48,317 nucleotides of DNA, from positions 1 through 48,317 of the forward strand of contig JAPOSC010000014.1 of assembly GCA_026709935.1 (NCBI GenBank), written 5' to 3'. This DNA is from Thiotrichales bacterium (GTDB lineage Bacteria > Pseudomonadota > Gammaproteobacteria > HK1). Shown in pieces: positions 1 to 48,317 of the stretch. The position numbers were made by a program, and so were the translations under genes. The notes under the pieces were generated by a model. It had not been told where the DNA came from. It saw only the letters and a program-made list of their open reading frames with translations, and ran no database searches. Every line of letters begins with the position of its first letter. Position 1 is the first letter of the stretch.

Positions 1-1900
<1,900 letters not shown>

Positions 1901-1910
1901 CGGGTTCGGG

Positions 1911-2393
1911 CTACTGCGTCGCAACCGCCTCCCGGGCGAGAAAATCCTCGATTGCCGCCGCGTCCACCGGCCCGACGTGGCTCGCGACGTACTCGCCGTG
2001 TGGATCGACGAAGAACGTCGACGGAAGTCCCTTGAGCGGCTCGAAGGGGAGGATCGGGGCGTCGCCCGCACGCACCACGAGGTAGTTGATGCCCATCTCG
2101 TCGATGAACTTCACAAGGTCGGGGGTCTCGATCTCCTCGAAGTTCACCCCGATGACCACCGCGTCATCGTCCTTGTGCCGCTCATGGAAGCGCACCAGCT
2201 CGGGGATCTCGATCATGCACGGCCCGCACCAGGTGGCCCAGAAGTTGATGACGACCCACTTGCCCCGATAGTCCGACAGGCGATGCTCCTTGCCGGCCGC
2301 ATCCGGGAGCGAGAAGTCGACAAGATGAGAGTCGGCCCGAACCCCGCACGCCGCGGCCGCGAGGAACACCAGCATCGCCACTGTACGCTTCAT
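1911..2393 (-). CDS. TlpA/ResA-like periplasmic thioredoxin
   Basis: The product has 160 residues. It has an N-terminal export segment (residues 1-20, LAAAAC; the Cys gives a poor lipobox because Ala sits at -3, so signal peptidase I or a lipoprotein are both possible), then a thioredoxin fold with WCGPC at residues 55-59 and a cis-Pro region GLPSTFFVD. TlpA/ResA proteins reduce disulfides of apocytochromes or other exported proteins using electrons from DsbD or CcdA. The start at 2393 is chosen over an upstream ATG at 2450 because GGAGGGG stands 8 nt before it and the signal peptide begins there. The gene starts 4 nt after the dsbD stop, with its ribosome site inside dsbD, so the two are probably coupled. 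Confidence 0.9.
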   Translation of the reverse strand: MKRTVAMLVFLAAAACGVRADSHLVDFSLPDAAGKEHRLSDYRGKWVVINFWATWCGPCMIEIPELVRFHERHKDDDAVVIGVNFEEIETPDLVKFIDEMGINYLVVRAGDAPILPFEPLKGLPSTFFVDPHGEYVASHVGPVDAAAIEDFLAREAVATQ

Positions 2394-2397
2394 GGTG

Positions 2398-4602
2398 TCA
2401 ACCCCTCCGTTGTGTAGCCCGCTCGACGACCCGGAGAAAATCCTCCGCATTCATGTATCCCACCACCCGCAGCTCACGCCGTTCCCGCCCGTCGGGGCCG
2501 AAGAACTGGATGGCGGGGGGGCCAAAGAGACCGAACTCGGCGAGGAGCGCCCGGTCGAGCCCGTCGTTGTCGGTGACGTCGGTCCGGAGCAGGCGCACGT
2601 CGGCGAGCGCCGCCTGCACCGTCGAATCGCTGAACGTGAAGCGCTCCATCTCCTTGCAGCTCACGCACCAGTCCGCATAGTAGTCGAACATGACAACCTG
2701 GCCCCGCGCCGCCGAGGCCCCGAGTTCGGCGTTCAGTCCGTCGATGCCCTTCACCCTCCTGAACTCCAGGTGACGCTCCGCGCCCTCGCCGGACACCAGC
2801 GCGACGCCCTTCAGCGGCCGGAACAGATCCCCTCCGCCGCCGGCCACCCCCACCATGACCAGGACGCCGTACACCAGCATGACCAGCCCCGCGCCCTTCC
2901 ACAGCCGCCGCCACCCCCCGCTCCCCGGCGTAAGCGAGTCGAGGGCGCCCATGTAGATCGCGCACACAATGAACAGCGCCGCCCACAGCAGCAGGGTGAC
3001 GGATTCGGGTGCCACCCGCTCGATGAGGTAGATCGCGACGGCGAGCAGCATCACCCCGAACACCGCCTTGACCGCGTTCATCCACGGCCCTGCCTTCGGC
3101 AGCAGCTTGCCGGCCGAGACGCCGGCCACGATGAGCGGTACCCCCATTCCCATCCCGAGCGCAAACAGCGCAACCCCGCCCAGCAACGGATCGCCCGTCT
3201 GGCCGATGTAGATGAGCACGCCGGCCAGCGGCGCGGCGACACAGGGGCCGACGATCAGCGCCGACAGCCCCCCCATCGCCGCGACCCCGGCCCAGGTCCC
3301 GCCCCGCTGACGATGGCTGACGGCGGCGAGCTCGGCCTGCCACGAGACCGGCATCTGGAGCTCGTAGAACCCGAACATCGAGAGCGCAAGCAGCACGAAC
3401 ACCAGCGCGAACGCCGACACGATCCAGGGGTCCTGGAACACGGCGGCGAGGTTCGCGCCGAACAGTCCGGCGAGCACTCCCGCCACCGTGTAGGTGAGGG
3501 CCATCGCCAGCACGTAGACAAGAGACAGCGCGAAGGCGCGGCGGGTCGAGGCGGCTCCACCGCCGAGCGCTTCTCCCCGACCCACGATAATGCTGGTGAG
3601 GATGGGCACCATGGGCAGCACGCACGGAGTGAACGTCAGCAGCAGGCCCGCTCCGAAGAGCGACAGCACCACGAGCCAGCGGTTGCCGGACAGGAGCGCG
3701 GTGGCAATCCGGTCCTGCTCCGGCATCTCGATGGACGCGATGTCCGCCGTCACGGGGCCGGAGAGCCCGGGAGTGCCCGGCAACGCGAGTTCCGGGTCCG
3801 CGAAACCCGATACGCCCGAGGCGCCACCGGCGACCCCGCGGGCCTGAAGGTTCGATGTCGTGGACGATGCGCCGGGACGGCCCGGCTCCGAGAGCCCCGA
3901 CGCATCGGCGTCGGAACCCGCGCCGCCACCGGTGTCGGCCCACGCGGCGGGCAGAAGCAGGGACACGGTCCGGGTGATCGGCGGGTAGCACAGCCCGGCG
4001 TCCGCACAGCCCTGGTAGGTGATATCAATGTCGATCGCGTCACCGGGAACGACGCCGACGAAGGGCACCCGGGCCCCCACCGAGCCGTAGTACACTTCCA
4101 TCGGCCCGAAGTACTCGTCGTCCCTGATCATCCCCTCGGGGAAGCCGGCTTCGCCGAGCGAGGCCCCCGACCCGTCCGCGATGCGGAATCGAAACTTGTC
4201 GCGATACAGGTAGTAGCCTTGCGCGATGTCCCAACGCGCCTCGATGGCGTCGGGCCCGGTCGCGGTAGCGTGAAGCACGAAGGCGACATCCGGATCGAGA
4301 AACTGGTCCTCGTTGGATCCGCCGATCGCGATGCCCTCCCCGAGCCCCAGCAGCTTCGAGAGGGCGGGCGAGGTCCTGGAGAAGGTCGCCGCCTCGGACG
4401 AGGCGCTCACGCCGGTGCCGTTGGGTCGCTCCGCCGCCGCGTCCACCGCGACTTCCACGGCCGGCTCGCCGTGCTCGTCCGCGTGAACCCCCGGGCCGGC
4501 CCAGAACATGCCCAGCGCGGACAGCACGGCGAGGCCCGGAAGCCAAGCGAGCCGAACCGGAACGGACCGCACCGCCCGATTCCGTCCGCCGCGCGGGCTC
4601 AT
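2398..4602 (-). CDS. dsbD: Thiol:disulfide interchange protein DsbD
   Basis: 734 residues with the full three-part DsbD plan. A signal peptide ends near residue 41 (PGVHA). The alpha domain carries the Cys pair C199/C205 (GCADAGLCYPP). A membrane domain of about eight helices carries the two conserved Cys (FTPCVLPMVPIL and GPCVAAPLAGVL). A C-terminal thioredoxin domain has CVSC at residues 646-649. DsbD moves electrons from cytoplasmic thioredoxin across the membrane to periplasmic thiol proteins; the adjacent TlpA-like protein is a likely client. The start at 4602 (ATG with a G-rich SD) is chosen because the frame upstream of it is unlike a protein. A Gly/Ser/Pro-rich linker (about residues 215-280) joins the alpha and membrane domains and is longer than usual. 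Confidence 0.95.
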   Translation of the reverse strand: MSPRGGRNRAVRSVPVRLAWLPGLAVLSALGMFWAGPGVHADEHGEPAVEVAVDAAAERPNGTGVSASSEAATFSRTSPALSKLLGLGEGIAIGGSNEDQFLDPDVAFVLHATATGPDAIEARWDIAQGYYLYRDKFRFRIADGSGASLGEAGFPEGMIRDDEYFGPMEVYYGSVGARVPFVGVVPGDAIDIDITYQGCADAGLCYPPITRTVSLLLPAAWADTGGGAGSDADASGLSEPGRPGASSTTSNLQARGVAGGASGVSGFADPELALPGTPGLSGPVTADIASIEMPEQDRIATALLSGNRWLVVLSLFGAGLLLTFTPCVLPMVPILTSIIVGRGEALGGGAASTRRAFALSLVYVLAMALTYTVAGVLAGLFGANLAAVFQDPWIVSAFALVFVLLALSMFGFYELQMPVSWQAELAAVSHRQRGGTWAGVAAMGGLSALIVGPCVAAPLAGVLIYIGQTGDPLLGGVALFALGMGMGVPLIVAGVSAGKLLPKAGPWMNAVKAVFGVMLLAVAIYLIERVAPESVTLLLWAALFIVCAIYMGALDSLTPGSGGWRRLWKGAGLVMLVYGVLVMVGVAGGGGDLFRPLKGVALVSGEGAERHLEFRRVKGIDGLNAELGASAARGQVVMFDYYADWCVSCKEMERFTFSDSTVQAALADVRLLRTDVTDNDGLDRALLAEFGLFGPPAIQFFGPDGRERRELRVVGYMNAEDFLRVVERATQRRG

Positions 4603-4802
4603 CAACCCCCGCTTGCCGCGCAAGCCCGGATCAAACCCCGAACCGGATTGTTCGCTTCGAGCCGCATGCATTCGAAGCTCCCGCCGACCCTCTGGTCGGG
4701 AGCGATCATAGCTCTCGTGGTATTCCGCGTGGCTGCGAACGGTTCGCCTCCCATCGGCCCCCGTACCCGGTGCGATCGAAGCGGGCGCGGGGACCCGGAG
4801 GA

Positions 4803-5120
4803 TCACTTCGGCTTCTGGCTCGCGAAGTAGGCGGCGATGTCGTCGATATCCTCCTCCGTGAGCGTGGCCACCATCGGTGCCATGGTGGGGTCGACGCGCA
4901 CGCCGTCACGAAAGGCCCGGATCTGCTTTGCAAGGTAGGCCTCGTGCTGCCCCGCAAGCTTGGGCCAGATTGGATTGATGCTGTTGCCGTCCACCCCGTG
5001 ACACGCCGCGCACACCACGGCTTTCGTCTGCCCCGCCGCAGGATCACCGCCCGCGTGAGCCGACGCGAGCGGCGCAAGCGCGAAAGCCAGGACCAGCGAG
5101 GCACCGTAGATCCGATTCAT
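4803..5120 (-). CDS. Small periplasmic class I cytochrome c
   Basis: 105 residues. A signal peptide (residues 1-23, ending ASAHA) precedes one haem site CAACH at residues 37-41, with Met80 or Met83 (DPTMAPM) as the likely sixth ligand. The size and the terminal helix ending AAYFASQ match the cytochrome c553/c4-half type used as soluble electron carriers. The start has AAGGGAG about 8 nt upstream. It is the first gene of the minus-strand redox run; the 200-nt space before dsbD may hold a second promoter. Which oxidase or dehydrogenase it serves cannot be told from the window. Confidence 0.92.
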   Translation of the reverse strand: MNRIYGASLVLAFALAPLASAHAGGDPAAGQTKAVVCAACHGVDGNSINPIWPKLAGQHEAYLAKQIRAFRDGVRVDPTMAPMVATLTEEDIDDIAAYFASQKPK

Positions 5121-5480
5121 GGTCGAATGCTCCCTTCGAGAGTGGTCGAGAATAGTCGGCCGGGCCATCCCACCGCGACCGGAGGTTTCCAGTTTCCCCC
5201 GAAAACTGTAACGCATCGCCACCAGCCGCGCAGTACCTGTTATCGTTTCGCGCCTGTTCAGCTTCGGCGGCGGATTGACGAGACGGCGCGGTGACGGAGC
5301 CGCGCCGGTCGGCACCCGCGGTGCGAGACCGGGCACCCGCAACTCGCCTGGTGGGCGCGAGCACCGGCGACGACCCCACCCTTGCACGCACGCCGCCGGC
5401 CGCTGGTCCGCTAGACCCGAAAATTTCACCGATTGGCGTCTGCAACCGCGAATCGGTGAATTCGGGCGAGGAGGTTCGAG
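5121..5480. other. Divergent intergenic region with palindromic repeat
   Basis: This 360-nt gap separates the minus-strand cytochrome c gene from the plus-strand YeeE/YedE gene and must hold both promoters. I see no convincing sigma-70 boxes. Its right end carries one copy of the dispersed palindrome (5416-5466), directly before the ribosome binding site of the transporter. The reading frames that cross the gap are arginine-rich shadows and not genes. Confidence 0.6.
5416..5466 (-). repeat. Dispersed palindromic element, copy A
   Basis: The left arm CCCGAAAATTTCACCGAT (5416-5433) pairs with ATCGGTGAATTCGGG (5452-5466), with a 3-nt deletion in the right arm. Read on the minus strand the centre matches copies B and D: CACCGATTCGCGG then a short variable part then ATCGGTGA. 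The right arm ends 15 nt before the GTG of the YeeE/YedE gene and 1 nt before its GAGGAGG, so it would form a hairpin in the mRNA leader. Confidence 0.8.
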
Positions 5481-6635
5481 GTGGAAGATTTCGAACTCGC
5501 TACCGTCCACGTGGTGGCCGCCAGCGGCTTCATCCTGGCCGCGGTCTTCGGCTTCGTCGCCAACCGGACCAACTTCTGCACCATGGGCGCGGTGAGCGAC
5601 CTGCTGCACATGGGCTCGCGGGGCCGCCTCGGCGCCTGGTTCTTCGCCATGGGGGTCGCGATCCTCGGCACCCAGACGCTGCACGCCGTCGGGCTTGTCG
5701 ACCTCGAAGGCGCGATCTACCTGACCCCCAACTTCGGCTGGCTCGGCTACGCGGTCGGGGGCGTCACCTTCGGCGTCGGCATGACACTGGCGGCCGGCTG
5801 TGGCCAGCGCAACCTGGTACGCCTCGGGGGCGGCAACCTCAAGGCCCTGGTGGTGCTGTTGGTGCTCGGCATCACCGCCTACGCCACGCTGCGCGGACTG
5901 CTGGGGCTCGCCCGCATCGCGGTCTTCGAGGCCCCCAACGTCGATCTGGAACTACACGGGTTCGAAGACCAGGGGCTTGCGACCCTGCTCGCGGCGGCGC
6001 TCGGGATGGAAGACGCAGACACGTTGCGCACCGCTCTGGCAGTGCTGCTCGGCGGTGGCCTCGTCGCGTTCGCGCTCGCGCAGTCCACATTCCGGCGAAG
6101 CTTCGACGATCTGCTCGCGGGCATCGTCGTCGGTGCGGTCGTCACCGGCGGCTGGTTCGTCACCGGCTACATTGGCTACGACGACTTCGAGCCGGTGCCG
6201 ATCGAGTCCATGACCTTTGTCGCCCCGACCGGCAACACCATCAGCTACCTGATGACCTTCACCGGCTCGACAATCAATTTCGGAATCGCGGCGGTGCTCG
6301 GGATAATCGTCGGATCGTTCGTCCACGCGGCGGTTTCGGGCCGCTTCCGCATCGAGACCTTCAGCACCCGCTCCGAGATGGTGAGCCACCTCGCCGGCGG
6401 CTTCCTGATGGGATTCGGCGGCGTGCTCGCCCTCGGCTGCACCATCGGTCAGGGCGTCACCGGCGTCTCGACTCTGGCGGCCGGATCGTTCATCGCGCTG
6501 GTCTCCATCCTCTTCGGGAGCGCGATCACGATGAAGGTGGAGTACCACATGCTCGACGACATGGGCTTCGCCGCCGCGCTCGGAACCGGGCTGAAGGAGC
6601 TGGCAATGCCGTGGCGGAACCCCGGAGAGAGCTGA
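5481..6635 (+). CDS. YeeE/YedE family sulfur-compound transporter
   Basis: 384 residues, strongly hydrophobic with about nine to ten membrane segments. It carries three Cys-centred motifs of the family: TNFCTMG near the N-terminus, AAGCGQRNL near residue 110 and ALGCTIGQG near residue 320. Characterised members (TsuA) take up thiosulfate through a chain of Cys residues; related ones serve selenium or other sulfur species. The GTG start at 5481 is set by GAGGAGG 6 nt upstream. Its divergent neighbours are thiol-redox genes, which fits sulfur handling, but no TusA/SirA partner is adjacent, so the substrate is open. Confidence 0.88.
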   Translation: MEDFELATVHVVAASGFILAAVFGFVANRTNFCTMGAVSDLLHMGSRGRLGAWFFAMGVAILGTQTLHAVGLVDLEGAIYLTPNFGWLGYAVGGVTFGVGMTLAAGCGQRNLVRLGGGNLKALVVLLVLGITAYATLRGLLGLARIAVFEAPNVDLELHGFEDQGLATLLAAALGMEDADTLRTALAVLLGGGLVAFALAQSTFRRSFDDLLAGIVVGAVVTGGWFVTGYIGYDDFEPVPIESMTFVAPTGNTISYLMTFTGSTINFGIAAVLGIIVGSFVHAAVSGRFRIETFSTRSEMVSHLAGGFLMGFGGVLALGCTIGQGVTGVSTLAAGSFIALVSILFGSAITMKVEYHMLDDMGFAAALGTGLKELAMPWRNPGES

Positions 6636-6804
6636 ATGGTGGCCCACGGATGAGCTCGCCCTGTCCGGAGAGCATCACGGATACCGTCGGGGTGAGCTCA
6701 CCGGCGAGTTCGCCGGACTTCCCGAATCGCCGCGACCGTTACAGCCGCGACCGTTACAATCATTCCCCGATGACTGCTCGACCGAGCCCGATCGGCGGCC
6801 GGAC

Positions 6805-7122
6805 GTGAACACGTTCGAGCGCGCCGCCGCCCTCGCCGACATCCCCTCGGGCACGATGCGGTGCGTGACGGTTCGCGGGCACGAGGTGCTGATCGCCAAC
6901 GCGGACGGCGAGGTGCTTGCCACCGACGACACCTGCACCCACGAGGACGCCTCCCTGTCGTGCGGAGTGCTCGACAGCGCGATCGTGCGGTGCCCGCTGC
7001 ACGGCGCGACGTTCGATCTCCGCGACGGCTCGCCCCGCGACGAGCCGGCCGAGGAGCCGTTGCGGTGCCACGAGGTCAGGGTCGAGGACGGCGTCGTTTT
7101 CGTCCGGCTGCGCGGAGAGTGA
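6805..7122 (+). CDS. Rieske [2Fe-2S] ferredoxin
   Basis: 105 residues, a complete small Rieske domain. The cluster ligands are visible as C44-T-H46 and C63-P-L-H66. There is no membrane anchor or signal, so it is cytoplasmic, like ferredoxin components of ring-hydroxylating oxygenases or NirD-like proteins. The start is GTG at 6805; an upstream ATG at 6770 is out of frame. The SD is weak. It ends 15 nt before a TrpD2-like gene, so the two are probably co-transcribed. No oxygenase or reductase partner lies in the window, so its electron acceptor is unknown. A 14-bp direct repeat (ccgcgaccgttaca, 6731-6757) sits in the preceding gap. Confidence 0.88.
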   Translation: MNTFERAAALADIPSGTMRCVTVRGHEVLIANADGEVLATDDTCTHEDASLSCGVLDSAIVRCPLHGATFDLRDGSPRDEPAEEPLRCHEVRVEDGVVFVRLRGE

Positions 7123-7137
7123 CGTTGGAGGATACCC

Positions 7138-8364
7138 ATGGCGACGCATGAACCGGCGCCGGGAAGCGGGAGTGCCGCTATCGGGGCCGATCCTGGGGCC
7201 AATCCTGGGGCTGATGCTGGAACCGATCCCGGGAGCGGTATCGAGGCGGACACGCCCGGCGCGGGCGGCGACGCCCTGATGCGCTCGATCATTCAGCGCA
7301 TCGCCACCGGCCCGGAGCTCAGCAAGGACATCACCCGCGACGAGGCGCGCCGCGGCATGCGGGCGGTGCTGGACGGCGCCGTCGATCCGGTGCGGGCCGC
7401 GGTCTTCCTCATCGCGCTGCGCATGAAGCGGGAGACCGACGACGAGAACCTCGGCGTCCTCGACGCGGTGCGGGAGACGACCGGCACCGTCACCGCCCCG
7501 GTCGACGAAGTCGTGGACCTCTCCGACCCCTACAACGGCTTCAACCGCAACCTCCCCGTCTCCGCGTTCCTCCCCGCAGTGCTCGCCGCGTGCGGGGTAC
7601 CTGCGGTCTCGCACGGGGTCGAGACCATGGGGCCGAAGTTCGGCGCGACCCACCACCGCGTGCTCGCCGCGAGCGGCGCGCCGGTCGTCTCGCCACCCGC
7701 GGAGGTGTGCGCCCGCCTCGCCGATCCCGAAACCGGATGGGCGTACTGCGACCAGTCGGTGTTCAACCCGAAGCTGCATGCGCTCGCCGGGCTGCGCTCC
7801 CTCATCGTCAAGCGTCCCGCGCTCACCACCGTCGAGGTGATGGCGGGGCCGGTGCGCGGGCGCCGGCACACGCACGTGGTCACCGGCTACGTGCACAAGC
7901 CCTACGCCCGGATCTACCTCCGGCTCGCACGCGAGGCCGGCTTCGACTCCGCCCTCATCGTGCGCGGCATCGAGGGCGGCATCATCCCGTCGCTGCGCCA
8001 GAACGCGAAGGTGTGGACGTACCGCGATGGTGTGGACGAGCACGACGTCGACATCTCCCCCGCGGAACCGGGTATCGAGCAGTCGGTGCGGGCGGTGCCC
8101 CTCCCGGAGGGAATCGCGGGCTACCGGCGCAAGAGCGACGATGCCGGCGGCGAGATCGACGGCGCCGCCATCGCCCGGGCCGCCGCCCAGGCCGGTCTTG
8201 AAGCGCTGGACGGCGCCCCCGGACCGGCCCGCGACAGCCTGGTGTACGGCGCCGCGCTGGTGCTGCGGCATGTCGGCCGGGCGCCGCGGCTCGACGAGGC
8301 TGCCGCCATGGTGCGCGCCGCGCTGGACGAAGGCCGGGCCCGCGCCCGGTTCGAGCGCCGGTGA
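7138..8364 (+). CDS. TrpD2/YbiB-like anthranilate phosphoribosyltransferase homologue
   Basis: 408 residues; GGAGGA precedes the ATG. Residues about 45-400 match the glycosyltransferase family 3 fold (nucleoside phosphorylase/TrpD class). The PRPP-binding GTGGD of true TrpD is replaced by SDPYNGFNRNLP, and the segment SHGVETMGPKFGATHHRVL follows. This is the pattern of the TrpD2/YbiB group, which binds nucleic acid and is not a tryptophan enzyme. The first 45 residues are a Gly/Ala/Asp/Pro tail built from 12-bp tandem units (GADP, GANP, GADA, GTDP) and are probably disordered. It lies between a Rieske protein and an MFS transporter. The real start could be the later ATG at 7279, which would remove the repeat tail. 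Confidence 0.78.
   Translation: MATHEPAPGSGSAAIGADPGANPGADAGTDPGSGIEADTPGAGGDALMRSIIQRIATGPELSKDITRDEARRGMRAVLDGAVDPVRAAVFLIALRMKRETDDENLGVLDAVRETTGTVTAPVDEVVDLSDPYNGFNRNLPVSAFLPAVLAACGVPAVSHGVETMGPKFGATHHRVLAASGAPVVSPPAEVCARLADPETGWAYCDQSVFNPKLHALAGLRSLIVKRPALTTVEVMAGPVRGRRHTHVVTGYVHKPYARIYLRLAREAGFDSALIVRGIEGGIIPSLRQNAKVWTYRDGVDEHDVDISPAEPGIEQSVRAVPLPEGIAGYRRKSDDAGGEIDGAAIARAAAQAGLEALDGAPGPARDSLVYGAALVLRHVGRAPRLDEAAAMVRAALDEGRARARFERR
7183..7230 (+). repeat. In-frame 12-bp tandem array
   Basis: Four 12-bp units run in register from 7183: ggggccgatcct, ggggccaatcct, ggggctgatgct, ggaaccgatccc. They are in frame with the TrpD2-like gene and encode a G-A-D/N-P tetrapeptide repeat near its N-terminus. 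Confidence 0.75.
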
Positions 8365-8373
8365 CGCGCGTCC

Positions 8374-8521
8374 CCGAATCCGCGCCCGAGTCCTCGACCG
8401 AACCCACACCCGAGATCGAGTCCAGGTTCGCGCCGAGCCCACCACCCAGGCTGACCAGTCACGCCCACCACCCGGGCCATCACCCGGGCCATCACCCAAG
8501 CCCACTACCCGGGCCCAGCAC
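8374..8521 (+). repeat. Intergenic degenerate 12-bp tandem array
   Basis: The whole gap between the TrpD2-like gene and the MFS gene is built of about twelve units, nearly all 12 bp, beginning mostly with CCGAG, CCGAA, CCAGG or CCGGG. Two units at 8472-8495 are identical (ccgggccatcac). One 12-mer (cccgagatcgag, from 8409) nearly matches a unit at 10790. No coding frame is supported. Confidence 0.75.
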
Positions 8522-8540
8522 CTGACCTGAGGAGCCATAG

Positions 8541-9776
8541 ATGGGACGCCAGAATCCGAGCATCGAGACCACATACGGCTGGGTCGTCGTGCTCGCCTCG
8601 CTGGCCTTGCACAGCATCGCCCTCGGCGCGCCCACCATCCTGTTCGTCGCGCTGAAACCAATCGCGGCGGACCTGGACACGGCGCGTGCGGTTCCCTCCC
8701 TCGCGTACTCGCTGCTCATGGTCGGCGCCGGTATCGGCGGCATCGCGATGGGTCGGTGGATGGACCGGTACGGGGTGATGCAGCCGGTGCTCTTCGGCTC
8801 GGTGATGATCTGTCTCGGCGCCCTGCTCGCGGGCCACGCCGAGGACCGATGGAGCCTGTTCATCGCCACCGGCGTGTTCATCGGCCTGCTCGGCAAGGCC
8901 GCGATGATCGCGCCGCTGGTGGCCAACGTGACGCGCTGGTTCGACCGGCGGCGCGGGCTCGCGGTGGCGATCCTCACCTCCGGCCAGGGGTTGGCCGGCG
9001 CCGTGTGGCCACCGATCGTGCAGCACTTCAACGATCTCGTGGGATGGCGGGGGACGTTCCTCTACTTCGCCGGGTTCGGGGTGGCGACGATGGTGCCGGC
9101 AGCACTCCTGCTCCGGCCGCGCCCGCCGATCGCGGCCCCGGATCGACCCGCGGCCGGGACGTCCTCCGGCGACGAGCGGCGGGTGCTGGACCTGCCCCCG
9201 CACGTCGCGCAGATTATGCTGTGGATCGCGGTGATCGGCTGCTGCACGGCGATGTCGGTCCCGATCGTGCACCTCGTGAGCCACGTCACCGACCAGGGCT
9301 ACACCCTGCAACAGGGCGCGCGCGCCCTGTCCGTCCTGTTCGTCGCCGCGTTCCTCAGTCGGCTCGGTTTCGGCGTGCTCGCCGACCGCATCGGACCGGT
9401 CCGTACTCTGCTTATCGGCTCGGCCTCCATGGCGGCGATGTTGCTCGCGTTCGCATTCGCCACCAGCTACACGGGGCTGTTCATCGCCGCACTGCTGTTC
9501 GGGCTCGGATTCTCGGGCATCATGCCGTGCTACCCACTGATCATCCGGCTTCTGTTTCCCGTGAAGCAGCTCGGCGGGCGCATCGCGGCCCAGTACATGT
9601 TCGCCGCGAGCGGCATGGCGCTCGGCGGGTGGCTCGGCGGGATAACCTTCGACCTGACCGGCCGCTACCAGCCCGCGTTCCTGATCGCATTCGCGTTCAA
9701 CGCGGTGAACTTCGTGGTGATGGGCTTCTTCCACTTCCGCCAGACGCGGCTCAGGCTCGCCCCGCACCCGGCCTGA
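8541..9776 (+). CDS. MFS transporter, OxlT/monocarboxylate-type
   Basis: 411 residues with twelve predicted membrane segments in two halves. The loop 2-3 motif GRWMDRYG and its second-half counterpart GVLADRIGP are present, and the N-terminal TYGWVVVLASLA is typical of the oxalate/formate antiporter-like and monocarboxylate carriers. TGAGGAG stands about 7 nt before the ATG. It follows the TrpD2-like gene after a 12-bp repeat array. The substrate is not predictable; an organic acid is most likely. Confidence 0.88.
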   Translation: MGRQNPSIETTYGWVVVLASLALHSIALGAPTILFVALKPIAADLDTARAVPSLAYSLLMVGAGIGGIAMGRWMDRYGVMQPVLFGSVMICLGALLAGHAEDRWSLFIATGVFIGLLGKAAMIAPLVANVTRWFDRRRGLAVAILTSGQGLAGAVWPPIVQHFNDLVGWRGTFLYFAGFGVATMVPAALLLRPRPPIAAPDRPAAGTSSGDERRVLDLPPHVAQIMLWIAVIGCCTAMSVPIVHLVSHVTDQGYTLQQGARALSVLFVAAFLSRLGFGVLADRIGPVRTLLIGSASMAAMLLAFAFATSYTGLFIAALLFGLGFSGIMPCYPLIIRLLFPVKQLGGRIAAQYMFAASGMALGGWLGGITFDLTGRYQPAFLIAFAFNAVNFVVMGFFHFRQTRLRLAPHPA

Positions 9777-9954
9777 GGCGCGACGGGCGACGGATTCGGC
9801 GCCCGGTACCAGCGCTGATCCGGGGCGTGGGCGAGCTGCTGGTAGATCCCGCCGACCCGGTCCGGGAAGATCTGTTGGCGGCGATCAGTTCGGCCGGGCG
9901 CACGGTCCCCGCGTCGGCGAACGCGATGGGGGGCGCAGCACCGGGCCGCCGGGC

Positions 9955-10698
9955 TCAGTTCACGAGCCAGTCACCCGCGGCCTGAATCGGCAGCGGGTCT
10001 CCGGGAATGCTCACCCACACCGCGAGCGCCTCACGCGGCGCCGGCTGCGACACCCCGGGAAGCTCCCCCGATGCCTCGTAGACGCCGCCGTTCCGGCCGC
10101 GCATGGAGTGCCGGCTCCATCCGAGCACGACGAACTTGTGCTCCAGCGTGCGACCGTGATTCTCCCCCGCGCCCACCTCGGTCACGAGGTCGAAGCCGAG
10201 CCGCGCCACGTGCAGCTCGATCCGTTCCGGGACCTCGACCACGGGCGCGAATCGGGCGTCGAAACGGTCATCGCGCACGTCCACCGAGATCGACCCGATG
10301 TCGACCTCCGCGGGAAGCGTGAGGGTCGGATCCCGGAACCAGCCGCGCCACTCCTTGCCACCGACCACGAAGCCGGGGGTATACACGCTCCGGAGACGTC
10401 CGATGTCCCGGTACGTGCGCTGGCGGTTCGAGTGCTCCCGGGCGGCGAACCGGTCCGGCCACCCGATGTAGTCCCAGTAGTCCACATGGAAGGCGACGGG
10501 GACCACGCGGCTCCAGAGATCGGAACGGGCCTCGGTGCGGTTCAGCCACTGCTCGGCCGGCGGGCAACTGCTGCACCCCTCGGAGGTGAACAGCTCGACG
10601 AGGAGGACCCGCGAGACCGGACCCCGGATGTCGGCGTTCCTGGCCAGTCCGGAGACCGAAACCGCGAGGAGAAGACACAGGACAAGGAAACGAAGCAT
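9955..10698 (-). CDS. Secreted DUF1223 (thioredoxin-like) protein
   Basis: 247 residues. A signal peptide (residues about 1-20, LCLLLAVSVSGLA) precedes the DUF1223 domain, recognisable by ELFTSEGCSSCPPAE with a CSSC pair near residue 43, and by HVDYWDYIGWPDRFA and TPGFVVGG. The family has a thioredoxin-like fold and unknown function. The start at 10698 has GAGGAA about 8 nt upstream and begins the signal peptide, so the longer upstream frame is not used. It is transcribed alone, with its 3' end facing the MFS gene. Confidence 0.88.
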   Translation of the reverse strand: MLRFLVLCLLLAVSVSGLARNADIRGPVSRVLLVELFTSEGCSSCPPAEQWLNRTEARSDLWSRVVPVAFHVDYWDYIGWPDRFAAREHSNRQRTYRDIGRLRSVYTPGFVVGGKEWRGWFRDPTLTLPAEVDIGSISVDVRDDRFDARFAPVVEVPERIELHVARLGFDLVTEVGAGENHGRTLEHKFVVLGWSRHSMRGRNGGVYEASGELPGVSQPAPREALAVWVSIPGDPLPIQAAGDWLVN

Positions 10699-10777
10699 GG
10701 CGGGTTCCTCATGACTCCGGTGGACGGACGAATGAACCGACCCGTGGATGGTCGGTGGGTTCCCTCGCAGTGTCCAG

Positions 10778-10813
10778 CCCGAGCCCGGACCCGAGATCAA
10801 ACCCGAGCCAAGA
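10778..10813 (+). repeat. Short 12-bp tandem array
   Basis: Three 12-bp units in register: cccgagcccgga, cccgagatcaaa, cccgagccaaga. The middle unit is nearly identical to a unit at 8409 in the larger array. The array lies in the gap before the DUF1223 gene. Confidence 0.65.
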
Positions 10814-10858
10814 CTTCGGAGGACGGCGCGCTGACTCTCGTAAAGCCGGGAGCTCGGC

Positions 10859-11143
10859 TCAGCCGAGCTTGATGAGTGCAACCGCGAGACCGACGATGAT
10901 GCCGACGCCGCCCAGCAACCGCCACGTCAGGCGGGCTTCCAGGGCCGCGATTTCCGCCTTCAACTCCGCCTTGAACCACACCTTGAGCTCCGAGACCAAG
11001 CTGCCGAGGTCGATCCTGGTGGCGACATTCGGGACGAACTCCACCGCGAGCGCATTCGCCATGGCCTCCGCCTGCCGGGGCTCGACGCCGGCCTCCTCCA
11101 GGCGACGCGCGTAGCGCAGGGTGTCGAAGATCGAGACGGCCAT
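10859..11143 (-). CDS. Small coiled-coil protein with C-terminal membrane anchor (DUF1640-like)
   Basis: 94 residues: MAVSIFDTLRYARRLEEAG at the N-terminus, a helical charged segment (about residues 45-72, SELKVWFKAELKAEIAALEA) and one C-terminal membrane helix (WRLLGGVGIIVGLAVALIKLG). This arrangement, including the TLRYARRLEEAGV opening, is that of the DUF1640/CCDC90 family, whose mitochondrial relative MCUR1 acts at the calcium uniporter. The bacterial role is unknown. GGAG stands about 9 nt before the ATG. The same frame stays open upstream across the SDR gene, but that is antisense noise. Confidence 0.8.
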   Translation of the reverse strand: MAVSIFDTLRYARRLEEAGVEPRQAEAMANALAVEFVPNVATRIDLGSLVSELKVWFKAELKAEIAALEARLTWRLLGGVGIIVGLAVALIKLG

Positions 11144-11282
11144 GCGAATCACTCCGAATCCGGTCTTGTGCCGTGCGGCGATGAATCCGTGACGGATGAT
11201 AGGCAGCGGGCCGGGTTCCGTCCATGCCCTTGCCCGGGACTTTGATGCCGCCGTTTGTGGGCCGAGGTCGATTCGACGGGCA

Positions 11283-11340
11283 AGCCCGCAGTTTTCACCG
11301 ACTCGCGGCGGCGGAAGCGGATCGGTGAGATTTTCGGGCT
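11283..11340 (+). repeat. Dispersed palindromic element, copy B
   Basis: The arms AGCCCGCAGTTTTCACCGA (11283-11301) and ATCGGTGAGATTTTCGGGCT (11321-11340) pair with few mismatches around the centre CTCGCGGCGGCGGAAGCGG. This is the longest clean copy. It lies in the 276-nt divergent gap between the small coiled-coil gene (minus) and the SDR gene (plus). Confidence 0.8.
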
Positions 11341-11419
11341 GGACAGCACCCGGGTCGAGCGCGGATAGTCGCCACCATCCGCGGCGGGGCAGCCGCGACC
11401 GAGCGAGGCGGACCCGAAC

Positions 11420-12166
11420 GTGCGTGAAGTGATGCTCATTACCGGTGCAAGCCGGGGGATCGGCGCGGCGAGCGCGGTGCTCGCCGCCGAACGCGGATAC
11501 GACGTGGCGATCAGCTACCGGCGCGACGCCGGAGCGGCCGAATCCGTCGCCGAACGGGCCCGGACGCACGGCGCCCGGGCGGTGACGATCCGGGCCGACG
11601 TGGCGAACGAGGACGATGTCGAGCGGATGTTCGCCACCGTCGACGCCGAGCTCGGCCCGATCACGGTGCTGGTCAACAACGCGGGCACGCTCGATCTGCG
11701 GATGCGGCTCGACGAGATGACCGTCGAGCGGGTCGAACGCACCCTGCGGGTCAACATCCTCGGCATGTTCCTGTGCTGTCGCGCTGCGGTGCGCCGCATG
11801 TCCACGCGCCACGGAGGGGTCGGCGGCCGCATCGTCAACGTCTCGTCCGTCGCCGCCCGCATCGGCGGCTCGCGCGAGTACATCGACTACGCGGCCTCGA
11901 AGGGCGCGGTGGACACGATGACCGTGGGTCTCGCGAACGAGGTGGCGGAGGAAGGCATTCGCGTCAATGCGGTCCGGCCGGGCCTCATCTACACCGACAT
12001 CCACGCGCAGGGCGGCGAGCCGGGGCGGGTCGACCGGCTCAAGGCTGTGGTTCCCATGAAGCGCGGCGGAGACCCGGTCGAGGTCGCCCGCGCCATCCTG
12101 TGGCTGGCAGCGGAGGATTCGTCGTACTGCACCGGCTCGCTCATGGACGTGTCGGGGGGGCGTTGA
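11420..12166 (+). CDS. Short-chain dehydrogenase/reductase (FabG/glucose dehydrogenase-like)
   Basis: 248 residues, the usual SDR length. The cofactor site TGASRGIG is at residues about 8-15, NNAGT near 90, the catalytic Ser in VNVSSVAARIGG and the YAASK tyrosine-lysine pair follow, and the C-terminus ends with the NAD-binding YCTGSLMDVSGGR. The GTG at 11420 has GAGGCGG about 7 nt before it; GTG 11429 or ATG 11432 are alternatives. The substrate is unknown. The next gene is cysQ, 190 nt downstream. Confidence 0.88.
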   Translation: MREVMLITGASRGIGAASAVLAAERGYDVAISYRRDAGAAESVAERARTHGARAVTIRADVANEDDVERMFATVDAELGPITVLVNNAGTLDLRMRLDEMTVERVERTLRVNILGMFLCCRAAVRRMSTRHGGVGGRIVNVSSVAARIGGSREYIDYAASKGAVDTMTVGLANEVAEEGIRVNAVRPGLIYTDIHAQGGEPGRVDRLKAVVPMKRGGDPVEVARAILWLAAEDSSYCTGSLMDVSGGR

Positions 12167-12356
12167 ACGCCGTAGCCGGCCCACCCACCCGGCCACCCCG
12201 GACGAACACGGTCCCGACTTCGCGGGAAGCGTCGTCGCTGATGCCGTCTTTCCAGGGATCGAAGTTGCCGCACGGCTCGCATCGATCCGTGCATCGCGAA
12301 GAACGCCGATGCCGATGCCGATACCATCTTTCCAGGTAGGCAGTGGAATCCGCCGC

Positions 12357-13148
12357 ATGCATGCCGACACCGCCCCACTCGTCGACGCCCTGCGCGAGAT
12401 CGCGGGTCGGGCTGGCGCGGAGATCCTCGCGGTCTACGCAAGCGACTTCGCGGTGGGTGACAAGAACGACGCCTCACCGGTCACCGAAGCCGACACGCGG
12501 GCGGAACACGTCATCCTGGAGGGTCTGGCGCGATGCGCGCCGGGCATCCCGGTGGTGGCAGAGGAATCGGTCGCGGCCGGCCATGTCCCCGAGATCGACA
12601 GCGGACCGTTCTTCCTCGTCGATCCTCTCGACGGCACCCGGGAGTTCATCGGCCGCAACGGCGAATTCACGGTCAACATCGCGCTCGTGGAAGACGGCGT
12701 GCCCACCGCCGCCGTGGTCCACCTCCCCGCCCTCGGCGAGACCTGCTGGACCGCCGGCGACGGGACGGCGTGGCGCGTCCGGGATGGCGGCGCACCGGAG
12801 CGCATCGCCTGCCGTCGGCCCGGACGCCGGCTCGTCGCCATCGCGAGCCGCTCGCACCGCAGCCCCGAGACCGATGCGTACCTGCGGCGTTTCGAGATCG
12901 CCGAAACCGTGAGCGCGGGCTCGTCGCTGAAGTTCTGCCGGATCGCCGAGGGCGCGGCGGACCTGTATCCGCGGCTCGGCCGCACCATGGAGTGGGACAT
13001 CGCGGCCGGCCACGCCATTGTCACGGCGGCGGGCGGGAGCGTGGAAACCCTGGACGGCAGACCCCTGGTCTACGGCAAGCCCGGGTTCGAGAACCCGCAT
13101 TTCGTGGTGCGCGGATTGCCGCCCGCATTGAAAGAGATCAACCCATGA
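12357..13148 (+). CDS. cysQ: 3'(2'),5'-bisphosphate nucleotidase CysQ
   Basis: 263 residues of the inositol-monophosphatase superfamily. Metal-binding motifs are visible: AEES near residue 69, DPLDGTREFI near residues 87-96 and WDIAAGHAI near 213. The TREFI form of the second motif is typical of CysQ. It hydrolyses the PAP left after sulfate assimilation. The ATG at 12357 begins the domain; an ATG at 12309 would add 16 unconserved residues. The stop overlaps the next start by ATGA, implying translational coupling with the quinone oxidoreductase. Confidence 0.92.
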   Translation: MHADTAPLVDALREIAGRAGAEILAVYASDFAVGDKNDASPVTEADTRAEHVILEGLARCAPGIPVVAEESVAAGHVPEIDSGPFFLVDPLDGTREFIGRNGEFTVNIALVEDGVPTAAVVHLPALGETCWTAGDGTAWRVRDGGAPERIACRRPGRRLVAIASRSHRSPETDAYLRRFEIAETVSAGSSLKFCRIAEGAADLYPRLGRTMEWDIAAGHAIVTAAGGSVETLDGRPLVYGKPGFENPHFVVRGLPPALKEINP

Positions 13149-14152
13149 CCACACCGTCGATTCCAGCCCGCATGACCGCAATCGAGGTCGCCGGACCCGG
13201 CGGCCCCGAAATGCTCGCCCCCACCGAGCGCGAGGTCCCCGAGCCCGGTCCCGGCGAAGTGCTGGTTGCGGTCGAGGCGGCGGGGGTGAACCGTCCCGAC
13301 GTGATGCAGCGCCAGGGCCTCTATCCGCCGCCTCCCGGGGCGCCGGACATCCCGGGCCTGGAGGTCGCGGGCACCGTGGCCGCGCTCGGCGAAGGGGTCG
13401 ATACCCCGGCGGTCGGGGCCCGCGTGTGCGCGCTCGTCGCCGGTGGCGGCTACGCCGAGTACTGCACCGCGCCGGCTGCGCTGTGCCTGCCGGTGCCCGC
13501 CGGGCTCGGCGCGATCGAAGCCGCGGCGCTCCCCGAAACCTTCTTCACGGTGTGGACCAACGTCTTCGACCGCGCCCGCCTCGCCGAGGGCGAGTCGCTC
13601 CTCGTGCACGGGGGATCGAGCGGCATCGGCACCACCGCGATCCAGCTCGCCAGGGCGTTCGGCGCGACCGTCTACGTCACCGCGGGCTCGAAGGCGAAAT
13701 GCGACGCCTGCCTCGCGCTCGGAGCCGATGCCGCTATCGACTACCGCGAGGAGGACTTCGTCGAGCGCGTGCGGGCATTGACCGGCAAGCGCGGGGTCGA
13801 CGTGGTGCTCGACATGGTCGCCGGCGACTACCTCGCGCGGAACCTGAAATGCCTGGCCACCGAGGGCCGGCTCGTCATCATCGCGGTCCAGCGCGGACCG
13901 AAGGTCGAGCAGCTCAACGTTCTGCCCATCATGCTCAACCGGCTGACGGTCACCGGCTCCACGCTCCGCCCCCGCACCGTGGAGCAGAAGGCGGACATCG
14001 CGCGCGCGCTCCACGAGCGGGTGTGGCCGCTGCTCGCGGCAGGCACCATCCGACCGATCGTGCACGCGCGGTTCCCGCTCGCCGACGCGGCCGGCGCCCA
14101 CCGGCTGATGGAGAGCAGCAAGCACATCGGGAAGATCATGCTGGAGGTGTAA
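13145..14152 (+). CDS. NAD(P)H quinone oxidoreductase (zeta-crystallin/PIG3-like MDR)
   Basis: 335 residues of the zinc-free medium-chain dehydrogenase family. An N-terminal GroES-like domain (EAAGVNRPDVMQRQGLYPPP) is followed by the nucleotide-binding segment HGGSSGIGTTAIQLA and the PIG3-type tail with NRLTVTGSTLRPR. It lacks the zinc-binding Cys set of alcohol dehydrogenases. The start overlaps the cysQ stop (ATGA at 13145-13148). The longer frame opening at 12533 runs antiphase through cysQ and is not used. Confidence 0.92.
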   Translation: MTTPSIPARMTAIEVAGPGGPEMLAPTEREVPEPGPGEVLVAVEAAGVNRPDVMQRQGLYPPPPGAPDIPGLEVAGTVAALGEGVDTPAVGARVCALVAGGGYAEYCTAPAALCLPVPAGLGAIEAAALPETFFTVWTNVFDRARLAEGESLLVHGGSSGIGTTAIQLARAFGATVYVTAGSKAKCDACLALGADAAIDYREEDFVERVRALTGKRGVDVVLDMVAGDYLARNLKCLATEGRLVIIAVQRGPKVEQLNVLPIMLNRLTVTGSTLRPRTVEQKADIARALHERVWPLLAAGTIRPIVHARFPLADAAGAHRLMESSKHIGKIMLEV

Positions 14153-14330
14153 TTCCGTTTATGAGCAACACGCGGTGGACAGAACCGCGGAAGGAGGATG
14201 GGCACTTCCGGAAAACGGGGCGCTGATCCGCAGAGCCGAAGAAGACGGCCAATGATGAATCATGGGGCGAGTGCCGGGACGGCGGAGGCGGTCGCATGCC
14301 CCGGCGCCCGGCAACGGACACGCGCAGGAA

Positions 14331-15863
14331 TCAGTCGAGCGTGTCCAGCACCGGATCGAGTTCGTCGAGGAGCGCGATGCCGCGCTTCAGGTCGGCGGCC
14401 ATCTCGCGGTCTTCCTCGCGAAACGCGATGCGTTCGCGGATGAGGCGATGTGCTTCCTCCAGCCGCTCGCTTGAGCGCAGCGGGCGCAGGAGGTCGATCC
14501 CCTGCGCGGCCGCGACCAGCTCGATCGCGAGCACCCACCGCACGTTGGCGACCACCGTGCGCAGCTTGAGGGCCGCCCCCATCCCCATCGAGACGTGATC
14601 CTCCTTGTCCGCGGAGGTGGGGATGGAGTCGATCGAGGCGGGATGACACGCCACCTTGTTCTCCGACACCAGGGCCGCCGCGGTCACCTGGGCCATCATG
14701 AAGCCGGAATCGAGACCCGCGTCGCGCATGAGGAACGGCGGCAGGCCGGAGAACGCGGTGTTGGTCAGCTTCTCGATCCGCCGCTCGCTGATGGAGGCGA
14801 GCTCCGCCAGCGCGATGGCCAGGAAGTCCGCCGCGAACGCCATCGGCTGACCGTGGAAGTTGCCGCCGGAGAGGATCTCCCCGCCCCCCGCTCCGTCACC
14901 CGGAAAGACGAGCGGATTGTCGGTAACCGCGTTCATCTCGACCGCGACCTTGGTCTCGACATCCGCGAGCACGTCGCGCACCGCACCGTGCACCTGGGGG
15001 GCGCAGCGCACGCTGTACGGATCCTGCACCCGCACGTCGCCCGCCCGGTGGGATTCCCGGATGGCGGAACCGCGCATCAGCGACCACAGGTTCGCGGCCG
15101 AGACGCGCTGCCCCGGGTGCGCCCGCAGCGCGTGCAGTCGAGGGTCGAACGCGGTGTCGGTACCGCGCAGCGCGTCGGTGGAGAGCGCGGCGGCAAGGTC
15201 CGCGATCCGCACCAGACGACGCGCATCGAGGCACGAGAGCGCGAGCAGCGAGGTCATCGCCTGCGTGCCGTTGATGAGGGCGAGCCCCTCCTTCGGCCCG
15301 AGCGCAAGCGGCCTGATCCCGGCGCGACGCAAGCCCTCGGCGGCAGGTGCCGACCGACCGTCGATCCGAACCTCCCCGCACCCGATCAGCGGCAGAGCCA
15401 GATGCGCCAGGGGCGCGAGATCTCCGCTCGCCCCCACCGACCCCCGGCTCGGCACGAGCGGCAGCACCCCGGCATCGAGAAGGGCGAGCAGTGCCTCGAC
15501 GACCTGCGCCCGCACGCCGGAGTAGCCGCGGGACAGGGTGTTCGCCCGCAGGAGGAGCATCCCGCGCACCGCTTCGTCGTCGAGCGGTTCGCCGAGCCCG
15601 GAGGCATGGCTCAGGAGGAGCCGCCGCTGAAGCTGGGAGAGCCGATCATCGGCGATGCGAACGCCCGCGAGATCTCCGAACCCGGTGTTCACGCCATAGA
15701 CGGCATCACCGACTTCGACAGCGTGCTGCACCGCGCCCTGCCCGGCCACGATCTGCGCCCGCGCGGGCGGCGCGAGCGTGCAGGACACGCCGCGGCGCGC
15801 CACGGCATCGAACTGCTCGAGTCCGAGCGACTCGCCGTCGATGAGGATGGGCGCCGGAGCCAC
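14331..15863 (-). CDS. hutH: Histidine ammonia-lyase
   Basis: 510 residues, the normal HAL length. The self-forming MIO cofactor triplet A145-S146-G147 lies in GSVGASGDLAPLAH; the catalytic tyrosine region is DAVYGVNTGFG (Tyr56); NGTQAMTS and SVRCAPQVHG follow. It deaminates histidine to urocanate. The GTG start is supported by GGGAG about 7 nt upstream. No hutU, hutI, hutG or hutC lies nearby, so the rest of the pathway must be elsewhere, or the enzyme makes urocanate for another use. The neighbouring ornithine-cyclodeaminase-family gene is in the same direction. Confidence 0.95.
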   Translation of the reverse strand: MAPAPILIDGESLGLEQFDAVARRGVSCTLAPPARAQIVAGQGAVQHAVEVGDAVYGVNTGFGDLAGVRIADDRLSQLQRRLLLSHASGLGEPLDDEAVRGMLLLRANTLSRGYSGVRAQVVEALLALLDAGVLPLVPSRGSVGASGDLAPLAHLALPLIGCGEVRIDGRSAPAAEGLRRAGIRPLALGPKEGLALINGTQAMTSLLALSCLDARRLVRIADLAAALSTDALRGTDTAFDPRLHALRAHPGQRVSAANLWSLMRGSAIRESHRAGDVRVQDPYSVRCAPQVHGAVRDVLADVETKVAVEMNAVTDNPLVFPGDGAGGGEILSGGNFHGQPMAFAADFLAIALAELASISERRIEKLTNTAFSGLPPFLMRDAGLDSGFMMAQVTAAALVSENKVACHPASIDSIPTSADKEDHVSMGMGAALKLRTVVANVRWVLAIELVAAAQGIDLLRPLRSSERLEEAHRLIRERIAFREEDREMAADLKRGIALLDELDPVLDTLD

Positions 15864-16030
15864 GTCAGGCTCCCGCCGGCGTCATCGCGCGGCGCCGGCG
15901 AGGTAGTGATTGAAGGGGCGATTGCAGAACGCGCCACCCGGAGTTCCCGGCGACACACCCGCCCAGGCCGTGGCGGGCCGGCGTGCGGGCGCGGCGCGCT
16001 GCCCCCCGCCGGATCCGGGGAGCGACGCGA

Positions 16031-17047
16031 TCACTCGTCACGCGGCGACGCATGGTAGGTGAGCATCGTCCCGACGCCGCGCTCCTTCGCCTTCTCGAAA
16101 GCCAGGTGCCCGAGCACGATGTCGCTGATCGCGAAGCCCTTGTGCCAGAACAGGATGCGCTCCTCGTCCGATTCCCGCCCCGGCTTGATCCCGGCCACGA
16201 CTTCGCCGATCTCGCCGTGGACATGTTCGTCCCGAATCGCGCCCTCCTGGATCATCCCGGCGAAGGTCCCGTACTTCGAAGTGTGGCACTGGTTCCAGTC
16301 GTCGACGAAGAACTTGTCGACCGAGAACGGCAGTGTGCGCTCGACCGAAAGCACCGCGCCGTACGCCTGGAGCAGCGCCCCGGGCTTGACCGCGCGGTCC
16401 GGGACCAGCACCACCTCCTCGGTGAGGCGGGAGGCGTCGATGATGATGTCCGCATCGCGCACGGTGTCGAGGCAGTTGTCCATCACCCGGACTTCCTTGC
16501 CCAGGCGTTCGGACATGATGCGACAGAAGCGCTCGCGCGATTCGGGGCGCTTGCTCGTGACCCGGATCTCCTCGAAGTCGAACAGCAGATCCATCATCGC
16601 GACGTTGTACCAGGAGGTCCCGCGCGCCCCGATGTGGCCAAGCACCTTCGAATCCTTGCGGGCGAGGTGCTTCGCTCCCATCGCGGTCACCGCGCCGGTG
16701 CGCATCCAGGTGATCGCGGTCGAGTTGACGATCGCGTAGGGCGCACCGGTCTCGGGACGGATGAGCAGCAGGGTCGAGAGCTCCGACGGCAGGCCATGCT
16801 CGTGGTTGCGGCTGAAATCCCCCAGCACCTTGACTCCGACGGACTGGATCGGACCCACGTAGCCCTTGAGGATGTTGAAGATGTTCTGCGGCCAGTTCAG
16901 CGGAATGTGGTCCTTCGACGGAAGAAGGACATCCTTGCGGCCATGGGCGTCGAGGCCCATCTCGACCGCGGCGAGCATGTCCTCGAGACTCAGTTCGAGC
17001 GAATCCACATCTTCCTTGGAGAGAAACAGGACTTCTATCGCAGACAC
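16031..17047 (-). CDS. Ornithine cyclodeaminase/mu-crystallin family protein
   Basis: 338 residues. The opening VLFLSKEDVDSL, the central TAITWMRTGAVTAMGAKHLA, and the dinucleotide-binding stretch VLGHIGARGTSW mark the OCD/mu-crystallin superfamily, whose members make proline from ornithine, or reduce ketimines or alanine precursors. The Rossmann glycines are GHIGARG in place of the common GxGxxA. The GTG start has an excellent AGGAGGTCAT SD. It belongs to the subgroup ending GHLAFEKAKERGVGT, often found with amino-acid transporters; true substrate unknown. It lies upstream of hutH by 167 nt. Confidence 0.85.
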   Translation of the reverse strand: MSAIEVLFLSKEDVDSLELSLEDMLAAVEMGLDAHGRKDVLLPSKDHIPLNWPQNIFNILKGYVGPIQSVGVKVLGDFSRNHEHGLPSELSTLLLIRPETGAPYAIVNSTAITWMRTGAVTAMGAKHLARKDSKVLGHIGARGTSWYNVAMMDLLFDFEEIRVTSKRPESRERFCRIMSERLGKEVRVMDNCLDTVRDADIIIDASRLTEEVVLVPDRAVKPGALLQAYGAVLSVERTLPFSVDKFFVDDWNQCHTSKYGTFAGMIQEGAIRDEHVHGEIGEVVAGIKPGRESDEERILFWHKGFAISDIVLGHLAFEKAKERGVGTMLTYHASPRDE

Positions 17048-17115
17048 AGGATGACCTCCTGCACGGACGGGAACTGGGACGCTCGCGAATATCGGTCTCG
17101 CCCGGGCATCCCGCC

Positions 17116-17174
<59 letters not shown>

Positions 17175-17247
17175 CGGCGACCATACCATGCGGACGGCCT
17201 CGCGCCGGGGCAACGTATGCGCGCACGGCGGTTCGTCCCGGCGCCCG

Positions 17248-17303
17248 GCGCGAAAATTTCACCGCTCGGCGGCGGCGGGCCCGGATCGATGAAATTTTGG
17301 CGC
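17248..17303 (+). repeat. Dispersed palindromic element, copy C
   Basis: The arms GCGCGAAAATTTCACCG and ATCGATGAAATTTTGGCGC pair around the GC-rich centre CTCGGCGGCGGCGGGCCCGG. It lies between the PhnD-like gene and the ornithine-cyclodeaminase-family gene (both minus). Confidence 0.78.
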
Positions 17304-17344
17304 GGCTCGCGGCGACGATGCGGGGGCAGGGAGGAGTCCCGCCT

Positions 17345-18169
17345 TCAATCGAGATGCGGGTATCCCGACGCGACCGCGGCACGCTCCATGTCGAGCAGGG
17401 AGTCGTAGGCATCCGTCGGCAGGGCCGAGAGGCCGCAGATGAGCAGCGCCTCGCGGGTGGCGGCGAGATCCGGTCGGGCGAATGCCCGCGCGAGCGCGCT
17501 CCGGATCGATCCGAGCGTCGAGTCGGAGATGTCAGGGGCGGTCACGAACGGCAGGCCCGGAGCCGATGCGGTCCGGCCCACGACCTCGAGCCCGGTCAAC
17601 ATCGAAGGACGATACCGGGCGCAGAGCGCCCACGTCACGCAGTCGACCGCGCAGACATCGGCCCGTCCGCGGCGCACCGCCTCCATGCTGGCGGCGTGGG
17701 CGCCGGTTTCGATGGCGCACGCGAAAAACCGCCCACCGCGCGCGAGCGGAGCGATCAGGCGGCGCAGCGCGTTGTACCCCGACTGGGAGTCGCGCGAGTT
17801 GAAAGCGCACACCGCGCCCCGCAGCTCGCTCGGGGTGGTGACATGACTTGCCGCCCGCGCCACCACCACGCTGGAGTACCGGGGGCCATCGCAGCCGGGC
17901 GCCGCGTAGTGCGGAGTCGCGACCACCCGCACCGCGCCCCGCAGCGCCGTCGCGACCGGATATCCGCACGATTGCGAGAACAGCAACCCGTCCGGCCGCC
18001 ATGCAGCGTGGTGATCCGCCGGACGCTCGAGCGCAGCCGGCACGCCGGCGATCCCAACTTCCCGCAACTCCTCGGCCCGCAATTCTTCGGCGATCGCGCG
18101 CCATAACCGGTCGGTCCATTCCCGGACCTCGGGCAGGTCGTACATTGGCAGGCTCGCGCGCAGCATCAT
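17345..18169 (-). CDS. PhnD-like periplasmic-binding-fold protein without a signal peptide
   Basis: 274 residues resembling phosphate/phosphonate binding proteins of the PhnD superfamily (MYDLPEVREWTDRLW at the start, LFSQSCGYPV, GAVCAFNSRDSQSGYNALR, RGRADVCAVDCVTWA). The typical order of a type II binding fold is visible. There is no signal peptide or lipobox, which is unusual for an ABC binding protein, and no phosphonate permease or ATPase is near. It may be a cytoplasmic sensor or ligand-binding enzyme. It is divergent from the Dpp-type binding protein. Confidence 0.78.
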   Translation of the reverse strand: MMLRASLPMYDLPEVREWTDRLWRAIAEELRAEELREVGIAGVPAALERPADHHAAWRPDGLLFSQSCGYPVATALRGAVRVVATPHYAAPGCDGPRYSSVVVARAASHVTTPSELRGAVCAFNSRDSQSGYNALRRLIAPLARGGRFFACAIETGAHAASMEAVRRGRADVCAVDCVTWALCARYRPSMLTGLEVVGRTASAPGLPFVTAPDISDSTLGSIRSALARAFARPDLAATREALLICGLSALPTDAYDSLLDMERAAVASGYPHLD

Positions 18170-18472
18170 GAGAGCGCATGTTCCGGCGCGGCGGGAATCA
18201 GCGATGCCCGCCGGCGGCCCGATCGGCCCTCATGCGGTGCGATTCCGGCGAGTTGCGGATATCGGGAGCATCCCTTCGGACCGATTCCGGTCACCTCTTC
18301 CAGGCCGGTGGGATGACCGGCAGGAACGGCCGGGCGGGAATCGCCGATCTTCTCAGACACGGGCGGCTCGACTACCCTTCCCGACCATGCGGCGTCCGAC
18401 TGCCACGGCACGGACATCGCCCCTGCCGTCGGCACGGCGGCACCCACGACACGACCCCGAAGGAGATTGCTC
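18170..18472. other. Divergent promoter region
   Basis: This 303-nt gap lies between the PhnD-like gene (minus) and the Dpp-type binding protein (plus) and should contain both promoters. No convincing -35/-10 pair, riboswitch or long inverted repeat is visible. The SD of the binding protein (AAGGAG) lies at the right end. Confidence 0.5.
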
Positions 18473-20146
18473 ATGGCGAAAGAACGAGAACATCCAGGAC
18501 TGAATCAACTCAAGCAGCAGTTCAACGAAGGCAAGCTGGGCCGCCGCGAGTTCATCCGCTACGCGACGCTGCTCGGCGTGTCCGCGACCGCCGCCTACAG
18601 CATGGTGGGCCTGGTCGCTCCTGAGCCGGTCCGCGCCGCGGACATGCCCAAGGGCGGATCGATGCGGATCTCGATGCGCGTGTACAAGGTCGACAGCCCG
18701 CACACCTACTCGTGGCTGCACGACTCGAACCAGGGACGCGGCACCCACGAGTATCTCGCCAAGACCGGCTCGGACAACGTCACCCGGCCGTATCTCTGCA
18801 AGGAGTGGAAGGCGAGCGCCGACCTCAAGACCTGGGATCTGCACCTGCAGAAGATCAAGTGGCACAACGGCCGCGACTTCACCGCCGACGACGTCATCTG
18901 GAACATCAAGCACTGCCTCGACCCCAATACCGGCTCCTCGGTCCTCGGCCTGATGAAGGGCTACATGCTGGAAGAGTATGACACCGGCGAGAAGGACGAC
19001 AGCGGCAACGCGAAAATGAGCACCCGCCTGTGGGACGCCAACGCGATCGAGAAGGTGGACGACCACACCGTGCGGCTCAACCTCAAGGAAGCGCAGGTCG
19101 CGGTGCCGGAGCACATGTTCCACTATCCCTTCGCCATCCTCGATCCCGAGGAAGGCGGCACGTTCGGCCCCGGCTCGAACGGCACCGGCCCCTATCCGCT
19201 GGTCGAGCAGAGCGTCGGCGAGAAGGCGGTGCTCCGTCGGCGCGACGGCTGGTGGGGTGGCGAGAGCTTCCTCGACGAGCTGGTCTACGTCGACCTCGGC
19301 GACGACCCGTCCGCCACCGTCGGCGCAATCGCTTCGCAGCAGGTCCACGGCCAGTACAGCTCCGATGCGGACATCAACACCATCGACATCCTCAGGAGCC
19401 TCCCGCACGTCACGATCCAGGAGGTGATTACCGCGGCGACCGGCGTCGCCCGGGTGCAGATGGATCGCGAGGAGTTCAAGGATCCAAGAATTGCGCGGGC
19501 GATGCGGCTCGCGGTCGACACCCCCCGCTGCCTGGAGCTGGCCTACCGCAACATCGGATCGCCCGGGGAGCACCACCATGTATGCCCCGTGCATCCGGAC
19601 TACAAGAAGCTGTCCTTCATGAGCCGGGACGTGGCAGCGGCGAAGAAGCTGCTGGCCGAAGCCGGTTACCCGGACGGCATCGAGTTCGAGATCGCGGCAA
19701 AGAAGGAGCCGGCGTGGGAGTTGCAGGCGGTGCAGGCCATGGTGGAGCAGTGGAAAGAGGCCGGCATCCGCGTGAACATCAACCTGATGCCGTCGGCGCA
19801 GTTCTGGGACGTGTGGGACAAGGTGCCGTTCGGATTCACCGCCTGGGCGCATCGCCCGCTGGGCTTCATGGTGCTGGCGCTAGCGTACCGCTCGGGCGTG
19901 CCGTGGAACGAGTCGCGCTTCAGCGACGCCGAGTTCGACACGCTGCTGACCAAGGCGGAAGGCACCCTCGATATCGCCGAGCGCACCGAGATCATCGGCC
20001 AGCTCCAGACGATCATGCAGGAGCGCGGTCCGCTCGTGCAGCCGCTGTGGCGCGGTCAGTTCGCCGCGTTCGACAAGCGGGCGATGGGCTTCCGGATCCA
20101 CCCGACGGGATACATCTTCCCCGAGGAGCTTGCTCTGCAGACCTGA
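18473..20146 (+). CDS. Dpp/Opp-type ABC substrate-binding protein, Tat-exported
   Basis: 557 residues of the family 5 extracellular binding proteins (peptides, nickel, opines, sugars). The N-terminus has a twin-arginine signal (GRREFIRYATLLGVSATAA, residues about 24-42). The family core includes WKASADLKTWDLHLQ and WHNGRDFTADDVIW, and the later segment AAKKLLAEAGYPDG. The ATG at 18473 is 7 nt after AGGAG; a TTG six bases earlier has no space for the SD. It heads an operon with two permeases and a fused ATPase. A stable hairpin follows the stop. The ligand is not predictable; the HutH and OCD neighbours suggest amino acids or peptides. Confidence 0.9.
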   Translation: MAKEREHPGLNQLKQQFNEGKLGRREFIRYATLLGVSATAAYSMVGLVAPEPVRAADMPKGGSMRISMRVYKVDSPHTYSWLHDSNQGRGTHEYLAKTGSDNVTRPYLCKEWKASADLKTWDLHLQKIKWHNGRDFTADDVIWNIKHCLDPNTGSSVLGLMKGYMLEEYDTGEKDDSGNAKMSTRLWDANAIEKVDDHTVRLNLKEAQVAVPEHMFHYPFAILDPEEGGTFGPGSNGTGPYPLVEQSVGEKAVLRRRDGWWGGESFLDELVYVDLGDDPSATVGAIASQQVHGQYSSDADINTIDILRSLPHVTIQEVITAATGVARVQMDREEFKDPRIARAMRLAVDTPRCLELAYRNIGSPGEHHHVCPVHPDYKKLSFMSRDVAAAKKLLAEAGYPDGIEFEIAAKKEPAWELQAVQAMVEQWKEAGIRVNINLMPSAQFWDVWDKVPFGFTAWAHRPLGFMVLALAYRSGVPWNESRFSDAEFDTLLTKAEGTLDIAERTEIIGQLQTIMQERGPLVQPLWRGQFAAFDKRAMGFRIHPTGYIFPEELALQT

Positions 20147-20492
20147 TCCGCTTCAGGCCGCAATCAGCCAACCCCCGATCGCCGCCGCTCACCCGAGCGG
20201 CGGCGGACGCGCACCCACCGCGAAACAGACGGACCGCCCCCTCCCGAGCCGCGAAACACCCCCCTGCAGCCCCTCCGCAATCCCCTTCACGAGCCTCTTC
20301 ACGAGCCCCTCCGGACCTTTCCGGACCGAGGTGGACGCGACAGACGCAAGCGTCCACAATGCTTTGCGAGGCTCCGGCGTCATCTCCGCGATGCGCGGTC
20401 TCGGCATTGAAAAACCAACGAGACGGCCTCAGGCCGCACCGGGCGCGCGACCCGACATCGCCGTCGCCCGGACCACCCGGAGGAGTGGTCCC
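20147..20492. other. Gap between binding protein and permease, with strong hairpin
   Basis: This 346-nt gap has no gene I can support. It holds a perfect 10-bp stem with a 6-nt loop (CGCCGCCGCT at 20180-20189, AGCGGCGGCG at 20196-20205) and no T tract, 34 nt after the binding-protein stop. A 12-bp repeat array follows at 20285. The hairpin fits a processing or stabilising role that keeps binding-protein mRNA above permease mRNA. Confidence 0.6.
20285..20331 (+). repeat. Short 12-bp tandem array
   Basis: Units cttcacgagcct, cttcacgagccc, ctccggaccttt and a part unit ccggaccgagg run in register of 12. They resemble units of the array at 39079 (for example cgttcgagccgt). Confidence 0.55.
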
Positions 20493-21425
20493 ATGCTCAT
20501 CTTCATCCTCAAGCGCATCGGTCAGATGCTCCTGATCATGCTGATCGTCTCCGTGATGCTGTTCCTTCTGCTGGAGATCAATGTCGAGAGCGTGGCGGTC
20601 AAGGTCCTCGGTCAGTACTCGACGCAGGAGCAGCGCGAACTCTGGCTCCAGCGCAACGGCTACTACGACCCGATATACGAGCGCTACGGGCGCTGGCTGT
20701 GGGGGTTCGTGACCGGAGATCTCGGCGAGTCGGTGCGGTTCAAGAAGCCCATCAACGACTTCATGTGGGACCGACTGTGGAACACCGCGGTGCTCGGCTT
20801 CTGGGCCATGGCGTTCATCATTCCGCTCGCCCTGGTGCTCGGCATCCTGTCGGGCATGAGGGAAGGCTCCTGGCTCGACCGCACCATCTCCGTCACCAGC
20901 ATCATCACCACCTCGATTCCGGAATTCGCGAGCGCGCCGCTGCTCGCCGCGATCTTCGTCTTCGGGCTCGGCTGGCTGCCGGGCACCAGCAGCATGATCG
21001 GCGGATTCGACTGGAAGCAGCTCGTGCTCCCGGTGGCGGTGCTGGTCATCTACGACTTCGGCTACGTGGCGCGCATGACCCGGGCCTCGATGGCGGAGGT
21101 GATGACCACGCACTACATCCGCACCGCGGTGCTCAAGGGGCTTCCGTACCGGTCGGTGATCCTCAAGCATGCGTTGCGCAACGCCCTGATTGCGCCGTTC
21201 ACGGTGATCATGCTCCAGATCCCGTGGCTGCTCTCCGGCGTCATCGTGGTGGAGTTCTTCTTTGCCTACAAGGGATTCGGGGCACTGCTGCTGGAGGCCT
21301 CGCTCAACCAGGACATCCTCCTCATCGAGGCGGCGTCGATGGTGGCAGTGTTCGTGGTAGTGGCGACCCAGACCCTCTCCGACATCGGCTACACCTACCT
21401 GAATCCACGAATTCGGTTCACATGA
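20493..21425 (+). CDS. ABC permease, DppB/OppB type
   Basis: 310 residues with about six membrane segments. The N-terminal MLIFILKRIGQMLLIMLIVS and the EAA-loop region RTAVLKGLPYRSVILKHALR are typical of DppB-type permeases. The ATG at 20493 has GGAGG about 8 nt upstream; the frame is open further upstream, but that part is Pro/Arg-rich and unlike the family. It ends 10 nt before its partner permease. Confidence 0.92.
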   Translation: MLIFILKRIGQMLLIMLIVSVMLFLLLEINVESVAVKVLGQYSTQEQRELWLQRNGYYDPIYERYGRWLWGFVTGDLGESVRFKKPINDFMWDRLWNTAVLGFWAMAFIIPLALVLGILSGMREGSWLDRTISVTSIITTSIPEFASAPLLAAIFVFGLGWLPGTSSMIGGFDWKQLVLPVAVLVIYDFGYVARMTRASMAEVMTTHYIRTAVLKGLPYRSVILKHALRNALIAPFTVIMLQIPWLLSGVIVVEFFFAYKGFGALLLEASLNQDILLIEAASMVAVFVVVATQTLSDIGYTYLNPRIRFT

Positions 21426-21435
21426 GGAGCGAGCC

Positions 21436-22338
21436 ATGGCGACGATTGCGACAGTACCCGCGCCCGGCTACGGCGCCGCGCTGATGAACGCTCTGCGGTC
21501 GTTCGCGCTGCTTCGGGAAAGCATCGTGGGCATGGCCGGCACCGCGCTCGTGCTCTTCTGGGCGATCCTGGCCCTCGGCGCCCCGCTCTTCGCCCCATGC
21601 GATCCGAACGCGACGCTGCTGGCGTTCGCCAAGCCCGGCACCCCGATTCCGATCGCCGACGCCTGCTGGTCGGACACGTTCATCCTCGGCACGGACAACA
21701 TCGGGCGCGACATTCTCTCGCGCATCGTGTGGGGTGCGCGCACGGTGCTCACCTGGGCACCGATTGCGGCGATCTGCGCCTACGCGGTGGGCATCGTGCT
21801 GGGGCTTGCGGCCGGCTACTACCGCGGCTGGATCGACGACGTGCTCTCGGGAGTCTCGAACATCATCCTCGCCTTCCCGGTGCTGGTGCTCTACATCCTC
21901 ATCATCGCCACCTTCGGCGCCTCGCCGCTCAACATCGTGTTCGCGGTGACCTTCGCCACCGGACCGCTGGTGATGCGCATCGTGCGCGGGCTGGTGCTCG
22001 ACTTGCGCAACCGCGAGTACGTCGCGGCGGCAGAAACCCGCGGCGAAACGGCCTGGCGCATCATGCTGGTCGAGATCCTGCCGAACGCCCGCGGCCCGCT
22101 CATCGTTGACGGCTGCCTGCGGCTCGGCTACGTCATCATCACCATCGGGGTGCTCGGCTTCCTCGGGCTCGGGCTGCCGCCGCCGGACCCGGACTGGGGC
22201 GGGATGATCAACGAGACGCGGCAGATGGCGCTCGCCTTTCCGCACATGACGGTGTTCCCCTGCATCGCGATCTCGTCGCTGATCCTCGGCTTCAACCTGA
22301 TGGCGGACGGGTTGCGCGAGATCTCGCTGCGCGACTGA
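21436..22338 (+). CDS. ABC permease, DppC/OppC type
   Basis: 300 residues. A first membrane segment (about 31-52), a periplasmic stretch with GTDNIGRDILSRIVWGARTV, which is the hallmark of OppC/DppC, and five further segments. The EAA loop reads YVAAAETRGETAWRIMLVEI. GAGGAGCG precedes the ATG. It forms the membrane channel with the DppB-type protein. Confidence 0.93.
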   Translation: MATIATVPAPGYGAALMNALRSFALLRESIVGMAGTALVLFWAILALGAPLFAPCDPNATLLAFAKPGTPIPIADACWSDTFILGTDNIGRDILSRIVWGARTVLTWAPIAAICAYAVGIVLGLAAGYYRGWIDDVLSGVSNIILAFPVLVLYILIIATFGASPLNIVFAVTFATGPLVMRIVRGLVLDLRNREYVAAAETRGETAWRIMLVEILPNARGPLIVDGCLRLGYVIITIGVLGFLGLGLPPPDPDWGGMINETRQMALAFPHMTVFPCIAISSLILGFNLMADGLREISLRD

Positions 22339-22381
22339 TGGCGGCAGGTCCGGCGTCCTCGCAAGACGCCGGGCCGTCGGC

Positions 22382-22441
22382 TCCGAACCATGACCACGAC
22401 CATGACCGTCTGGACCACCGCTCCCGAACCCCGGCGAGCGG
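22382..22441 (+). repeat. Short 12-bp tandem array
   Basis: Units of 12 (tccgaaccatga, ccacgaccatga, ccgtctggacca, ccgctcccgaac, cccggcgagcgg) fill the gap between the DppC-type permease and the ATPase. They resemble the array at 8374 in period and in the CCG start of most units. Confidence 0.5.
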
Positions 22442-22456
22442 CCTGAGGAGGAACCC

Positions 22457-24574
22457 ATGGCGCTGAATTTCGACGAGAACGCACCGGTCCTCGAAATCAA
22501 GGATCTGAACCTCTCGTACTGGACCCGGGCCGGCGAGATCCCGGCCGTGATCGACTTCTCGCTCACGGTGCAGAAGGGCGAGAGCATCGGTCTGGTGGGC
22601 GAGTCGGGCTGCGGCAAATCCACAGTGGCGATGGCCATCATGCAATACATGGGCGGCAACGGCTCGATCAAGAGCGGCAGCATCCGGTTCAAGGGGGTGG
22701 AGCTGACCGAGCTCCCGCCCGACGAGCTGCGGACCCTGCGCGGCTCCCACATCTCGATGATTTATCAGGAGCCTTTCGCCGCGCTCAATCCGAGCCTCAC
22801 CCTCGGGACCCAGCTCAAGGAAGTCCCGATGACCCACGAAGGCATCTCGGACACTGAAGCCCACGACCGCGCGGCGCAGGTGCTCGCCGACGTCCGGCTC
22901 CCGGACCCCGCTCGGGTGATGGCAGCGTACCCGCACCAGATCTCCGGCGGCCAGCAGCAACGCGTGGTGATCGCCATGGCCTTGCTGTCGAACCCCTCGC
23001 TCCTCCTCCTCGACGAGCCGACCACCGCGCTCGACGTCACCGTCGAAGCCGGCATCACCAAGCTGATCGCCGACATCAGCCGCAAGTACGGCACCTCGCA
23101 GATCTACATCTCGCACAACCTCGGCCTGATTCTGGAGGTCTGCGACCGGGTGTTCGTCATGTACTCCGGCGAAGTGGTCGAGGAAGGGACCATCAACTCG
23201 CTCTTCACGTGGCCGAGACACCCCTACACCCACGGGCTGTTCGGCTGCATCCCGCTGCCGACCGCGGACAAGAACGCGGCGCCCCTGAGGCCCATCGTCG
23301 GCCAGCTCCCGCTCCCGCACGAGCGCCCGCACGGGTGCAACTTCGGGCCCCGGTGCAAATTCTTCGAGGACGGACGCTGCGACGCGAAGGACGTCCCCAT
23401 GGAGCCGGTGGCGGGCACCACGAGCGACCACCGGGTGCGCTGCGTGCGCTGGCGCGAGATCGACCACAGCCAGGACGTCGCGCACGGCGACGCGAAGGAC
23501 CCGATGGAGATCGGCGATGCCGTGCTCGCGGTCGAGGGCATGCAGAAGTACTACGAGGTCCATGATCGCTCGATCAAGGCATTGCTGGCCGGCAAGAGCG
23601 TGATGTACGTCAAGGCGAACGAGCAGCTCAACTTCGACGCCAGACGCGGAGAGACCGTGGCCATCGTCGGCGAGTCCGGATGCGGGAAGTCGACCTTCGC
23701 AAAGGTGCTCATGGGGCTGGAGACCGCGACCGACGGCAGCATTCGTCACGACGGCAACGACATCTGCAAGATTCCGGTGCGCGCACGCTCCCCGCAGCAG
23801 ATCGGCTCCCTCCAGATGGTGTTCCAGAACCCGTTCGACACACTCAATCCGAGCCACACCATCGGGACCCAGATCGGGCGCGTCATCAAGAAATTCGGGG
23901 TCGAGACGGACAAGACGAAGATCCGCGCACGGGTGATGGAGCTCCTCGACATCGTGAAGCTGCCGCGCGACTTCTACATCCGCCGTCCGCGCCAGCTCTC
24001 GGGCGGACAGAAGCAGCGCATCGGCATCGCGCGCGCGTTCGCCGGCAACCCTTCGATGGTCATCGCCGACGAGCCGGTGTCGGCGCTGGACGTGTCGGTG
24101 GCGGCGGCGGTCACCGAGCTGCTGATGGAGATCCAGCGCGAGCACAAGACCACGTTGCTCTTCATCAGCCACGATCTGAGCGTGGTGCGCTACCTCTCCG
24201 ACCGCATCGTGGTGATGTACCTCGGCCAGATCATGGAGCGGGGCACGACGGAGGCGATCTTCGCGCCGCCGTACCACCCCTACACCGAGGCACTGCTCTC
24301 GGCGGTGCCGATCGCGGACCCCGAGGTCACCAAGCGCGAGATCGTGCTCGAAGGCAACCTGCCGAGCGCGCTGAATCCGCCGCAGGGATGCCCGTTCAGC
24401 ACCCGCTGCCCGCGCAAGGTGGGGACTGTCTGCGACGACGAGCGCCCGCCGGTGCAGATGGCCTCCGACACCCACGCCATCGCCTGTCACATCCCGCTCG
24501 AGGAGCTCGCTCGGGTCGAGCCGGTCATCGTGGTGCCGTCAGAGGAAGAGCGGGCACACGTCGCCCACCAGTAG
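22457..24574 (+). CDS. Fused DppD-DppF double ATPase
   Basis: 705 residues with two complete ABC ATPase domains. First half: Walker A GLVGESGCGKST, signature ISGGQQQRVVIA, Walker B LLLLDEPTTALD. Second half: AIVGESGCGKST, LSGGQKQRIGIA, MVIADEPVSALD. Each half ends with the oligopeptide-type C-terminal extension with Cys-rich GCNFGPRCKFF and GCPFSTRCPRK, which in DppD/DppF homologues can carry an Fe-S cluster. In most bacteria these are two proteins; here one chain would drive the importer. GAGGAGG precedes the ATG. Last gene of the transporter operon. Confidence 0.94.
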   Translation: MALNFDENAPVLEIKDLNLSYWTRAGEIPAVIDFSLTVQKGESIGLVGESGCGKSTVAMAIMQYMGGNGSIKSGSIRFKGVELTELPPDELRTLRGSHISMIYQEPFAALNPSLTLGTQLKEVPMTHEGISDTEAHDRAAQVLADVRLPDPARVMAAYPHQISGGQQQRVVIAMALLSNPSLLLLDEPTTALDVTVEAGITKLIADISRKYGTSQIYISHNLGLILEVCDRVFVMYSGEVVEEGTINSLFTWPRHPYTHGLFGCIPLPTADKNAAPLRPIVGQLPLPHERPHGCNFGPRCKFFEDGRCDAKDVPMEPVAGTTSDHRVRCVRWREIDHSQDVAHGDAKDPMEIGDAVLAVEGMQKYYEVHDRSIKALLAGKSVMYVKANEQLNFDARRGETVAIVGESGCGKSTFAKVLMGLETATDGSIRHDGNDICKIPVRARSPQQIGSLQMVFQNPFDTLNPSHTIGTQIGRVIKKFGVETDKTKIRARVMELLDIVKLPRDFYIRRPRQLSGGQKQRIGIARAFAGNPSMVIADEPVSALDVSVAAAVTELLMEIQREHKTTLLFISHDLSVVRYLSDRIVVMYLGQIMERGTTEAIFAPPYHPYTEALLSAVPIADPEVTKREIVLEGNLPSALNPPQGCPFSTRCPRKVGTVCDDERPPVQMASDTHAIACHIPLEELARVEPVIVVPSEEERAHVAHQ

Positions 24575-24594
24575 ACGACAAACGGAGGTCACCC

Positions 24595-24630
24595 ATGCCG
24601 GCTACTTCGGCTGGTGCCAGCCGCGGGTAG
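24595..24630 (+). other. Orphan ribosome site and 11-codon ORF
   Basis: After the ATPase stop, ACGGAGG stands 7 nt before an ATG that opens only 11 codons (ending ASRG, then TAG). The first codons run straight into the 16-bp repeat at 24612. It may be the start of a gene that the repeat has destroyed, or a chance site. Confidence 0.4.
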
Positions 24631-24691
24631 CACCAGCCCCAGGTGGTACCGGCTCCGGGTGGCGCCAGCTCCGGGCGGTGCCAGCTCACGG
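24612..24691 (+). repeat. 16-bp tandem array, five units
   Basis: Five 16-bp units in register with consensus TGGYGCCAGCYCCGGG, the clearest being tggtaccggctccggg and tggcgccagctccggg. A decayed sixth unit may follow to 24707. The array lies in a 292-nt gap with no supported gene. Confidence 0.7.
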
Positions 24692-24866
24692 TGGTGAAGT
24701 ACCGGCGCCCTCGGGGAGTGCATGCCGGCCTCGGACCCGACGCCCGAGCGCATACGTCGGGCCGGATCGATCCGGCCCGACCGCGGGCGGTGTGCACCCC
24801 GGCCGGACCACCACCCTGTGCTACACTCGCGCCCGCGATTTTCGGGGATCGAAGGAGAATCCGGAC

Positions 24867-25265
24867 GTGAGCGATCGGCAGGCCGGCCAGCGTATCGACG
24901 AGATCAGCGCCGATCTCGACAACCTGCACCGCGAGGACGTGTTCAGTGACATGCGCCTTGCGACCATCCGCCGATTGCAGCCGATCCAGCCCGATGGAAG
25001 CCCCGATCCCACCCGCGCCACCACCTACATCGCGGAGACGACCATCGTCTCGCAACTCGGCCCCATCCCGGTCCAGTCCCCCATCGAGGCGGACTCCCTG
25101 AAGGATGCGTTCACGAAGTTCCCCGAAGCGATCAAGGCGGCGGTGGAGCGACTGAGCGAACGGGCGCAGGAGATGCGCCGGGAAGAAGCGTCGCGCATCG
25201 TGGTCCCCGGCAGCATGCCGCCGGGCGGCGGAGGTGGAGGCGGCGGCCTGATATTCGATCGCTGA
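24867..25265 (+). CDS. Small soluble protein of unknown function with Gly-rich C-terminus
   Basis: 132 residues from a GTG at 24867 with GAAGGAG about 9 nt upstream. It is acidic and mostly helical: a charged N-terminal part (RIDEISADLDNLHREDVFSD), a beta segment with TTIVSQLGPIPVQSPIEAD, then a helix (FPEAIKAAVERLSERAQEM) and a tail with eight consecutive glycines. No signal or membrane segment. I do not recognise the family. It faces the MttB-like gene, tail to tail. Confidence 0.72.
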   Translation: MSDRQAGQRIDEISADLDNLHREDVFSDMRLATIRRLQPIQPDGSPDPTRATTYIAETTIVSQLGPIPVQSPIEADSLKDAFTKFPEAIKAAVERLSERAQEMRREEASRIVVPGSMPPGGGGGGGGLIFDR

Positions 25266-25395
25266 CCGGCCGGCGACGCCGGCGTCCGTCGCCCGAAGCC
25301 CCCGCGTTTCCGCGTCCGTCCTTCTGCACGAATCTGCGAAGCGTTCGTTCCGCCGCGCGTCGCACGTCCCGCGAGAAATTTCTCACCGTCGGACG

Positions 25396-26952
25396 CTACT
25401 GCTCCAGCTCCACCTCGCCCGCCTCGATAGCGCGCTTTCGCTTCACCACGTACTCCCGCAGCGCCTCGTCCACGCCCGGATCGAGGGGCGGAGCCTCGTA
25501 CTCTTCCAGCAGTTTCTTCCAGATCGCGTTCGCCCGCCGGTCGGCCGCATGGGCGCCAGCGTCATGCCACGTCTCGAAGTTGCGCCAGTCCGACACGATC
25601 GGCTGGTAGAACACGTCCTCGTACCGCTCCAGGGTGTGCGAAGCCCCGAAGAAGTGGCCGCCGGGCTGCACCTCGGCGATGGCGTCGACGGCCAGGGTAT
25701 CGTCATCGACCGTCACCGGGGCGAGGTACTCGGCGAGGAGCTGGCACATCTCGGCGTCGATCACGAGCTTCTCGTACGAGGCGGTGAGCCCGCCTTCGAG
25801 CCACCCTCCCGCGTGGTTGACGATGTTGGTATGCGCCATCACCGAGGCCCAGAGCGACATCTCGCTCTCGTACGCGGCTTGGGCGTCGACCGCGTTCGAC
25901 GCGTTGGTGCTGCTCGCCCGGAACGGCACCCGGTAGCGCCGCGCAAGCTGCGCCCCGGCCTGGGTCGCCTTGGCGTACTCGGGGGTTCCGAACGCGGGAG
26001 CGCCACTCTTCATGTCCACGTTGGAGGTGAAGCCGCCGTAGCACACCGGCGTGCCCGGACGCACGATCTGGCACAGCACCATCCCGGCCAGCGCCTCGGC
26101 GTTCTGGAGGACGAGGGCGCCGGCGATGGTGGTCGGGGCCATGGCCCCGAGCAGGGTGAAGGGCGTCACGATGACCGGCTGGCCCACCGAAGCCAGCTCG
26201 ATCATCCCGTCCGACATGTTCGCGTCGAGCTGGCGCGGCGAGTTGGTGTTGATCCCACCGCTGACGATCGGCTGCACCGGCAGCGCGTCGCGGGTCACTC
26301 CGTGCGCGATGCACGCCATCTCCACCGCGTCGTGCGCACGGTACCCGCCGAGCAGCGACGCCCCCCAGATCTTGTCGTGCAGGGTGATAGCGGCGTAGTA
26401 CATGTCCAGGTGCCGGGTCGGCGCCGGCAGGTCCAGAGGCGCAAGCGGGGCCGCGCCCCCGATGTGGAAGATGTCGAACGAGTGCGCAAGCTTCATGAAG
26501 TTGCGAAAGTCCTCGTAGTCCCCGGCGCGACGGCCGCGGTCGAGGTCGGAGACGAACGACGGCCCGCCGACGAGACCGAAGTTGATGATGTTGCCGCCGA
26601 ATTCCAGCGACTTTGCGGGATTGCGCGCCTTGATGGTGCAAGAGGACGGCGCCTTCGCCATATGCTCCTCGATCATCGCGGGGTCGAAGCGCACCATCGC
26701 GGTGTCCTCGTCGGCGCTCGCCCCGGCGCCGGCGTAGAGCGCCCGCGCCTTCGGACTCAGCACCTTCATCCCGATGTCGCGCAGCACGCGCAGCGACGCC
26801 TCGTGGATCGCTTCGATCTGGTCTTCGGCGAGCACCCGGGCGGGTGGGTGCGGATTGCGTACGGTGCGCCACGGCAGGCGCCGGATTTCGGTCGCGGCGC
26901 GGCGACGGTCGCGGCGGTCCCTGCGTGCGCGTCTTCGAGCGGGGGCAGACAT
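25396..26952 (-). CDS. Non-pyrrolysine MttB-family methyltransferase
   Basis: 518 residues of the trimethylamine methyltransferase superfamily (COG5598). Recognisable parts are AEDQIEAIHEASLRVLRDIGM near the start (read in two parts), VGGPSFVSDLDRGRR, and DAQAAYESEMSLW followed by GGWLEGGLTASYEKLVIDAEM (abridged). The region that holds pyrrolysine in archaeal MttB has no in-frame TAG, so this is the standard-residue type, like the glycine-betaine enzyme MtgB. Such enzymes move a methyl from a quaternary amine to a corrinoid protein. No corrinoid protein is in the window. The ATG at 26952 gives an Arg-rich N-terminus common in this group but has no clear SD; the earlier in-frame start at 27012 would place a hairpin inside the gene. 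Confidence 0.88.
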   Translation of the reverse strand: MSAPARRRARRDRRDRRRAATEIRRLPWRTVRNPHPPARVLAEDQIEAIHEASLRVLRDIGMKVLSPKARALYAGAGASADEDTAMVRFDPAMIEEHMAKAPSSCTIKARNPAKSLEFGGNIINFGLVGGPSFVSDLDRGRRAGDYEDFRNFMKLAHSFDIFHIGGAAPLAPLDLPAPTRHLDMYYAAITLHDKIWGASLLGGYRAHDAVEMACIAHGVTRDALPVQPIVSGGINTNSPRQLDANMSDGMIELASVGQPVIVTPFTLLGAMAPTTIAGALVLQNAEALAGMVLCQIVRPGTPVCYGGFTSNVDMKSGAPAFGTPEYAKATQAGAQLARRYRVPFRASSTNASNAVDAQAAYESEMSLWASVMAHTNIVNHAGGWLEGGLTASYEKLVIDAEMCQLLAEYLAPVTVDDDTLAVDAIAEVQPGGHFFGASHTLERYEDVFYQPIVSDWRNFETWHDAGAHAADRRANAIWKKLLEEYEAPPLDPGVDEALREYVVKRKRAIEAGEVELEQ

Positions 26953-26970
26953 GGGACGGGGGTCGGGCCT

Positions 26971-27010
26971 GACGCGCCCCTCCCGGCTCCCCCGCCGGAA
27001 GGGGCGCGTC
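26971..27010 (-). terminator. Strong hairpin after the binding-protein stop
   Basis: GACGCGCCCCT (26971-26981) pairs perfectly with AGGGGCGCGTC (27000-27010), with an inner CCGGC/GCCGG stem. It begins 6 nt after the stop of the upstream binding-protein gene in the direction of transcription. No U tract follows, so it may be a stabiliser or a weak terminator that limits expression of the MttB-like gene. Confidence 0.5.
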
Positions 27011-27015
27011 AAAAG

Positions 27016-28557
27016 TCAGATCTTGTATCCGAGGGCCCGCGCCCCGTCGATGAAGTTCCGGTACTGGGCCTTCTGCTTGTCGAGGCCGAGCTTCTGGGCG
27101 ATCCGGACCCACTCCTCGGCCGCCTCGTCGAGCGCCTGTTGCGAGGTCAGCTCGCCGGAGATGGCCTTCGAAATGTTGCGTCCGAGGGCATCGGCGTACT
27201 CCGGCGCCCCTTCCCAGAAGAACTGCGGATACCCCACTTCGACATTGGCAAGGCCGGCATCGAGATGGTTACGCGCCCTCCCGAAGGTCTGGAAGATGCC
27301 GTCGTTCGTCGGATAGACCTCGGTCGTCCCGCGCTGCGGGTTGGGCTCGATATACATCCGCGCCGCCGCGTCGGTGTAGTGCGACGCCCCGAACGGATCG
27401 GAGCCGCAGTAGGGATCGGCAACGATCCGGTCGGAATAATCGGGGTGCGACATCCGGTAGATGAAGTAGAAAGCCGCATCCTTGATGTCCTGCGGGGCAT
27501 TCGCCGGGATTGAAGCCGTCCGACACCACAGGCTGATGGCGCGATGCACCACTTCGCCGTCGTCGTGGACCCAGCCGGGCACGATGGCGGCTCCCTGGTC
27601 CTCGGCCCGCTCCAGGCCCTGCTGCTGGACGGTGAATTCCGCCAGATCGATCCACCACACCGACATGACGTCCGAGCCGGACTGCCAGCGCTGGATCGTG
27701 GTTCCGACATCCATCGCTTCGGCGCCCGGCGGCCCGAACTTGATAATCTCCCGGTACATGTCGAGAGACTCGGCCGCCTTGCCCTGGTTGATGACCGGGT
27801 TCATGTTCTCGTCGAAGTAGTTGACCCCCGCCGACGCGGCGATGTCCATCCAGAAGCCCCAGCCGAAGTTCGGCGGATTGACCACCATCGAGGTGCCGTA
27901 GATCCCCTGCGACCCCAGTTCCTCGGTCATAAACTGCGTGACGTTGAGAAAGTCCGGCCACGTCTTCGGGACTTCGAGGTTGGTCTGGAAGCGCCGGGAG
28001 TATTTCGACTGCAATGCCGCATCTTCGAAGAAGCTCTTGCGGTAGTGCAGGATGTGGATATCGCCATCGAGCATCACCCCGTAGGTCTTGCCGGCCCACT
28101 TGGTATAGAACTCGCGGTAGGCGGGCATGACCCAGTCGAGATAGGCGTCGCTGCCTTCGTACCGGGCGAAGTAATCGTCGAGCGGTTCGAGCTGGCCGGT
28201 TTCGGCGAAGGCACCGAAGAAGAGCGACGGGTACTGCACCCAGTCGAACCGGGGATTGCGCGACAGAAGCTGCGGCAGGATCTTGGCCACGGCATCGCCA
28301 CCGTCGTAGTTCTCGCGTCCCTTGATACCGACGCCGGCCTCTTTCATCAGATGTTCCGACAGCCACAACGGCGCGTGCAGCCAGTTCGAGTCCTGGAAGT
28401 AGGTCAGTTCGACATCGTTGAAGAGTTTCTTGGCGGGAGGGACGGACTCGGCCGCCCACGACAGCCGGCCCGGAAGTTGAAGCCCCGCCGCCGCACCGGC
28501 GCCAGCCGCCACTGATTTCATGAACTTGCGTCGGGTCCATGCACTGAAGACACTCAT
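27016..28557 (-). CDS. ABC extracellular solute-binding protein, Tat-exported
   Basis: 513 residues. A twin-arginine signal (TRRKFMKSVAAGAGAAAG, residues about 8-25) precedes a family 1-type binding fold. It includes LLSRNPRFDWVQYPSLFFG, GKTYGVMLDGDIHILHYRK and GSDVMSVWWIDLAEF. GGAGGGA is about 6 nt before the ATG. It is encoded downstream of two permeases and two ATPases. The ligand is unknown; related five-gene systems with two MalK-type ATPases include the rhizobial glycerol importer GlpSTPQV. The MttB neighbour instead suggests a quaternary amine. Confidence 0.88.
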   Translation of the reverse strand: MSVFSAWTRRKFMKSVAAGAGAAAGLQLPGRLSWAAESVPPAKKLFNDVELTYFQDSNWLHAPLWLSEHLMKEAGVGIKGRENYDGGDAVAKILPQLLSRNPRFDWVQYPSLFFGAFAETGQLEPLDDYFARYEGSDAYLDWVMPAYREFYTKWAGKTYGVMLDGDIHILHYRKSFFEDAALQSKYSRRFQTNLEVPKTWPDFLNVTQFMTEELGSQGIYGTSMVVNPPNFGWGFWMDIAASAGVNYFDENMNPVINQGKAAESLDMYREIIKFGPPGAEAMDVGTTIQRWQSGSDVMSVWWIDLAEFTVQQQGLERAEDQGAAIVPGWVHDDGEVVHRAISLWCRTASIPANAPQDIKDAAFYFIYRMSHPDYSDRIVADPYCGSDPFGASHYTDAAARMYIEPNPQRGTTEVYPTNDGIFQTFGRARNHLDAGLANVEVGYPQFFWEGAPEYADALGRNISKAISGELTSQQALDEAAEEWVRIAQKLGLDKQKAQYRNFIDGARALGYKI

Positions 28558-28631
28558 GGGATATCCCTCCCTCTCCTGGTCGATGTCGAGGCAGGATGCT
28601 TCCTGCCCGGCGGGTGGAGTTCTTCCGGCCT

Positions 28632-29732
28632 TCAGGCCACAAGCACTCCGGATTCGGTGTCGAAGATCATCACGTCGCGCGGATCGAGACTGAAGCCTGC
28701 ATGGTCTCCGGGTGCGAGCCGGGTCTCCGGCGGCACCAGTGCCCGCAGCGTCACATCCCCGGTCACGATGGACAGGATGGATCTCTCCCCGAGGTATTCG
28801 TTGATCACGACCTTGCCGGCCATGCGCGGATCATGGTCGCAAGGATAGAGGTTCTGGGGCCGAATACCCACCGTGAACCGGCGCCCGCCATGGGCGTCGA
28901 GGGCCGACGCCCGTTCCGCGGCCACGTCGAAGACGATATCCGCACCGATCGCGCGGAGTTCGATGGCGCCCGCGCGGTCGCACCGTTCCACCGCAATGAA
29001 AGTGGTCGGCGGCTCGCCGATGAAATCGGCCACGAACATGTTCGTCGGACGATTGTAGAGCGCGTTGCGGTCCCCGACCTGCTGGAGCGCGGCATTCGAC
29101 ATCACGGCCACCCGGTCCGCCAGCGCCAGCGCTTCGACCTGATCGTGCGTGACATAGATCATGGTGCGCCGGAGCTCCTGGTGGAGCCGCTTGAGATCGA
29201 ACAGCATCTGGAACTTCAGATGGGCATCGAGGTGGCTCATCACCTCGTCGAGGATGAACACCGCCGGCTCGCGGATCAGCGCCCGACCCAGGCTGACCCG
29301 TTGCTGCTGCCCCCCGGAAAGCACCGGTGGCCGGGCCGTGAGGATCTCGGTGATGCGCAGCAGCTCCGCCAGCTCGCGGGCTCGTCGGCGCCTTTCGTCG
29401 GCGGGCACCCCGCGCACCTCCAGCGGGAAGGCGAGATTCTCCTCGACGGTGAAGTTCGGATAGAGGGCGTAGGTCTCGAAGGCCATGGCCACGTTGCGTT
29501 CGCGGGGTTCGAGGTCGTTGACCCGCACACCGCCGAAATGGATGTCGCCCGAGGTGATGGCCTCGAGGCCGACGATCATGCGCAACGTCGACGTCTTGCC
29601 GCACCCCGAAGGACCGAGCAGCGCCATGAATTCACCGTCGTTCACCGTCAGGTCGAGGTCGCGCACCGCGTGAACGCCGGTGCGCCCCGCCCCGTAGATC
29701 TTGTTGACCTTGCTCAGTATGACGTTCGACAT
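28632..29732 (-). CDS. ABC ATPase, MalK/UgpC type (second of two)
   Basis: 366 residues: Walker A GPSGCGKTS, signature LSGGQQQRVSLG, Walker B VFILDEVMSHLDAH, switch His in VTHDQ, then a TOBE-type C-terminal domain (VGIRPQNLYP). In place of the usual DEP after Walker B it has DEV, an unusual change next to the catalytic Glu, which is kept. The ATG lies 1 nt after the stop of the sister ATPase. The two ATPases probably form a heterodimer. Confidence 0.92.
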   Translation of the reverse strand: MSNVILSKVNKIYGAGRTGVHAVRDLDLTVNDGEFMALLGPSGCGKTSTLRMIVGLEAITSGDIHFGGVRVNDLEPRERNVAMAFETYALYPNFTVEENLAFPLEVRGVPADERRRRARELAELLRITEILTARPPVLSGGQQQRVSLGRALIREPAVFILDEVMSHLDAHLKFQMLFDLKRLHQELRRTMIYVTHDQVEALALADRVAVMSNAALQQVGDRNALYNRPTNMFVADFIGEPPTTFIAVERCDRAGAIELRAIGADIVFDVAAERASALDAHGGRRFTVGIRPQNLYPCDHDPRMAGKVVINEYLGERSILSIVTGDVTLRALVPPETRLAPGDHAGFSLDPRDVMIFDTESGVLVA

Positions 29733-29733
29733 G

Positions 29734-30840
29734 TCACAGCAGCAGGTTGCGCCCGTCGGACGGGTCGAAGAAATGCAGGGCGGCCGGATCCCACGCCAGG
29801 GTGACCATTTCACCCGGATCGAATGTGCGCTCGGGGCGTGTCAGCGCCGTCAGCGCGACGCCACCGACGTCGACGATCATGACCCCGGTCGAGCCGAGCG
29901 CCTCGAAGATGTCGACCCGACCCTCGAGCGTTGCCCCCTGCGGCAACTCATCCGCCGGACGCAGGTGCTGGGGCCTCAGACCAATCGTCACCCTGCGAGT
30001 CGCCCTGCGCTCCCCGACCCTGGCGAGGGCGTCACGTCGGGAAGACGCCACCGGCAGGCGCAGCGAGCCGACATGCGCCTCGAGCCGGCCGTCCACATCG
30101 ACGAGCTCGGCTTCCAGGGCATTAATGGTCGGCTGACCGAGATGCTCGGCCACGAACAGGGTGGCCGGTTGCTCGAAGAGCTCGCGCGCACTGCCGATCT
30201 GCGCCAGACGGCCACCATTGCCCATGACGGCGATCCGGTCACCGAGCGACAGCGCTTCGGCGTAGTCGTGGGTGACGTAGACCGTGGCCACCCGGCGCAG
30301 ATCCTCCAGAGTGTGGAACTGGCTGCGCAGCTCGTGGCGGATACGCGCGTCGAGGTGGCTGATGGGTTCGTCGAGCAGAAACACCTGCGGATCGGCAACC
30401 AGGGTGCGTCCGAGGGCGGTGCGCTGTTTCTGGCCTCCGGAGATCTCCCCGGGCTTGCGCTCAAGCAAGGTGTCGATACGCAGCAGGCGGGCCACCTCTT
30501 CGACCCGCCGCCGGATCTCGGCCGCCGGGAGACCCCGCGCCTGCAACGGCGAGGCGATGTTCCGGGCGACGGTCAGGTGGGGATAGAGGGCATAGCTCTC
30601 GAACGTCATCGCCACATTGCGCCGGTAGGGAGGCACCCGCGTCACATCGCGGTCACCGACGAGGATGCGCCCGCGGTCGGGGGATTCGAGACCCGCCACC
30701 AGGCGCAGCAACGTGGTCTTGCCGATGCCGGAAGGTCCGACGATGACCAGGAACTCGCCTTCCTCGACGGTGATCGACAGATCGTCGATGACCGGGAAAT
30801 CCCATCCCTTGCACAGTCCTTCGACGACGAGGCGCGCCAT
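29734..30840 (-). CDS. ABC ATPase, MalK/UgpC type (first of two)
   Basis: 368 residues: Walker A GPSGIGKTT, signature ISGGQKQRTALG, Walker B VFLLDEPISHLDAR, switch His in VTHDYAEAL, then a TOBE-like domain (TIGLRPQHLRP). The ATG at 30840 overlaps the permease stop by one base (TGATG), which indicates translational coupling. It is about one quarter identical by eye to the next ATPase outside the motifs, so it is a partner and not a recent duplicate. Confidence 0.92.
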   Translation of the reverse strand: MARLVVEGLCKGWDFPVIDDLSITVEEGEFLVIVGPSGIGKTTLLRLVAGLESPDRGRILVGDRDVTRVPPYRRNVAMTFESYALYPHLTVARNIASPLQARGLPAAEIRRRVEEVARLLRIDTLLERKPGEISGGQKQRTALGRTLVADPQVFLLDEPISHLDARIRHELRSQFHTLEDLRRVATVYVTHDYAEALSLGDRIAVMGNGGRLAQIGSARELFEQPATLFVAEHLGQPTINALEAELVDVDGRLEAHVGSLRLPVASSRRDALARVGERRATRRVTIGLRPQHLRPADELPQGATLEGRVDIFEALGSTGVMIVDVGGVALTALTRPERTFDPGEMVTLAWDPAALHFFDPSDGRNLLL

Positions 30841-31694
30841 CAGCCCTTGACCACGCCGAGCGACAGCCCGCGCACCATGTAGCGGCGCAGCAGGATGAAC
30901 AGGGTGACAGGAGGAATCATGGCAATGAGCGAGAACGCCATCTGCAGGTTCCAGAGCGTCTGGGACCCGTGGGTGAACGTCGGAATGACGATGGTGTAGG
31001 TGCGGACATCGGTGCCGACGAACAGGTTGGCGAACAGGTATTCGTTCCAGGCAAAGATCCAGCACAGCATGGCGACCGAGATCATGCCGGGGAGGACCAG
31101 GGGCAGGGTGATACGAAAGAAGGCGCGAAACGGCGTCCAGCCATCGAGGTAGGCGGCCTCCTCGAGCTCGGGCGGAGCGTCTCGGAAGAACACCATCATC
31201 AGCCAGGTGGCCAGCGGCAGGTTGAACACGAGGTAGAGGATGACGAGCGACCAGATCGAATCGGTACCCCAGGGGGTGGAATCGAAGAGGAAGAACATCG
31301 GCACCAGGATGGCGACCGGCGGGAACATGCGGTTCGAGAGGATCCAGAAGGCAAGGTTTTCACCCCCGGCCTGGCGCGGGAAGCGAGCAAACGCGTAGCC
31401 GGCAAGGGTCCCGAGGACCAGTGACAGCACGGTATTGAGGGAGGCGATCACGAAGCTGTCGACCAGGGCATCGAAGTTGGTGGCCTCGGCGAACACCGCG
31501 GCGAAGTTGCCGAAGGCGAACACTTCGGGCCAGAAGGTCGGCACCGTGAGATTGGTCTCGGCCGTCGTCTTGAGGGCCGTGATGGCCATGAAATAGAGCG
31601 GGAACAGCGTGAAGAGCAGCCACAGACCGAGGAACGCGAGAAACAGCAGACGCACATGGCGCCAGCGGTGCTCGAAACCGGCCTCGCCCGCCAT
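30840..31694 (-). CDS. ABC permease, MalG type
   Basis: 284 residues with six membrane segments, from FLALFLGLWLLFTLFPLYF-like at the start to a C-terminal one near 255. The EAA loop reads EEAAYLDGWTPFRAFFRITLP, the contact to the ATPase. It begins 3 nt after its partner permease and overlaps the next ATPase by one base. Confidence 0.92.
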   Translation of the reverse strand: MAGEAGFEHRWRHVRLLFLAFLGLWLLFTLFPLYFMAITALKTTAETNLTVPTFWPEVFAFGNFAAVFAEATNFDALVDSFVIASLNTVLSLVLGTLAGYAFARFPRQAGGENLAFWILSNRMFPPVAILVPMFFLFDSTPWGTDSIWSLVILYLVFNLPLATWLMMVFFRDAPPELEEAAYLDGWTPFRAFFRITLPLVLPGMISVAMLCWIFAWNEYLFANLFVGTDVRTYTIVIPTFTHGSQTLWNLQMAFSLIAMIPPVTLFILLRRYMVRGLSLGVVKG

Positions 31695-31697
31695 TGC

Positions 31698-32672
31698 TCA
31701 GGCGAGCCCCTGGGCGCGCATGACACGCTTCATGTACTGCAGGAAGAGGGTGACGATCACGGCCGAGATGGCGAAGATGATGATTGCGTACGCGGCGGCC
31801 TCGCCGATTGCAAACTCGCGGATACCGCGCTGGAAGGCGATGTAGGTCGGCAGCTCCGAGGACTGCGCCGGCCCCCCCGAGGTCATCACGTACACCAGGT
31901 CGACGAACTTGAAGGCATCCGTGAAACGCAGGATGAAGGCGATGGCGATGACTTCCTTCAGCATGGGCAGGGTGATGCGCCTCACCACCTTCCACTGGCC
32001 GGCGCCATCGACGCGGGCCGCTTCGTAGACCGCCGGAGGCAGGCTGACCCGCCCGGAGTAGACGATCAGAAATGGCAGTGCGGTCCAGTTCCACACGTCG
32101 GCGATGATGATCGACCATAACGATATACCCGCGTTGAACCATTCGATGTGGGCGGAGATCAGGCCGAGGTCGAGCAGCGCCTGGTTGACCGCACCGTTCG
32201 ACGGCGTCAACAGGAAGCGCCACAGCACGCCGACGATCGAGGGTGGCAGCATCATCGGCAGGACCACCAGAATCAGGATGACGGTGCGCCACAGGTTGGA
32301 CCTGACCACTTCATAAAGGATCAGCGCCAGCACGGTACCGAGGATGACCTGCAGCACGGCACCGAACGACAGGTACTGCAGGAGATGGATCAGACTGTCC
32401 TGAAACCTCTCCGAACCGAGCACCGTGGCGTAGTTGGCAAAACCGATATAGGCATGGTTCCCGGTGAACAGCCCCGTGATGTTGGTATCGCGCAGCGAGT
32501 GATAGAACATCCAGACCGTCGGGTAGATGACGATGGCGAGGAGAACCGCCACCGGTAGTCCGACCATGGCGATCGGCACCCAGCGGGACACGATGAGCGG
32601 CCGTTGACGCCTCTTGCCGTCGAACCAGTCGGGGTAGGTCGAGGGATCCCCCCGGACAATTGCCTGGCGCAC
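31698..32672 (-). CDS. ABC permease, MalF type
   Basis: About 324 residues from a GTG at 32672, with six membrane segments and the EAA loop YEAARVDGAGQWKVVRRITLP. The frame is open to a TTG at 32777, but that adds 35 Gly/Asp/Pro-rich residues (DGPASDGLSGLDAPGSD) unlike the family, so I prefer GTG 32672, with GGAGA 9 nt upstream. GTG 32681 is another option. It heads the operon of two permeases, two ATPases and the binding protein. Confidence 0.85.
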   Translation of the reverse strand: MRQAIVRGDPSTYPDWFDGKRRQRPLIVSRWVPIAMVGLPVAVLLAIVIYPTVWMFYHSLRDTNITGLFTGNHAYIGFANYATVLGSERFQDSLIHLLQYLSFGAVLQVILGTVLALILYEVVRSNLWRTVILILVVLPMMLPPSIVGVLWRFLLTPSNGAVNQALLDLGLISAHIEWFNAGISLWSIIIADVWNWTALPFLIVYSGRVSLPPAVYEAARVDGAGQWKVVRRITLPMLKEVIAIAFILRFTDAFKFVDLVYVMTSGGPAQSSELPTYIAFQRGIREFAIGEAAAYAIIIFAISAVIVTLFLQYMKRVMRAQGLA

Positions 32673-33001
32673 GCGCGACACTCTCCAGAAACCACCATCC
32701 GGCGCCGAGCCGATATCCGATCCTGGTGCATCCAGACCGGACAGGCCGTCCGAGGCCGGGCCATCGGGGAAGAGCAAACGACGCTACACGAGATCGAAGC
32801 GGGCGTAAATGTCCCGACCGGAGGCTCGATCCGGACTCCCCAGAGTCGTTTCACGCTACCGCGCCGGACCGGAATCGACGGCCGGGCCAGCCTGCATTTC
32901 CACCCCCCGGTACCCCCATGACCAGGGCTGCGGCACTGGACACGTCACCGGATTCCGGCGAGGCTCCCGGCGGTGGTCTCGCGAGGATGGAGGGTCAGGG
33001 C
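32673..33001. other. Divergent region between permease and MtnK-like gene
   Basis: This gap of about 330 nt should contain the promoters of both directions. The left part (32673-32777) has a loose 12-nt periodicity like the other arrays. The right part is open in the mtnK frame from an ATG at 32918, but is Pro/Gly-rich and unlike the family. No clear promoter boxes or operators were seen. Confidence 0.5.
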
Positions 33002-34306
33002 GTGAACACCCATGATCCGGCTCGGGTGCCGGAAACTTATGCGCCGCAGACACCGCAGAGCCTGCCCGGTCTGCTCGCCAACGTTGCGGTGATCCGCGAC
33101 CTCCTCGGAGGCGCCCCCGAAAGATGGGTCGTCGAGGAAGTCGGCGACGGCAACCTCAACCTCGTGTTCAAGGTGCGCGGTCCCGCCGGCGGCATCGCCG
33201 TCAAGCAGGCGCTTCCCTATGTCCGTCTGGTCGGCGAGAGCTGGCCACTGCCTCTGACCCGGGCGCACTTCGAGCACCTCGCCCTCGTCCGTCAGGCCCG
33301 CCACGCGCCGGGAATGACCCCGGCGGTGCTCCACTACGACGCGGACATGGCGCTCATCGCCATGGAGCTTCTCGAGCCCCATGTCATCATGCGTCGGGGC
33401 ATGATCGACGGCATCGTTTACCCATCTTTCGCCGAGGCACTGTCGACCTTTGCTGCGGCTACCCTGTTTCACACGTCGGACCTCGCCATGGCGGCGGCCG
33501 ACAAGAAGGTGCTGGTGGCGGATTTCGCCGGCAACACCGCGATGTGCGGCATTACCGAGGATGTGATCTTTACCGAGCCCTACATGGTTTCCGACAACAA
33601 CCGGTGGACCTCGCCGCAACTCGACGATCTGGCGGCGTCGATTCGCGGCGACAGCGAGCTCAAGGTCGCCGTCTCGCGTCTCAAGTTGAAGTTCATGTCC
33701 TCGGCCGAAGCACTGATCCACGGAGACCTTCACACGGGCTCCATCATGGTGACGCAGACCGACACCCGGATCATCGATCCGGAGTTCGCCTTCGTCGGAC
33801 CGATGGGCTTCGACACCGGCGCGGTGATCGCCAACCTGCTGTTGAACTACTTCTCGCAGATCGGCCACGAGCGCGCGCCCGGCGCCAGGGACGCCTACCG
33901 GCGCTGGGTTCTGAGCGGTATCGAAGACTTCTGGAACGGCTTCCATTCCCGGTTCCTCGCCCGGTGGCGGCATGAAGCAAAGGGCGATGCCTGGCCGGCA
34001 GCGCTCTTCGACGACCCCGTCGCCCGCATTCACCTCGCCGGAGAGCAGGAACGCTACATGGCGGGATTGTTCCGGGACACCCTGGGATTTGCCGCCGCCA
34101 AGATGATTCGCCGCATTCTGGGGCTGGCTCACAACATCGACCTCGAGCACATCGCCGACGCCGATGTGCGCGCCACCGCCGAGGCCAGAGCCCTCATGAT
34201 GGCGCGCACCCTGATGATCGACCCGGACAACTTCCGCTCGATCGAGGCCGTCACGGCGGCGGCCTGTCGATGGAACGCGATCGATCCCTTCGGCGCGACC
34301 GGGTGA
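33002..34306 (+). CDS. mtnK: S-methyl-5-thioribose kinase (MtnK)
   Basis: 434 residues from a GTG at 33002 with GGAGGG about 8 nt upstream. The family hallmark GDGNLNLVFKV is near residue 48, with IAVKQALPYVR next. The catalytic loop is LIHGDLHTGSIMVT and the metal-binding DPEFAFVGPMGFD follows, as in aminoglycoside-phosphotransferase-fold kinases. MtnK phosphorylates methylthioribose from the methylthioadenosine salvage or dihydroxyacetone-type shunt. No mtnA is adjacent. The divergent ABC importer could supply its sugar substrate, but this is inference. ATG 32918 is an alternative start. Confidence 0.9.
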   Translation: MNTHDPARVPETYAPQTPQSLPGLLANVAVIRDLLGGAPERWVVEEVGDGNLNLVFKVRGPAGGIAVKQALPYVRLVGESWPLPLTRAHFEHLALVRQARHAPGMTPAVLHYDADMALIAMELLEPHVIMRRGMIDGIVYPSFAEALSTFAAATLFHTSDLAMAAADKKVLVADFAGNTAMCGITEDVIFTEPYMVSDNNRWTSPQLDDLAASIRGDSELKVAVSRLKLKFMSSAEALIHGDLHTGSIMVTQTDTRIIDPEFAFVGPMGFDTGAVIANLLLNYFSQIGHERAPGARDAYRRWVLSGIEDFWNGFHSRFLARWRHEAKGDAWPAALFDDPVARIHLAGEQERYMAGLFRDTLGFAAAKMIRRILGLAHNIDLEHIADADVRATAEARALMMARTLMIDPDNFRSIEAVTAAACRWNAIDPFGATG

Positions 34307-34375
34307 CTTTTCGTCGATTGCACCACGGGCGCCGGGCTGATCGACCGCATGGAGGCGCTCGACGCTCTCACCTGA

Positions 34376-34391
34376 CCCGGAAATTTCCGGG
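34376..34391. promoter_or_regulatory. Perfect 16-bp palindrome CCCGGAAATTTCCGGG
   Basis: The palindrome is 23 nt upstream of the helicase GTG. It resembles the joined outer arms of the dispersed palindromic element and could be a deletion remnant of it, or a dimeric-protein operator. Confidence 0.45.
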
Positions 34392-34414
34392 CTGACCGCA
34401 CTCCGCCTCGTCCG

Positions 34415-36616
34415 GTGAAGCAGGAACCGTCGTCATCCCGTCCAGAAGTCCTCGCCGGCGCCGTCGAGCGGGTGACGTTCCACGGCGAGGACAGCGGGTT
34501 CTGCGTGCTGCGCGTCAAGGCGCGCGGCCACCGGGAACCGGTGACCGTCGTCGGCCACGCCGCGGCGGTCGCGGCCGGCGAGTGGATCACCGCTTCCGGC
34601 GAGTGGGTGAACAACCGCACGTACGGCCCGCAGTTCCGGTGCCGGTTCCTGAAGGTCACCGCCCCCGCCTCCACCGAGGGCATCGAGCGATACCTCGGTT
34701 CCGGGATGATTCGAGGCGTCGGCCCGGTCTACGCGAAAAAGCTCGTCCGCGCCTTCGGCGAGCGGGTGTTCGACATCATCGAATCGGACTCCGAGCGGTT
34801 GCGCGAGGTCGAAGGCATCGGACCGGTGCGGGCGCAGCGGATCACTGCCGCCTGGGCCGAGCAGAAGGCGGTGCGCGAGATCATGATGTTCCTGCACGGT
34901 CACGGCGTCGGCGCCGCGCGCGCGGTGCGGATCTTCCGCACCTACGGCGCCGATGCGGTGCAGGTGATGTCGGAGAACCCCTACCGTCTCGCCCGCGACA
35001 TCCGCGGCATCGGCTTCACGACCGCCGACACCATCGCGATGCGGCTCGGCATCAGGAAGTCGGCCATGATTCGCCTGCGCGCCGGCGTCGCCCACGCGCT
35101 GACCGAGGCCATGGACGCCGGGCACTGCGGTCTGCCGACGCAGGAGCTGCTACCAGCGGCGGCGACGCTGCTCGAAGCCCCCGAAGATCGTGTCCGCGCC
35201 GCCATCGGCGAGGAGATGGCGGCGGGCAACATCGTCGCCGATCCCGTGGACGACACCCCGTGCCTCTTCCTCGCCGGACTGCACCGGGCCGAGCACGACA
35301 TCGCCGAACGACTGCGACGCATCGCGGCCGAACCGCTCCCCTGGCCCCGGATCGACGCCAACAGGGCCCTGCCCTGGATCGAGCAGCGGACCGGGCTCGC
35401 GCTGGCCGACAGTCAGCGCGAGGCGGTGTGCCTCGCCTTCTCGTCGAAGGTGCTGGTGGTCACCGGCGGTCCCGGCGTCGGCAAGACCACCATCGTCAAC
35501 GCCATCCTGCGCATCCTGGCCGCCAGAGGCGCCCGCTTGCGGCTGTGCGCCCCCACCGGCCGCGCCGCACGGCGCATGACCGAGACGTCCGGGTTCGAGG
35601 CCCGCACCATCCACCGACTGCTGGAGGTCGATCCCGCCTCCGGCGGCTTCCGGCGCGACGCCGGGCACCCCGTCGACTGCGACCTGCTCGTGGTCGACGA
35701 GGCGTCCATGGTCGATGTTCCGCTGATGCATGCACTGGTCAGGGCGGTGCCGGACCACGCCGCCCTGCTGATCGTCGGTGACATCGACCAGCTCCCCTCG
35801 GTGGGGCCGGGACAGGTGCTCGCCGACATCATCGGCTCCGCCGCGGTTCCGGTGGTACGCCTCACCGAAGTGTTCCGGCAGGCGGCGCAGAGCCGGATCA
35901 TCGTCAACGCGCATCGCATCAACGCGGGAGAGGTCCCGGAGCTCGACCCGCCGCAGGCGCCGAGCGATTTCTACTTCGTCCCGGCCGACGACCCCGAAAG
36001 CGCCGTATCCAGAGTCCTGGAGCTCGTCCGCACCCGCATCCCACGGCGGTTCGGCCTCGATCCGGTGCGCGACATCCAGGTGCTGTGCCCCATGAACCGC
36101 GGGGGTGCCGGGGCGCGCTCCCTCAACGTCGAGCTTCAGGCCGCCCTGAACCCGGCCGGCGAGCGCAGGGTCGAGCGCTTCGGCTGGACCTTCGCCCCCG
36201 GCGACAAGGTGATGCAGGTCGAGAACGACTACGACCGGGAGGTCTACAACGGGGACATCGGCCGCATCGACGACGTGGACCCCGAACCGGGCGAGGTCAC
36301 TGTCCACTTCGACGGCCGCACCGTCACCTACGACTTCGGCGAGCTGGACGCGCTGGTGCCGGCCTACGCCACCACCATCCACAAGAGCCAGGGCTCGGAG
36401 TATCCTGCGGTGGTGATCCCGCTCATGACACAGCACTACGTCATGCTCCGCCGCAACCTGCTCTATACCGGGGTGACGCGCGGCCGGCGCCTCGTGGTCC
36501 TCGTCGGCCAGCGCAAGGCGGTCGCCATCGCGGTCAGGGCTGCGGCCGGGCGTCGGCGCTGGTCGAAGCTGCGCGAATGGATGCGCCCGGTGCGCGCGGG
36601 CATATCAGGCCCGTGA
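34415..36616 (+). CDS. RecD2-like SF1 DNA helicase
   Basis: 733 residues with the RecD2 plan. The N-terminal beta-domain (GEDSGFCVLRVKARGH) is followed by helix-hairpin-helix repeats (GIGPVRAQRI, RGVGPVYAKKL). The helicase core has Walker A TGGPGVGKTT near residue 350, CAPTGRAARRM, Walker B LLVVDEASMVD, and VGDIDQLPSVGPG, and motif VI YTGVTRGRRLVVLVG. RecD2 enzymes unwind 5' to 3' and work in repair outside RecBCD. The GTG start is at 34415; the SD is weak. It is a single-gene unit. Confidence 0.94.
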   Translation: MKQEPSSSRPEVLAGAVERVTFHGEDSGFCVLRVKARGHREPVTVVGHAAAVAAGEWITASGEWVNNRTYGPQFRCRFLKVTAPASTEGIERYLGSGMIRGVGPVYAKKLVRAFGERVFDIIESDSERLREVEGIGPVRAQRITAAWAEQKAVREIMMFLHGHGVGAARAVRIFRTYGADAVQVMSENPYRLARDIRGIGFTTADTIAMRLGIRKSAMIRLRAGVAHALTEAMDAGHCGLPTQELLPAAATLLEAPEDRVRAAIGEEMAAGNIVADPVDDTPCLFLAGLHRAEHDIAERLRRIAAEPLPWPRIDANRALPWIEQRTGLALADSQREAVCLAFSSKVLVVTGGPGVGKTTIVNAILRILAARGARLRLCAPTGRAARRMTETSGFEARTIHRLLEVDPASGGFRRDAGHPVDCDLLVVDEASMVDVPLMHALVRAVPDHAALLIVGDIDQLPSVGPGQVLADIIGSAAVPVVRLTEVFRQAAQSRIIVNAHRINAGEVPELDPPQAPSDFYFVPADDPESAVSRVLELVRTRIPRRFGLDPVRDIQVLCPMNRGGAGARSLNVELQAALNPAGERRVERFGWTFAPGDKVMQVENDYDREVYNGDIGRIDDVDPEPGEVTVHFDGRTVTYDFGELDALVPAYATTIHKSQGSEYPAVVIPLMTQHYVMLRRNLLYTGVTRGRRLVVLVGQRKAVAIAVRAAAGRRRWSKLREWMRPVRAGISGP

Positions 36617-36846
36617 GCGTCGCAGGCGAAGCGCGGGCATCCGGAGACATCCGCGGCCCGCATTCACCATCGGTGGACCAGCTTGCGTCGAGCCTGGCCC
36701 CACAAGCAACCGATTCCCCCCTCGCGGGTGCGACGGTCGGGGCGTTGCGGAAATGATCGCGTTGGCACCGACCCCGTGGCTTCCGCTATGGCAGACATCC
36801 ATGCAGTCTTGATCAGACACGGATACCCCGGCCGGGAAACAAAGCC

Positions 36847-38124
36847 ATGAAGCGAGTGCGCGAACTGTGTACCAGCCGGCCGATCCTCTCCTGGGCGCTG
36901 TACGACTGGGCGAACTCGGTGTTCGCGACCACCGTCATCGCCGGCTTCTTCCCGGTGTTCTTCAAGCAGTACTGGAGCGCGGGCACGGACGCCGTCACCA
37001 GCACCGCCCAGCTCGGCTTCGCGAACTCCATCGGGAGCGTCTTCATCCTGATCGCGGCGCCGATCCTGGGCGCGATCGCGGACGGTGGCGCGTTACGCAA
37101 GAAGTTCCTCGCCGCCTTTACCGGGCTGGGCGTGGCGGGCTCGGCGGGGCTGTGGTTCGTCGGACAGGGGGACTGGTCGACCGCCGCCATCGTGTACGTC
37201 CTCGGCTCGATCGGCTTCTCCGGCGCCATCATCTTCTATGATGCACTCATCACGGCGGTGAGTCCTCCGTCGCGGTACGACGAGGTCTCGGCCTTCGGCT
37301 TCTCCCTCGGTTACATCGGCGGGGGGCTGCTCTTCGCGGTCAACGTGGCGATGACCCTCTCGCCGGACACGTTCGGGCTGGCCGGGGCGGCGGAGGCGGT
37401 GCGTCTCTCGTTCGTGACCGTCGCCGCGTGGTGGCTGGTCTTCTCCATCCCGCTGTTCCGCTACGTGCCGGAGCCACCCGGGATCGATGCGAAGGTCGAT
37501 GCGACCACCTCCGCCGCCGCGGCGGGGCTCCGATCGCTTGCGAAGACGCTGCGCGAGTACCGCGCCCACCGCATGGCGGGCCTCTTCCTCCTCGCCTACT
37601 TCTTCTACATCGACGGGGTCCACACCATCATCCGCATGGCGGTCGACTACGGACTCGCGCTGGGGTTTCCCGCCGAGAGCCTGATCGTGGCCCTGCTCAT
37701 CGTCCAGTTCGTCGGGTTTCCCGCCGCTCTCGCATTCGGCTTCGCCGCCGCGCGGATCGGCCCGAAACCGGCGCTCTACTTCGGAGTCGTGGTGTACGTC
37801 GCGGTCACGGTGTGGGCGTACTTCATGACCACGGTGGCCGAGTTCTACGTCCTTGCGGTGGTGGTGGGGCTGGTGCAGGGCGGAGTGCAGGCGATCTCGC
37901 GCTCGCTCTACGCACGTTTCGTACCGGCCGAGCAGAGCGGAAAGTTCTTCGGATTCTTCAACATGATCGGACGGTTCGCGGCGATCATCGGGCCGTCCCT
38001 GGTGGCGGTGACCGGACTCCTCACCGGCAGCTCGCGACTTGGCATCCTGTCGATCATCATCGTGCTCGTCATCGGGATGGTACTCCTGACCTTCGTACGG
38101 GAACGCGAGCCGACGGCGGCCTGA
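36847..38124 (+). CDS. UMF1-family (Atg22-like) MFS transporter
   Basis: 425 residues with about twelve membrane segments. The opening SWALYDWANSVFATTVIAGF is the signature of the UMF1 family, relatives of the yeast vacuolar amino-acid exporter Atg22; bacterial substrates are undefined. The C-terminal half has QAISRSLYARFVPAEQSGKF, also typical. It ends 3 nt before the stop of the convergent decarboxylase, so the transcripts of the two genes must overlap. Confidence 0.92.
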   Translation: MKRVRELCTSRPILSWALYDWANSVFATTVIAGFFPVFFKQYWSAGTDAVTSTAQLGFANSIGSVFILIAAPILGAIADGGALRKKFLAAFTGLGVAGSAGLWFVGQGDWSTAAIVYVLGSIGFSGAIIFYDALITAVSPPSRYDEVSAFGFSLGYIGGGLLFAVNVAMTLSPDTFGLAGAAEAVRLSFVTVAAWWLVFSIPLFRYVPEPPGIDAKVDATTSAAAAGLRSLAKTLREYRAHRMAGLFLLAYFFYIDGVHTIIRMAVDYGLALGFPAESLIVALLIVQFVGFPAALAFGFAAARIGPKPALYFGVVVYVAVTVWAYFMTTVAEFYVLAVVVGLVQGGVQAISRSLYARFVPAEQSGKFFGFFNMIGRFAAIIGPSLVAVTGLLTGSSRLGILSIIIVLVIGMVLLTFVREREPTAA

Positions 38125-38127
38125 ATT

Positions 38128-39777
38128 TCAGGACCCTGACCGAAATTTATTTTCCACCTTCACCTCGGCCGAAAGCTCTCCCGCCGCCTCCACGATGCGC
38201 ACCCACGCCGCCTCGATGTGGGTGCGCCGCGTGGCCGGAGCGCCGACCGCGAGGCGGAGCACCAGGCGATCGTCCAGCCTGGTGTGGGTGAGGTAGAGCG
38301 CACCGGACCGGTTCAACCGGTCCATCAGCGCCTGGTTGAAGGCATCGCCCGCGCGGTGGCGGAAGCACACGAGCCCGACCGAAACCGGCGCCGCCAGCTC
38401 GAACCCGTCGCTCGCCTCCACCTGCGCCGCGAACCAGTCCGCGAGGGCAACGCTGCGCCGTACATGCGCGCGCAGGCCCTCGGCCCCGTAGTGGCGGATG
38501 ACGAACCAGAGCTTCAGCGCGCGGAACCGACGCCCGAGGGGCACGTGCCAGTCACGGTAGTCGATGACCTCGCCGGAAGTCGTCGCCCGATTGCGCAGGT
38601 ACTCGGGAAGGATGCTCAGCGCACCGATCAGGGCAGCCCGATCCGCGACCCAGAAGCAGTTGCAGTCGAAGTTCGTGAGCAGCCACTTGTGGGGGTTGAA
38701 CGTGTAGCTGTCGGCAAGCTCGACTCCGTCGACGAGCCCCCGGTGCTCGGGACAGATGGAGGCACTCCCCGCGTGGGCGGCGTCCACGTGGAGCCAGATG
38801 CCCTCGCGGCGACAGATCTCGCCGATGGCGCGCACCGGGTCGACGGCACCCGACGACGTGGTACCCACGGTCGCGCTCACCATCGCCGGTATCGCGCCGG
38901 CCGCGCGATCCGCGGCGATGGCGGCCTCCAGCGCGTCGACCCGCATCGCGTGACGGGCGTCGGCGTCGACCAACCGCAAATTGGTACGCCCGAGCCCCGC
39001 GATCTTCACCGCCTTCTCGATCGACGAGTGCGCATGGACCGAGGTGTACACGGTCAACCGCTGCGACGGACCGCGGTTCGGGCCACGGCTCGGATCATGG
39101 CCGGGGTCTCGGCTCGGACCACGATCCGGGCCATTGTTCGGACCATTGTTCGAGCCGCCATCCGATCCGCCGCTCGGTCCACCGCTCGGGCCGTCGTCCG
39201 GACCATCGTTCGAGCCGTCATTCGGACTGCCGTTCGGGCCGAACCCGACGCCATGCTCGTTGATCGAGCCTGCGCTCGCCCGCTCGCGCGCGGCAAGCAG
39301 CGCAGTCAGGGTGCTACTCGATGCGGTGTCCTGGATGACGCCCCCGCCCGTGGTGGTGGAACGGAATCGGTCGGGGAGGCCCAGCAGGTCGACCAGCCAG
39401 TCCAGCACATGCGTCTCTAGTTCGGTGCACGCAGGACTCGTGGACCACAGCATGCCCTGGACCCCGAGCCCCGAGGAGAGGAGATCGCCGAGAATGGAAG
39501 GCCCGGAGGCATTGGCCGAGAAGTACGCGAAGAAGTTCGGCGACTGCCAGTGGGTGATCCCGGGCATGATGATCTCTTCAACATCGCGCAGCACGTCGCC
39601 GAAGGGCTCACCCTGCTCGGGCGCGGCGCGCGGCAGCCGCCGCCGGATCGAGCCGGGCTCCGCCCGCGAGAGCACCGGATACTCCCCGACCTCCTCCATG
39701 TAGCGGGCGATACGCTCCACCACCGCATGGCCACATCGCCGGAACTCGTCGGGGGTCATGTGGGGGACATCATCCAT
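38128..39777 (-). CDS. PLP-dependent aromatic-amino-acid/tyrosine-type decarboxylase
   Basis: 549 residues, group II decarboxylase fold. MTPDEFRRCGHAVVERIARY opens the family domain, PGITHWQSPNFFAYF follows, HVDAAHAG marks the PLP aspartate, and the PLP lysine is in NPHKWLL near residue 361. It releases CO2 from an aromatic amino acid such as tyrosine, tryptophan or DOPA; the exact substrate is not clear. Between residues about 175 and 235 a disordered tetrapeptide-repeat insert (G-P/S-x-x) interrupts the fold just before TVYTSVHAHSSIEKA. The insert equals the 12-bp array at 39079. GGGAGG precedes the ATG. Confidence 0.92.
   Translation of the reverse strand: MDDVPHMTPDEFRRCGHAVVERIARYMEEVGEYPVLSRAEPGSIRRRLPRAAPEQGEPFGDVLRDVEEIIMPGITHWQSPNFFAYFSANASGPSILGDLLSSGLGVQGMLWSTSPACTELETHVLDWLVDLLGLPDRFRSTTTGGGVIQDTASSSTLTALLAARERASAGSINEHGVGFGPNGSPNDGSNDGPDDGPSGGPSGGSDGGSNNGPNNGPDRGPSRDPGHDPSRGPNRGPSQRLTVYTSVHAHSSIEKAVKIAGLGRTNLRLVDADARHAMRVDALEAAIAADRAAGAIPAMVSATVGTTSSGAVDPVRAIGEICRREGIWLHVDAAHAGSASICPEHRGLVDGVELADSYTFNPHKWLLTNFDCNCFWVADRAALIGALSILPEYLRNRATTSGEVIDYRDWHVPLGRRFRALKLWFVIRHYGAEGLRAHVRRSVALADWFAAQVEASDGFELAAPVSVGLVCFRHRAGDAFNQALMDRLNRSGALYLTHTRLDDRLVLRLAVGAPATRRTHIEAAWVRIVEAAGELSAEVKVENKFRSGS
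39079..39246 (+). repeat. In-frame 12-bp tandem array, about 14 units
   Basis: A CGG or CGA core recurs exactly every 12 bp from 39079 to 39235, apart from one shifted unit near 39103. Typical units are cggaccattgtt, cgagccgccatc, cggtccaccgct and cggaccatcgtt. Inside the decarboxylase gene the array encodes about 14 four-residue units such as GPSG, GSNN and GPNR. It resembles the intergenic array at 8374 (cgggccatcacc). Confidence 0.85.
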
Positions 39778-39924
39778 GCCAGGCCTCCCTTCACTGATGA
39801 CGGCGGGACAATCCGGTCCGATGGTACCCGCCTTGCGTGAAGCCGGCGCGGTGTGAAGACCTCTCGGAGCGTCAGCGGGAGTCGCGGGGGGATTGAAAGG
39901 GAGGGGAAGCGGCGCCCGCCCCGC

Positions 39925-40872
39925 TCACCCACCGGCCGTCCGAGCCACGTAGTAGCCCGCGGTCATCAGGTCGAGATGCCCGCCGCCGCCGTTCTTGAAC
40001 AGGGTGATGTCCGCCGCCGCCCGCGGGCTCGGCAGGCCCCCACGGCAGAGATCGAACAGATCGCCCTCGATCCGATCGGGGCTGAACCGCCCCGCCTTCA
40101 CCGGTTCCAGCAGGTCCCCGCAGAGACCGACGGTGGTCTCCCGCGCGTCCACGAACACCCGCGCCCGCGCGAACGCCTCGGTGTCCGCCTCGCGCATCTC
40201 GGGTTTGTATCCGCCCACGAGATCGAGATGCTGGCCCGGCCGCAGCCACTCGCCCAGGACGAGCGGCGCCTCGGCCGCGGTCGCGGCGGTGATGACGTCG
40301 GCGCCGCGGCAGGCGGCCTCCAGATCGGTGGTCGCCTCGAACGTCACCCCGTCCACCGGCGCCTGCGCCGCCAGCGCCTCGGCCTTCGCATGGGTCCGGT
40401 TCCAGATCGCAACCCGCTCGATGGACGGCCGCACCGCGCAGTGCGCGCGGATGAGGTGCGGCGCCTGCGCGCCCGCCCCCACCATGCACAGCGTTGCCGC
40501 ATCCTCTCGGGCCAGGAACTGCGCGCCGAGGGCGGAGTCCGCAGCGGTCTTCCAGTACGTGAGTTCGGTGCCGTCAAGGCTCGCGAGCGGCTCTCCGTTC
40601 CGTCCGTCGAAAAGCAGATAGACAGCCTGGATGGACGGCAACGCCCCGCCGGCATTCGCCGGGAACACGGTGACCAGCTTGACCCCCATCTGCGCGCCGC
40701 GCCGCCACGCGGCACGGATGAGCAGGGTGTCGGCGCCGCCGACTGCCGCCGGCTGAGTCATCAGCAGGTCGTCCATCGCGTCGATGGCTTCGAGGTGGCT
40801 CGTCCGCAGCCACTCGACGAGGTCGGGGTAGCGGGTGACCGCTCGCATCCGGGCGGCGTCGATGATGTTCAT
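39925..40872 (-). CDS. Second ornithine cyclodeaminase/mu-crystallin family protein
   Basis: 315 residues. MGVKLVTVFPANAGGALPSI and ELTYWKTAADSALGAQFLA belong to the substrate domain, VGAGAQAPHLI (GAGAQA) is the dinucleotide site, and the C-terminal DITLFKNGGGGHLDLMTA is family-typical. This subgroup includes pyrroline-2-carboxylate and ketimine reductases. It is only distantly related to the gene at 16031. ATG at 40872 has GGAGAA about 8 nt upstream. Copy D of the palindrome lies just before it. Confidence 0.88.
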   Translation of the reverse strand: MNIIDAARMRAVTRYPDLVEWLRTSHLEAIDAMDDLLMTQPAAVGGADTLLIRAAWRRGAQMGVKLVTVFPANAGGALPSIQAVYLLFDGRNGEPLASLDGTELTYWKTAADSALGAQFLAREDAATLCMVGAGAQAPHLIRAHCAVRPSIERVAIWNRTHAKAEALAAQAPVDGVTFEATTDLEAACRGADVITAATAAEAPLVLGEWLRPGQHLDLVGGYKPEMREADTEAFARARVFVDARETTVGLCGDLLEPVKAGRFSPDRIEGDLFDLCRGGLPSPRAAADITLFKNGGGGHLDLMTAGYYVARTAGG

Positions 40873-40897
40873 GCCGGATTCTCCACAGGACGCACGC

Positions 40898-40945
40898 AAC
40901 TGTCGCCGACCCGCAGTGGCGGGCGCGGATCGGCGAGAATTTCGG
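40898..40945 (+). repeat. Dispersed palindromic element, copy D
   Basis: The arms AACTGTCGCCGACCC (40898-40912) and GGATCGGCGAGAATTTCGG (from 40927) pair around GCAGTGGCGGGCGC. Its inner part matches copy B at most positions (CGCCGAC-CGCAGTGGCGG versus CACCGACTCGCGGCGGCGG). It lies 25 nt upstream of the second OCD-family start, immediately before its leader. Confidence 0.72.
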
Positions 40946-41039
40946 GGCAGGCGCCCAAACTTGCTCGACGTCGGATTGCGCCTTCGGCGAATCCGACTTG
41001 AACCGTTCTGGCTTCCGAGGTTCGTGACGCCGCGTGGTC

Positions 41040-44000
41040 TCACTCCCCTTGGCGCATGGTGCGGATCTCGCCCATCGCCACGGAAAGCATGGTGAAGTCG
41101 GTGCGACCCGCGGCTGCGAGATCGCCGAGGATCTGGCGGCATCGGTTGACCGGGATCCGGTTCTGCGCGAGCCACGCTCCCACGCGGTCGGTCGGGGCCG
41201 CTTCACCGATATCGAGCCGCAGCGCATCCAGGGTGAGGGCGCTCAACTGCGTGGAGAGGTCGTCCCGGAGCGCCGCTCTCGACAGTGCCTGCCAGCGGTT
41301 GTCGCGGGGCAGCGCCGCCACCTGATCGCGCAACCAGTGCAGGTCGAGCGCTTCGCCGAGCGCGAAGTAGACCGCCGTCGCCGCCTCGACCGGGATCCCC
41401 GCGCTCGCAGCAACCTCCACCACGTCCAGGGCGGCGACCAGGTCGTCGCCGCTCGCGACCGCGAGCGCCAGCGCCTCCGGAACGCCGTGCCCGACCAGTC
41501 GTTCCGTCTCGGCATCGATCGCAGCGCGGCTCGTGTCCGACACGAGATCCCGGAGCTGGCGCCGCAACGCGGCCGCACCGCCCGCGAAGTGGGCGATGTC
41601 GCGCGCGATGTCGAGCGGCCGCGGCCGGTTCCTCAGCAGCCAGCGCGCACCCCGTTCGACGAGCTTGCGGGTCTCCAGCAGCATCGCGGTCTGGACATCC
41701 GCCTCCACCACATTGTCGAGCGCCTCGATCGCCTCCCATGTCCCGCGCATGCCATACACCTCGCGCGCCACGAGGTACGCCCGGGCGATGTCTGCGTCGT
41801 CCGCGCCGGTCTCCTCCCCCAGCCGGAACGCGAAGGTGATGCCGCACCGGTTGACCATCTCGTTCGCCACCACGGTGCTCACGATCTCGCGCGCGAGCCG
41901 ATGGGTCGACATCAGCGCGCCGTAGCGCTCGCGCAACGCGGACGGAAAGTACGCCCGCAGCTCGTTCACCACGAACGGCTCGTCCGGCAGCGGGGAGTCG
42001 AGCAAACGCTGGTAGAGGTAAATCTTGACGTAGGCGATCAGCACCGAAAGCTCCGGCGCGCGGAGCCCCTCTCCGCCCGCGAGCCGTTCGTCGATCTCCT
42101 CCGTCCCCGGAAGGAACTCGATGGCGCGGGCGAGCTCTCCGTCGCGCTCGAGCCGGCGGATGAGCCGGGAGTGCACCTCCAGCAGAGACGCCGCCTGGCG
42201 CCCGGCGGCGGCGAGAGCCTGGGTCTGGAGGTAGTTGTTGCGCAGGACCAGCTCTGCGACCTCGCGGGTCATCTCCTCCAGGAGGACGTTGCGTTGCTTC
42301 TCGGTCAGATCTCCGGCGGACACCGCCTCGTTCAGCAGCACCTTGATGTTCACCTCGTGGTCCGAGCAGTCCACCCCACCGGAGTTGTCGATGGCGTCGG
42401 TGTTCACTCGGCCACCACGGGCCGCGTACTCGATGCGCCCGAGCTGGGTGAGGCCGAGGTTGCCGCCCTCGCCGACGATGCGGCACCGGAGCTCGTGCCC
42501 GTTCACCCGTACCACGTCGTTGGCGCGGTCGCCGGCGTCGGCGTGGGACTCGCTCCGCGCCTTCACGTAGGTTCCGATCCCGCCATTCCACAGGAGATCG
42601 ACGGGCGCCTTCAGAATCGCCGCGATCAACTCGCTGGGAGTGAGAGATGCCGACTCGATACCGAGCGCGGCGCGGGCCTCGGGGCCGAGCGCGATCGACT
42701 TCGCACTCCGCGGCCAGATCCCGCCGCCGGCGGAGAGCACCGAACGGTCGAAGTCTTCCCAGGTCGAACGCGGCAGTGCAAACAGCCGCTCCCGCTCCGC
42801 GAAGGTTGCCGCCGGGTCCGGGTCGGGGTCGATGAAGATGTGCAGGTGGTTGAATGCGGCGACCAGGCGAGTGTGCCGGGAAAGCAGCATCCCGTTGCCG
42901 AACACGTCACCGCCCATGTCGCCGATCCCGACCGCGGTGAAGTCGGTGCGCTGGCAGTCGATGCCGAGCCCCCGGAAGTGGCGCTTGACGGATTCCCAGC
43001 CTCCGCGCGCGGTGATCCCCATCCCCTTGTGGTCGTAGCCCTGGGAGCCACCGGAGGCGAACGCATCGCCGAGCCAGAAGCCGTACTCGCCGGCGAGCGC
43101 GTTGGCGATATCGGAGAACGTCGCGGTTCCCTTGTCGGCCGCGACCACGAGGTAGGGGTCGTCCCCGTCGTGCCGCACCACGCGCTCCGGCGGCACCACT
43201 TCCCCTCCCGCCAGGTTGTCGGTCACGTCGAGCAGGCCGCGGATGAAGATCCGGTAGCACTCGATCCCCTCTTCCTGAACCGCTTCCCGCCCGCCTTCCG
43301 CCGGCGACCGCTTGGGCACGAAGCCGCCCTTCGAGCCGACCGGCACGATCACCGCGTTCTTCACCTGCTGGGCCTTCACGAGCCCCAGCACCTCGGTGCG
43401 GAAGTCCTCGCGCCGATCCGACCAGCGGATGCCGCCGCGGGCGACGGCGCCGCCGCGCAGGTGCACCCCTTCCACTCGCGGGGAGTAGACGAAGATCTCG
43501 AACATCGGCCGCGGCTCCGGCAGCTCGGGGATCCGACGCGGGTCGAGCTTGAACGAGAGATACGGCTTCGGAGCTCCGCCCCGGCTGGCGGGCTGGAAGT
43601 AGTTGGTGCGCAGCGTCGCCCGGATGAGGCCGACGTAGCTGCGCAGTATCCGGTCCTCGTCGAGGTTGGCCACCTCGTCGAGCGCGGCCTCGATCCGGAT
43701 CATGACCTTCAGCTCGGCATCAAGCTGCTCGATGGCCGCGCCCTTCGCATCCCCGGCTTGTTCCGCCTCCGTCGCCTCTTCGGTGGCCGGCGTCCCGCGC
43801 GGCCGGTCGGGGTCGAGACGGGCGTGGAACAGCTCCACCAGCATCGCGGCGATACCGGGGTTGGCGGCCAGCGCCTCCTGCATGTAGGTCTCGCTGAAAG
43901 TGACCCCGGCCTGGCGCAGATACTTGCAGTAGGCGCGCAGGATCACGATCTCGCGCCATCCGAGCCCGGCGCGCAGCACCAGCCGGTTGAAGCCGTCGTT

Positions 44001-45962
44001 CTCGACCTCGCCCGACCAGATGCGGGCGAACGCCTCGCGGAACTTCGCCTCGACGCGGTCCGGGTCGAAGTCGGGACCCTCCGTATGGCGCATCCCGAAG
44101 TCGTGGATCCACACCCGCGAGGCGCCCGCGCGCTTGATCTTGCTCGGATGTTCGTCCTCGACCTTGAGGCCCATGTTCTCCAGCATCGGCAGTGCGTCGG
44201 AGAGCACCACGGGACGACGCCCGGCCTGGAAGAACTTGAAGCGCAGCCGCCCCTCCTCCGCCTCCAGCGGGCGGTAGAGGCTCATCTCGATGCCGTCTTC
44301 CCCGATCCGCTCCATCTTCTCCATGTCGAGCACCGCGACCCGTGCGGAGTAGCTCTCCCGGTAGTCGGTGCGGAACGCCTCACCGTAGCGCTGGAAGAGG
44401 CGTATGCCGCGCTCCTCGCCGAAGGACTCCAGCAGGGCGTCGCGGAGATCGTCGGTCCAGGTGCGGCTCACCGCTTGCAGGCGTCGCTCCAGCTCGGCGA
44501 GGTCGCAGCTCGGAGGGCGCTTCGGATCGACGTGGATGACGAAGTAGAGCCGGGCCAGCACCGATTCGGAGAGGAGTACCGTGAACTCGGTGTCGATGCC
44601 GCCGAACGTCTCCTCCAGGATCCGCTGGATCACCAGTCGGCTCGCGGTGGAGAACCGGTCTCTCGGCACGAACACGATGCAGGAGAAGAAACGCCCGAAC
44701 CGGTCCGGATGCACGAAGAGCCGCAGCCGCTGGCGCTCCTGCAGGTGCAGGATCCCCATCGCGGTCTCGAACAGCTCGCCGGCCGGAACCTGGAAGAGCA
44801 GCTCGCGCGGGAAGGTATCGACGATGTTCTGCAGGGCCTTGGCGGCGTGGCTGTTGCGCGGATAGCCGGTGCGGCCGAGCACGGCGGCGGCCTTGCGTCG
44901 GAGCAGGGGGATGTCGCGCGGCACCCGATTGTAGGCGGCGGAAGTGTAGAGGCCGAGGAACCGGCGCATCCCGCAGACCCGACCCTCGGCGTCGAACTGC
45001 CGGATGCCGATGTAGTCGAGATGGCTCGGGCGGTGCACGGTGGAGCGGATGTCGGCGCGGGAGAGCACCAGCAGCTCCGGCTCCAGCGGGTCGCGCCGCG
45101 GACGCGGCGGCGGCAGGTGGGAGAACGCCTCGCGGGCGCGCCCGCCGTCGTCTCGCAGCAATCCGAGACCGGTACCCGGCACCGCCACGTAGCGATCGGG
45201 GGGGGCGGAATCCACCCCCTCCGCGCGCTCCACGTGGTAGGCGGCGAACCCGAGGAAGGTGAAGTGATTGTTCCCGATCCACTCGAGGAAGGCGCAGGTC
45301 TCGGCCAGTTCCTCCGGAGCGACCGGCGGAGGCGGCGTCGCCTGCAGATCCGCGATGGTGCGGCGCAACGTCTCGCGCATCGCGGCCCAGTCCTCCACCG
45401 AGGCCCGTACGTCGGCGAGAGCGGCGTTGATCTCCGACGTGATCGCGTCGAGTACCTCGGGCTCTGTCTGGCGATCGGTCTCGATGTGGATGATCGCTTC
45501 GACCACCGATCCCTGCACCTCGTCGTCGAGCGCAAGGAGCGCTTCGACGCGGTCGCCGTCGCCGCGGCGCAGGCGCATCACCGGATGGACGACGAGATGG
45601 CTCGTGTACCCGCGTCGGTTCACCACCATCCGCACCGAGTCGACGAGGAACGGCATGTCGTCGGTAACGATCTCGATGATGGTGTGGGTCGACTGCCAGC
45701 CGTGCTGCTCGACCTGGGGGTTGTAGACCCGGACCTTCGGCGCACCGGGCGCGCGCCTCCGGGCGAGGTTCAGGTGCGCCATCGCGGCGCCGTAGAGATC
45801 ACCCGGACTGCGCTCCGCGAGGTCGTCAGGCGAGACGCCCGCGTAGTACCTGTCGACGAAGGGCAGGACGAGGTCGAGATCCTCGGCGCTCACCCGCTCC
45901 CGGACGAGCGCAGTGACGTCATCCATGAGCTCCGCCGGATGGGTCGTTGGCTGAACCGTCAT
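41040..45962 (-). CDS. gdhB: NAD-specific glutamate dehydrogenase, large (180-kDa) type
   Basis: 1,640 residues, the normal length of the large NAD-GDH. N-terminal ACT-like regions (MPFLVDSVRMVVNRRGY near residue 103) are followed by a long middle part. The catalytic GDH domain has RGGAVARGGIRWSDRREDF, VIVPVGSKGGFVPKR and GDMGGDVFGNGMLLS, and a long helical C-terminus ends the protein. It oxidises glutamate to 2-oxoglutarate and ammonia for catabolism, which suits the HutH and decarboxylase neighbours. GGAGG stands about 9 nt before the ATG at 45962. Confidence 0.96.
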   Translation of the reverse strand: MTVQPTTHPAELMDDVTALVRERVSAEDLDLVLPFVDRYYAGVSPDDLAERSPGDLYGAAMAHLNLARRRAPGAPKVRVYNPQVEQHGWQSTHTIIEIVTDDMPFLVDSVRMVVNRRGYTSHLVVHPVMRLRRGDGDRVEALLALDDEVQGSVVEAIIHIETDRQTEPEVLDAITSEINAALADVRASVEDWAAMRETLRRTIADLQATPPPPVAPEELAETCAFLEWIGNNHFTFLGFAAYHVERAEGVDSAPPDRYVAVPGTGLGLLRDDGGRAREAFSHLPPPRPRRDPLEPELLVLSRADIRSTVHRPSHLDYIGIRQFDAEGRVCGMRRFLGLYTSAAYNRVPRDIPLLRRKAAAVLGRTGYPRNSHAAKALQNIVDTFPRELLFQVPAGELFETAMGILHLQERQRLRLFVHPDRFGRFFSCIVFVPRDRFSTASRLVIQRILEETFGGIDTEFTVLLSESVLARLYFVIHVDPKRPPSCDLAELERRLQAVSRTWTDDLRDALLESFGEERGIRLFQRYGEAFRTDYRESYSARVAVLDMEKMERIGEDGIEMSLYRPLEAEEGRLRFKFFQAGRRPVVLSDALPMLENMGLKVEDEHPSKIKRAGASRVWIHDFGMRHTEGPDFDPDRVEAKFREAFARIWSGEVENDGFNRLVLRAGLGWREIVILRAYCKYLRQAGVTFSETYMQEALAANPGIAAMLVELFHARLDPDRPRGTPATEEATEAEQAGDAKGAAIEQLDAELKVMIRIEAALDEVANLDEDRILRSYVGLIRATLRTNYFQPASRGGAPKPYLSFKLDPRRIPELPEPRPMFEIFVYSPRVEGVHLRGGAVARGGIRWSDRREDFRTEVLGLVKAQQVKNAVIVPVGSKGGFVPKRSPAEGGREAVQEEGIECYRIFIRGLLDVTDNLAGGEVVPPERVVRHDGDDPYLVVAADKGTATFSDIANALAGEYGFWLGDAFASGGSQGYDHKGMGITARGGWESVKRHFRGLGIDCQRTDFTAVGIGDMGGDVFGNGMLLSRHTRLVAAFNHLHIFIDPDPDPAATFAERERLFALPRSTWEDFDRSVLSAGGGIWPRSAKSIALGPEARAALGIESASLTPSELIAAILKAPVDLLWNGGIGTYVKARSESHADAGDRANDVVRVNGHELRCRIVGEGGNLGLTQLGRIEYAARGGRVNTDAIDNSGGVDCSDHEVNIKVLLNEAVSAGDLTEKQRNVLLEEMTREVAELVLRNNYLQTQALAAAGRQAASLLEVHSRLIRRLERDGELARAIEFLPGTEEIDERLAGGEGLRAPELSVLIAYVKIYLYQRLLDSPLPDEPFVVNELRAYFPSALRERYGALMSTHRLAREIVSTVVANEMVNRCGITFAFRLGEETGADDADIARAYLVAREVYGMRGTWEAIEALDNVVEADVQTAMLLETRKLVERGARWLLRNRPRPLDIARDIAHFAGGAAALRRQLRDLVSDTSRAAIDAETERLVGHGVPEALALAVASGDDLVAALDVVEVAASAGIPVEAATAVYFALGEALDLHWLRDQVAALPRDNRWQALSRAALRDDLSTQLSALTLDALRLDIGEAAPTDRVGAWLAQNRIPVNRCRQILGDLAAAGRTDFTMLSVAMGEIRTMRQGE

Positions 45963-46283
45963 GGCAGGTCGCCTCCGTCGCGGTGGAACGCCAGTATAGA
46001 CGGTTCGGGATCGGACCGTTCCAGTCGTGCGGCGGTCGTGCAGCGAGGGCGGGAACGGGGGAATTCAGGGTTCCCGGCGTTGAGTCGCACATCGAACGAG
46101 ACGGTGGCCTACACGAGAGGTTTCCCGATGCGCATGTTTCCGGCTTCGCGCCCGCGGACAACGCGGTAAAATGACCTCCACGCAACCGCAAGGGATCGTC
46201 ATGGTGCGCCCCGGCATTTCCGCGCCCAGCCAGGAAACCCTCGCCATCCTCGGCGTAGGCGTCATATAGAAGGAGGTGTAGAC
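45963..46283. other. GDH upstream region with short ORF
   Basis: This 321-nt gap holds the GDH promoter on the minus strand. TATACT at 45998-45993 could be a -10 box, but no -35 match is present. ACGGT (46000) and ACCGT (46015) form a spaced inverted repeat next to it. A 22-codon ORF (ATG 46201, SD AAGGGA, stop 46269) precedes the small coiled-coil gene and looks like a truncated relative. Confidence 0.45.
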
Positions 46284-46460
46284 ATGCCCGTCTCAGGTGA
46301 AACAGCCATTGTGATCGGTCTCAATCTGGCGGTGCTGGGCTTCGTGTGGAACCTGCACCGGGATCTGGCCGATCTGCGAGAACGCATGGCACGGCTGGAA
46401 GGACTGTTCGAAGGGTTCACCCGGCGCGCAGGCGGCACGAACCGGGAGGCGTCAAAGTAA
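46284..46460 (+). CDS. 58-residue membrane-anchored coiled-coil protein
   Basis: The ATG at 46284 has a near-perfect SD (AAGGAGG, 8 nt upstream). The 58 residues comprise one N-terminal membrane helix (TAIVIGLNLAVLGFVWNL) and a charged coiled coil (RDLADLRERMARLEGLFEGF). Small proteins with this RERMARLEGL-type helix are common and unassigned; the plan recalls short phage XhlA-like and DUF1640-like proteins. Its function is unknown. Confidence 0.75.
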   Translation: MPVSGETAIVIGLNLAVLGFVWNLHRDLADLRERMARLEGLFEGFTRRAGGTNREASK

Positions 46461-46467
46461 AGGGTCA

Positions 46468-46483
46468 GGGGCGGCAACGCCCC
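46468..46483 (+). terminator. Possible hairpin between convergent genes
   Basis: GGGGCG and CGCCCC pair around the GNRA-type loop GCAA, 8 nt after the small coiled-coil gene stop. No T tract follows, so it is a weak intrinsic terminator at best. Confidence 0.35.
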
Positions 46484-46558
46484 GCGCATGACCTGTCGGA
46501 CAACATGCGTTTCGCATCCAGAGTTCGTCGGCCACAAACCGAGCTTTGGGCGCTTTCG

Positions 46559-47098
46559 TCAATCCCGGGCCGGGACGTCCTCGCCCTGCTCGCCCTGCTC
46601 CGCCTGGCCCCGCCCTTCCTGGCCCTGCTCCGTCTCGCCCTGCTCGGTCCCGATCTGCTCCGACTCGCGACGCTTCTGCGCATCCATGTACAGCGCCTCG
46701 AAGTTCACCGGCGCGAGCATGAACGGAGGGAAGTTCCCCTTGACCGTCAACTGGTCGATGGTCTCTCGGGCATACGGGAACAGCACGTTGGGACAGGCCA
46801 CCGCCAGCGCCCGCCGCCGCGTTGCTTCATCCATGCCCGCGATGCGGAAGATCCCCGCCTGCTGCAGCTCGACGATGAGCAGCGTGCGCTCGCCGTCCCT
46901 GGCCTCCACGGTCAGGGTGAGCACCACCTCGAAGCGGGTGTCCTCCAGACGATTGGCGCGGGTGCCGAGGTCGATCTCCACCTGCGGCTGCCGTCCGGAG
47001 CCGAACACCCCGGGCGCCTCCGGCGATTCGAAGGACAGGTCCCGCAGGTAGATCCGCTCGATCCCCAAGTGTGGCCTCGCTGGCTCCGGCTCCGCCAT
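46559..47098 (-). CDS. secB: Protein-export chaperone SecB with acidic repeat tail
   Basis: 179 residues. SecB core is clear: IYLRDLSFESPEAPGVF near the start, VVLTLTVEA, and the diagnostic CPNVLFPYARETIDQLTVKG and FPPFMLAPVNFEALY. SecB holds secretory proteins unfolded and hands them to SecA. The core normally ends near residue 145; here about 35 Glu/Gln/Gly-rich residues follow (GTEQGETEQGQEGRGQ), an expansion of a 9-15-bp repeat. GAGGAG lies before the ATG. Confidence 0.95.
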   Translation of the reverse strand: MAEPEPARPHLGIERIYLRDLSFESPEAPGVFGSGRQPQVEIDLGTRANRLEDTRFEVVLTLTVEARDGERTLLIVELQQAGIFRIAGMDEATRRRALAVACPNVLFPYARETIDQLTVKGNFPPFMLAPVNFEALYMDAQKRRESEQIGTEQGETEQGQEGRGQAEQGEQGEDVPARD

Positions 47099-47189
47099 GA
47101 CTCCTCAGCCTTCAATTTCGCCGGGAATTCCGGCGGCGTCGAGTCTCTCATACCGGCGGTCGCGGTGGGTCCTGTTGTAGGCTGAGCTC

Positions 47190-47882
47190 ATGGCTTGGTT
47201 CCTGTTCATAGATGAAAGCGGTCACGACCGCGTCGCATCGCCCTACGAGGTCCTGGCCGGCGTTGCAATCCAGGATCGGGCGCTGCGCGAACTTGTCGGC
47301 TGTCTCCACGACGCCGAGTTCGACGCGTTCGGGCGGCGTTATAGCGACGGACACCGCGAGCTCAAGGGCTCCGTTCTGCTGAAGAGAAAGGTCTTTCGCC
47401 ACCGGGAACTAAACGTCGAGTTCGACCCGGCGGACATTCCCGCGCTCGCCAAGGCTGCTCTCGATGACGGCGCCCGTGCCGACGCCTCCATGCTCAAAGC
47501 TCTGGCGGTGGCGAAGCTGCATTATGTCGCCTCGGTTTTTGACATCTGCGCCCGGTTCGACTGCCGTGCGTTTGCCAGCATCGTCGAGACCGACGCCCCT
47601 CGGACGACGGATAGTGGCCTGCGCAAGGACTACGCCTATCTGTTCGAGAGATTCTTCTACTTTCTGGAGGACAACAACGTCGGGGAGCAGGGAATCGTCG
47701 TATTCGACGAGGTCGAGAAATCGAAGAGCCACCTGCTGATCGACCAGATGCATCGATACTTCGCGCAAACGGCAGTGGGCCGCCGTCGGGCGAGCCGCAT
47801 CATCCCCGAGCCCTTCTTCGTGCACAGCGACATGACCACCGGTGTGCAGATCGCAGATCTCGTCGCCTACGTCATCTCCTGA
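47190..47882 (+). CDS. DUF3800 protein, cut short by TGA
   Basis: 230 residues visible. It begins with the DUF3800 signature FIDESGHD and reaches the second conserved region DMTTGVQIADLVAYVIS, where a TGA stops it. DUF3800 proteins have an RNase H-like fold and may act on nucleic acids; several sit in defence or mobile contexts. The same frame continues for 60 codons after the TGA with a C-terminus typical of the family (see next entry), so this gene has probably suffered one nonsense change. Divergent from secB by 91 nt. Confidence 0.85.
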   Translation: MAWFLFIDESGHDRVASPYEVLAGVAIQDRALRELVGCLHDAEFDAFGRRYSDGHRELKGSVLLKRKVFRHRELNVEFDPADIPALAKAALDDGARADASMLKALAVAKLHYVASVFDICARFDCRAFASIVETDAPRTTDSGLRKDYAYLFERFFYFLEDNNVGEQGIVVFDEVEKSKSHLLIDQMHRYFAQTAVGRRRASRIIPEPFFVHSDMTTGVQIADLVAYVIS

Positions 47883-48065
47883 GGCTTCCGCATGCCCCGC
47901 ATGACCAAGCCTGCCCGGGAGGAGCTGTCACCATTCGCGAACCGGATCGCCCGATTGCGTTACCGGGCTGTGCGCGAAAGACTTGGCAATCCCGAATTCG
48001 AGATCTGGAGTTTCGCGCACCTCAGCGATCTGCGGACACAGGCCGAACGCAACGAGGATGCATGA
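47883..48065 (+). pseudogene. C-terminal remnant of the DUF3800 gene
   Basis: In frame after the TGA at 47880-47882 come 60 codons reading GFRMPRMTKPAREEL, then NRIARLRYRAVRE, then NPEFEIWSFAHLSDLR, up to a normal TGA at 48063. In intact relatives as I recall them, the position of the TGA is Trp (ISWGF). One change from TGG to TGA would explain the break; a sequencing error is the main alternative. Confidence 0.75.
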
Positions 48066-48080
48066 GGAAGAAAAAAGGCA

Positions 48081-48317
48081 ATGGAGCACCGGAGCACCCC
48101 AAAGCCTCCGCAGGCAATCCTCGTTACATCCCCGGAGGATGTCAAGCCTCTTTCCTGCTACGACCGTCGCGGCGGGATCGACTCCGACAAGCTGGAGGCA
48201 GTGCGCAAGCGTCTCGGAATCGAGGGCGACGGCGGTGGTTGGCCGGAGGAGTTCGACGATCCCGCGTTCAGCCGCCGCGTGCTCAGCCTCGACGACGAGC
48301 AGGCGGACCGGCTATGC
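48081..48317 (+). CDS. Unrecognised protein, 3' end beyond the window
   Basis: The ATG at 48081 opens 79 codons to the right edge. The reading is protein-like: TPKPPQAILVTSPEDVKPLS, a charged part (DSDKLEAVRKRLGIEGD), then WPEEFDDPAFSRRVLSLDDE. AGGAAG is about 11 nt upstream. The alternative ATG at 48062 overlaps the previous stop but reads as Arg-rich noise. I do not recognise it. Confidence 0.55.
   Translation, partial: MEHRSTPKPPQAILVTSPEDVKPLSCYDRRGGIDSDKLEAVRKRLGIEGDGGGWPEEFDDPAFSRRVLSLDDEQADRLC

Follow-up and report, generated by a model that had tools for sequence, protein, structure and literature searches.

A DUF3800 gene interrupted by an in-frame TGA at a conserved tryptophan adjoins an intact putative small-RNA gene on the opposite strand

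The 48,317-nt stretch of DNA analyzed here (the window), from a Thiotrichales bacterium (GenBank assembly GCA_026709935.1, contig JAPOSC010000014.1), carries a DUF3800 gene interrupted by a TGA codon at a conserved tryptophan position and, directly downstream, an intact putative small-RNA gene on the opposite strand (Table 1). A preliminary description of this DNA had recognized the nonsense codon at the conserved tryptophan, which our analysis bears out, but it was incomplete in that it missed the RNA gene. An in-frame TGA alone is ordinary and of little general interest. We read the small RNA as the probable dedicated partner of DUF3800, and we are highly confident of the anatomy of the DUF3800 and small-RNA unit. 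The whole chain, in which a recent nonsense change or an assembly error lies in the protein half, the RNA half is intact, and the RNA acts in an antitoxin-like manner, could equally well prove right or wrong.

Table 1. Features of the DUF3800 locus and the convergent putative RNA gene, in window coordinates
Feature	Position	Strand	Details
DUF3800 reading frame	47190..47882	+	230 aa; ATG at 47190 to in-frame TGA at 47880-47882
Continuation of the frame	47883..48065	+	60 codons with homology to the relatives' C-terminal end, closed by TGA at 48063-48065
Putative small RNA	48071..48109	-	5'-GGAGGCUUUG, UCCG-loop hairpin, CAUUGCC, U-run
Putative -10 element	48117..48122	-	GAGGAT, 3/6 matches, weak
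Putative -35 element	48140..48145	-	TTGACA, 6/6 matches, 17-nt spacer

The truncated 230-aa product matches Pfam DUF3800 (PF12686) over residues 4-229, with an E value of 1.6e-18 and 68.2 bits against a cut-off of 21. The full-length C-terminus is absent from the window gene, as the TGA replaces a tryptophan. When the pieces before and after the TGA are aligned with six relatives taken from public genomes (L007-L012), they match along their whole length, the stop falling in the tryptophan column, and a profile of six sequences recovers 47190-48062 as a single gene interrupted by one TGA (E = 7.5e-155). The coordinates 47190-48065 given in the preliminary description are thus correct, as is its statement that the frame runs for 60 codons past the TGA to a family-typical C-terminus. 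It had also proposed comparing the codon in relatives and held that relatives ending at this position would contradict it. Tryptophan is present there in all 28 DUF3800 loci compared (two of which, L040 and L046, share 94% identical DNA), and none of the 28 ends at this position; every frame extends beyond it, the L027 frame by only 20 residues owing to a frameshift. Among these 28 are the distant loci L014 (38% identity), L060, and L061. A selenocysteine reading of the TGA was set aside because the relatives carry tryptophan rather than cysteine.

In an AlphaFold model of the family (six sequences; mean pLDDT 63.9, with the C-terminal tail at 254-291 below 50), the conserved tryptophan is placed at the end of a helix spanning residues 216-232. 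Foldseek returned 147 matches, none at E ≤ 0.001; the best was a weak match to RNase H2/HII (E = 0.046). The 230-aa product had no match in PADLOC, PDB sequences, or NCBIfam.

TGA closes 27 of 33 open reading frames, the DUF3800 frame included, when frames are chosen by a simple and crude codon-position rule, and the genome carries prfB, which encodes RF2 and scores over its curated cut-off. The standard code therefore applies, as the preliminary description had maintained: TGA is the main stop codon and RF2 is kept, which is not the picture of a genome recoded under table 4 or 25. Compared with the nearest relative, L008, the residue is identical at 251 of 292 codons, and dN/dS is 0.163 upstream of the TGA and 0.098 downstream. 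Changes on the window branch, assigned with L038 as the third sequence, number 24 synonymous and 18 nonsynonymous before the TGA and 7 and 6, respectively, after it; the nonsynonymous changes after the TGA are fewer than the neutral expectation (binomial P = 0.019, from 13 changes only). Because the codons beyond the TGA are still conserved relative to L008, the TGA would be a very young stop, an error 435 bp from the contig end, or a codon that is read through. The sequence favors a very recent event, and we consider it highly probable that a recent nonsense change or an error, rather than functional readthrough, lies behind the TGA.

The window is the whole of contig C20 in an assembly of 88 contigs that is 95.9% complete. 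It ends 435 bp past the TGA at an exact 55-nt overlap with contig C57 (window 48263-48317), and an assembly error at the TGA is therefore possible. The rest of C57 continues the window contig, and a 55-nt overlap is typical of a branch in an assembly graph. Just beyond the RNA promoter, window positions 48157-48313 hold a remnant that matches, at 87% identity, the 3' portion of a Phd/YefM-type antitoxin gene located on C57 (the C57 copy matches Pfam at 1.7e-8).

The DNA of the window and of L008 is alike only over positions 47171-48148 (86%), which comprise the DUF3800 gene with the 19 nt before it and the downstream sequence to 44 nt beyond the hairpin. At E = 1e-40, a single genome among 369 from the window's class contained the DUF3800 family, namely the window's own; at E = 1e-10, it was found in 7 of 385 genomes of the class of Rhodopila. 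Relatives also occur in 13 plasmid records, whose genera are all alphaproteobacterial (nine were examined). No phage record matched a DUF3800 relative, and one viral contig bears an N-terminal DUF3800 fragment. A search of the flanks at the genus level found similarity at secB only (in three of four relatives), plus repeats. We considered a mobile element ending at the hairpin and rejected it, as no empty site was found, although the homology of distant pairs does end near the hairpin. Directly upstream of the DUF3800 unit, 81 bp (47089-47169) are 96% identical to a site on C57, and this repeat may mark the place where the unit was inserted. A further repeat at about 46080-46263 is 71-83% similar to several sites on C15 and C35, two other contigs of this genome.

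The putative RNA gene (48145-48071, minus strand) lies directly 3' of DUF3800 and is convergent with it, with 5 nt between the end of the U-run and the stop codon that closes the extended frame. In the window, the minus-strand fold is intact (-21.6 kcal/mol for 46 nt, z = -4.29). The same element follows directly after the stop codon of each relative, with 21 invariant columns in 16 sequences. Minus-strand pairing holds in 168 of 168 cells across 14 sequences, and 25 of the changes seen are two-sided. Deriving the structure from folds of the same sequences favors the pairing score, but the covariation score of 0.450 stands well above the controls (0.131 when shuffled, at most 0.159 when slid). 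Pairing on the plus strand is lower (92.5% in 12 sequences) because G·U pairs of the true strand read as A·C there. The minus-strand loops are of the GNRA class in 16 and the UNCG class in 4 of 23 sequences, compared with 0 of 23 on the plus strand; by eye, a later sample had UNCG loops in three of seven and no GNRA loop.

Upstream of the RNA, the best pair of -35 and -10 elements falls at one fixed position, 6-7 nt before GGAGGC, in 25 of 25 loci. The same position was found in 7 of 7 loci of the later sample; the figure for shuffled flanks was 413/12000. Promoter matches average 8.9 of 12, compared with 6.8 for shuffled sequence and 6.7 for the plus strand, with 9 of the 25 loci individually scoring no better than shuffles (P > 0.05). 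The argument for this putative promoter is carried by its fixed position, not by its score. Sequence, pairing, loop class, and promoter position of the DUF3800-adjacent RNA family are conserved down to about 50% protein identity. Beyond this, reading of the sequences at the distant loci L014, L060, and L061 revealed a longer RNA variant that shares the GGAGG start and the place of the promoter; our RNA model R1 had no match in L060 or L061 and a noise-level match elsewhere in L014. The pattern of the distant variant was sought in viral contigs and not found there.

Several other candidates were examined and discarded. An apparent RNA copy in L066 lies within a coding sequence. A small coding ORF downstream of DUF3800, reading M...KPP in the window, was rejected, as the two conserved blocks lie at distances that vary by 10, 14, or 16 nt among loci and, in L040, a stop codon immediately follows the ATG. 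Given the full minus-strand pairing, a plus-strand hairpin of which the window holds a decayed copy was discarded as well.

The association between RNA and gene was approached from both sides. Starting from the protein, the RNA stands beside DUF3800 in 16 of 16 near relatives (L007-L012, L019-L026, L037, and L038), a count that includes L010, whose last dozen residues are altered, and leaves out four near-identical plasmid records (H2-H5). Among the seven genomes from the class of Rhodopila, four have an R1 match, two carry the distant kind, and one (L062) holds a fragment without RNA. Starting from the RNA, R1 was searched at E = 0.001 against overlapping samples of 385, 350, and 388 genomes, some of which were searched twice. 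The matches fell in 16 distinct genomes: 11 beside DUF3800 (including the window and G384, which helped build R1), 1 alone (L089), and 4 judged to be chance, with L039 and L080 in coding sequence and L087 and L088 terminator-like without a promoter in place. Viral contigs yielded 17 pattern matches. We take L040, L046, and L052 to be real on the strength of their scores (42-45 bits), folds, and promoters; the other 14 (17-26 bits) are chance-like. L040 and L046 both have DUF3800 beside the RNA. No complete near-family DUF3800 gene without the RNA was seen, a tally in which loci found through the RNA cannot count.

The RNA is kept beside a broken DUF3800 gene in the window and at three other loci. 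L027, on a plasmid of Sphingomonas sp. NIC1, has its frameshift at about residue 249; L036 lacks residues of about 32-258; and L083 retains only residues of about 200-296. Two N-terminal DUF3800 fragments, L062 and L028, are without the RNA. The RNA also occurs without any gene of the family beside it. L052, a phage contig of 9133 bp with no DUF3800, has an RNA at 1329-1382 (+) whose promoter matches the consensus at 12 of 12 positions (TTGACA/TATAAT). It is convergent to a 72-aa ORF without a Pfam match, near a Mu F-like head gene, and is possibly an RNA decoy. Another stand-alone RNA (L067:2999-3044, +; also L068 and L069) belongs to a Tn3-type transposon, where it sits between the Tn3-family transposase and a gene for a HAD hydrolase or P-type ATPase. 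A 41-nt match to the L067 RNA occurs in 26 sphingomonad plasmid records (three were examined), none of which is among the 13 plasmid records with DUF3800 relatives. Finally, the RNA at L089:1501-1543 (-) has its promoter at the usual place, adjoins a gene for a Tle1-like T6SS phospholipase, and has no DUF3800 within 3 kb.

These data have to be weighed against readings that assign the RNA a different role or none. That the window holds a plain pseudogene or an assembly error, with the downstream hairpin a passive leftover independent of the protein, seems to us rather unlikely. In its favor, the nonsense codon falls on a tryptophan that all 28 loci share, broken copies are common (L027, L036, L083, L062, and L028), and the contig end is near. 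The family is also rare in the class, and the DNA shared with L008 covers the gene and the RNA only, as expected of an acquired unit. A passive leftover does not sit well with an RNA whose sequence, pairing, loop class, and promoter position are all conserved, and the existence of stand-alone RNAs means that it is not passive across the family as a whole. Functional readthrough, in which the TGA is decoded as tryptophan at a low level so that DUF3800 protein is made in both a short and a long form, is improbable. The frame beyond the TGA is intact and its dN/dS is as low as that before it, but a very recent mutation predicts equal constraint too. Moreover, the absence of a stop here from every relative leaves no conserved readthrough signal, and the genome has RF2 and uses TGA as its main stop.

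The RNA might instead be a working part of a DUF3800 ribonucleoprotein, serving as scaffold or guide much as the RNA of TnpB does, rather than an inhibitor. The predicted RNase H fold of DUF3800 (PMC10910872), the weak best Foldseek match to RNase H2/HII, and the constant position of the RNA next to near-family genes are all consistent with this. However, the hairpin and the terminal U-run fill the RNA between promoter and stop codon, which leaves no guide-length stretch and no variable guide segment of the TnpB/IscB type, and the stand-alone RNAs (L052, L067, and L089) and those beside broken genes are harder to explain; we consider a ribonucleoprotein part doubtful, a little more so than a passive leftover. 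That the element is merely the plus-strand terminator of the DUF3800 mRNA is very improbable. It does begin a few bases after the stop codon and has a G+C-rich stem, but on that strand the stem has an A-run before it and lacks a T-run after it, and pairing (92.5% versus 100%), loops (0/23 versus 20/23), and promoter all favor the minus strand.

The reading we put forward, that the small RNA is an antitoxin-like inhibitor of DUF3800, draws on analogy with characterized systems, and we judge its chances to be slightly below even. A DUF3800 protein with an RNase H-like fold would be encoded on one strand, and a dedicated RNA of about 40 nt would be transcribed on the other from its own sigma70-type promoter, converging on the DUF3800 gene and ending at a terminator next to its stop codon. 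The RNA would bind the DUF3800 protein and keep it inactive, much as an antitoxin does. Loss of the protein would then be tolerated, and loss of the RNA only would not. Such an inhibitory role would account for the survival of the RNA beside broken genes and alone in mobile DNA. The sequence itself shows the nonsense codon as well as the structure, strand, promoter position, and terminator of the RNA and its association with DUF3800; binding and inhibition are inferred. Against this chain stand the L062 and L028 fragments without RNA, which are what mere decay predicts, and the broken genes beside an intact RNA may simply not have had time to decay. More broadly, the subfamily may consist of RNase H-fold toxins or defense nucleases that are curbed by a convergent hairpin RNA in a toxin-antitoxin architecture of its own and spread on plasmids, with the stand-alone RNAs as antidotes of their carriers; this extension is speculative, and we think it rather unlikely. 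If true, the RNAs of L052, of the L067 type, and of L089 would let their carriers survive in DUF3800-bearing hosts, and the window would represent a host with a freshly dead toxin and its antidote still present.

Known type III antitoxins consist of tandem repeats upstream of the toxin. The window RNA differs from this layout, being a single copy that lies downstream and is convergent. The window RNA is not known to be related to the ToxI repeats, nor DUF3800 to the ToxN fold. A closer likeness is offered by AbiF and RCd22 (RF03085) of Clostridioides difficile, where, as described in PMC12373285, a short structured RNA with a conserved motif, first listed as an Rfam motif, stands beside a protein family and has been shown to bind and neutralize the toxic AbiF protein. 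The putative RNA described here is single, downstream, and convergent, whereas RCd22 has two motif copies and precedes its protein gene on a shared strand. In ToxIN, an RNA likewise neutralizes a nuclease, and a phage has a stand-alone copy of the RNA, the mimic pseudo-ToxI (PMC3475682), as might be the case for L052. For the protein, PMC10910872 and PMC12669027 describe the same Pfam family, a predicted RNase H-fold nuclease, in Cas12a2 and type VI-F/V-A2 loci. Those DUF3800 proteins are fused to TPR domains and occur in CRISPR loci, neither of which was seen at the window locus.

DUF3800 is a common family with several linked RNAs, and the locus described here offers a minimal RNA whose strand, promoter, and terminator are clear. 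The part of the DUF3800 literature that was accessible gave no explanation for the role of the linked RNAs. The natural separations of RNA and protein, as a broken gene with the RNA or as the RNA alone, make the question of whether the RNA inhibits or serves the protein testable, and the stand-alone RNAs in a phage and a transposon point to counter-defense or anti-addiction.

No Rfam 15 model matched at the element in the window, L026, L067, or 32 further stretches. The small RNA is apparently an unlisted member of the known DUF3800-linked RNAs, and a printed but uncurated motif may exist outside Rfam. The Rfam motifs of this kind reportedly come from Weinberg 2017. Two of them, DUF3800-I (RF02969) and DUF3800-IX (RF02968), resemble the window RNA in being small structured RNAs beside a DUF3800 gene. 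The genome of the window carries a second DUF3800 gene of another subfamily (L016; G000:C34:209214-209792), in whose 3' flank no such RNA element was seen by eye. In L011, the Rfam DUF3800-IX model matches at 4443-4515 (+); a second DUF3800 gene (5141-4518) has its 3' end 2 nt away, and the two are convergent as here. L011 is from Rhodobacteraceae KLH11, and the second DUF3800-like gene was recognized by eye on its minus strand in the region 4443-5141.
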